Source: a virus. Taken from it: a DNA stretch of 34,377 nucleotides. The number at the start of each line of letters is the position of its first letter. The first letter of the stretch is position 1. The notes beneath the pieces were generated by a model, which saw only the letters and a list, made by a program, of their open reading frames with translations, was not told where the DNA came from and made no database searches. Of the stretch, positions 1 through 34,377 are shown one piece after another. The position numbers and the translations under genes were made by a program. Where the stretch lies: IMG/VR virus record IMGVR_UViG_3300007345_000017, positions 1-34,377 of that record. The stretch is one strand, 5' to 3'.

Positions 1-123
1 TTACGCCAGCAGGCTTATATCTCGTTAGACCTTGCTCGTAAAATGGTTGACACGGGCGATACAAGGCTAATCCGCGCCATCACCCCGCACCATTCAGAGG
101 AAGACTATATCAAGTTCACGAAA
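1..123. repeat. Terminal direct repeat, left copy (circular overlap)
   Basis: Bases 1-123 are identical to bases 34255-34377. This is what an assembler leaves when a circular or circularly permuted molecule is opened. The portal reading frame continues exactly in register across the join, so the repeat is one piece of sequence seen twice. The unique length is 34,254 bases. A true terminal repeat cannot be excluded from sequence alone, but it would lie inside a coding region, which is unlikely. Confidence 0.95.
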
Positions 124-615
124 GAAAACTTCGCCCGTAGTTACACGGCTGTCTTGCGCGAGCGCCCCGCGACAGAGGATGCCAAGAAGCGTGATTTCCG
201 TCTGCTTATTGAGGGTGCGGCACTGTTGCCAGAACAGGAGCGCGCGGCATTAACGCCTATCATTGTTGAGAATATGCCGATTAGCTTCGAGATGAAGCGT
301 GACGCAAAAGAGGCGCTAGCCCCCAAAGCTCCGCCGCCACCAGACCCAGTAGAGCAACAGCTTGCAATGCGTGAGCGCGTGGCCAGCATCTCTATGATTG
401 AGGCGCAGGCCGCACAATTGCAGGGCGAGGCAAATGTGAGTGAGCGCGAAGCAATTATCCGCATCGAGAAAGCGCTGAGCGAGATTCGTAAAAATATGGC
501 ACAATCTGCTGAATATCAGGCTGATGCAGCAAAGAAAATGGCGGAAACTGAGAAGGTTGACGTTGAAACTGTTAACGCTATGATGAAGCCAGTCGAAAAT
601 ATAATGCAACAATAA
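1..615 (+). CDS. Portal protein, C-terminal part (continues from the window end)
   Basis: This frame is open from base 1 to the TAA at 613-615 and encodes the last 204 residues of the portal. It joins the fragment that starts at 32770 in frame across the 123-base overlap, giving a protein of about 699 residues, close to the 725 residues of the P22 portal. The C-terminal part has a proline-rich stretch (APPPPDP, 98-110 residues before the stop) followed by an Ala/Glu/Lys-rich helical region of the kind that forms the barrel in P22 portals. An internal ATG at 43 could be mistaken for a start but is not one. The scaffold gene follows after 10 bases. The portal ring is the DNA entry and exit gate of the capsid. 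Confidence 0.85.
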   Translation, partial: LRQQAYISLDLARKMVDTGDTRLIRAITPHHSEEDYIKFTKENFARSYTAVLRERPATEDAKKRDFRLLIEGAALLPEQERAALTPIIVENMPISFEMKRDAKEALAPKAPPPPDPVEQQLAMRERVASISMIEAQAAQLQGEANVSEREAIIRIEKALSEIRKNMAQSAEYQADAAKKMAETEKVDVETVNAMMKPVENIMQQ

Positions 616-625
616 GGAATCCACC

Positions 626-1588
626 ATGACCGAATCCGCAGAAAAGCAGCCAGAGGCTGAACAAACCGTTGAAGAGCAGACAGAGGAAGCAATCACCAAT
701 GAGTTTTTCGATGAACCCTTAAACCTTGAAACGCCCGAATCTGAAGAAAAGCCAGCTACAGAAGTTGAGGAAGGTGACGAGCCTGACGAAGAGGAGGAAG
801 AGTCCGAAGGTGAAGAATCTGAGGAGCTAAAGCCAGAAGAGGAAGAAAAGCCCAAAAAGCGTGAGCCTCGCTGGAAACGTGAAGCAGAGCGCGCAAGGCG
901 TGAAGAGGCTGCGCGGGTTGAGACAGAGCGCCAGCTTGCCGCGCTGCAGGAGCAAAATAAAAATTTAGAGGATTTACTTAAGAACAAACTATCCGGCAAA
1001 AGCGAAGAGGATGTTACTGAAGAGCAAAAGGATGCCTTCTTAAAGCAGAATGGCTTTAACCCTGACGATATTGTCGATAAAGACACAGTCATCCAGATTC
1101 TACAGAATTCAGGAAAGACTATGCAATCGGTTGACGCCTTGCGCGGGCAGATGATGGCCAATACCATTCAATCATCTATTGTAGCCGCCAAGCAAACAAC
1201 CCCTGACATTCAAGATGCAATGAAACACTTTGCTAGCGTGAAGTCACAAGAGTACAAACTTCTAGCCAATCAATCGGGCGAGAAACTGAGCGATGAAGAT
1301 GCGGCACAGCGGGCTATATCGGCGGCCAGTGCGTTGATGATTTCCGCTGCTGAAACAGGTCAAGACCCTGCGGCTGCTGTCTATGAGTATGCCAAGGCTA
1401 TGGGGTACAAGCCTAAGAAAGACTTGCCAAAGCAGGATGATATTGATATTAATAAACTGCAGGAGCTGCGAGACACTGCGGGCAAACCGTCTTACAACGT
1501 AGCACCTGTTGGTTCTAAGGGGCCAAACAATTTCGAGGCCACGGCCAAAAAGCGTGGATATGACCCTAGCGAGATGTTTGACCTCTAA
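626..1588 (+). CDS. Putative scaffolding protein
   Basis: The protein has 320 residues and lies between portal and coat, the canonical scaffold position in P22-like heads (P22 scaffold has 303 residues). The first 85 or so residues are extremely acidic, with runs of Glu. A basic stretch (KKREPRWKREAERARREEA) then leads into a predicted coiled coil up to about residue 120. The rest is helical and ends in a polar tail (KKRGYDPSEMF). Scaffolds guide coat assembly and usually leave the procapsid. No catalytic motif is visible, so a protease fusion is unlikely. The start is preceded by AAGGAA. The assignment rests on position and composition rather than on a recognised family. Confidence 0.7.
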   Translation: MTESAEKQPEAEQTVEEQTEEAITNEFFDEPLNLETPESEEKPATEVEEGDEPDEEEEESEGEESEELKPEEEEKPKKREPRWKREAERARREEAARVETERQLAALQEQNKNLEDLLKNKLSGKSEEDVTEEQKDAFLKQNGFNPDDIVDKDTVIQILQNSGKTMQSVDALRGQMMANTIQSSIVAAKQTTPDIQDAMKHFASVKSQEYKLLANQSGEKLSDEDAAQRAISAASALMISAAETGQDPAAAVYEYAKAMGYKPKKDLPKQDDIDINKLQELRDTAGKPSYNVAPVGSKGPNNFEATAKKRGYDPSEMFDL

Positions 1589-1593
1589 TACGC

Positions 1594-1621
1594 TTCACAG
1601 TGCGGGATAAACTGTCATAAT
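1594..1621 (+). promoter_or_regulatory. Candidate sigma70-type promoter for the coat gene
   Basis: TTCACA (1594-1599) and CATAAT (1616-1621) are separated by 16 bases, each one mismatch from the -35/-10 consensus. They lie in the 163-base gap between scaffold and coat, the largest gap in the structural block. A separate promoter would fit the need for hundreds of coat copies. The transcript would start near 1628 and have a leader of about 120 bases. No stronger alternative was seen in the gap. Confidence 0.4.
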
Positions 1622-1732
1622 TTACGCGATTCGCGGCGGGATAACGGCGGATTACCGGTGATATTTTAGCCGATTGAGCTGGTACGCGACCCACGGATGG
1701 GGATTTAGGCTGAGTATTTAACCTAATAACCT

Positions 1733-1748
1733 ATTACTATGGAGTAAT
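1733..1748 (+). promoter_or_regulatory. Hairpin enclosing the coat-gene ribosome-binding site
   Basis: ATTACT (1733-1738) and AGTAAT (1743-1748) are perfect inverted repeats around the loop ATGG. The Shine-Dalgarno sequence GGAG (1741-1744) lies in the loop and the start of the 3' arm, 7 bases before the coat ATG at 1752. The stem is short and AT-rich, so it could display the GGAG in an accessible loop or protect the 5' region. It may also be chance. Confidence 0.35.
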
Positions 1749-1751
1749 ATT

Positions 1752-2942
1752 ATGACAGTAGCAGCAATCGGCTCGCTTGCGTCTTCGCAAACGGGTTTTG
1801 TGCTACCACAGGCCAGTAGTGACTTATCTACTGATATGACTCATGCGAATGAGATTCTGGTAGCAATGAAAAACGAGGGTATTGTCAATATAGAGCGCAA
1901 ACTGGAAACAGTTTCTGGCGCTGGTGTTGAAGTCAATATCCGTAATCTTTATCGTCCGGGCGGCTTGCCTAATCTAGGTGATGGCGACCCTTATGAAAAC
2001 GCTGACGTTCCTAAATACGGGAACCGCTCGCTGAATATCAATAAGTTCTGGAAAAGCTTTGAGTTTGACCGTCCTACTTCATTCAGCCAGCAAATGACCA
2101 GCATTGACCTGCAAAAGTTCCACCCAGAAAACTACAAGAACTACTTCGCTGACTTGTTCTTGAAGGGATTGATGACTCAGGGCGGTTCGGCAACGAACTT
2201 GAGCTTAAGCTCTCCTGACCTTGACCTTTCTGGTATCACGGGAACTGACCGCACTAAATTGACAATGGGTAATGCAGCCATCGCGCCATCTGGTGAATAT
2301 CATCAGGTTGCCGGTGAGCTTGTGGCATCAAAAACGCCACAGACATTGACATCATCTGACACTTTGACGGTTGGCATGTTGATGAAAGCTGCCACAGAAA
2401 TTGGCAAGACTCGCGCTAATCTGACGCGCTGGAACATTAAGAGTGTTAACGAGCTAGGTTGTGTGTTTATTGCACAGTCTGATTTGTTCAACCTGATGAA
2501 CCAAAGCGTGTCTATCGGCAACAACTATGTGTTTGGTGATGTGTACCAACGCCAGATTCAGGCAAAAGATGCCAAAGAGATTGGCGGTATCATCCACTCA
2601 TTCACCATGCCGGGCATTCCGTTCAAGTTCTGGGTTCTGCCGGATAGCTACTTTGAGGCCGCAGTTTCTACTGCTGATTCCTCTTCTGTTGCTAATACGC
2701 GCCGCTTGTTCATCCTTGGCCGTAACGCGCTTGATGTTGCCTTCGGACGCATCAACGCGGGTAAAGATGTATCCTCTCCGTTTGTTGTTAAAGTTGACAA
2801 CAACTGGAAGCCTCTGGGCGTTAAATCGTTCGGTCTGGCGCAGGGTGCTTTTGGTGGCAAGAAAGCGCAAATTCCAAACAAGTCAACGGGTACTGCCACT
2901 GATTGGGCAACCTACACCATTGACGTACACACAGGAGCATAA
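1752..2942 (+). CDS. Major capsid (coat) protein
   Basis: The protein has 396 residues, slightly shorter than the 430-residue P22 coat, and directly follows portal and scaffold genes. The sequence has the look of HK97-fold coats: an N-terminal helix with ANEILVAMKNEGIVNIERKL, a long central segment with many aromatic and Gly turns (YRPGGLPNLGDGDPYENADV), and a C-terminal beta-rich part with GRNALDVAFGR. It resembles phage capsid proteins of the P22/N4-gp56/DUF4043 type, but I cannot choose between these groups by eye. A promoter candidate and a hairpin at the ribosome-binding site precede it, which fits high expression. The next gene starts 4 bases after the stop. Confidence 0.8.
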   Translation: MTVAAIGSLASSQTGFVLPQASSDLSTDMTHANEILVAMKNEGIVNIERKLETVSGAGVEVNIRNLYRPGGLPNLGDGDPYENADVPKYGNRSLNINKFWKSFEFDRPTSFSQQMTSIDLQKFHPENYKNYFADLFLKGLMTQGGSATNLSLSSPDLDLSGITGTDRTKLTMGNAAIAPSGEYHQVAGELVASKTPQTLTSSDTLTVGMLMKAATEIGKTRANLTRWNIKSVNELGCVFIAQSDLFNLMNQSVSIGNNYVFGDVYQRQIQAKDAKEIGGIIHSFTMPGIPFKFWVLPDSYFEAAVSTADSSSVANTRRLFILGRNALDVAFGRINAGKDVSSPFVVKVDNNWKPLGVKSFGLAQGAFGGKKAQIPNKSTGTATDWATYTIDVHTGA

Positions 2943-2945
2943 GAG

Positions 2946-3404
2946 ATGACTGATTTTACTGGTACTCTTGTAGTAGAGCCGCGCATTGGTGACCTTGACA
3001 AGGTCTGCCATACAAAGGTTCTATTCACACTAACCGAAGCATTAGCGACAACTAATAGCTATACCTTCACTCCTTTTATTGATGGCTATTATTCCGTTGT
3101 AGAAGATGTGCAGCTATATGGTGTTAACGCTGATACTAATGCAACCCCAACCGGCACGTACACGCTTGGCACGACAGATGATAAGGACGGGCTTTTGACT
3201 ACTAAAGCCATGTCCGTAGCACTGCAGAACAGCCTTGCGTCTCAAGTGAATTATTTTGGTGATGGCGACCTGATTAAAAACCAGACCGTTATTACAGGTG
3301 ACACGCTTGAGCTTGATGTAACTGCCAATCCTGCCACTGGCGCAACCGCTGGTGACATTTGGATTGACCTTTACTTCCGCTTGGTTTCCAAGAATTACTC
3401 GTAA
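2946..3404 (+). CDS. Coat-associated structural protein, possible head decoration
   Basis: The protein has 152 residues, is mostly beta-prone with many Thr/Gly/Asp turns, and has no signal peptide or membrane segment. It lies immediately behind the coat gene (stop at 2942, start at 2946), where decoration or capsid-stabilising proteins are often encoded. No family is recognised. The start is supported by close spacing and AGGAGCATAAGAG upstream. A minor tail or head-completion role is the alternative. Confidence 0.6.
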   Translation: MTDFTGTLVVEPRIGDLDKVCHTKVLFTLTEALATTNSYTFTPFIDGYYSVVEDVQLYGVNADTNATPTGTYTLGTTDDKDGLLTTKAMSVALQNSLASQVNYFGDGDLIKNQTVITGDTLELDVTANPATGATAGDIWIDLYFRLVSKNYS

Positions 3405-3414
3405 AGGGTAATTC

Positions 3415-4011
3415 ATGACAACCCTGCTGGATGTTCGTAATGCGGTTAAACGTAAGCTGGTTCTAAACGACACAGTTTATGACACTGATATTGACGATTG
3501 CATTCGGCAAGTTCTCCGCTCTCGAAATCAGGATAAGCTCTGGTTTCTTGAGCGCGTAGGGACGCTGACGTTGGAGCTGGATTCCTCTAGCGTCAGCTTT
3601 CCTGCATCTTATGGAGACATTGAGCGAATTGACCTAATCCGCTCCGGCCAGCGTTCTGAGCTTGCCAATATCCCTTATAAAAAATTAGAAGCGCGGTATT
3701 ACTTGGAAGACCCGATTACGTCTGGTGTTCCGGAGGCTTATTCTAAAGTCAATCGCACACTGTATTTTTCACACACGGCAGACCAAGTTTACACGCTGCC
3801 AACCACTTATTACATTCGCGACGAAACCCTGCCGACACTTGATACGGATACAAGCGTATGGTTTGGCGATGACGGGTTTGACCTTGTGCGCGCACAAGCA
3901 ACCTACTTCATGCGCGTTGGCCCAATGGAGCAGGAGAGCGCAAGCCTGAATGAAGTAACCATTGCGACACAAATATTAAACGAAAAGCACCGACAATTTA
4001 GGACGTATTAA
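3415..4011 (+). CDS. Head-tail adaptor protein (DUF6682-like)
   Basis: The protein has 198 residues. The N-terminus (LLDVRNAVKRKLVL, then DTDIDDCIRQVLR) and the middle (SFPASYGDIERIDLI, followed by a GVPEAYSKVN segment and YYIRDETLPTL) follow the pattern of adaptor proteins that dock under the portal of podoviruses (P22 gp4 / T7 gp11 role). They form a ring that closes the portal after packaging and connects it to the tail. Its position after coat and before the tail genes agrees. The family name is inferred from pattern, so exact placement is moderate. Confidence 0.65.
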   Translation: MTTLLDVRNAVKRKLVLNDTVYDTDIDDCIRQVLRSRNQDKLWFLERVGTLTLELDSSSVSFPASYGDIERIDLIRSGQRSELANIPYKKLEARYYLEDPITSGVPEAYSKVNRTLYFSHTADQVYTLPTTYYIRDETLPTLDTDTSVWFGDDGFDLVRAQATYFMRVGPMEQESASLNEVTIATQILNEKHRQFRTY

Positions 4012-4013
4012 CC

Positions 4014-4466
4014 ATGACGACTAACCTGCCATTTTCAACCCCCGCCATTCCGACGCCTAAAGACCCGGCGTTTAAAGATAACTATGCCGATAGCCTTATT
4101 AATGGCATTCTGGCTGCTCAGGATGGCGTAGAGCGTATGTTTGGAACGTGGACTATCATTGCGCCGGAAGATGGTGTTGCTTACCCGCTAATCATGGCAA
4201 CGCGCTTTCCATTTGATATTGAGCGTGCATATTATAAGACCAACGCTGGAACAGCCACGGCGGATATTAAAATAAACACCACAAGCGTGACCAGCCTAGA
4301 TGCGCTGTCTGTTACATCAACTGAGCAAAACACTAACGCAACGGGCGCTAATTCTGCGGCGCAAGGCGATGACGTGACGGTGACGTTTTCAAGTATTAGC
4401 GGAACGGTAGAACGCATTACAATCACACTTTACGCAAACCGGACGGGATTAGGCGAGGACATTTAA
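4014..4466 (+). CDS. Putative tail/virion protein of unknown function
   Basis: The protein has 150 residues. The N-terminal 50 residues are polar and helical (DPAFKDNYADSLINGILAAQDGVERMF). The rest is Thr/Ser-rich beta structure (IKINTTSVTSLDALSVTSTEQ, FSSISGTVERITITLYANR) that looks like a small beta-sandwich. It is encoded 2 bases after the adaptor and its stop overlaps the next start (TAATG), so it belongs to the tail operon. Comparable proteins in other phages are annotated only as tail proteins. No family is recognised. Confidence 0.6.
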   Translation: MTTNLPFSTPAIPTPKDPAFKDNYADSLINGILAAQDGVERMFGTWTIIAPEDGVAYPLIMATRFPFDIERAYYKTNAGTATADIKINTTSVTSLDALSVTSTEQNTNATGANSAAQGDDVTVTFSSISGTVERITITLYANRTGLGEDI

Positions 4467-5293
4467 TGTTAATGGGATTAGGTGGCGGTATTATCACAGG
4501 CGGTGGTGGTTTTGATATTGCCAACGCCTCCTATGATAGCATTAACCTTGATGTGTCAAGTCAGGCGACCCAGCCTAGTGATATATTCTTTGGCGACTCA
4601 GGCTCCAAGTTTTATGTTCCCGATAACGCCACAGGTAAGGTTTACCAGTTTAACCTATCGACATCATGGCTTTTAACGGGTGGCGGCTATGCCAGCAAGA
4701 GCTTTGATTTTACTGGCCAGCTTGCTTTTTGTAGCGGAATATTCTTTAAATCTGATGGCACTAAGATGTATCTTTTGGGTGGCTCAGCATCAACACAACG
4801 CGATAAAATATATCAATATAGCCTATCAACGCCGTGGGATACGGACACGCTATCGTATGATTCTGTAACTATTACCCTTAGCCCCGGCGCGGATTGCGGC
4901 TCAATGGCATTCTCAACCGATGGAACCGGACTCTATGTGGCTGATAATTTCACAAACCGGGTTTATCAATATGTCTTATCTAGTGGATGGGTTTTGAGTA
5001 CAGCCAGCTACGCGAGCAAAAGCCTGTACATATTCGGGCAAGAAAGTGTGCCGGAGGCTTTGGCTTTCAATCCTAACGGCACAAAGATGTATATTGGTGG
5101 CCAGACAAATGACACCATTTATCAATATAGCCTTGGCACTGCATGGGAAGTCCAGACAGGCTCTTATGACAGTGTGAGTGTTGATGTATCGGCTCAGGCA
5201 GACCCACCAACGGGATTGGCTTTCCGCGCTAGTGGCGGGCGCATGTTTACCATTAGCGATAACCAAGATTATGTAGCGCAGTTTAGTTTGTAA
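4466..5293 (+). CDS. Five-bladed beta-propeller virion protein
   Basis: The protein has 275 residues and consists almost wholly of five repeats of about 50 residues. Each runs from a YDS or YAS opening through a hydrophobic strand and a G(T/S)K(M/F)Y(V/L/I) hairpin to an IYQYSLSTPW-like strand. The openings alternate: blades 1, 3 and 5 begin YDS(I/V), while blades 2 and 4 begin YASKS. Repeats of this kind fold as beta-propellers. In a tail gene block the likely role is receptor or glycan binding, or a tail-tip platform. It starts on the stop of the previous gene (TAATG) and its own stop overlaps the next ATG. There is no signal peptide. Confidence 0.7.
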   Translation: MLMGLGGGIITGGGGFDIANASYDSINLDVSSQATQPSDIFFGDSGSKFYVPDNATGKVYQFNLSTSWLLTGGGYASKSFDFTGQLAFCSGIFFKSDGTKMYLLGGSASTQRDKIYQYSLSTPWDTDTLSYDSVTITLSPGADCGSMAFSTDGTGLYVADNFTNRVYQYVLSSGWVLSTASYASKSLYIFGQESVPEALAFNPNGTKMYIGGQTNDTIYQYSLGTAWEVQTGSYDSVSVDVSAQADPPTGLAFRASGGRMFTISDNQDYVAQFSL

Positions 5294-7344
5294 TGCCGAT
5301 AGCAGATTTTAGATATATACCGGGCACGATAAAAAACCCGCAGAATACCAAAAGCAGCCAAGCGGCTTTTGAGGAGACTTCGCTTGTAAATTTCCCCGAT
5401 GGGAAGCTCACACCGCTGCCTAACTTTTTCAGCACAACATTCTTGACGGTTGCTGGTGATTTGGAGGGGATATGCCGCGCACAATGGGCAGCACGCAAGC
5501 GCGGCGGTGATTCCGACTCCGGCGCTTACTATTATTTCGGCACGCATAGCCATTTTTATTCACTATTCCGTGGTGATTTATACAATATCACACCATTAGA
5601 GGGGCAAAAGTCTGAACTACTTGGCAGCGACCCGCTGTCGTTTGCTAGCACAGATGCGACCATGACCGTTACATGGACGGCGCACGGGCTGTCGGTTGGT
5701 GATTATGTGGTGCTTTCCGGCGCGACGGATGCGGCCTCTGTCGTGGCGGCAACCTATATCAATATCGGTCATGTCGTGGATACTGTACCAACGGCTGATA
5801 CTTTCACGGTAGAGTTAGGCACCACGGCGGGAAGCACCGCTACAGGCGGCGGCGATGCGGTAATAGCTTCGTCTATTGCGCTAGATGACACATTAGGAAC
5901 TGACCCGCTATCGGTTACGGATACCGAAACGGCGGTTGTGGTAACTTACACCGACCACGGTTTTACTGTAGGTGACAGGTTCATGTTACAAGGTGCTACG
6001 GCAACGGGCGGGGTAACGGCGGCAACATTGAATGCTGAGCATATCGTGACGGTGGTTACGGACGCAAACACGTTTGAATTTGAGGCAACCGCAGCGACCA
6101 GCACCACTACAGGCGGCGGGAGTGTGGTTAGAATCTATCGCCAGATTGCGGCTGGTATCGACGTACAGCAATTAAATAGCGGTTGGGGTTATGGAATTTT
6201 TGGCCTTGGCATCTTTGGCATTGGCGGCTTCTCTGACACTGAGCAAGCCTATCCACGCATTGCATCCTTTGACAATTTCGGAAACGATATTGTTTTCTGC
6301 CCGGGTGATTACAACGAAGGCGACGGGCAAAAGATATATTTTTGGAATCAGGATACCGACATAGCCCCGACCGTGCTCACGAATGCCCCGACTAACTGCA
6401 ACTGGACGTTTGTATTGAATAACGCTGTAGTGGCTCTCTGTGATTCGCAGGTGAAGGTTTCAGAGATTGGAAACGCGACAGTTTGGAGTGGATTAACGAC
6501 CTACAGCGTCACGGTTCAACGTACATCCCGCCTATTATCGGGCTTCCCCGTAGGTGAAAAGCAGGCGGTAATCTTTGCGCCTGACCCTTACTTACTGCGC
6601 TTTGTAGGGGGTGAGTGGGATTTCGTAGAACTAGGCATTGAGTTTGCTATAGCTGCGCCGAATGCGGCCTGTAAGTACAAAGACGGGCTTTTATGGTATG
6701 GTGAGGATGGTAATTTCTATTTCTTTAATGGCTCTAACGTCCAGACTATCAAGAATGAGCAGAATGGCGAGTATATTTGGGAAAATATAAACCGTAACGC
6801 TATCTGGACTACGTTTATGATGGCCGACCAGAAGCATTCACAGGCATATTTATACTTTCCTACCGGCTCAAGTGACAACCCTAACGAATATGTGATATTT
6901 AACTCTGGCGCAGGAGATATTCCATCCAGTTTCACGCTTGGCGAGCAAGATAGGACATCCTGTCAAAAACCAGCCATCATTGATACACAGTTTTACATGA
7001 TGAATCAGTCGGATGCCTATTCTCATTTTCAGTCCGGCACGTCTGAATTTGCATGGTCGGCCAAAAGTGCTTATTTCTACATTAACGGCGTGAATCGGTT
7101 TAAACTGACTTCTATTATGCCTGATATGTATCGCAGCGGCTCGGTTAATATTCAGATATACTCAAAAGAAACCCCGCAAGGAACAGAGGTAAGTAACGGA
7201 ACTTACACCTTGACAACAGCGGATGGCTATAAAACCGTGCGCGGGGCGGGTCAGTTGATGGCCTTAGAGTTCTCTAGTAGCTCAGATGTGACACTTCAGG
7301 GCGCAAAGCTTGACTTTAGGGCAATGGGGGGTGGTTTAAGATGA
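5293..7344 (+). CDS. Large tail protein (P22 gp10-like tail nozzle/stabilisation type) with two repeat inserts
   Basis: The protein has 683 residues. Residues 1-110 and 280-683 have the strand-rich pattern of podoviral tail hub/nozzle proteins: FPDGKLTPLP, YYFGTHSHFYSLFRGDLYNI, then QAVIFAPDPYLLRFVGGEWDF and DGLLWYGEDGNFYFFNGSNV. The family is known from P22 gp10, the packaged-DNA stabilisation protein. Two homologous inserts lie at about residues 113-190 and 204-279. Each has DPLS, T(A/D)HG(L/F)(S/T)VGD, (L/Q)SGAT-like and (A/D)TF(T/E) elements and ends in TGGG; such inserts resemble the FCCH-like repeats seen in phage tails. The gene starts on the stop of the propeller gene and its stop overlaps the next start. 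Confidence 0.65.
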   Translation: MPIADFRYIPGTIKNPQNTKSSQAAFEETSLVNFPDGKLTPLPNFFSTTFLTVAGDLEGICRAQWAARKRGGDSDSGAYYYFGTHSHFYSLFRGDLYNITPLEGQKSELLGSDPLSFASTDATMTVTWTAHGLSVGDYVVLSGATDAASVVAATYINIGHVVDTVPTADTFTVELGTTAGSTATGGGDAVIASSIALDDTLGTDPLSVTDTETAVVVTYTDHGFTVGDRFMLQGATATGGVTAATLNAEHIVTVVTDANTFEFEATAATSTTTGGGSVVRIYRQIAAGIDVQQLNSGWGYGIFGLGIFGIGGFSDTEQAYPRIASFDNFGNDIVFCPGDYNEGDGQKIYFWNQDTDIAPTVLTNAPTNCNWTFVLNNAVVALCDSQVKVSEIGNATVWSGLTTYSVTVQRTSRLLSGFPVGEKQAVIFAPDPYLLRFVGGEWDFVELGIEFAIAAPNAACKYKDGLLWYGEDGNFYFFNGSNVQTIKNEQNGEYIWENINRNAIWTTFMMADQKHSQAYLYFPTGSSDNPNEYVIFNSGAGDIPSSFTLGEQDRTSCQKPAIIDTQFYMMNQSDAYSHFQSGTSEFAWSAKSAYFYINGVNRFKLTSIMPDMYRSGSVNIQIYSKETPQGTEVSNGTYTLTTADGYKTVRGAGQLMALEFSSSSDVTLQGAKLDFRAMGGGLR

Positions 7345-7610
7345 CAATGAATCTATTCGGCAATGACGCTACTGTGCAGACTATTATAGCTGAGCGCCGC
7401 AATGACGTGGCAACAGTTGATAAATTACAACAGAATAAACAAAACGGGCGCGAGCGTACCGGATTAAGAGCAGTTCCATCTGCGGGCGACCCGCTATCAG
7501 AGGGTGACAAAGTGGGTGATTTCGTTTATAGTTCCGGGTATATATATCTGGCCTTCACGAATGAATCCAACGTGAAACAATGGGGACGCATAGCAATTAC
7601 AGTTTCGTAG
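7341..7610 (+). CDS. Small virion protein of unknown function
   Basis: The protein has 89 residues. A polar helical N-terminus (TIIAERRNDVATVDKLQQNKQ) is followed by a compact beta region (GDKVGDFVYSSGYIYLAF then a KQWGRIAI strand). The start overlaps the upstream stop as ATGA, so translation is coupled. The C-terminal pattern is reminiscent of short tail or fibre-associated domains in other phages. No family name is assigned. Confidence 0.6.
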   Translation: MTMNLFGNDATVQTIIAERRNDVATVDKLQQNKQNGRERTGLRAVPSAGDPLSEGDKVGDFVYSSGYIYLAFTNESNVKQWGRIAITVS

Positions 7611-7619
7611 GATTCAATT

Positions 7620-8459
7620 ATGGCTGAAGAAAAAGAACAATCCACATTAGGCAAGGTTGCAGGCGTAGCAGGGAATTTGCTTGACACCTACTCGCAGGCA
7701 ATGGCCGGTGATACAGTAACGACACCCGGAAGGTCTGGATTTAACGCGCTGCCGGGGCAGGTTCAGGACTTCTTACTAAAAGAAATGTTTCCCGATATTG
7801 TGGCGCAATACAACATGCCACGACCTAAGCCTATCATGCGCGAATATACCGAGGCGGAAGCATTGGAGCCTATTTTCGGCTCTCAAGCGCGTTTAGGTAT
7901 GCAAAGAGCTATGACACCGCCATTTACACCAGAAATGCAGCGCAAAGACGTGGTTATTGATAATTACGGCAATGATGTAACCAGCTCACTCCCCGGCTAT
8001 AATGCTGAAACCGATTCATATATGACGCCATTTGGTCAAGTAATCCAAGGTGAAGCGGGGAAACGTGCGGCTGAAGCGGCTGGTATTGGTGCGGATATAA
8101 AAGATATGTTTAGTAGGGCTGGCCGCAGAATGCAGGGCAGCGAATGGCTTACACCGGCTATGATGACAGAATCTGGCCGCGTTAACCCGTACACGGGGCG
8201 TAAGTTCGATAGACAGGCAGCGTTGGATGCGATTTCTACAGGCGACTTTAGCTCGCTATACCAACAAGGCGGCAATGCCATCTACGACCCTACACGCTCA
8301 CTAATGCAAAAGCTTATCCCTATGGCGGCCTTAGCGGCGATTGGCGCTCCTATAGCGGGTGCGGTAGCACCAGCGGTTAGCGGATTGACAGGCTCAACCC
8401 TTGCAGGCAATATCGCGGGCAAGGCCGCATCAAGTCTTATCGGAAGGGCGGGGCAATAA
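7620..8459 (+). CDS. Putative internal virion (ejection) protein 1
   Basis: The protein has 279 residues. The N-terminus is a helical segment (STLGKVAGVAGNLLDTYSQA), the middle is Pro-rich and polar, and the C-terminus (about residues 225-275) is an Ala/Gly-rich hydrophobic stretch with AALAAIGAPIAGAVAPAVSG that could insert in a membrane. It is the first of four consecutive genes of similar Ala/Gly/Gln-rich character that end in a lysozyme fusion. This is the arrangement of ejection proteins (P22 gp7/gp20/gp16 role), which leave the virion with the DNA and help it cross the envelope. No family is recognised; the assignment rests on context and composition. Confidence 0.55.
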   Translation: MAEEKEQSTLGKVAGVAGNLLDTYSQAMAGDTVTTPGRSGFNALPGQVQDFLLKEMFPDIVAQYNMPRPKPIMREYTEAEALEPIFGSQARLGMQRAMTPPFTPEMQRKDVVIDNYGNDVTSSLPGYNAETDSYMTPFGQVIQGEAGKRAAEAAGIGADIKDMFSRAGRRMQGSEWLTPAMMTESGRVNPYTGRKFDRQAALDAISTGDFSSLYQQGGNAIYDPTRSLMQKLIPMAALAAIGAPIAGAVAPAVSGLTGSTLAGNIAGKAASSLIGRAGQ

Positions 8460-9538
8460 TGGCAGTTACACCGGAACAAGCCAATCAATTCTTGCAGAGT
8501 TTTAATATTCCGCTAGGCGGCACGGAAGCACAAAGCATGGCGGCTATCAATGCAAACCCACAGGCAGCAGAGGCATGGGGAAAGCTAGTGTCAACCCCGC
8601 AGCCACAAGTGCTATATGCGCCTAATAATCCGGCGCAGCCATCTACATCCGGCGTTATGCCGATGGGTATTGAACCGTTACATCAGTTTGAAAAGACCGC
8701 ACTAACACAAATGGGCAGCGGTCAAGGCGCTGGCGACCCTGCCATGCAGCAGGTTATGTCTTATTTGCAGAATCTGATGGGTAATCCAGCCGCAGCACAA
8801 GCGTATATTTCGCCTGAAGCTAAGGCCATGATGCAGCGCACTGGCCAATATTATGATAAAGCAGCCACGGCTTATGATGCAGGGCAAGCACCTATCACTG
8901 GTCAGGATATTATGGCGAAATATAATCCTTATGAAGAGGATGTCATAAAATACGCTGGCGAGAAAGCCAAGGCGGCTATTCTATCTAATGTAGGGCAACG
9001 TGGGGCGGCTTCGTTTGGCGATACGGCAACTGGCGTTCGTATGTCTGAGCTTGACCGCATCCCGTTTGAATTTCGTTACAAGGGCTATAATGACGCAGCG
9101 ACACGAGCTGAACAGGAAAGACAACGCAACTTCCAAGCGGGCGCTGGCTTTAGCGGTTTGGGAAGCGGCGCGACTTCCGCAGCCACGGGTGCCCAGAGTA
9201 TTTATGGAACTGGATTTAACAACGCCTTAGCAATTCCTAACGCCCTAACCACAGCGGGCGCTAATTTAACCACGGCGCAGAATCTCGCAACCGATAGACA
9301 ATTACAGGCGGGCGGTGCTGTTCGTGGATACAACCAAACGGTTAACGACATTATTCAAAATGAGCTATTGCAAGACCAGCTATACCCTCGCCAGAATATT
9401 GCGGCAACGCAGCAGCTATTAGGCCCATATGCTAGTACGGTTCAGCAAAGCACGCAACCCAGCAGCGCAGGTCAAGCGGCTGGCTGGGCGGGCGTGGCTA
9501 GTGGATTGGTAAAAGATGTAGTCGGGAGCTTCTTATAA
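8459..9538 (+). CDS. Putative internal virion (ejection) protein 2
   Basis: The protein has 359 residues and is rich in Ala, Gly, Gln and Asn. It has a helical centre (MMQRTGQYYDKAATAYDAG, YEEDVIKYAGEKAKAAILS) followed by a Gly/Ser-rich segment and an apolar C-terminus (AAGWAGVASGLVKDVVGSFL). The motif NVGQRGAASFGDTA with a downstream EL(D)RIPFEFRYKGYN is one I have seen repeatedly in virion proteins of other phages. It starts on the stop of the previous gene (TAATG) and its stop overlaps the next start. The likely role is DNA ejection. Confidence 0.55.
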   Translation: MAVTPEQANQFLQSFNIPLGGTEAQSMAAINANPQAAEAWGKLVSTPQPQVLYAPNNPAQPSTSGVMPMGIEPLHQFEKTALTQMGSGQGAGDPAMQQVMSYLQNLMGNPAAAQAYISPEAKAMMQRTGQYYDKAATAYDAGQAPITGQDIMAKYNPYEEDVIKYAGEKAKAAILSNVGQRGAASFGDTATGVRMSELDRIPFEFRYKGYNDAATRAEQERQRNFQAGAGFSGLGSGATSAATGAQSIYGTGFNNALAIPNALTTAGANLTTAQNLATDRQLQAGGAVRGYNQTVNDIIQNELLQDQLYPRQNIAATQQLLGPYASTVQQSTQPSSAGQAAGWAGVASGLVKDVVGSFL

Positions 9539-10608
9539 TGGCTGACATTTTAGACAAATTACTTGAAAGCACTAACCGCATGGCAAGCAACCCGGCATTA
9601 GCCCGTAGCATTGCTAGCGCCTTCGGTTCCAGCCCGCAACAGGGGCAAGTAGCCTATCAACGCGCTGGCGAGCGTCAGGCGATGGACTTAATGGAATCAG
9701 GCAATTTAGATGATGACACTATTTTACAGATTGCGCGTGTGAATCCCGAATTAGCACAAATTGCCATACAGCGCAGACAAGAGCAGAAGATGGCTTCGCA
9801 GCAGGCAATGCTGCCCGAATTAATTAAACAGGTTGATATAACCAATCCAACGGCCAGCCTTGGAATGCTTATGGAATCAGGTATTCCGCTGGAAACAGCG
9901 CAGGAAGTTATCGCAATCGCACAAAAACAGGCTCAACAGCAAAGCCTAGACACGCAGCGTCAGAGCATCCAAGGATTGCTTGGCGGCATGGGCGGTATGG
10001 GGGGTGACGTAGACCCGGAAAATGTAAGTGATGCAGCCATTCTGGCCATGATGGGCAACCCCGAAACCCAAAAACAAGGCGAGATGCTTTACCAGATAAA
10101 GCAGAAACGCAAGGAAGAGAGCGCAAAACAGGCGGAAGCGGAAGAGGGCAGGGCGCGCGGCGATAAGTTAAGAAATCAAGCTATCACAAAAGTCAAAGAA
10201 GCTATTGACATTATGGATAAGGACGTGCTGGACAGTGCAACTGGTATGCTGTCAGACACCATTGCGTCTGTTAAGAGCAGCAGCGATGCCGCAAAACTTA
10301 GAAGCGCCGTAAAAACTATTCAGGCAAATTTAAGCATTGATTCTCTTATCGAAGCCAAAAAGCAGGGAGCAACCTTCGGCGCTTTAAGCGATACGGAGTT
10401 AGGCTTGCTGGGCGCGATGGTGGCAGACCTAGACCCCAGTCTTGGCGAGGATGTGTTGCGGCAGAACCTAATGCAAATTCAAGGCTTCCTTGATAGGGCG
10501 GGAGATGTCTCCGACGCGCAATCGTCTTATGCAGAAGGGCAAACGGCTACTAACCCGCAGACAGGCGAAAAGCTAGTCCTTCGCAATGGAAAATGGGAGC
10601 CTATGTAA
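9538..10608 (+). CDS. Putative internal virion (ejection) protein 3
   Basis: The protein has 356 residues, is helical and Gln-rich, with a Gly/Met-rich hinge near residue 150 (LLGGMGGMGGD) and a charged coiled coil at about 185-215. The C-terminal half has KTIQANLSIDSLIEAKKQG followed by FGALSDTELGLLGAMVADLD. The tail reads NPQTGEKLVLRNGKWEPM. Both elements recur in structural proteins of unrelated phages. It lies just upstream of the lysozyme-bearing protein and its stop overlaps that start. A part in the ejection apparatus is inferred, not shown. Confidence 0.55.
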   Translation: MADILDKLLESTNRMASNPALARSIASAFGSSPQQGQVAYQRAGERQAMDLMESGNLDDDTILQIARVNPELAQIAIQRRQEQKMASQQAMLPELIKQVDITNPTASLGMLMESGIPLETAQEVIAIAQKQAQQQSLDTQRQSIQGLLGGMGGMGGDVDPENVSDAAILAMMGNPETQKQGEMLYQIKQKRKEESAKQAEAEEGRARGDKLRNQAITKVKEAIDIMDKDVLDSATGMLSDTIASVKSSSDAAKLRSAVKTIQANLSIDSLIEAKKQGATFGALSDTELGLLGAMVADLDPSLGEDVLRQNLMQIQGFLDRAGDVSDAQSSYAEGQTATNPQTGEKLVLRNGKWEPM

Positions 10609-12698
10609 TGCCCCAACTTCCTGAAGGATTTGTCTTAGATGCACCTCAAAGCGATGACATTCGGCTGCCGAAAACGGGCGGCGATACATTTTTAGGTGAC
10701 GTGGCATTGGGAGCCAAAAAACGGGCGGCAGGCATAGGAGAGCTTGGGTTAAAGCTCGCAGAAGGCTTCGGTGTGGAGGGCTTGGAGCCTTATAGGGAAG
10801 ATTTAGCGGCAATTCAGAGAGAATACCAGCGACAGGGTGAGGGAACAGGAGTTAGTGGCGTTGTGGCAGAGGCGCTAGGCGACCCACTAAGCTATTTACC
10901 TATTGCGGGAGGCTCGCAGAATCTATTGAAGGGTGTCGCTGCCACGGGCGCGTTGTCCGGTGTTACTCGCGGAACAGGGGAAATCGAGGGCGATTTAACA
11001 GAGAATATTAAGCAGGCGGGGTTGGAGGGCATCATGTCGCTTGCCACGGGCGCGCTTGCTCAAAAGATTATGAAGCCTGTGTCAGAAGGCGTATCAAAGA
11101 ACGCTAAAGAACTGCAAGAATTAGGGGTTGACCTTACGCCAGCACAGAAAACGGGCAATCGGGCGCTGGAAATGGTTGAGGCTGGTTTCGAGAATCTTCC
11201 GTTTACCGCTGGTAAACAAAGAAAGATTATTGAGAGGCAGCTAGGCCAATTCACCGAACAAGCCCTAAAGAAGGCCGGAATAAAGGGAACCCGCGCTACA
11301 CCGGAAGTGCTGCAATCGGGGAGCGAGCGCTTCGGAAAGATATTTAGCAACCTGACCAAAAAAACAGGGGTTAGGGTGGACGATGAATTGCTGGAAAGCA
11401 TGTCTGAAATCGCGCACGAATCAACCAAGCGTTATGGAAAAGACGGCTCCCGCGTCATCATGAGCTATATTGATGACATTTTAGAAGGCGGTGGAAAGAT
11501 TGATGGAAAAACATACCAGAACACCCGCAGCGCGCTATCGAATATCGCATACAAGGATACAGACCCGCTAAAGGCAATGCTAGCCCGTGATTTAAAAATT
11601 GCCTTGGATGACGCGGCAGAAAGAGCAATCCCCAAAAGCATGGCAAAAACGTGGAATAAGGTGCGCGAAAAATATGCATCCTTTAAAACCATAGAAAAGG
11701 CAATGTCCAGCACAGCCCAGCCAGCGCTTGATGGGTTAATTACGCCCACTCAATTATTAATGGGCGTTAAGCGCGGCAATAAGATGTTTGCACGCGATAC
11801 TAGCGAGCTTGCAAGCCTCGCGCGAGCAGGTAAGGACGTACTTGCGTCAAAGATACCAGATAGCGGAACCGCCGGACGCTCATTTATGCAGGATGTTCTA
11901 ACAGGCACGCTTGGCGTAGGGGGTTTTGCTACGGGAGGTGCGGGTGGTGCGGCAACAGCATTAGCGGCTCCGAGGATTGCACAAGAGACCTATATGTCCA
12001 CCCCTGTTCAGAAATACATCACTGAAGGCGTGACAGACTCTATCATCCCCGCAATCGCCGCCAGCCGTGGCGTGACCAGCGCTGTGGGTGACGAGATGAC
12101 AGGCGGCAACCAGTCAGCTGCATCTGAGGGCAGCCCGTCACCCCTCCCCGAAGGCTTCTTGATTGACAGCGCCCCAGATACGATACCCACCATCCCACAA
12201 AACATACCAGACCAAAGCATAATTGAGCCGCAAGATTTCACGCAGCGCAATGAGGGCTATTCTCCGACAGTCTATAAAGATACTAAAGGGCTTAGAACCA
12301 TTGGTTACGGCTTTAATATGCAATCAGGCATTGCCAATAAAGTCTGGAAGCAAGCGGGAATCGAAACACCGTTTAAGGATGTATACACTGGAAAGGCTGC
12401 TATCACGCAAGAGCAAGCCCAAAGATTATATAGAGAATCTATGAAAATCGCAACAGATGATGCGCGCAAGGTTTATAAAAACTTTGATTTTCTGTCACGC
12501 GGCGCACAAGACGCTTTGCGCGATTTGTCATATCACCACGGTCTGCCAAGGCTAAAAAAGAGTCTGGGAGCGTTTAACACTGCCATTAACAAGGGGTATA
12601 TCAACACAGCAATCCAGAAACTTAAGGATAGCGACTACGCTAGAAGCTTTCCTGAACGGTCAAAATTGGTTATAAACAAGTTACTTAGTGAAGCATAA
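10608..12698 (+). CDS. Virion-associated ejection protein with C-terminal T4-type lysozyme domain
   Basis: The protein has 696 residues. The start at 10608 is chosen because ATG overlaps the upstream TAA; an in-frame ATG at 10593 would overlap more and lacks support. Residues 543-696 are a glycoside hydrolase 24 (T4 lysozyme) domain. Glu549, Asp558 and Thr564 keep the 9 and 6 residue spacing of the T4 catalytic residues E11, D20 and T26 (RNEGY, KDTKG, TIGYG). Residues 1-11 contain LPEGFVLD, and a near copy, LPEGFLID, is at 513-520 just before the lysozyme. The central part is helical. It likely enters the envelope with the DNA and opens peptidoglycan locally during infection, distinct from the endolysin at 15609. 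Confidence 0.8.
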   Translation: MPQLPEGFVLDAPQSDDIRLPKTGGDTFLGDVALGAKKRAAGIGELGLKLAEGFGVEGLEPYREDLAAIQREYQRQGEGTGVSGVVAEALGDPLSYLPIAGGSQNLLKGVAATGALSGVTRGTGEIEGDLTENIKQAGLEGIMSLATGALAQKIMKPVSEGVSKNAKELQELGVDLTPAQKTGNRALEMVEAGFENLPFTAGKQRKIIERQLGQFTEQALKKAGIKGTRATPEVLQSGSERFGKIFSNLTKKTGVRVDDELLESMSEIAHESTKRYGKDGSRVIMSYIDDILEGGGKIDGKTYQNTRSALSNIAYKDTDPLKAMLARDLKIALDDAAERAIPKSMAKTWNKVREKYASFKTIEKAMSSTAQPALDGLITPTQLLMGVKRGNKMFARDTSELASLARAGKDVLASKIPDSGTAGRSFMQDVLTGTLGVGGFATGGAGGAATALAAPRIAQETYMSTPVQKYITEGVTDSIIPAIAASRGVTSAVGDEMTGGNQSAASEGSPSPLPEGFLIDSAPDTIPTIPQNIPDQSIIEPQDFTQRNEGYSPTVYKDTKGLRTIGYGFNMQSGIANKVWKQAGIETPFKDVYTGKAAITQEQAQRLYRESMKIATDDARKVYKNFDFLSRGAQDALRDLSYHHGLPRLKKSLGAFNTAINKGYINTAIQKLKDSDYARSFPERSKLVINKLLSEA

Positions 12699-12709
12699 AG
12701 GAGAAACAA

Positions 12710-13315
12710 ATGGCTTACGACACTAGCAAATTTACACTTAAGGCAACCTCGCCTGTGCGCGTCTATGAGTATTACTCAACAGATGCAATCGGCACCGTAT
12801 TAGGGGATGATTATTTCGATGATTTTGTCGATGTGCATAGCGGCACGGTTGGCAGCATTATCTTATTCCGTAGCCCCTATCTGAAAGAACAGAAAACCGC
12901 TGATTATACGCTAGTGGCATCTAGCCTATCAAGCAACGCAGCAACAGCTAAAATTGCCGGTACGGATAATCTGGCAGTCGCGGCAACGGCCACGTCTGAT
13001 GGTTTGACCACAGGAACGCTAACCGATTTAGGTGCGGACTTCACGGTTAACGTTACATCTGCCAACGCCGCTCATATTGTTGTATTGCCTGCCCCTGTGG
13101 TAGGCCGCAAGATTAAGCTTATTGTGGGTGCTAACGGTTATGAGCTTCGTTCTAGCGCACCTGCTACAATCGGCATCGGTGGCGGTACTGGCGCAACCGC
13201 TGAATCTGCCATCCCTGCAAACTCTGTGGCGGTGCTGGAATGTATTTCTGCAACTAGCTGGGTTGGTTACACCATCACTGGCGCAACATTAGCTGCAGTT
13301 GAGGCTGCTGCATAG
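12710..13315 (+). CDS. Structural protein of unknown function
   Basis: The protein has 201 residues, starts after AAGGAGAAACAA, and is rich in Ala, Thr, Val and Gly with alternating strands. Residues about 115-200 (TSANAAHIVVLPAPVVGRKIKLIV, read as two strands, then GYELRSSAPATIG) look like a repeat-free beta domain of phage appendage proteins. It lies between the ejection genes and the fibre-like genes. No family is recognised; a fibre or head-fibre role is possible. Confidence 0.55.
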   Translation: MAYDTSKFTLKATSPVRVYEYYSTDAIGTVLGDDYFDDFVDVHSGTVGSIILFRSPYLKEQKTADYTLVASSLSSNAATAKIAGTDNLAVAATATSDGLTTGTLTDLGADFTVNVTSANAAHIVVLPAPVVGRKIKLIVGANGYELRSSAPATIGIGGGTGATAESAIPANSVAVLECISATSWVGYTITGATLAAVEAAA

Positions 13316-13323
13316 GAGGCATT

Positions 13324-13641
13324 ATGTCTAATTTCAATAGCACGCCGCTTGTCGCGCAATGGGACTTTGCGGCAGATGGTACTGGGGCAACAGTGACCTA
13401 TCAAGGCACCAATCCCATCCAGATTGAGGCATCGGGCACGGATTTTGGGAGCGGTACAGTTGTGGTAAACTCATCACTAGACGGGGGAACCACATTTCTA
13501 CCACTAACAGATGCTAGTTTTACTGCAAATGGGCGCAGCGGCCCGTATCTTGCAAGCCGTGGTGAGAAGTTCCAAGCCGTTCTTTCGGGTTCATCAAGCC
13601 CCAGCGTTAGTGTTTATATTTACGAGACTGTGAGGAATTGA
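13324..13641 (+). CDS. Small beta-rich virion protein
   Basis: The protein has 105 residues and is almost entirely predicted beta strand (ATVTYQGTNPIQIEASGTDF, FQAVLSGSSSPSVSVYIYE). The size and composition fit a small immunoglobulin- or jelly-roll-like appendage subunit. It has GGAGG 5 bases before the ATG and lies within the fibre gene cluster. No family is recognised. Confidence 0.55.
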   Translation: MSNFNSTPLVAQWDFAADGTGATVTYQGTNPIQIEASGTDFGSGTVVVNSSLDGGTTFLPLTDASFTANGRSGPYLASRGEKFQAVLSGSSSPSVSVYIYETVRN

Positions 13642-13642
13642 T

Positions 13643-14341
13643 ATGGCTGTATTAGCAAATGATTCTGGTGTGACAACTCCGGGCAGCGCCACTGACAACG
13701 CTGTTGCCCGGTGGAATGGAACTGATGGTAGTGCGCTGCAGGATTCAGGTGTCATTGTTGACGATTCTGATAACGTAACTGGCATAGCCGCCGCCACAAT
13801 GGATGAAATGAAGCTTTCCGATGGCGAATATACTGTTACCTTTTCAGCGTCTCTGAGTAGCGATAGAACTGTGACGGTAGGCAACGTGTCTGGTTCATTA
13901 GTGACAACTGCCACCACCGCCACGCTGATTAACAAAACTTTGGGAAGTGGAACTGAATTAGGGGCAGATTTGGATGCCGCTGGCTATAACATTGACGATG
14001 CTGGCGATATTAACGGCAGGGCTGGTGTTGTTGCTGTCTCTGGCACTAGTAAGACTCTAGCGCTAACAGATGCCAACACGATTCAGGAATGCTCTAACGG
14101 TAGTGGGCAGGCTATCACGATTGACACAAACACCAATGTCGCATTCCCACTAAAAACATGGCTGACATTTGAGCAGCATGGCGCGGGAACGGTTAGCATT
14201 ACTGGCGCTAGCGGTGTTTCGATTAACGGCAACACTGAGGCGGGCGGTGGAGAATCTACAGTAAGTATTTCTGCGCAATGGGGCGCTGTCACAATCAGAA
14301 AAATTGGAACAAATGCGTTTATTGCATACGGGAGCCTGTAA
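13643..14341 (+). CDS. Tail-fibre-like protein
   Basis: The protein has 232 residues. The N-terminal stretch has NAVARWNGTDGSALQDSG followed by VIVDDSDNVTGI, a signature I recognise from many phage and prophage fibre proteins, where it forms short repeated trimerising units. The C-terminal half (from about 135) is a beta domain with TLALTDANTIQE and a Gly/Ser-rich end. The likely role is in host attachment. Its stop overlaps the start of the LamG-like gene, so the two probably work in the same appendage. Confidence 0.65.
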   Translation: MAVLANDSGVTTPGSATDNAVARWNGTDGSALQDSGVIVDDSDNVTGIAAATMDEMKLSDGEYTVTFSASLSSDRTVTVGNVSGSLVTTATTATLINKTLGSGTELGADLDAAGYNIDDAGDINGRAGVVAVSGTSKTLALTDANTIQECSNGSGQAITIDTNTNVAFPLKTWLTFEQHGAGTVSITGASGVSINGNTEAGGGESTVSISAQWGAVTIRKIGTNAFIAYGSL

Positions 14342-15102
14342 TGCTTAGTTTTATGGGTAACAGTGGAGTTATTGCATCTAGCGGGGGCCTGTACGCGGCA
14401 AACGCAGTGGACTTTGATGGCACTAATGATTATCTAACGCATACCAACTTCACGGGGGTCGTCGATGGCGCGGTTCTGGCGGTAAGTATGTATATCTACC
14501 CCGTGAATGTATCAAACAACCCATACATAATAGGATGTAACGCGGGAGGTGGCACGCCAGACCATCGGGTGCCGCAGGTTAGGTCGGATAGAACTCTGCG
14601 TGTGCGTATGGAGAATGCGGCGCTAAGTGCTGTGGTTGATTTTACCACGGGCACCGCCTTAACCGCATCATCTTGGAATCACGTTATCTTTTCCTTCGAC
14701 CTCGCAAATTCGAGTAATCGAGCGGTTTACATCAACGACTCCCTAGATAGCACAACATGGACAACTTACAACACTTCCGGCACCATAGACCTTACGCCGG
14801 GTAATTGGTTTGTGGGAACGTCCGCGTCATCAGGAGACAAATTGAACGGGTATTTAGCCGACGTTTGGGCGCGGTTTGGTGGGTCATACTTAGATATAAC
14901 CGACACCGCCACTCGCCGGAAGTTTATAGACGCAGACGGCAAGCCTGTCGACTTAGGGGCAGACGGCAGCAAGCCGACCGGAAGCGCGCCGCAACTATTT
15001 CTAAGTGGCGAAACTGCGTCTTGGCACACTAATAAAGGAACCGGAGGGGGGCTGACAGAGGTAGGCGCTTTGACTGACGCACCTTCCAGTCCGAGCGACT
15101 AA
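14341..15102 (+). CDS. LamG/concanavalin-like lectin-fold protein, likely receptor-binding
   Basis: The protein has 253 residues from the ATG at 14341, chosen because it overlaps the preceding TAA; the open frame extends further upstream without support. Residues 20-205 follow the LamG-type jelly-roll pattern: VDFDGTNDYLTHTNF, a central TASSWNHVIFSFD segment, a YINDSLDSTTW strand, then NWFVGTSASSGDKLNGYLAD. The final 45 residues are Gly/Pro/Ser-rich. Such domains bind glycans, so this is a candidate host-recognition protein at the end of the virion gene block, 5 bases before the lysis cassette. Confidence 0.7.
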   Translation: MLSFMGNSGVIASSGGLYAANAVDFDGTNDYLTHTNFTGVVDGAVLAVSMYIYPVNVSNNPYIIGCNAGGGTPDHRVPQVRSDRTLRVRMENAALSAVVDFTTGTALTASSWNHVIFSFDLANSSNRAVYINDSLDSTTWTTYNTSGTIDLTPGNWFVGTSASSGDKLNGYLADVWARFGGSYLDITDTATRRKFIDADGKPVDLGADGSKPTGSAPQLFLSGETASWHTNKGTGGGLTEVGALTDAPSSPSD

Positions 15103-15107
15103 ATGGA

Positions 15108-15449
15108 ATGAAAGACTATTTTGAGAAATTCTCCCAGATGGACTACCTGACATGGTTTAGTGTCATGTTTGTGGCCTTGTCTGCTACCATCGTTAGGCTT
15201 CTGATTGAGGCCCAAGCGCTGACAGTTAGAGGGTTTATAATTAGCTCTATCATGGCTGCATTTCTTGCGTATATCACTGCGCTTTACTGCATGGAAATTG
15301 AAATGAGCGCAAAGATGATGGGTGTTACTGTTGGTTTAGTGACTTATCAGGCCGTGAATATTTTAACTGGCCTTGGAAAACTGGGAGCGGCCTTTGCCAA
15401 AGACCCAATTGCTTTAGCTGAAAAAATCCGTAATATATTTAAGAAGTGA
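15108..15449 (+). CDS. Holin-like protein with three membrane segments
   Basis: The protein has 113 residues with hydrophobic segments at about 13-34, 42-63 and 70-95, and a basic C-terminus (EKIRNIFKK). It is the first gene after the structural block and lies two genes upstream of the M15 endolysin, the usual holin position. Its size and topology agree with class I holins and its pattern resembles phage holins of the Lysis protein S/LydA sort. Holins form the timed inner-membrane lesion that releases endolysin. Confidence 0.65.
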   Translation: MKDYFEKFSQMDYLTWFSVMFVALSATIVRLLIEAQALTVRGFIISSIMAAFLAYITALYCMEIEMSAKMMGVTVGLVTYQAVNILTGLGKLGAAFAKDPIALAEKIRNIFKK

Positions 15450-15450
15450 T

Positions 15451-15612
15451 ATGATGTTACAGGCACTCATACGCAATCTAATCGGCACAACCATAATGGT
15501 TGCCCTGTCGCTTTTTCTCTTTTCGCAAGCCAGAAGCGCTGTAATTTATCACGGCGGAAAGAGCTATTTCAATTATCCTATCTATGTATTAGCGCAAGTG
15601 AGCGTGTCATGA
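15451..15612 (+). CDS. 53-residue exported or membrane peptide in the lysis cassette
   Basis: The frame ATGATG...TCATGA encodes 53 residues. Residues 5-30 (ALIRNLIGTTIMVALSLFLF, then SQARSA) look like a signal peptide or membrane anchor with an Ala-X-Ala-like SARSA region. The rest is short and aromatic. Its stop overlaps the endolysin start as ATGA and it begins 1 base after the holin-like gene, so it is translationally linked to both. A role in regulating lysis is possible. No family is recognised. Confidence 0.55.
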   Translation: MMLQALIRNLIGTTIMVALSLFLFSQARSAVIYHGGKSYFNYPIYVLAQVSVS

Positions 15613-16037
15613 AGCATGTATTCAGCAATCACAGCATCCAGCAGCTTCACACGCTGCACCCTGACCTGCAAAAAATCTGTCGATTTGTCTTGCCGCACCA
15701 TGATTTCAAGATTCAGCAAGGATACCGTGACAAAGAGGCGCAGAATTTAGCTGTGGCCAAAGGCTATAGCAAGGTGAGATTCCCCAACAGTAAGCACAAC
15801 ACCAGCCCAAGCATGGCAATGGATTTGCTGCCATTCGTAAATGGCAAATTCATTGGCTGGGATAACTGGGCACAATGGCGCTTCTTTGGTGGTATAGTCA
15901 TGGGATATGCCGCAGCCCTGCATGACGCGGGGGAGATAAGCCATCGCTTGCGCTGGGGGCATGATTTTAACATGAATAACGACTTGAAAGATGGTAAGTT
16001 TATAGATGCGCCACATTTTGAGTTAGTGGAGCTGTAA
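15609..16037 (+). CDS. Endolysin, M15-type peptidase
   Basis: The protein has 142 residues. The zinc-site signature of M15 L-Ala-D-Glu/D-Ala-D-Ala peptidases is visible: SKHNTSPSMAMD gives His63 and Asp72, and WGHDF (116-120) and APHFEL (134-139) give the catalytic region and the third ligand His136. QGYRDKEAQN near residue 37 is also typical. The enzyme cuts the peptide part of peptidoglycan at lysis. There is no signal peptide, so it depends on a holin. Its start overlaps the stop of the 53-residue ORF. Confidence 0.85.
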   Translation: MKHVFSNHSIQQLHTLHPDLQKICRFVLPHHDFKIQQGYRDKEAQNLAVAKGYSKVRFPNSKHNTSPSMAMDLLPFVNGKFIGWDNWAQWRFFGGIVMGYAAALHDAGEISHRLRWGHDFNMNNDLKDGKFIDAPHFELVEL

Positions 16038-16044
16038 AATGGAA

Positions 16045-16058
16045 GAAAAGCTATGAAA
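16045..16058 (+). repeat. 14-base direct repeat at the Tad2-like gene start (copy 1)
   Basis: GAAAAGCTATGAAA is identical to bases 16538-16551. It covers the ATG of the Tad2-like gene; the second copy covers the ATG of the next gene. The distance is 493 bases, one gene. Confidence 0.9.
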
Positions 16059-16535
16059 CAATTTTATGGAACGAAGAAGCTGAACGCTAAACCCATGACG
16101 CGGGGAGAGTATAACGAGTTTCGCGGATGGGGCTTACCATCTGATGAGAGCGGTGACGATGAGGGGTATCTTGTCGAATATCTGGATGGTGGTAAAGGAA
16201 ATCACCCAGATTTTGAGGGTTATATCTCATGGTCACCTGCTGATGTGTTTGAGAAAGCATATCAGCCGATTAATGCTCTAAACTTTGGTCACGCCATTGT
16301 AGCGCTTAAAGAGGGAAAAAAGGTCGCCCGCGCAGGATGGAATGGAGTTAACCAGTATGTTTACTATGTGCCAGCGAACAGTTACCCAGCACAAACAGAT
16401 GCTGCGAAATCTGAATTTGGTGATAGCGTACCTTACCGCGCTTACTTTGCTCTGAGAACCGCGCAGAATGATGTGGCAACTTGGGTTCCATCAATATCAG
16501 ATGCACTGGCTGACGATTGGCAAATTGTAGAATAG
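16053..16535 (+). CDS. Tad2-like (DUF2829) protein, probable anti-defence protein
   Basis: The protein has 160 residues. Residues 75-160 match the DUF2829/Tad2 pattern: LNFGHAIVALKEGKKVARAG, WNG, YVYYVPANSYP, then PYRAYFALRTA and a closing WVPSISDALADDWQIVE. Residues 1-72 form a separate conserved N-terminal module (KPMTRGEYNEFRGWGLP, GYLVEY, YISWSP-DVFEKAY) often fused to it in phages. Studied Tad2 proteins bind the cyclic nucleotide-type signal of Thoeris immunity and so block it. Whether this one binds the same ligand is inference. The gene sits between endolysin and spanin genes and is bracketed by a 14-base direct repeat that contains its start and the next start, so it looks like an inserted accessory gene. 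Confidence 0.8.
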   Translation: MKQFYGTKKLNAKPMTRGEYNEFRGWGLPSDESGDDEGYLVEYLDGGKGNHPDFEGYISWSPADVFEKAYQPINALNFGHAIVALKEGKKVARAGWNGVNQYVYYVPANSYPAQTDAAKSEFGDSVPYRAYFALRTAQNDVATWVPSISDALADDWQIVE

Positions 16536-16537
16536 GA

Positions 16538-16551
16538 GAAAAGCTATGAAA
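16538..16551 (+). repeat. 14-base direct repeat at the next gene start (copy 2)
   Basis: This is the second exact copy of GAAAAGCTATGAAA. It contains the ATG (16546) of the 58-residue holin-like gene. Recombination between the copies would delete exactly the Tad2-like gene and leave the downstream start in place. Confidence 0.9.
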
Positions 16552-16722
16552 ATTCTAAACTGGGCATTAGCCCGCCTGAAAGAGAAATCAACTTGGGCGG
16601 CTATCTTTACGCTTGCAGCCACGGCTTTGGGCGTGACGCTGGAACCTGCTTTGAAGGAGGCCATTATTACGGCTGGCATGGCAGTATCAAGCGCCGTTCT
16701 TATTGGCATTAGTGAAAAATAA
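16546..16722 (+). CDS. Small two-segment membrane protein, holin or antiholin type
   Basis: The protein has 58 residues. After a short amphipathic start (NWALARLKEKSTW) there are two hydrophobic segments, at about 17-31 and 39-55, joined by an acidic turn (LEPALKE). The pattern, with a LARLKEKSTW-like start, resembles short phage holins. It has AGGAG 7 bases before the ATG and its stop overlaps the i-spanin start (TAATG). With another holin-like protein at 15108, one may be the pore-former and the other an antiholin or pinholin-like protein. Confidence 0.65.
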   Translation: MKILNWALARLKEKSTWAAIFTLAATALGVTLEPALKEAIITAGMAVSSAVLIGISEK

Positions 16723-16910
16723 TGTGGCTGGCAATTACATGGGCCGCCGTGTTGTTAGGCTTTGCAGGTGCCTTGATATGGGCATTCCGGCAGGGCAAGC
16801 AACACGGCATAGCTCAGGAAGCGAATGAGACTTATGAAGCTGAAAACAATGCTCGTGCTTATAAGCGCCGTATTTCTAAGCGGTTGCAGCAAATGCGAGA
16901 TAAGCGGTAA
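16722..16910 (+). CDS. i-spanin (Rz-like)
   Basis: The protein has 62 residues: an N-terminal membrane anchor (about 2-23, LAITWAAVLLGFAGALIWAF) followed by a charged helical periplasmic part (QEANETYEAENNARAYKRRI). It overlaps the stop of the previous gene, and a lipoprotein gene begins inside it in another frame, the Rz/Rz1 arrangement. It is shorter than lambda Rz (153 residues). With the o-spanin it would span the periplasm and fuse the membranes in the last step of lysis. Confidence 0.65.
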   Translation: MWLAITWAAVLLGFAGALIWAFRQGKQHGIAQEANETYEAENNARAYKRRISKRLQQMRDKR

Positions 16911-17022
16911 CTTCTGCGACCTTTACGAGCCGACTGGCGTAATGGAAAACGGATTGCCAAATATTAATGACGCGGTTTATGAGTGTATGTGTTTGGGCAG
17001 TGATGCGGATTGGTGTGATTAG
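16825..17022 (+). CDS. o-spanin-like lipoprotein (Rz1-like), overlapping the i-spanin gene
   Basis: The protein has 65 residues and starts in the +1 frame inside the i-spanin gene, preceded by AGGA at 5 bases; ATGs at 16834 and 16849 are alternatives. The signal sequence MLVLISAVFLSGC ends in the lipobox LSGC, with Cys21 as the likely lipidated residue. The mature part (about 45 residues) is Cys-rich, with Cys at positions near 21, 24, 31, 54, 56 and 64, and is not Pro-rich as in lambda Rz1. The ending NDAVYE...DADWC matches small lipoproteins of this kind in other phages. It extends 112 bases past the i-spanin stop. Confidence 0.7.
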   Translation: MRLMKLKTMLVLISAVFLSGCSKCEISGNFCDLYEPTGVMENGLPNINDAVYECMCLGSDADWCD

Positions 17023-17027
17023 AGGGT

Positions 17028-17106
17028 GCTTTAGAGCAAACCTTATATAGTGCGCTATACTTAATAACAGGCTGTAATATATAAACTAATCCGCTTTAGA
17101 GTAAAC
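17028..17106. repeat. Convergent-end spacer with direct repeat and hairpin
   Basis: GCTTTAGAG(C/T)AAAC occurs at 17028-17041 and 17093-17106. Between them TATAG and CTATA form a perfect inverted repeat around TGCG (17046-17059). This spacer separates the end of the late + operon from the end of the - strand early operon, where a two-way terminator would be expected. There is no T-run, so an intrinsic terminator is not convincing. Confidence 0.4.
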
Positions 17107-17108
17107 TA

Positions 17109-17213
17109 CTAAACATCCAGCCAAGCAAGCCCGATTAGAACCACCCCAAACAGCACCGCAGAAAAGAACAGCGATGCGAAGGCGTATAATAGGCGGTAGT
17201 TATTTGGCTTCAT
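17109..17213 (-). CDS. 34-residue single-span membrane peptide
   Basis: The frame encodes 34 residues: MKPNNYRLLY followed by a continuous hydrophobic stretch (AFASLFFSAVLFGVVLIGLA) and WLDV. It starts on the stop of the upstream gene (ATGA overlap at 17210-17213), which supports it as a real last gene of the leftward small-gene operon. No family is recognised. Confidence 0.5.
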   Translation of the reverse strand: MKPNNYRLLYAFASLFFSAVLFGVVLIGLAWLDV

Positions 17214-17545
17214 TTCTTCTCCAATATCTCGTTAATGGTGGTTAGGGCTTTTTGGGCTTTTGGAATCCAGTCCTTTTCATCAGACACAGAAAAGCCAGCG
17301 CCTCCCTGCACTTCTTTCATGTTTATAATAACAGATTCAGCGTTAAATATACCTTCCTCCAAAGCATCCCTAGCCACTTCCAGCGCACTGCCTAGGCGTT
17401 CTTGCTGGGCATCCATAGCATCAATCGCGGCCTGTGCTTTCATAATTGCCTGCTCACCATCGGTTAAGCTATCAAATTCAACTAGCCTTTCTTCTTCATC
17501 AAGAATAGCCCTAGCCACCCGCTCTAATTGCTCTTTATTGGTCAT
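17210..17545 (-). CDS. Unknown early protein, helical and acidic
   Basis: The protein has 111 residues from the ATG at 17545, which overlaps the upstream stop (ATGA) and has GGAAC upstream; the open frame extends further without need. It is strongly helical and acidic (EQLERVARAILDEEERLVEF, KAQAAIDAMDAQQERLGS). No membrane segment or Cys cluster is seen. The same GGAACAAA(C/A)CCAATGAC start region also precedes the winged-helix gene at 20258. Function unknown. Confidence 0.6.
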   Translation of the reverse strand: MTNKEQLERVARAILDEEERLVEFDSLTDGEQAIMKAQAAIDAMDAQQERLGSALEVARDALEEGIFNAESVIINMKEVQGGAGFSVSDEKDWIPKAQKALTTINEILEKK

Positions 17546-17787
17546 TGGGTTTGTTCCTTGGTGCTTAACTGTTCTTGTAGCCATTCAAACAATCCGTCTT
17601 TGTCGCCTTTGCGTAAGTCGTACTCCTTGCCTTTTACTTCAAATATATCCAAAGGCTCTTTGCCGGTTCGGACGCTTCTCTGTCCGACCACCTCGTCTTT
17701 TACAAAAACTTCATAAACATAGCTATGTCCTGCGCTTCCGTAGTTCAGGTGCATACTGAGCCTGAAAGTTACATCGTGCTTTTCCAT
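17542..17787 (-). CDS. Unknown early protein of 81 residues
   Basis: The start at 17787 overlaps the upstream stop (TGATG), and the stop overlaps the next start (ATGA). The sequence alternates strands (VTFRLSMHLNYGS, YVYEVFVKDEVVG) and ends in a charged helix (KDGLFEWLQEQLSTKEQ), consistent with a small alpha/beta domain. No family is recognised. Confidence 0.55.
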   Translation of the reverse strand: MEKHDVTFRLSMHLNYGSAGHSYVYEVFVKDEVVGQRSVRTGKEPLDIFEVKGKEYDLRKGDKDGLFEWLQEQLSTKEQTQ

Positions 17788-18056
17788 CACACTTCCCTCA
17801 CTTTCTGTTTAATCGCGGTTAGGGCTGCTGATGCTAATATTTCCGCCTTAGTGGACTTGCCGCACGGCTCATCCAATATCGGAAAGAATGTTTTATCACT
17901 TAAAAGTCTCTCGCAGCTCCCCAACATCTCCACCACGTCATCCAGCGCTTGCTGGTAGGCGGCTTGGTAAACACGGCTTGCGAGTGAATATTCATCCTCT
18001 GATAAATTATTCTTTGTCGCTACCGCCTCAAACTTCTCTCTAATCTTGTCAGTCAT
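17787..18056 (-). CDS. Unknown early protein of 89 residues
   Basis: The start at 18056 overlaps the upstream stop (TGATG); upstream in-frame codons are not needed. The protein is helical (REKFEAVATKNNLSEDEYS, YQAAYQQALDDVVEMLGS) with Cys at about 48 and 65. No membrane segment is seen. It is part of the overlapping leftward operon. Function unknown. Confidence 0.55.
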   Translation of the reverse strand: MTDKIREKFEAVATKNNLSEDEYSLASRVYQAAYQQALDDVVEMLGSCERLLSDKTFFPILDEPCGKSTKAEILASAALTAIKQKVREV

Positions 18057-18559
18057 CACCGCCCCCAATTCATGCGGCCTTCAACCGCTTTTTTGATGCG
18101 CACTGCACCTACTGCATCACAGGCGTTTTCTGCGTCACGCCCCGTTCTGAACCACTCAATAGGAAAATGACCGCCAGTAGGCGGAAGGTCGCAATTAATG
18201 TTAAGGTATATTGTGTTAATTTGCTTATGTTCTCCAGAATAACACAGCGCAACCTTAGCATCTTTGGCAGCACATGCGCCGGGCTGTGCCATCAGAAGCA
18301 TCTGCACCTCTAGCCATTCTTTCATGATGGCTGCTGATTTTTCATCGCGGAATGCTGGGTGGTCACGGTTACGCTGTGAACCATCCTCACTGACTGTGCG
18401 CCACTCACCCTCAATACCCTGCCCAACAATCCACATCTCCTTTTCAGGGTCATTACACACAAACACAGCCGGATGGGTGCTTTCTACCTGCGCCGCCTGT
18501 TTTTTCTCAAGCTCTGCAATTTGGGCTTTCAACCCGTCTATTTCTTTCTGAATGTTCAT
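18056..18559 (-). CDS. Unknown early protein with N-terminal coiled coil
   Basis: The protein has 167 residues and is the longest of this operon. A short coiled coil (KEIDGLKAQIAELEKKQAA, residues 4-23) precedes a mixed domain with several Cys (CNDPEKEMW, PGACAAKD, ALCYSGEH, NINCDL, ENACDA). The WxVGQGIEGEW segment looks like a compact beta part. The start overlaps the upstream stop (ATGA). No family is recognised. Confidence 0.55.
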   Translation of the reverse strand: MNIQKEIDGLKAQIAELEKKQAAQVESTHPAVFVCNDPEKEMWIVGQGIEGEWRTVSEDGSQRNRDHPAFRDEKSAAIMKEWLEVQMLLMAQPGACAAKDAKVALCYSGEHKQINTIYLNINCDLPPTGGHFPIEWFRTGRDAENACDAVGAVRIKKAVEGRMNWGR

Positions 18560-18729
18560 TTTCTCGCTGCCTCTCCATTTTCGTACATTGCCTTAATTAT
18601 ATCCATTGCATCATCTTCATCATATGCCCAGACCGTAACTTCTTGCATTTCGCCAGCATACATAGCCCGCACAGCATAAGCGTGCATCGGTTCTGTTTCT
18701 GCCGCAGGGTGTAGTAATATTTCAGCCAT
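18556..18729 (-). CDS. 57-residue early protein
   Basis: The frame from ATG 18729 encodes 57 residues with a strand-rich start (AVRAMYAGEMQEVTVWAYDE) and acidic helix (DEDDAMDIIKAMYENGEAAR). Its start overlaps the end of the upstream gene by 8 bases and its stop overlaps the next start (ATGA). Small, acidic and of unknown function. Confidence 0.5.
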   Translation of the reverse strand: MAEILLHPAAETEPMHAYAVRAMYAGEMQEVTVWAYDEDDAMDIIKAMYENGEAARK

Positions 18730-18880
18730 TTTGTTTCTCCATTTCCTTCTTTAGTGCCTCAAATAACTCTTTTTGATGCCAAGCGTTGTCAATAATATCC
18801 TGCAATTTCACATCGCTGCCATTGTTGGCAAAGTGCTGGTTAACAATACGACGCAGCTTTCCTATTTTGCGAGCGTTCAT
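18722..18880 (-). CDS. 52-residue basic helical early protein
   Basis: The start at 18880 (MNARKIGKLRRIVNQHF) overlaps the stop of the upstream membrane peptide as ATGA; the longer upstream extension is less likely. The N-terminus is basic and the C-terminus is a charged helix (HQKELFEALKKEMEKQNG). It could bind nucleic acid or a host protein. No family is recognised. Confidence 0.5.
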   Translation of the reverse strand: MNARKIGKLRRIVNQHFANNGSDVKLQDIIDNAWHQKELFEALKKEMEKQNG

Positions 18881-18984
18881 AATACAATCCCCGGCAATAA
18901 AGCAAACCATCCGCTAATAATCGCCAGCGCCAGTAAAACGCAGCCAATGACAAGCATAAGCTCTGCAAGTGTTTCGTGTTTCAT
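18877..18984 (-). CDS. 35-residue single-span membrane peptide
   Basis: MKHETLAELM is followed by a hydrophobic segment (LVIGCVLLALAIISGWFALL). Both ends overlap neighbouring genes (ATGA at the start and at the stop), so it is probably translated. It is one of three small membrane peptides in this operon. Function unknown. Confidence 0.5.
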   Translation of the reverse strand: MKHETLAELMLVIGCVLLALAIISGWFALLPGIVL

Positions 18985-19193
18985 GACTTCACCCCGCCGC
19001 AATATTCTTTCAGCTCAGGAGTCCACCCGCTTGCCTCGCACAGACCAGACATACGCAACTCACTTAACTGTTCACGCTTCGCATTATCGTAGCCCATGTA
19101 GAAAGACACACCACACGCCACTAGCGCCAGAAAGCCCCAGAACAACACGTCAACCAGTGTTAGCTTTGGCTGTAAGCTTAATCCCTTAATCAT
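18981..19193 (-). CDS. 70-residue membrane-anchored early protein with C-terminal Cys
   Basis: The start at 19193 (MIKGLSLQPK) follows GAGG at 6 bases and overlaps the upstream gene by 8 bases. A single membrane span lies at about 14-34 (VDVLFWGFLALVACGVSFYM), then a charged segment (DNAKREQLSEL) and a region with Cys52 and Cys65 (GLCEASGW, EYCGG). Probably an inner-membrane protein with the Cys pair outside. No family is recognised. Confidence 0.55.
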   Translation of the reverse strand: MIKGLSLQPKLTLVDVLFWGFLALVACGVSFYMGYDNAKREQLSELRMSGLCEASGWTPELKEYCGGVKS

Positions 19194-19350
19194 TCTCTGC
19201 CTCACTTTCTTCCGCTGCTTCTGCATGGTTATACGCAATTAAATAATGCGCCTCACGCGGGCTGATGTCGTAGATTTCACCCTTGCGCGCTGTAATCAAC
19301 CGCAAACCACCAGCGGCGATTGTTTTGTCCTCTTTCATGCGAATTTTCAT
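19186..19350 (-). CDS. 54-residue early protein
   Basis: The frame from ATG 19350 overlaps the stop of the upstream gene as ATGA. The sequence (KIRMKEDKTIAAGGLRLITA, RKGEIYDISPREAHYLI) looks like a small beta-alpha domain and ends acidic (EAAEESEAEND). Similar short phage ORFs with the KGEIYDISPREA-like segment exist, without a known role. Confidence 0.5.
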   Translation of the reverse strand: MKIRMKEDKTIAAGGLRLITARKGEIYDISPREAHYLIAYNHAEAAEESEAEND

Positions 19351-19559
19351 GTTGCCTCCTTTGGCTCCGCTAATTCTAATTCATCCCGGCTGTGTAATAT
19401 CTCCTGCCGAATATTAGCCAAATCCATCTCATCGTTTAACAGTTTCAGCAAAACCTTAGTAATATCTGGCTCATCAGCCCAGCTCTGCCAAGTTGACAGC
19501 ATAATTTCGTTAACCGGGTGAAATGGCCAAGTGTGTTTGTTGTTAGGGTCATGTTTCAT
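19347..19559 (-). CDS. First gene of the leftward early operon, unknown
   Basis: The protein has 70 residues. The start at 19559 has AAGGAGAG 7 bases upstream and lies 15 bases after the predicted transcript start. The sequence is Trp-rich at the front (HTWPFHPVNEIMLSTWQSW) and acidic-helical at the end (EMDLANIRQEILHSRDELEL). It is the leader gene of the operon controlled by the CGTTGCA operators. Function unknown. Confidence 0.6.
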   Translation of the reverse strand: MKHDPNNKHTWPFHPVNEIMLSTWQSWADEPDITKVLLKLLNDEMDLANIRQEILHSRDELELAEPKEAT

Positions 19560-19580
19560 GTTCTCTCCTTTGTTAAGTGC

Positions 19581-19608
19581 ATAATAACAAGCGTTGCAAA
19601 CAATGCAA
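19581..19608 (-). promoter_or_regulatory. Leftward early promoter
   Basis: On the - strand TTGCAT (19608-19603) and TATTAT (19586-19581) are 16 bases apart. The transcript would start near 19574, 15 bases before the first ATG of the leftward operon. The palindromic operator at 19594-19608 lies over its -35 and spacer, so repressor binding would block it. Confidence 0.6.
19592..19608. promoter_or_regulatory. Operator site O1 (CGTTGCA plus inverted TGCAA)
   Basis: CGTTGCAAACAATGCAA: TTGCA (19594-19598) and TGCAA (19604-19608) are perfect inverted half-sites with a 5-base spacer. A close match (CGTTGCAATTAATGC) is at 28758-28772. The site lies in the leftward promoter and 10 bases from the repressor promoter. 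The natural candidate ligand is the HTH protein encoded at 19653. Confidence 0.6.
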
Positions 19609-19615
19609 GGAAAAA

Positions 19616-19622
19616 CGTTGCA
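19616..19622. promoter_or_regulatory. Operator half-site O2
   Basis: CGTTGCA overlaps the -35 (TTGCAC, 19618-19623) of the repressor promoter. Binding here would let the repressor shut off its own gene. It is 24 bases from the matching position of O1, about two helical turns. Confidence 0.5.
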
Positions 19623-19646
19623 CTTATGAAAAAAAGCATTTATATT
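19618..19646 (+). promoter_or_regulatory. Promoter for a leaderless repressor transcript
   Basis: TTGCAC (19618-19623) and TATATT (19641-19646) have a 17-base spacer. Six bases after the -10 comes the ATG at 19653, so the predicted first base of the mRNA is the A of the start codon or very near it. Lambda cI from PRM is the known precedent for such a leaderless repressor mRNA. Confidence 0.65.
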
Positions 19647-19652
19647 GCCCTT

Positions 19653-19862
19653 ATGGATAAGACAGATACACTACGAAAAATCAGCCGCAACATGCGTGAA
19701 CATAGCATTAGCTACTATGCGTTGGAAAGATACGCAGGCGTACCACGCAGCACCATCATGCGAGCTGTAACACAAAGGCACGAAACACGCGACAAAACAG
19801 CGTTGGAGCTATGGACTGCATTGGTAAAGCTGGCCGATGACAAGGGCTTGGAATTGGTGTAA
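19653..19862 (+). CDS. Small HTH repressor (Cro/CI-like)
   Basis: The protein has 69 residues. A helix-turn-helix is visible at about 18-40: ISYYALERYAGVPRSTIMRA, where GVPRST forms the turn and recognition helix start. The C-terminus (LELWTALVKLADDKGLELV) is a helix. There is no dimerisation or cleavage domain as in lambda CI, so it is Cro-sized. The start at 19653 is chosen because the promoter predicts a leaderless mRNA starting there; an ATG at 19626 lies inside the promoter. CGTTGCA sites flank it. It probably controls the divergent early operon and itself. Confidence 0.7.
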   Translation: MDKTDTLRKISRNMREHSISYYALERYAGVPRSTIMRAVTQRHETRDKTALELWTALVKLADDKGLELV

Positions 19863-20059
19863 TGGAGCCGCGCATAAATATTGATGCGCCTATCCCTGAG
19901 TTGCCAGCCCAGCCTTATCTAAGGCGTAGCGACTTTTTGCATGAAATCACTGTAAGAGAAATAGACATTATTTGCCGCTTTGTGGCAGACGTAGCGCGTG
20001 AGTGTGAGATTTCTACTCAGACCATGCCCTACCCTCATCGGTCAAGGCATAAACAATAG
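19862..20059 (+). CDS. Unknown 65-residue protein coupled to the repressor
   Basis: The start overlaps the repressor stop (TAATG), so the two are translated together. The sequence is Pro-rich at first (IDAPIPELPAQPYLRRSDF) and then helical (EIDIICRFVADVARECEIS). It could act with the repressor as a modulator or antirepressor. The last 47 bases overlap the end of the opposite-strand winged-helix gene, so the ends converge. No family is recognised. Confidence 0.5.
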   Translation: MEPRINIDAPIPELPAQPYLRRSDFLHEITVREIDIICRFVADVARECEISTQTMPYPHRSRHKQ

Positions 20060-20258
20060 CGCCGCAGCATTCGCAGCGCGGACGTGCTAAATATCCATAT
20101 TTCACCAACGCAGCCAAAGCACACCCTAAAGCGCCACTACTTACATAATCGCAATCTGCCACAATCTTAGCCCTTGCGGGTGGTTTATCCAGCCCTTGCA
20201 GGTATTTCAGAACCTTTGCCGGGGCTGTTTCAGGTGCTATTTGTGCTCCGTATGTCAT
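20013..20258 (-). CDS. Small winged-helix-like protein with a Cys motif
   Basis: The protein has 81 residues from ATG 20258, which has GAGGAAC upstream; an extension upstream is open but unsupported. PARAKIVADCDYVSSGALGC and ALAALVKYGYLARPR fit a winged-helix DNA-binding domain, and CECCG near residue 59 with a following strand (AIVYALTDEGRAW) forms the wing. It is the last gene of the leftward recombination/modification operon and may be a transcriptional regulator. Its end overlaps the 65-residue ORF on the + strand. Confidence 0.55.
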   Translation of the reverse strand: MTYGAQIAPETAPAKVLKYLQGLDKPPARAKIVADCDYVSSGALGCALAALVKYGYLARPRCECCGAIVYALTDEGRAWSE

Positions 20259-20272
20259 TGGTTTTGTTCCTC

Positions 20273-20419
20273 TTAAAAATAATCCCACTGTACTGCGGCA
20301 AGCCATAGAAATATAGCATGCCCCACGCTTAGCATAGCGTCCTGCATATCGCCATCAGCTTCCGCCTTAATGGCAAAAAGGAAGGATGTGAAAGCCAGCG
20401 CCGCCAATACACGCTTCAT
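20273..20419 (-). CDS. 48-residue exported or membrane peptide
   Basis: The frame from ATG 20419 overlaps the upstream stop (TAATG). It has a Lys/Arg start and hydrophobic stretch (MKRVLAALAFTSFLFAIKAE) that looks like a signal peptide with a KAEA end, then an apolar, Trp-rich part (GHAIFLWLAAVQWDYF). It may be a small periplasmic or inner-membrane peptide. Function unknown. Confidence 0.5.
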   Translation of the reverse strand: MKRVLAALAFTSFLFAIKAEADGDMQDAMLSVGHAIFLWLAAVQWDYF

Positions 20420-21216
20420 TATTCACCCCACACACTAATGTTATCCATTGCCGCCTGCATGGCACCTGTGTCGCCAATGCCCCATTGCGGAAACCCGCTG
20501 GCCATTTCTGGGCTAAACCCGGCCTGAACCAAAGACCAGTAGCCAGATTCATTCTGTATATCTATGCCCAGCGTTTGCTCCGCATGAATCAGCAAGTCTG
20601 TAAACTGCTGGCGACTCATATTCGCTTCAAAATGCCGCACGTCTGAAAACGCATCGGTTTCAATCTCTGCCGAATTGGCAAAGCTCACAAACTGATTGTA
20701 ACTGTCTTTCACGATGTCGATATTAACCACAATATCCTCATAATTTGTGTGAGGGTCGCTGAAAATATCAATCGGCCTGCCGGGGTATAGATTGTCGAAC
20801 ATTCTAAATTGCACCCATAGCTTTTGGCCGCTGCTGACATCCCCAAACCGGGTAAGCATTAAGCCTTGCTGTAGGTTGTCTCCCCAACTCACGGGCACGG
20901 AAAGGTCGCCCTCAATCGTGAAAGTGTAATCCTGCCCCCTATTTGTCCACAGCCACGGCATTTCATCCCCGGACTCCCATGTGTATTGCAACTGTATTGC
21001 CTGAGAGTGAGCATCCGGCCTGCCGTTGTTTGGGTCGTATAACGGGCTGTCTGTGGTCAGCGCAAAGACATTCTGTCCCTGCCACCATCCTGTCATGCTG
21101 AAATCAGTATTCCAGCCAACAGCCTTATAGCCATACATCTGCTCTACGCTGTTTGGATTGTAGATGGTTTCGTAATCAAACTGGCCGTCATCGGTGAAAA
21201 AGTATTCTATTGTCAT
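20419..21216 (-). CDS. Unknown 265-residue protein, beta-rich, acidic and Trp-rich
   Basis: I do not recognise a family. The protein is acidic and rich in aromatic residues (TGWWQGQNVF, DEMPWLWTNRG, GYWSLVQAGF), with a likely beta-sandwich in the first 160 residues and a helical C-terminus (SRQQFTDLLIHAEQTLGIDI). There is no signal peptide or membrane span. It lies 14 bases behind the methyltransferase and shares its operon. The size is large for an early accessory gene, and it is a candidate for a host-targeting or virion-associated protein. Confidence 0.6.
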   Translation of the reverse strand: MTIEYFFTDDGQFDYETIYNPNSVEQMYGYKAVGWNTDFSMTGWWQGQNVFALTTDSPLYDPNNGRPDAHSQAIQLQYTWESGDEMPWLWTNRGQDYTFTIEGDLSVPVSWGDNLQQGLMLTRFGDVSSGQKLWVQFRMFDNLYPGRPIDIFSDPHTNYEDIVVNIDIVKDSYNQFVSFANSAEIETDAFSDVRHFEANMSRQQFTDLLIHAEQTLGIDIQNESGYWSLVQAGFSPEMASGFPQWGIGDTGAMQAAMDNISVWGE

Positions 21217-21230
21217 TTTATGCTCCTGTT

Positions 21231-21983
21231 TTACAGATCACCTTCTGCAAGCTTTGTGGTTAAAAACTCGCCCTGCTCCATTTCTGGCTTTTCCGGCGGT
21301 GCTATGAATAAATCCGGCTGGCGATAAGCATCCTCTACACGTTTGCAAGCTATCTCGAAGTAATCAGGGTCTAACTCTATGCCTATTCCCTTTCTGCCCA
21401 TTTTCGCGCAAGCCACTAGCGTTGTGCCGCTGCCCATGAAGGGGTCTAAGATGGTGTCGCAGTTGTCGGGAAGGTGGTTTATGCACCATTGCATGAGTTT
21501 AAGCGGTTTTTGAGTAGGGTGAAACCTCTCCACTCTGTCAGCGAATAACTGGTTATTAGCAAGGGTAAATTTTCGTGGGGTTGCGCCTTTAAGGTTTGTC
21601 CAAGCAAGTTCTCCATCACCGAAAGTGGGCATTGTTTGGCATTTATCCCACCATAGCCATTTACCCATTGCAGGAAGTAAATCAGCCAAGTAATTCCCCC
21701 CCCATATTATTTGAGGGCATTTTATGGATGCGAATAACTGTATAGCCTCAGATGGTCGTTCACTATCCCATCCACCTTTATAACTTCTATGCTGTATTTT
21801 TTTTGAACCATTAAAACTAGATGCACCAGTATGACCTTTATCAGCCCCTATCCCATAAGGCGGGTCAGTTAGGATTGCCCAACCCTCCCGCGCATCAACC
21901 TTACCCAGCGTAGGCATAACGCTCAAGCAATCGCCCAGATACAGCTCGCAGTCGCCTATAGTTTCTTTGCGCTTATATGTCAT
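21231..21983 (-). CDS. Beta-class DNA methyltransferase (N6-adenine or N4-cytosine)
   Basis: The protein has 250 residues. The catalytic motif DPPY is at 40-43 and the SAM-binding motif DPFMGSGTT at 180-188, preceded by HPTQKP (155-160); this order defines the beta class. The region between is the target-recognition part. No restriction enzyme gene is adjacent, so this is a solitary phage methylase, likely to protect phage DNA from host restriction or to affect regulation. Two CGTTGCA sites lie in the 62-base gap upstream, so its expression may be under the same control as the early operons. Confidence 0.85.
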   Translation of the reverse strand: MTYKRKETIGDCELYLGDCLSVMPTLGKVDAREGWAILTDPPYGIGADKGHTGASSFNGSKKIQHRSYKGGWDSERPSEAIQLFASIKCPQIIWGGNYLADLLPAMGKWLWWDKCQTMPTFGDGELAWTNLKGATPRKFTLANNQLFADRVERFHPTQKPLKLMQWCINHLPDNCDTILDPFMGSGTTLVACAKMGRKGIGIELDPDYFEIACKRVEDAYRQPDLFIAPPEKPEMEQGEFLTTKLAEGDL

Positions 21984-22006
21984 GCCTTACCCCCTTAATT
22001 CTGCCC

Positions 22007-22040
22007 TTGCAACGTACCACATCAGAAACATATTGCAACG
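22007..22040 (-). promoter_or_regulatory. Paired CGTTGCA operator-like sites upstream of the methyltransferase
   Basis: On the - strand CGTTGCAA occurs at 22040-22033 and 22014-22007, 26 bases apart, in the only gap of this operon. They match the sites at 19592, 19616, 28758 and 28791. No clear -10/-35 pair was found here, so a promoter is not proven. Confidence 0.5.
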
Positions 22041-22045
22041 TGTTT

Positions 22046-22399
22046 TTACAGTAGCGCCGCTATTTCTTTCTTACAGTCTTCTAAGCCATAGCCAACAGCA
22101 TATAGCTCATTAGCGCATCTATCTTTTTCTGCCCATTTTTTTTGTGACGCGCTAAGCCTTCCGGCTTTTGTTTTCACCTCAAAATAAAGAAAGTATCGTG
22201 TGTCACCATGTGGCCATCTAATAATAATATCAGGCAAGCCAGCCTCAATTTCATCTGAGCGCTTATAACTATCTTCATTGCGCGTGGCAAAAACCATCAC
22301 ATGCGGATAGGTTTCTTTTATCCAACGAATTAATTCTTTCTGGATGGCATCTTCGACCTTCCTGCGGGTGGGTCGCCTAGAACAAGATTTCATCGCCAT
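22046..22399 (-). CDS. VRR-NUC domain nuclease
   Basis: The protein has 117 residues. The PD-(D/E)XK-type VRR-NUC pattern is clear: an N-terminal Glu helix (KVEDAIQKELIRWIKE), GLPDI (54-58) and YFEVKTKAGRLSASQKKW (72-89), giving Asp57, Glu74, Lys76 and Gln86. Stand-alone VRR-NUC proteins are common in phages next to helicases and act on branched or flap DNA. It overlaps the helicase gene end by 23 bases; the start at 22399 is supported by GAGG 6 bases upstream. Confidence 0.85.
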   Translation of the reverse strand: MAMKSCSRRPTRRKVEDAIQKELIRWIKETYPHVMVFATRNEDSYKRSDEIEAGLPDIIIRWPHGDTRYFLYFEVKTKAGRLSASQKKWAEKDRCANELYAVGYGLEDCKKEIAALL

Positions 22400-24029
22400 C
22401 CAGCACCTCGCTGCTATCCATTACGGACTCGCTTTTTGGTTCATCAAAATAAACAAACTTCACCCGTGGCCATTCTTCGCTATGGTCAACAATGATGCTA
22501 GTCGGCTTCTTTGAATTTTCGGCCTTGTCAAGCAACTCAATCATGGGAAACCCACGCAAATCACCGAACAGCTCTATGCCCCGCTGACTAAAGAAACTGC
22601 GCGCCTTACTTTGCACAAAATCGCTTTCATGGTGTGGCAACAGAAATTCTGCAATAGTGCCATATTTGCCATAGTCGCAATGATACTCTACGACAATCAT
22701 TTCATTGCCGCTTTTTGACTTCTTCTGCTTATAGGTAACGTCAAAAACCTCATAGCGCTGAATAATCTTTTCTTCTGAATGGTAGGCAACACTAGTATTA
22801 TCTGCCTCATAAGCATGGCGCACCTTCGCCAGCTCTGATTCTGGGAACTGAAAGCCGCAATCCGGGCATTCTCTAGCTAGTGCTTGCTCCATCCATGTTT
22901 CGCACTGCGGGCATATCTTGCCTTGCTGCGGTAACTGCTCTTTGCGTTTCTTCTTATCGCGTATCGGGCTACCAAGCGCGCCATGCTCATAAAGATTGTT
23001 TCCCATATCAAGCAATAAGAAATTATCTTTCTGCGGATATGGTCGCGTACCACGATAAACCGCTTGCTCAAACTTGCGCTTGCTCTTTGTGGCCATGAAT
23101 AACGCAATCATATCTACACATGGCAAATCCACACCAACGGTCAAAAGCTGGCAGTTAACAAGGAACTTAAAACAGCCGCGCTGGAAGTCTTCTAAAATAT
23201 CAGAAAGCTCGTCCTTTGGTGTGTCGCCACTCACAACCCTTACGCCTTCATTCGCATATTCAAGCGCATTGGTAACGGCGTCGCAGTGCTTTAATGACTG
23301 GCAGAATACTAGAACATGATGGCGGTCATGTGCATATTTTAGCAGCAAATCCATACTGACTTTTAGCAAATCAGGGTCATCATAAATTTCATCAAGGTGC
23401 GGTGCGCTGTAATCGCCAAGGCTGGTAACCGGGACGCTGGAAAGGTCAACCTCGCTGGCCTTGTTTACTGGTGGCACTATATGGCCTTTTTTTATCAGTG
23501 CATCTAACGGAATGCGTATAATCTCTTCACCCCATGAAATAGCGCCGCTACTCAGTCTAAATGGTGTGGCAGTAAAGCCGATAATGCGCGGGTTGCCATT
23601 GTTGCGGAAGAACTGCCAGTATTGTGTTTCGCCTTCGCTATCAGGGTTAATTTCATCACATTCATCAACCAGCGCTATTAATTCCCTATCCTCTATTTTT
23701 GGCAGCGTAACGCCATAAATGGATTGCGCGCTGGCAATTGTTATCAGTTTATCATCTTCCTTAAAGCCCAGCCCTGCGCAGTAAATGCCTGCCCTTTCTT
23801 GATAAGAAGGCGATAGCTTCGCCTTGTTTTGTGTTAGCAGTTTTTCATTGCGAGCCAAAACCACAACCTGAAAGCCAATATCAACCAACAATTCTGCCAG
23901 CTTGGCAATCATGATGCTCTTGCCGCTGCCACCCGGCGCAGTGATGTAGCCATGCCCTGAGCGATATTTCACAAAGGACATGGCAGCATCTACAGCCGCT
24001 TTTTGATAATCTCTAAGCGTAAACTGCAT
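22377..24029 (-). CDS. SF2 DEAD/DEAH-type helicase with zinc ribbon
   Basis: The protein has 550 residues. Motif I APGGSGKS (31-38), motif II DECD (122-125), motif III TAT (153-155) and motif VI QAVYRGTRP (322-330) identify an SF2 helicase of the Ssl2/type III restriction-like group. A four-Cys zinc ribbon (Cys373, Cys376, Cys388, Cys391) lies C-terminal. The last 120 residues may bind DNA. With the VRR-NUC nuclease, Sak4-like ATPase and ssDNA-binding protein it forms the phage recombination and replication set. Confidence 0.85.
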   Translation of the reverse strand: MQFTLRDYQKAAVDAAMSFVKYRSGHGYITAPGGSGKSIMIAKLAELLVDIGFQVVVLARNEKLLTQNKAKLSPSYQERAGIYCAGLGFKEDDKLITIASAQSIYGVTLPKIEDRELIALVDECDEINPDSEGETQYWQFFRNNGNPRIIGFTATPFRLSSGAISWGEEIIRIPLDALIKKGHIVPPVNKASEVDLSSVPVTSLGDYSAPHLDEIYDDPDLLKVSMDLLLKYAHDRHHVLVFCQSLKHCDAVTNALEYANEGVRVVSGDTPKDELSDILEDFQRGCFKFLVNCQLLTVGVDLPCVDMIALFMATKSKRKFEQAVYRGTRPYPQKDNFLLLDMGNNLYEHGALGSPIRDKKKRKEQLPQQGKICPQCETWMEQALARECPDCGFQFPESELAKVRHAYEADNTSVAYHSEEKIIQRYEVFDVTYKQKKSKSGNEMIVVEYHCDYGKYGTIAEFLLPHHESDFVQSKARSFFSQRGIELFGDLRGFPMIELLDKAENSKKPTSIIVDHSEEWPRVKFVYFDEPKSESVMDSSEVLDGDEILF

Positions 24030-24038
24030 TATTCACCC

Positions 24039-24449
24039 CTACATAGGCGGTTCATCATTGGTTTCTGCCTGATAATTTTCTGGCAAAAACCGCTTAACTT
24101 CAGTATAATCAGGGTTATTTTTCTGCTTAACCACCTCAATAGTCAAAACACGGCCTTTCAGTGGCGCGCTGCTACTCACGGCGCTGCCTGTCGCATCGGC
24201 AATGCGCTTGATGCGCTGACGAGCAATGTTAGCAGTCATTTCGTTTGGGTGCGTAGTCAAAAACCACACCTTTCCCTTCTGCCCTTTATTGATACCTTCA
24301 ACGGCCTCAAACTCTGCGACAACGCCGAGCTGCTTACCCTCTTTTGCATAAGGCTCTTCGCTAACAATCATGGCCTTATAGGTGCCAATCGGCAAGCCGA
24401 CTTTATCTAATTGAATGTCATCGGTTGTTTCAAATCCATACATGCTCAT
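24039..24449 (-). CDS. DUF669-like single-strand DNA-binding protein
   Basis: The protein has 136 residues. The pattern GLPIGTYKAMIVSEE, then a GQKGKVWFLTTHPNE strand region, a helix ANIARQRIKRIADATG, and an acidic tail ending EPPM fits the DUF669 phage family, which has been proposed as ssDNA-binding proteins and regularly lies next to Sak4-type annealing proteins. The start overlaps the Sak4 stop (ATGA). The acidic C-terminus is like that of SSBs, which use it to recruit partners. Confidence 0.7.
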   Translation of the reverse strand: MSMYGFETTDDIQLDKVGLPIGTYKAMIVSEEPYAKEGKQLGVVAEFEAVEGINKGQKGKVWFLTTHPNEMTANIARQRIKRIADATGSAVSSSAPLKGRVLTIEVVKQKNNPDYTEVKRFLPENYQAETNDEPPM

Positions 24450-25186
24450 TTTGTAATCTCCTCTTTAAGCTTGTTATAATCTAGTGGCAGTTCTTTTGGT
24501 AGTTTCATGCGGCCACCTCCGACAAAAGAAACATCATCCCCAGCCAGCAATACACGCTGCGGCTGGCTGATGGTTTTCCCCTTATCAGCAACATGAAACT
24601 TAAATGCGGCAAATAAAATAAGGTCTGCCCATTCATTTGTTTTTGCGCCCAGCCATTTAGAAAGCTTTAGCTGATGGCGCGAATAAGGTTCTTGATTAGG
24701 CAGGTCGATTGTCTTTACCTCGCTATGTGCAATAACAATGGCCGGAATACCTTTCTTTTCATAAATAGCATCAAGCCAGCCGATTACCTTGGCCGCCATT
24801 TCTGATGCCTCCATAACCCCTTTGTAATAGGCAAAAGCTGTGACATTAGGGTCAACGATTGATTTGGCGTTATGCTCCTTAATAAGCTTTTTTTGCGCCA
24901 ATGTTTCCAGCCAGTCCAGCGAGTCAATCGCAATGCGTCCAGCCGTAAAATCATCGTTTTCATAAATATGGCGAAGCCATCCAATAACTTCATCATAGCT
25001 GTTTAGCTTCGGAGTTGAGCGCACTTTATTGCCCAGATAGTCAAGGCCACCTTCGATATTGATAAAGAATACATCATGAATTTGTGCGCAAAAGGTTGTT
25101 TTACCAATTTTAGGCTCAGCATATATCGCCATTTTCGCAGGCATTTCTTTTGATTGCCCTGCCTTGGTTTCTACAAAGTCCATCAT
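24446..25186 (-). CDS. Sak4-like RecA-fold ATPase (AAA_24), single-strand annealing
   Basis: The protein has 246 residues. Walker A AEPKIGKTT (23-31) and Walker B RIAIDSLD (84-91) are present, followed by IVIAHSEVKT and the C-terminal segment SKWLGAKTNEWADLILFA. This is the pattern of phage AAA_24/Sak4 proteins, which anneal single strands and pair with an SSB-like protein encoded nearby, as here. Start ATG 25186 (or 25183) lies in a 14-base repeat shared with the upstream gene start. Confidence 0.8.
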   Translation of the reverse strand: MMDFVETKAGQSKEMPAKMAIYAEPKIGKTTFCAQIHDVFFINIEGGLDYLGNKVRSTPKLNSYDEVIGWLRHIYENDDFTAGRIAIDSLDWLETLAQKKLIKEHNAKSIVDPNVTAFAYYKGVMEASEMAAKVIGWLDAIYEKKGIPAIVIAHSEVKTIDLPNQEPYSRHQLKLSKWLGAKTNEWADLILFAAFKFHVADKGKTISQPQRVLLAGDDVSFVGGGRMKLPKELPLDYNKLKEEITK

Positions 25187-25192
25187 ATTACC
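25179..25192. repeat. 14-base direct repeat at the Sak4 gene start (copy 1)
   Basis: TCCATCATATTACC on the + strand reads GGTAATATGATGGA on the coding strand. It includes the stop of the 59-residue ORF and the start of the Sak4-like gene. The identical sequence is at 25355-25368. Confidence 0.9.
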
Positions 25193-25362
25193 TCTCTTAA
25201 ATATTTTGCTATTTCTTCAAACGCACTCATTCTGGTATATAGCGATTTACTAACTTCATCCATTTTTTCATAGTGCCACTCGCCATCTATATAGTATTTA
25301 TCAATTATCATGCGAAGCCTGTCAGCTTCGCAATTTAAGTAACGCATAATTAATTCCATCAT
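25183..25362 (-). CDS. 59-residue unknown protein flanked by direct repeats
   Basis: The frame from ATG 25362 encodes 59 residues, helical with a mixed charge pattern (LNCEADRLRMIIDKYYIDGE, KSLYTRMSAFEEIAKYLREV). The start overlaps the stop of the Gp157-like gene (ATGA) and its stop overlaps the Sak4 start. A 14-base repeat brackets it exactly, so it looks like an inserted gene. An 8-bp stem hairpin lies near its 5' end (25311-25332). Function unknown. Confidence 0.55.
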   Translation of the reverse strand: MMELIMRYLNCEADRLRMIIDKYYIDGEWHYEKMDEVSKSLYTRMSAFEEIAKYLREVI

Positions 25363-25368
25363 ATTACC
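25355..25368. repeat. 14-base direct repeat at the 59-residue ORF start (copy 2)
   Basis: This is the second copy of the junction repeat. It contains the stop of the Gp157-like gene and the start of the 59-residue ORF. The two copies are 176 bases apart. Confidence 0.9.
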
Positions 25369-25727
25369 TTCTCACCTTTCACTTGTAAGTTATAACGTTT
25401 CTCCACCCCGTACCAGTTAGCCTGTGGACGCGCTGCTTTAATTAGCTGCTTATTGGCCTCTTTTTTGATGCGGATATATTCATCAGGCAGCGCATCAATA
25501 TCTGGCACAATAACCGCCTCGCTTACACGCAGCGAGAAATGCTCAGAATCCACAACGCCGTTGCCTAGCATATAATCCTTGGCGGCTTGTTCTAGTTCTT
25601 CTAATTCAAATTTGATTTTATCGGCTTCAGATTTTGCTTTTTCAGCAATCTTTTTTGCTTCATTATAAGCCGCCTGTTTGGAGATTAATTGCTCCCAAAT
25701 AAGCTGTTCTTCTTTGTCGTTAGTCAT
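25359..25727 (-). CDS. Gp157-like phage protein
   Basis: The protein has 122 residues. An N-terminal coiled coil (KKIAEKAKSEADKIKFELEE) leads to a beta part (SEHFSLRVSEAVIVPDI) with DALPDEYIRIKKEANKQLIK, the pattern of the Siphovirus Gp157 family. In streptococcal phages, Gp157 was linked to phage resistance; elsewhere it accompanies recombination genes. It is the first gene of the leftward replication/recombination operon. Confidence in the family is moderate. Confidence 0.6.
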   Translation of the reverse strand: MTNDKEEQLIWEQLISKQAAYNEAKKIAEKAKSEADKIKFELEELEQAAKDYMLGNGVVDSEHFSLRVSEAVIVPDIDALPDEYIRIKKEANKQLIKAARPQANWYGVEKRYNLQVKGEKVI

Positions 25728-25783
25728 AGTCTGTCGTCTTTCTTCTATGGTTTGTCGTTTTTAGGTTTTGTCTGTTTGACATT
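25715..25783. promoter_or_regulatory. TGTCGT-repeat region, possible RHH operator
   Basis: TGTCGT occurs at 25715-25720, 25732-25737 and 25755-25760, with a related TGTCTG at 25771-25776. The steps are 17, 23 and 16 bases. They lie between the divergent Gp157-like and RHH genes, the first within the start of the former. Direct repeats beside an Arc-like gene suggest its binding sites. Confidence 0.4.
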
Positions 25784-25788
25784 GCCTT

Positions 25789-25817
25789 TCTAGTGTGGTT
25801 GTGTGTTGTAGTCAACC
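25789..25817 (-). promoter_or_regulatory. Leftward promoter of the replication/recombination operon
   Basis: On the - strand TTGACT (25817-25812) and TAGAAA (25794-25789) have a 17-base spacer. The transcript would start near 25782 with a leader of about 55 bases that contains the TGTCGT-type repeats. On the + strand a TTGACA is at 25778-25783 but has no good -10. Confidence 0.4.
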
Positions 25818-25844
25818 CACAAAATAAGAAAAGGCAGAAAAAAT

Positions 25845-26003
25845 ATGGAAGCAAAGACAATAAAGGCGAAGCAGCGCATTCATTTGTTTATTGAAAGCCA
25901 GACATTAAAGAAGGTCAGGGAAATTGCAGCCAAGGAACACCGCACCATTTCGGGGCAAATTACCTTGCTTATTGAGCAAGCCTTAAAAAATAAAAACAAT
26001 TAG
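25845..26003 (+). CDS. Ribbon-helix-helix (Arc-like) regulator
   Basis: The protein has 52 residues. The layout is that of P22 Arc/Mnt: a short basic strand (KAKQRIHLFIESQTLKKV), helix A (KKVREIAAKEH) and helix B (TISGQITLLIEQALKNK). It begins 9 bases upstream of the primase gene start codon's operon; its TAG is part of the AGGAGG ribosome-binding site of that gene. It probably binds the TGTCGT repeats to regulate both directions. Confidence 0.7.
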   Translation: MEAKTIKAKQRIHLFIESQTLKKVREIAAKEHRTISGQITLLIEQALKNKNN

Positions 26004-26011
26004 GAGGCGCT

Positions 26012-28075
26012 ATGTTTGATAAGTTCAGGGAGGCGGGTCTTTGCGTGGTTCCACTGCGCAAGGGGATTCCATTGATTGAGTGGAGCCGATACTTTAATGA
26101 GCTGCCCGGCGATGAGGTCTATCAATGGTCAGGTAATGAATATGCCTTGGTTTGCGGCGAGGTTAGCGGCGTTATCGGCCTTGATATTGATATAGATGGT
26201 GATGAAGGCGAGCGCATCTATCATCTTGCAGGCGAAACTCCAGTAAGGAAGCAGGGCAGTAAGGGCTTTACAGCCTTTTACAAATATAACGGCGAGGCCA
26301 GCACAAATTGGAAACGCAAAGATGATAAAAGCCCGATTGTAGAACTGCTATCGCATAAGCGATTGACCACCATCCCGCCTAGCCCGCATCGCAAAACGGG
26401 CGAGCCTTATATCTGGATGGATGGCGTTGGCTTGCTTGATGGTGTGGATTTACCAATCCTCAGCCCTGATTTTAATAAGCTGATGGACGCGCTTTACCCG
26501 CGCCCTGTGCGCAAGGTTTCGCCAGTCACTTATAACCTGTCTGAATTTGAAAAGATTGAGCTGGCTGATGCTGAGGACATGCTTGATTTCATTAGCTCGG
26601 ATTGCTCGCGTGATGATTGGATAAGCGTTGGCATGGCTTTGCGTGATGAGTTTGGCGATGCCGCTTGCGATTTGTGGCATCGCTGGAGCCGCAAGGCAGG
26701 CAGCCGCTATGTGCATAATGAAGCGCAGGCTGTATGGCGTAGCTTTACGAATAACGGCGTGACCATTGGCACTATCATCCACATGGCCAAGCAAAATGGC
26801 TGGGTTCACATGGCTAAAAGCGAAAGCGGCGGCTTTATGGTGGATTTGTCCTATATAAAGGCGCTGGATGAACGCAATAAGCGGGAAGCGCAGCAAGAAA
26901 ACGAGCCACTCTCAGTGCATGGCTTAGTGGGTGAAATTGCCGACTGGATTACTGCCAGCGCCATTAGACCACAGCCTATTCTTTCCCTTGCCGCTGCGCT
27001 AACTTTTGTTGGTATGCTGAAAGGTCATGTAGTCGAAGGCAAAACAGGCCTTAGAACCAATCTGCTTGCGATGTCACTTGCCCCTACAGGTGGCGGTAAA
27101 GAACATCCGCAAGCCTGCCTGAGAAAGCTTATTCGCGAATGTGAAATGGATGAACAGCTTATGGGTGAGCCTACATCAGGCACCGGGTTTCTACGTGCGC
27201 TTAATGATAGGGGCAGGGTGGCAATATGGGTGATGGATGAAATGGGTAGGTTTCTGTCTAATACCAGCCACCGTAATGCAGGGACGCATCAGCGGGAGAT
27301 TATTGACTATATTATCAAGACATTCTCTTGCGCCAGTAGCGTTTTAAAGGGCAGGGAATATGCCGATAGCAAAAAGAATCCTACGATTGATATTGTAGAG
27401 CCGCATTTTTGCTGCCTCGGCTCCACTGTTTTAGAGCGCTTTCGTGAGGCATGTTCCAGCAGTGAGGTTATTGATGGCTTTCTAAACCGTTGGCTGGTTA
27501 TGGCCACACATGACAGAGGGTTGCGGCAGCCATACGATAAAAGCAAGAAAGAGCCGCCTGCATGGCTTATCTCAAAAATACGCGAGATTGCGTCACAGCG
27601 TAAATACGAGCCGTATAGCGGCTTGGCCGTTCCCGTTGTGGTGAAGTTTACGCCGGAAGCGTGGGATATATTTGATAAGTACCGTAACGACATGGATAAG
27701 ATGGTTAGCGAGGCGCAATATCCGTTAAGTGCACTTTATGCGCGTTGTGCTGAGCATGTGGAAAAGGTAGCCCTTACCATATGCGAGGATGACACCATCG
27801 GTATTCAGGATGTGAATGCTGCTATTAAGGTGGTTTCGTATTCCAACAACTGCATTATGGACTTTGCCGGGCTGCTATCAGACAATGAAGCGCAGGCCGA
27901 ATATGTTCGGGTTAGAGAGATTATTAAAACGGCTGGCACGATTTCCAAAAGCGATTTAACCCGCAAGACGCAATTCTTGAAACGTATGCGACGGGTAGAA
28001 GTGCTTAATGACTTGATTGAAGCCGATGAAATAAGAATTGAAGAAAAACAAGGGGTTACTTATTTTTCAATTTAG
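26012..28075 (+). CDS. Replication protein: prim-pol, PriCT and DUF3987 helicase-like domains
   Basis: The protein has 687 residues. Residues 1-165 are a bifunctional primase/polymerase (prim-pol) domain: IGLDIDIDGDEG with acidic metal ligands at 58-62, then QGSKGFTAFYKY. Residues 188-264 are a PriCT-type domain (WISVGMALRDEFGD, VWRSF, TIGTIIHMAKQNGW). Residues 300-687 fit DUF3987, with a Walker A-like APTGGGKEH (357-365) and VMDE (407-410). Such fused proteins start and prime phage or plasmid replication. It has AGGAGG before the start. No DNA polymerase gene is in the window, so the host enzyme is likely used. An origin-like region follows directly. Confidence 0.8.
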   Translation: MFDKFREAGLCVVPLRKGIPLIEWSRYFNELPGDEVYQWSGNEYALVCGEVSGVIGLDIDIDGDEGERIYHLAGETPVRKQGSKGFTAFYKYNGEASTNWKRKDDKSPIVELLSHKRLTTIPPSPHRKTGEPYIWMDGVGLLDGVDLPILSPDFNKLMDALYPRPVRKVSPVTYNLSEFEKIELADAEDMLDFISSDCSRDDWISVGMALRDEFGDAACDLWHRWSRKAGSRYVHNEAQAVWRSFTNNGVTIGTIIHMAKQNGWVHMAKSESGGFMVDLSYIKALDERNKREAQQENEPLSVHGLVGEIADWITASAIRPQPILSLAAALTFVGMLKGHVVEGKTGLRTNLLAMSLAPTGGGKEHPQACLRKLIRECEMDEQLMGEPTSGTGFLRALNDRGRVAIWVMDEMGRFLSNTSHRNAGTHQREIIDYIIKTFSCASSVLKGREYADSKKNPTIDIVEPHFCCLGSTVLERFREACSSSEVIDGFLNRWLVMATHDRGLRQPYDKSKKEPPAWLISKIREIASQRKYEPYSGLAVPVVVKFTPEAWDIFDKYRNDMDKMVSEAQYPLSALYARCAEHVEKVALTICEDDTIGIQDVNAAIKVVSYSNNCIMDFAGLLSDNEAQAEYVRVREIIKTAGTISKSDLTRKTQFLKRMRRVEVLNDLIEADEIRIEEKQGVTYFSI

Positions 28076-28080
28076 CACTT

Positions 28081-28424
28081 TGAAATCATACGCTTTATAA
28101 AACAATAGCTTGGGCTATAATTCAATATTTCAGGGGGTTCCGTTTGCGCAGAATCCCTTTTTTGCTGTTAAGGTTTTGTTAACTTTTGAAATTCAAGCAC
28201 TTCAACGGCCATTTCAACGGCGTAAGTTATTGCTATTTATAAATAAAAGCCCATTTCATTGAAATATGGGGGGTCTAGTATAGAACGGGGGAGAAATCTC
28301 ACGCGCGCGTTATATATTATTATTATTATATTATATTGAAATATTGAATTTGTAAGTAAAGTATTGTTTTATAACAGTTTCTATTTCAAAATAGACCGTT
28401 GAATTCTGACCCATTTCAATTGAA
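28081..28424. other. Putative replication origin (AT-rich, TTTCA/TGAAA repeats)
   Basis: The 415 bases between the replication protein and the next ORF have no credible gene. TTTCA or TGAAA occurs at least seven times. CCATTTCA is at 28209, 28251 and 28411. ATTTCATTGAAAT (28253-28265), CTATTTCAAAATAG (28381-28394) and TTCAATTGAA (28415-28424) are palindromes. TTCAACGGC is repeated 12 bases apart (28201, 28213). An AT-only tract of about 35 bases (28319-28337 and on) follows a CGCGCGCG block (28312-28319) and could be the unwinding element. Iterons next to the initiator-type gene suggest an origin. Confidence 0.55.
28133..28163 (+). terminator. Intrinsic terminator after the replication gene
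   Basis: GGGGTTC (28134-28140) pairs with GAATCCC (28151-28157), with one G-T wobble, around a 10-base loop, followed by TTTTTT (28158-28163). It lies 58 bases after the replication protein stop. Confidence 0.7.
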
Positions 28425-28491
28425 GTCTGTTTTCTTGCTTTTTGGAGGGCTTTTCTGTTGCAAATAAGAAACAACCGGGTAAGGTAGAGAA

Positions 28492-28665
28492 ATGCAAAAG
28501 CTTACAGAAGAATCCTACAACCTGCCAATCTGGGAAGGTATGACGTTTACCGAGCGCCTAAAGGCGATTTACGGCAAGCGTATCCGCTACACCCAGAAAA
28601 CGGGCTTCATTCTGGATGGAAGGCCAATAAGCGCAACGGCGTTAGCGCAGATGGTGTTTCAATAG
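28492..28665 (+). CDS. 57-residue unknown protein between origin and terminator
   Basis: The frame from ATG 28492 encodes 57 residues (LPIWEGMTFTERLKAIYGKR, then a short basic segment and GRPISATALAQMVFQ). GGTAAGGTAGAGA precedes the start. A strong terminator follows 31 bases after the stop, so this is a single-gene transcription unit just beside the origin. It could be a replication or copy-control accessory. No family is recognised. Confidence 0.5.
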   Translation: MQKLTEESYNLPIWEGMTFTERLKAIYGKRIRYTQKTGFILDGRPISATALAQMVFQ

Positions 28666-28696
28666 GTTTTTTGTGCATGATGACCTCTCCCAACTA

Positions 28697-28732
28697 GACC
28701 GTCGGTTGTTTGTTCCCGGCGGTCTTTTTTTT
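28697..28732 (+). terminator. Strong intrinsic terminator
   Basis: GACCGTCGG (28697-28705) pairs with CCGGCGGTC (28716-28724), with one T-G wobble, around a 10-base loop and followed by eight Ts (28725-28732). It closes the 57-residue ORF unit and isolates the operator-controlled rightward operon that follows. Confidence 0.9.
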
Positions 28733-28757
28733 ATTCTTAGCGTGGTTTTTTTATATT

Positions 28758-28801
28758 CGTTGCAATTAATGCTTGACCTTATGCGGCATCCGTTGCATAA
28801 A
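28758..28801 (+). promoter_or_regulatory. Rightward early promoter with two CGTTGCA operators
   Basis: TTGACC (28773-28778) and CATAAA (28796-28801) have a 17-base spacer. CGTTGCA is at 28758-28764, in the site CGTTGCAATTAATGC that resembles O1 at 19592, and at 28791-28797, over the -10. The transcript would start near 28808. Its leader shares TAACAAAGGAGA (28809-28820) with the leader of the leftward operon (19564-19575 on the other strand). Confidence 0.6.
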
Positions 28802-28826
28802 AGGGTTCTAACAAAGGAGAAACGTT

Positions 28827-29051
28827 ATGTATAAAATCGAAAAAGGAATTGAAGTCGCGCCAGAGGGGCGTGGCAGGAAAGAAGGCTCATTGTCTGGCTT
28901 TCTGCGAGGGCTAAAGGTTGGTGATAGTTTTCTTGCGCCAGAGGAAAAACGGGGCAACATTCTAACCACTGGCCGCAAGCACGGTGTTAAACTGGTAAGC
29001 CGCCTGCAAGAGGATGGTGAGAATGTACGCATTTGGAGAGTGAGGAAGTAA
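28827..29051 (+). CDS. Small basic phage protein (DUF7303-like)
   Basis: The protein has 74 residues. KIEKGIEVAPEGRGRKEGSL, then FLRGLKVGDSFLAPEEKR and ENVRIWRVRK follow a pattern I know from small phage and plasmid proteins: a Pro/Gly linker and a VGDSF strand, ending (V)RIWRV. They are basic and likely nucleic-acid-binding, with no established function. AAGGAG is 8 bases before the ATG. It heads the rightward early operon. Confidence 0.65.
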   Translation: MYKIEKGIEVAPEGRGRKEGSLSGFLRGLKVGDSFLAPEEKRGNILTTGRKHGVKLVSRLQEDGENVRIWRVRK

Positions 29052-29137
29052 TGAACAAAACCCAAGCACAAAAACAGTATGACAAACTGGCCGCAGAGAT
29101 ACTGGCGGGCAAGGATTTGGAAAAGGTGGGTGAGTGA
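29051..29137 (+). CDS. 28-residue helical peptide
   Basis: The frame overlaps the previous stop (TAATG) and its own stop overlaps the next start (TGATG). It is a single charged helix (KTQAQKQYDKLAAEILAGKD) ending LEKVGE. The same EKVGE ending closes the next gene, with synonymous codon changes only. Confidence 0.45.
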   Translation: MNKTQAQKQYDKLAAEILAGKDLEKVGE

Positions 29138-29139
29138 TG
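29119..29139 (+). repeat. Imperfect 21-base direct repeat, copy 1
   Basis: Bases 29119-29139 match 29310-29330 at 18 of 21 positions. The three differences are all at third codon positions of the EKVGE ending. Each copy spans a stop/start junction. Confidence 0.85.
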
Positions 29140-29328
29140 TTTAAGCATGATTGCAAAATACATGGCCATAGGTTTGAGCCGAGATACAGTGAGGAGCCAT
29201 CTGGCTATACATTCAGTGGAATGCGTGGTGTGAGTGCCTCTGCTTTGAGAGACTTATTGGTTGTTAAGAGATATATCCACGACGTATGCGTCAAATGCGG
29301 ACAAATTGCGGAAAAGGTAGGCGAATGA
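29137..29328 (+). CDS. Small zinc-ribbon-like protein
   Basis: The protein has 63 residues. CKIHGHRF (6-13) and CVKCG (near 53-57) supply Cys and His ligands for a zinc site, with a strand-rich middle (EEPSGYTFSGMRGVSAS). The start at 29137 overlaps the upstream stop. Similar short CxxHGHxF...CxxCG proteins are frequent in phage early regions; function unknown. It lies between two copies of a 21-base repeat. Confidence 0.6.
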   Translation: MFKHDCKIHGHRFEPRYSEEPSGYTFSGMRGVSASALRDLLVVKRYIHDVCVKCGQIAEKVGE

Positions 29329-29330
29329 TG
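29310..29330 (+). repeat. Imperfect 21-base direct repeat, copy 2
   Basis: This is the second copy of the junction repeat, 191 bases after the first, spanning the stop of the zinc-ribbon gene and the start of the next ORF. Confidence 0.85.
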
Positions 29331-29537
29331 AATCCTAGATTTTACCATATCAGCACGTGGCAATATAAGCCAAAAGACCCGAAAAGAGTGCAAATAGATT
29401 TTTCCGATGACTGGCATATTATGGCCGAGTTCACGCAAGACGATGGACTAGAGGCTGTCGCTCACAAGCTATATTGCGTGGCAGACACTATTCTGAATAG
29501 GGCTAAATACGGGAGCAAAACCAATGAACACGATTGA
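29325..29537 (+). CDS. Unknown early protein of about 70 residues
   Basis: The start at 29325 (or 29328) overlaps the upstream stop as ATGA. The sequence (NPRFYHISTWQYKPKDPKRV, FSDDWHIMAEFTQDDGLEAV, HKLYCVADTILNRAKYG) looks like a small alpha/beta domain. It overlaps the following gene by 14 bases. No family is recognised. Confidence 0.55.
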   Translation: MMNPRFYHISTWQYKPKDPKRVQIDFSDDWHIMAEFTQDDGLEAVAHKLYCVADTILNRAKYGSKTNEHD

Positions 29538-29841
29538 AGAACTAGAGGCGCGGCTATGGGAATTTAAGACGAACAACCCGAAGCAACCGATAGATGCGTT
29601 AAATCTAATGGAAGACCTCCTAACCGCCCTCAAAGCCAGCCATGCCGCCCAGCGAGATATCTTCAAGCAATGGGCTGACAAGTATGCAGCGAAATGCAGA
29701 GAGAATGCGGAGCTGGAAACTACTCTCGTAATTGCCCAGAACGCCATACAAATAGCGCATTATCCGAAAGGCATAACCACAGGCGAGAGCGCATTAAAAA
29801 GAATCGAAAAAACCCTAAACCACAATAAAGCGAGTGAGTGA
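29524..29841 (+). CDS. Unknown helical early protein
   Basis: The protein has 105 residues and is mostly helix with likely coiled coils (NTIEELEARLWEFKTNN, RENAELETTLVIAQNAIQ). Similar short phage proteins with IEELE...AL...R...A.C....I are common and uncharacterised. Its stop overlaps the next start (TGATG). Confidence 0.55.
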   Translation: MNTIEELEARLWEFKTNNPKQPIDALNLMEDLLTALKASHAAQRDIFKQWADKYAAKCRENAELETTLVIAQNAIQIAHYPKGITTGESALKRIEKTLNHNKASE

Positions 29842-30077
29842 TGGAAAAGTATTATAGAGCATTATGTAGCTCTTGTGGCTCTCTTAATAAGGCGAGTGAT
29901 GACAGGAGGTTTCTAAGTCCGTTTTTCTTGCCGAGGCGTTGTGTGGGATGCGATAAGCATATGACCAGTAACGCCGATTGGGTTATTGAATACGGCTACA
30001 TGAAGCGTATGGTAGAGTTTAACTTGTTTAAGCCATGCACTTGGTTTTCAGGTTATATATGGACGGTAATAAAATGA
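29841..30077 (+). CDS. Small protein with two Cys pairs and hydrophobic end
   Basis: The protein has 78 residues. CSSCGS (9-14) and CVGCD (34-38) form a probable zinc ribbon. The C-terminus is hydrophobic and aromatic (FNLFKPCTWFSGYIWTVIK). The start overlaps the upstream stop, and the stop overlaps the next start (ATGA). Function unknown. Confidence 0.55.
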   Translation: MEKYYRALCSSCGSLNKASDDRRFLSPFFLPRRCVGCDKHMTSNADWVIEYGYMKRMVEFNLFKPCTWFSGYIWTVIK

Positions 30078-30139
30078 CAGCCATGATACTGATACTACTG
30101 GCAATCGCAGCAGTTAACTTTACAGAGTGGAGGGGATAA
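30074..30139 (+). CDS. 21-residue membrane peptide
   Basis: The frame encodes a single hydrophobic segment (MTAMILILLAIAAVNF then TEWRG). It overlaps both neighbours (ATGA at the start, TAATG at the end). Its TGGAGGGGATAATG end also supplies the ribosome-binding site for the next gene, so it may serve mainly for translational coupling. Confidence 0.4.
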   Translation: MTAMILILLAIAAVNFTEWRG

Positions 30140-30291
30140 TGCCCCTGCCTATAATCATTCTAATCATGTCAAGCGTATGGTTACAGGCCTGCACCCGTCA
30201 CGCCACACCGGGCGACTGGTGGCGCGGAAACGGTGAGCTGTACGACATAGGGCAAGTGAGAAAGCCGGAAATACCGAAGGAGGGAAAGTGA
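30139..30291 (+). CDS. 50-residue lipoprotein
   Basis: The frame from ATG 30139 has a signal sequence (PLPIIILIMSSVW) and a lipobox LQAC, with Cys18 as the likely lipidated residue. The mature part is about 33 residues, polar with Trp-Trp (TPGDWWRGNGELYD) and basic. It is expressed early by position, not with the lysis genes. An outer-membrane lipoprotein made early could block superinfection. That is inference; a second o-spanin is less likely because no i-spanin is nearby. Confidence 0.55.
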   Translation: MPLPIIILIMSSVWLQACTRHATPGDWWRGNGELYDIGQVRKPEIPKEGK

Positions 30292-30446
30292 CCTGCGGGC
30301 ATTACAACAGCAAGATAATCGAAAGCCGCCGAAAGGAAGAAACCAACGGCTTCTGTGTGGTGCGTAAGCGTGTTTGCGTTGCCTGCAAGGAAAGATTCTC
30401 AACCCGTGAGACAATACAATACACCTCACACCAGCTAAAGAGCTGA
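30288..30446 (+). CDS. NrdR-like zinc-ribbon protein, C-terminus apparently shifted
   Basis: The frame from GTG 30288 encodes 52 residues; AAGGAGGG is 4 bases upstream. CGHYNSKIIESRR and RKRVCVACKERFSTRE match the zinc ribbon of NrdR, a regulator of ribonucleotide reductase genes, but no ATP-cone follows. The first ligand pair is reduced: only one Cys at position 3 and His5. After the stop, the -1 frame stays open to 30496 and encodes KELKDLRKKIRKIETALKE, a natural-looking helix. A frameshift near 30440 is therefore likely, by mutation or programmed. Confidence 0.6.
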   Translation: MTCGHYNSKIIESRRKEETNGFCVVRKRVCVACKERFSTRETIQYTSHQLKS

Positions 30447-30500
30447 AAGACCTGCGCAAGAAGATACGGAAGATTGAAACGGCGCTGAAAGAATGACCAG

Positions 30501-30529
30501 TTGACAGAAAGCGGCGTTGCGGCCATAAT
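30501..30529 (+). promoter_or_regulatory. Strong promoter at the head of the late operon
   Basis: TTGACA (30501-30506), a perfect -35, and CATAAT (30524-30529), one mismatch from the -10 consensus, have a 17-base spacer. It is the best promoter in the window. The predicted start of the mRNA falls on the ATG at 30536. It stands before the packaging and structural genes. Confidence 0.8.
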
Positions 30530-30535
30530 CACGGC

Positions 30536-30577
30536 ATGGCTTGTAAAAAGAAATCAAACGGCGGTAAAAAGAAATGA
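30536..30577 (+). CDS. 13-residue Lys-rich leader peptide
   Basis: ATG 30536 opens a 13-residue ORF (MACKKKSNGGKKK) whose stop overlaps the next start (AAATGA). The ATG is at the predicted transcript start, so it would be read as a leaderless mRNA. Comparable MxCxKKK-GGKKK micro-ORFs before terminase are known in other phages. It may tune translation of the downstream gene. Confidence 0.5.
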   Translation: MACKKKSNGGKKK

Positions 30578-30930
30578 CTGAAGAAACCATCTTAGGCGAA
30601 GAAATCCCTACTGTTGAAGCCCCTCTTGTTGAGGAAGAAAAACCAAAGAAGCGCGGGCGCAAGAAAAAAGAAGCCCCGTCAGCAAAAGAAGAAACCTCTA
30701 CAGAAGTAGTGAAAGAAGTGGCTGAACCTGTTCATGACGTGGTTAGCCCGGAGACTATTGCGCGCCAGCTAGGTGCCGTGGTTATTTTTAAGCAGGACGA
30801 GTATTTCACACTATCCAAGCCCGCTATGAACAGCGAAGGCAAAAACACAGGAACGTTAATCCACGGCATCAACACTAAAGGCCTGACCGAGCAGGCTATT
30901 ATTGATGCGTTTGTGAATTTGGGCTACTAA
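30574..30930 (+). CDS. Unknown protein with Lys/Arg-rich linker, upstream of terminase
   Basis: The protein has 118 residues. The first 55 are disordered and highly charged (EAPLVEEEKPKKRGRKKKE), containing a GRKKK motif of AT-hook type. The C-terminal 60 residues are a small domain (SPETIARQLGAVVIFKQDEY, INTKGLTEQAIIDAFVNLGY). It may bind DNA or the terminase. The start overlaps the leader peptide and the stop overlaps the small terminase start (TAATG). Confidence 0.55.
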   Translation: MTEETILGEEIPTVEAPLVEEEKPKKRGRKKKEAPSAKEETSTEVVKEVAEPVHDVVSPETIARQLGAVVIFKQDEYFTLSKPAMNSEGKNTGTLIHGINTKGLTEQAIIDAFVNLGY

Positions 30931-31349
30931 TGGCTGGTGGGCGTCCTTTAAAGTTTGAATCGCCTGAAGAGCTGCAGGCAAAGATAGATGAATACTTTGC
31001 TCATGCTGATGATAGCAAGCGCCCTTACACACTGGCAAGCCTTGCCTACCACCTAGACTGCGACACAGAAACTCTTCGCAACTATGCAGGAAAAGAAGAG
31101 TTTTTTGGTACGATTAAAAGAGCCAAGGTAAGAATAGAGGCATCTAAGGCGGAAAAACTGGAGTCTAAAGACTATTCGACTGCTGGCCTAATATTTGACA
31201 TGGCAAATAATCATGGATATGCAAATAAGCAGACATTAGGCGGCGATTCATCGAACCCGCTAGCATTTAAGAATGTTGAGCCATCAATAGACGAAGTTAT
31301 AGCTAAGCTCAAAGAGCTTGGGTTGCCGACTGACGTTTACGAGAAATAA
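30930..31349 (+). CDS. Terminase small subunit
   Basis: The protein has 139 residues. GRPLKFESPEELQAKIDEYF and then RPYTLASLAYHLDCDTETLR with an NYAGKEEFF segment form the N-terminal HTH typical of phage small terminases; the C-terminal helix (IDEVIAKLKELGLPTDVYEK) is polar. It recognises the packaging site and recruits the large subunit. It is directly coupled to the large terminase (TAATG overlap). Confidence 0.8.
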   Translation: MAGGRPLKFESPEELQAKIDEYFAHADDSKRPYTLASLAYHLDCDTETLRNYAGKEEFFGTIKRAKVRIEASKAEKLESKDYSTAGLIFDMANNHGYANKQTLGGDSSNPLAFKNVEPSIDEVIAKLKELGLPTDVYEK

Positions 31350-32773
31350 TGGATGCGATACAGGCGCTCGATATACTAGCAGCACATGAGGCTAGAGAAT
31401 CATTTTATGCGTTTAGGCAGCACATCAGCACGAAAGTAAATAAAGGCCGCACGCTTAAAACAGGCTGGTTTGTGCGTGATTTATGTTGGCACTTACAGCA
31501 ATTCTATGACGACCTTGTAGCTGGCAAGAAACCAGAACTTATTATAGAGGCTCCGCCGCAGCATGGAAAAAGCGTGGCGGTTATTGAGTTTATCGCTTGG
31601 CTATCAGGAAAGCACCCTGAGCTTCAGACTATTTATGCAAGCTTCTCTGATAGGCTGGGTGCAAGGGCTAATTTGCGATTGCGCCGTATATTCAGAAGTG
31701 AAAAGTTTAAGCAAGTATTCCCTGATTTTGTTATAGGCGCAAAAGGCAGCACTATGAACATGAACTTGCTAGAGTACAGCGGCAATGATGGACTATTCAG
31801 AAACACCACTGTCATGGGTTCAATCACGGGTGAAACGCTAAACCTTGGCGTAATTGATGACCCTATGAAGGGTAGGGAGCAAGCAAACTCTGAAACAATA
31901 CGTGAAAAGACTTGGGATTGGTTTACGGATGACTTTTTTACCCGCTTTGATGAAAATGCAGGGCTTCTTGCTATTCTGACCCGCTGGCATGTAGATGACC
32001 CTATAGGAAGGCTATTAAAAGCTGAGCCTAACATAAAGGTTCTAAAATATAGAGCTATTGCCACAGAGGATGAAAAGCACCGCAAAGCAGGCGAGGCTCT
32101 TTTTCCAGAGCATAAATCATTAGAGTTTATTGAGAAGCGCAGAAAAATACTCGGCTCCCTTAACTTTGAATCGCTTTACCAGCAAAACCCTATGATGCCA
32201 GACGGTGACGTGTATAAATATAGCTGGTTCCTGCGCCATAGCAATATACCTGAACCGGTAACAAAGTGCATTCATTCTTGGGATACCGCAAGCAAAGACA
32301 AGGAGCGAAACGACCCTAGCGCATGCACTGTTTGGATGATTGATGATGCGAACAACAGGGCAATGCTTAAATTTGTCTTTAATAAGCGTATGCTATACCC
32401 AGAACTTAAAAAGAAGGTTGCAGAAATTGCGTCAATGTACCCGCCTGATGCTATATTGATTGAGGATAAGGATAGTGGGCAACAGCTTATACAGGACACA
32501 AAACAATATACCAATTTGCCGGTTATAGCGATAACTCCTAAGGGTAGTAAAATAACAAGAGCTGAGACATCTAGCTTTTTAGTGGAAGCGGGCCGCGTAT
32601 CATTGCCCAATCAAGCACCTTGGTTGGCTGAATATGAAACACAAATACTGGGCTTCCCAAACACGGAAAAATACGATATGGTAGACAGCACAAGTCAATT
32701 TCTTAACTGGTGGCGGTCTAAGGATAAAAATGACGCATACAGGCAACAACTGTTAAAGGCGCTCGGCCAATGA
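31349..32773 (+). CDS. Terminase large subunit
   Basis: The protein has 474 residues. The ATPase has Walker A APPQHGKS (68-75), Walker B VIDDP (168-172) and coupling motif TRWH (211-214). The nuclease has Asp312 (WDTASKDK), Glu372/Asp373 (LIEDKDSGQQ) and Asp446 (YDMVDSTSQ). These are the features of P22/Sf6-like headful packaging motors. It moves DNA into the procapsid through the portal, whose gene follows with a 4-base overlap (ATGA). Confidence 0.9.
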   Translation: MDAIQALDILAAHEARESFYAFRQHISTKVNKGRTLKTGWFVRDLCWHLQQFYDDLVAGKKPELIIEAPPQHGKSVAVIEFIAWLSGKHPELQTIYASFSDRLGARANLRLRRIFRSEKFKQVFPDFVIGAKGSTMNMNLLEYSGNDGLFRNTTVMGSITGETLNLGVIDDPMKGREQANSETIREKTWDWFTDDFFTRFDENAGLLAILTRWHVDDPIGRLLKAEPNIKVLKYRAIATEDEKHRKAGEALFPEHKSLEFIEKRRKILGSLNFESLYQQNPMMPDGDVYKYSWFLRHSNIPEPVTKCIHSWDTASKDKERNDPSACTVWMIDDANNRAMLKFVFNKRMLYPELKKKVAEIASMYPPDAILIEDKDSGQQLIQDTKQYTNLPVIAITPKGSKITRAETSSFLVEAGRVSLPNQAPWLAEYETQILGFPNTEKYDMVDSTSQFLNWWRSKDKNDAYRQQLLKALGQ

Positions 32774-34377
32774 TTTCTGATGATGAGATTTTAGATAAAT
32801 TCAACCGGCGTATGACCGACTACTTTTCCACGACTGTCGCGCAGCGCCAAGAATCGCAGATAATGTACCAGATTAGGGATGGCCATGTCGTCACCCCTCC
32901 ACGCTCGCCTTATGATAGAGGGCAGCGGATGGCTATTGAGGATGATGCAGAGAATTATCGGGTGCCTGTGGTTATCAACCGTGTGGCGCGATACCTTGAC
33001 GCGATTGTGGGTAATGCCATTCAACATGGTAAGATTGTGGAAATGCTAGCCAATGACCTTGAGTTTGACTCGCAGATAGACATTGGCAACGATATTAAGG
33101 ATTATGTGGAATTTGAGGGTGGATATGAATTTAGCCGCCCTGTGGCGTTTCTGGACTCCCTAACTCGTGGCTTTGGCGCTGTGGTTACGCAGCTTGATAC
33201 GACGGTGGCCGGGATGCCTGCCGGAAAGCCATCAATTGAGCGCAAGTTCTTTGCGGCCTATGACACTGCCCCGCGTGCAAATGACATCAACGCCCATGCC
33301 TCGTGGTGTTCTTACGCTGACCCGGTTGCGCTGGAGGATTTAGATAGTTACCTGCGATTGCGCGGTATCGACCCTGAGAAACTGAACGGCGGTGGCGATT
33401 CGTTCATGTGGAATTATCTGGAATACTGCAATCCAGAGAATGAGGGTTTGCTGGAGTTTGCCCATAAATATTACTGGCATGACCATAAGAAAGTTTATGA
33501 CGTAGTAAACCCGTATATGGGGCGGGCGCAGCAAATTCAGGAAGCCGCACAAAATGACGAAGGTGTGTACGCGCTACTTGAGAAAATGAGTGACGCTCTG
33601 GGTGTGCAGATACAATCAAGTCTATGGACATTGGATAAAGATGGCCTTCAGGAGGTTGATTACTTCATTGAGAATATACGCGAGCGCACTGGAATGAATA
33701 TCCAGAAGCTTGAGCGCTCTGAACGTGAGACTAAATTCTACCAACAAGCAGAAATCATCCGGGGCACTGTAGTTAAAAAGGCACCGTCATTCTGCCAGAA
33801 AGGGCACGCGCTTTCATTTATTGCTGGCTTCTATGACGAAACTTTGGGTTATCACTACGGCTTAATGCGTAGCGCTGCACAGGCGCAAATAATGCAGGAT
33901 GAGGCTATGACAGCCTTCCACAATTACGCAATGCGCGCAGAAGTGGGTGGCACGGTTGCGGTAGCTGGCGGCGGAGATGGTATAGAGCAATTAGTTGACC
34001 AGTTGCGTCGTAAGCGTAGCGTTGTTTCTGCGCCGGAAAATGGCTCTGTGAACTCCATTGGCTTACCAGACACCACGCAGGCATTTGTTTCTCTGATTGC
34101 TGAGTATAAAGAGGCCATCCCGACATTGTTAGGCGTGCCGCCTGAAATTCTAGCCACACTATCTACAAAAGATACTGGCGAGGGTTTAGTACGTGCGATG
34201 GTTGAGCGGATGAATGTTGCACTGCTTTACGTGATGAACAGCAGCAACAGCCAGTTACGCCAGCAGGCTTATATCTCGTTAGACCTTGCTCGTAAAATGG
34301 TTGACACGGGCGATACAAGGCTAATCCGCGCCATCACCCCGCACCATTCAGAGGAAGACTATATCAAGTTCACGAAA
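32770..34377 (+). CDS. Portal protein, N-terminal part (continues at base 1)
   Basis: The frame opens at ATG 32770, overlapping the terminase stop, and is still open at the end of the window. It encodes residues 1-495 up to base 34254 and continues in frame at base 1. Features of P22-type portals are visible: an N-terminal helix, YRVPVVINRVARYLDAIVGN, a long domain with IQKLERSERETKFYQQAEI, and a region with GVPPEILATLSTKDTGEGL. The total is about 699 residues. The portal forms the 12-fold vertex ring through which DNA enters and leaves. Confidence 0.85.
   Translation, partial: MISDDEILDKFNRRMTDYFSTTVAQRQESQIMYQIRDGHVVTPPRSPYDRGQRMAIEDDAENYRVPVVINRVARYLDAIVGNAIQHGKIVEMLANDLEFDSQIDIGNDIKDYVEFEGGYEFSRPVAFLDSLTRGFGAVVTQLDTTVAGMPAGKPSIERKFFAAYDTAPRANDINAHASWCSYADPVALEDLDSYLRLRGIDPEKLNGGGDSFMWNYLEYCNPENEGLLEFAHKYYWHDHKKVYDVVNPYMGRAQQIQEAAQNDEGVYALLEKMSDALGVQIQSSLWTLDKDGLQEVDYFIENIRERTGMNIQKLERSERETKFYQQAEIIRGTVVKKAPSFCQKGHALSFIAGFYDETLGYHYGLMRSAAQAQIMQDEAMTAFHNYAMRAEVGGTVAVAGGGDGIEQLVDQLRRKRSVVSAPENGSVNSIGLPDTTQAFVSLIAEYKEAIPTLLGVPPEILATLSTKDTGEGLVRAMVERMNVALLYVMNSSNSQLRQQAYISLDLARKMVDTGDTRLIRAITPHHSEEDYIKFTK
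34255..34377. repeat. Terminal direct repeat, right copy (circular overlap)
   Basis: This is an exact second copy of bases 1-123. It lies inside the portal gene, whose frame (codon boundary at 34255) matches the frame of the gene fragment that starts at base 1. It supports a circularly permuted genome, as expected for headful-packaging P22-like phages. Confidence 0.95.

Follow-up and report, generated by a model that had tools for sequence, protein, structure and literature searches.

The window, that is, the whole stretch of viral DNA analyzed here (IMG/VR record IMGVR_UViG_3300007345_000017, 34,377 nt), carried identical 123-bp ends (bases 1 to 123 and 34255 to 34377), so that it probably represents one complete genome unit (34,254 bp). 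Its gene content included head, ejection/lysozyme, helicase, primase, Sak4, and terminase genes. The close relatives in IMG/VR were all 99.95 to 100% identical to the window; one such contig, L001, stopped at position 18593, and 3300006916_000295 should stop nearby (approximately 18573 to 18593, by contig-range arithmetic). The features considered below are as follows.

15108-15449, plus strand: probable holin, LydA/PHROG 785 type (PHROG 785, 2.3e-7; PF16083, 1.1e-4, under its cut-off)
15451-15612, plus strand: 53-aa ORF, unassigned
15609-16037, plus strand: endolysin (PHROG 465, 1.2e-31)
16044-16058, plus strand: repeat copy 1, AGAAAAGCTATGAAA (Tad2-like gene start)
16053-16535, plus strand: Tad2-like gene, 160 aa (PF11195, 4.9e-24; PHROG 872, 6.2e-64)
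16053-16268, plus strand: N-terminal module of the Tad2-like protein, residues 1-72, fused elsewhere to several other domains
16272-16532, plus strand: Tad2 ligand-binding domain, ModTad2 type, residues 74-160 (PDB 9eib, 4.8e-33)
16537-16551, plus strand: repeat copy 2, AGAAAAGCTATGAAA (58-aa gene start)
16546-16722, plus strand: 58-aa ORF, unassigned, with homologues in other phages that adjoin other genes
16722-16910, plus strand: Rz-like inner-membrane spanin candidate (PHROG 1026, 1.5e-4; PHROG 312, 4.4e-4)
16825-17022, plus strand: nested ORF in the Rz1 position, an outer spanin by position only (weak PHROG 1119 match)
25179-25193, minus strand: second start repeat, AGGTAATATGATGGA (start of Sak4-like gene, 24446-25186)
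25355-25369, minus strand: second start repeat, AGGTAATATGATGGA (start of 59-aa gene, 25183-25362)

The genes in the lysis neighborhood were ordered holin-like (15108), 53-aa ORF, endolysin (15609), Tad2-like gene (16053), 58-aa ORF (16546), and spanin candidates (16722 and 16825). The original prediction had described an endolysin-to-holin order; in the window, the Tad2-like gene is followed by the 58-aa ORF, and it is upstream of the endolysin that the likely holin is encoded. The Tad2-like gene would be read together with the late lysis genes.

Family, fold, and predicted ligand of the Tad2-like protein

The phage gene at 16053-16535 probably encodes a protein that mops up a bacterial alarm molecule. 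Its assignment to the Tad2 family, proposed originally, was borne out by profile, sequence, and predicted fold. The PF11195 match covered residues 77-159 with 85.1 bits against a curated cut-off of 25, the PHROG 872 (DUF2829/Tad2) match extended over the full length, and the family motifs GWNG and W.PS.SD.LA.DW were present in the alignment. The AlphaFold2 model had a pLDDT of 90.5, and in a fold search its top 24 PDB matches were all Tad2 chains, the best being 9eib, ModTad2 with hisADPR (E value of 8.6e-11; TM score of 0.86 by target length). Neither the Tad2-like protein nor the proteins carrying the N-terminal module were matched in PADLOC or NCBIfam.

The closest protein in both sequence and fold was ModTad2, the anti-Thoeris 2 protein of a Myroides odoratus prophage (PDB 9eib and 8v3e), which was matched among PDB sequences at 4.8e-33, compared to 2.7e-13 for SPO1 Tad2. 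The ungapped alignment held 52 identical residues out of 87 (60%, an identity insufficient to fix the ligand). In comparison to ModTad2, the window protein, with predicted ligand and activity, has an additional N-terminal module of approximately 72 to 73 residues. SPO1 Tad2, HgmTad2/AcrIIA7, and SptTad2 share the Pfam domain and the fold at weaker similarity (2.7e-13 to 2.3e-9), and gcADPR, cADPR, or cyclic dinucleotides are bound in their solved complexes. Annotations of Tad2 relatives include the anti-CRISPR name AcrIIA7. Both domains of the window protein are found in PHROG 872, a two-domain DUF2829/Tad2 family from many phages listed in PHROGs as function unknown; the window copy differs from it by its location between the endolysin and the 58-aa gene and by the start repeat.

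MoTad2 blocks type II Thoeris via binding of His-ADPR, and SPO1 Tad2 binds gcADPR (PMC13299392); His-ADPR is the signal of type II Thoeris (PMC12948488). The proposal that the protein is a sponge for a Thoeris signal therefore stood as regards the Tad2 family, but not as regards cyclic-ADPR isomers as its ligand, since the nearest solved protein carries His-ADPR. The ligand of the Tad2-like protein is likely His-ADPR, and type II Thoeris is the expected target. The gene product would thus act as a two-domain immune-signal sponge, in which the C-terminal ModTad2-type domain most likely binds histidine-ADP-ribose, and sequestration of this signal would keep the host effector from activation. We regard action on a target outside Thoeris, such as CBASS cyclic dinucleotides or a CRISPR component, as rather unlikely. 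Tad2 homologues do bind cyclic dinucleotides via an insertion between strands 2 and 5 (PMC12043709), and one family member was deposited as AcrIIA7; however, the alignment to ModTad2 is free of gaps over its entire length, and the domain is about as long as that of ModTad2 (87 aligned residues, compared to 101 to 104 in the SptTad2 and HgmTad2/AcrIIA7 chains).

The N-terminal module and its fusion partners

Residues 1-72 had no match in Pfam, NCBIfam, or PDB sequences, and no PDB fold resembled the module. It was strongly conserved, with 14 invariant columns across 21 rows. Among 79 additional IMG/VR loci (designated by L numbers, and chosen as the best module matches), the module was followed by a Tad2 domain in 74. 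Fusions to other domains were also found. The module was joined to Tad1, the other Thoeris sponge fold, in L373, L384, and L391 (match at 3001-3591 or 2554-3144), where the Pfam hairpin domain scored 1e-5, just under its cut-off, and the Tad1 part of L373 matched PDB Tad1 at 6.8e-17. It was joined to Gp49_66 in L065 and L349, in the reverse order (Gp49_66, then module) in Rhizobium phage L315, and to crAss001_48 in L307, L371, and L398.

In Pectobacterium phage phiA41, the module preceded an RyR domain (3.2e-7), and in phage Possum the same slot held the module alone. This slot of the two related Pectobacterium phages is flanked by DNA primase and Sak4/recombinase (L395, 1198-1746, module with RyR; L396, 1198-1413, solitary module). 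RyR-type proteins of phages either break down or sequester ADPR signals, and a sponge-type RyR homologue, which may or may not be the phiA41 protein, comes from a Pectobacterium phage (PMC13232231). The fusions to Tad2, Tad1, and RyR mean that one module accompanies at least three types of anti-Thoeris domain, and phages would thus attach the N-terminal module of the window protein to other anti-defense domains, too. Aeromonas and Vibrio phages carried the module on its own as well. An Acb2-like identity considered for the tail of the Vibrio 1.185 protein (L310) was rejected, as the searches gave no support.

In L157, L160, L162, and L309, the Tad2-like gene was preceded, immediately or nearly so, by small genes, of which those in L157 and L309 were annotated Gp49_66. 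Together with the fusions in L065, L315, and L349, the latter two genes suggest Gp49_66 as a further anti-defense candidate. Recurrence on Tad2, Tad1, and RyR proteins would make the module a search tag for new anti-defense proteins.

The repeated gene start and gene gain beside the lysis genes

The 14-mer GAAAAGCTATGAAA, reported originally at 16045-16058 and 16538-16551, was confirmed at both positions with zero mismatches and had no further exact copy in the window. The exact repeat is one base longer than first noted (15 bp), and 17 of 18 bases agree between the copies when flanking bases, read from the sequence, are included. Much as had been described, each copy takes in the ATG and codon 2 (AAA) of its gene (start at 16053 or 16546), together with the spacer that follows the ribosome-binding site. 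The 15-mer can be read as a translation start common to two neighboring genes, made up of the last part of the ribosome-binding region, the ATG, and a Lys codon. The 58-aa gene has a distant homologue in L006, behind a different upstream gene, and at the start of this homologue CTATGAAA was present (8 of the 15 repeat bases), so the downstream copy looks to be the older of the two.

Three exact direct repeats of at least 15 bp were seen in the genome unit, compared to 0.37 expected in simulated sequence. About two exact 14-bp repeats are expected by chance per genome of this size, which makes the plain 14-mer count weak evidence, and register and adjacency were therefore tested instead. An in-register match of at least 13 bases was found in 2 of 1,485 gene-start pairs, both of 15 bases and both adjacent; the third-best pair had 12 bases in common. 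The column-shuffle null gave approximately 1e-5 per pair for at least 14 bases, and 15 bases were never reached in 3,000 shuffles. The second of these pairs, the exact 15-bp repeat AGGTAATATGATGGA, brackets in register the 59-aa gene on the minus strand, which has a low G+C content (0.33) and lies between a 122-aa gene and the Sak4-like gene. Its occurrence in the same genome indicates that the bracketing, though real, is not tied to the Tad2-like gene. When 101 distinct genes that have the N-terminal domain were compared, a similar start bracket was found in one, that of the window phage (15 bases; runner-up, 8). The start repeat is not due to chance, yet it is not special to the Tad2-like gene.

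The generality of alike starts was analyzed in 150 nonredundant viral loci (1.74 Mb; 2,880 called genes) by comparing same-strand adjacent with nonadjacent pairs within each locus. Matches of at least 8 bases occurred in 49 of 1,925 adjacent and 266 of 21,234 nonadjacent pairs (Fisher P = 2e-5), those of at least 10 bases in 13 and 41 pairs, respectively (P = 4e-4), and those of at least 14 bases in 3 and 3 pairs, respectively (P = 0.009); both window pairs are absent from these counts because the simple gene caller chose other starts. Sharing of start sequences was thus 2 to 11 times commoner between neighboring than between distant phage genes, and local start likeness is a mild general feature of these phages, of which the window holds two extreme cases. 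In a separate count over 106 loci, five adjacent in-register repeats of at least 14 bases were found, two of them from the window. Near position 4001 of L041, L042, and L045, an GGAGATCCAYACCCATG-like start of the Tad2-like gene recurs, mismatched, before the next gene, which is another mild case of alike neighboring starts.

Alike starts could arise by local copying, by joining at short homologies, or by selection on translation that both genes share. The last of these, a recombination-free account in which one efficient late translation signal and Met-Lys beginnings are selected, deserves serious weight, but we do not consider it probable. Six of the 15 repeat bases are the ATG and a common Lys codon, purine-rich spacers recur in the window genome, and adjacent phage gene starts are alike more often than distant ones, all of which agrees with selection; moreover, a start-associated 13-mer with a proposed translation role is present at many genes of cluster K mycobacteriophages (PMC3203893). 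Selection should, however, make many starts alike, whereas the third-best pair dropped to 12 bases and both 15-base pairs were adjacent, and nonfunctional spacer bases are identical as well. The cluster K sequences resemble the window repeat in being short repeats at gene starts; they differ in that the 13-bp consensus lies upstream of many starts and the window has one pair, spanning the ATG and codon 2. A consensus of the cluster K type (GGGATAGGAGCCC) was not found at many window gene starts, which carry no such common sequence.

The original prediction had taken the repeat for a joint at which a one-gene cassette is inserted or removed, bringing or leaving the start codon. The exact 15-bp direct repeat around a single gene and the second bracket in the same genome fit such a joint. 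To look for relatives lacking the gene, IMG/VR was searched with four baits (endolysin, 58-aa protein, 701-aa ejection/lysozyme protein, and terminase) and GenBank phages with two of these (terminase and 701-aa protein); none was found, and only near-identical contigs or very distant phages were returned. A search of genome contigs yielded two matches, both distant.

Gain and loss were visible in P22-like loci, gathered with the terminase of phage Kapi1 as bait, where the two-domain gene stood directly after Rz1 in 6 of 79 loci with identical terminase. The junction was clean in the empty relatives L243, L177, L214, and L201 and read GAGCCAGT(T)CATTACAAAGCC. In the filled allele, CATCACAAA preceded the ATG by approximately 68 bp and CATTACAAA stood a short distance past the stop codon, which places the breakpoints approximately 68 bp upstream of the ATG and 7 to 10 bp past the stop, at a short imperfect CATYACAAA repeat. 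These direct repeats flank the related gene and one copy is kept in the empty alleles, again in agreement with a cassette. The related gene thus comes and goes beside the lysis cassette at a short imperfect repeat and not at the start codon. The start-codon repeat as the breakpoint was not supported: these junctions lie elsewhere, no empty relative was found among related contigs that were all near-identical, and the 100 other N-domain genes lack a bracket. We regard the start-codon joint as improbable. That the repeat is pure coincidence among the possible repeats of a 34-kb sequence would accord with the expected number of 14-bp repeats, but it is extremely improbable given the in-register position at adjacent starts, twice, and the shuffles, none of which reached 15 bases.

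We consider the 15-mer most likely a scar of local copying or joining at a gene start and not a working recombination site; it may have been left by the arrival of the Tad2-like gene in front of the 58-aa gene. In T4-type phages, repeated expression signals at gene borders form mobile regulatory cassettes that aid shuffling and carry promoter stem-loops. Such stem-loops were not seen in the window.

The lysis cassette had further been proposed as a docking place for the gene. Gain and loss after Rz1 in P22-like phages agree with this, but the lysis region is not the sole site, since several are used. The module-bearing gene was within the lysis region in P22-like phages, Y3, 41E34.2, AP1, and JELG-KS1, whereas CSP3, phiAH14a, Skulduggery, 1.185, and phiA41 had it in a head, terminase, or replication region.

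Replacement of the binding core in relatives

The Tad2 binding core appears to have been exchanged within the gene in two phage groups, both relatives of the Tad2-like gene and distinct from the window phage, with approximately 90 to 100% identity over module and flanks against 13 to 60% in the core. The DNA of the P22-like alleles L171 and L176 was approximately 87 to 100% identical from 240 bp upstream through gene nucleotide 240, compared to 13 to 60% over most of the next 250 nucleotides, the core. Phage Louie shared the same N-terminal DNA (95 to 100%) and had a third core, and its last 100 nucleotides were 98 to 100% identical to L171. Across the three alleles, N-domain DNA was 98 to 100% identical and cores were 13 to 60% identical. 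In the IMG/VR loci L320 to L340, pairs such as L323/L335 and L326/L333 were mostly 80 to 100% identical on the flanking sides and 37 to 63% in the core. At least three types of core were present, including a ModTad2-like one. Since the cores diverged at synonymous as well as other sites, recombinational replacement accounts for them and gradual divergence does not.

The core was below 65% identity in 40 of 85 pairs with N-domain DNA of at least 88%, and no pair combined a core of at least 88% with an N-domain below 80%; these counts are biased, as loci were picked by N-domain similarity, and pairs with L065 in them are fusion differences (Gp49_66 insertion at the core position) and not Tad2 core swaps. 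The replaced stretch covers the region with the ligand-binding loops and the insertion of Tad2 named in PMC12043709. In the wider family, diversity would arise mainly via replacement of the ligand-binding core, for which the N-terminal module, 3' end, and flanks would supply the homology. Polymorphic toxin systems (PMC3482391) are alike in having a constant front and recombined C-terminal parts; in the phage sponge, the binding core is replaced and the far 3' end is constant. A limited literature search returned no paper on core swapping or on the recurrent module.

The explanation as a whole, a two-domain signal sponge with the repeat as the scar of a local event and family diversity via core replacement, is favored with moderate confidence. 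We propose more tentatively that phages use a dedicated N-terminal module on unrelated signal binders (Tad2, Tad1, RyR-type, and perhaps Gp49_66 and crAss001_48) and exchange the core to match the signal of a new host. If true, the Gp49_66 and crAss001_48 domains would be further anti-defense domains. The window gene is one more Tad2 relative, and the pattern around it could matter more; that the module recurs, and that the core following it is exchanged, is a more interesting result than the repeat. A core swap in a near-identical gene would explain how phages track changing host signals, and core-swapped alleles provide ready-made pairs for tests of ligand specificity. N-terminal DNA and flanks were alike and Tad2 cores different among L171, L176, and L312 and among L320 to L340.
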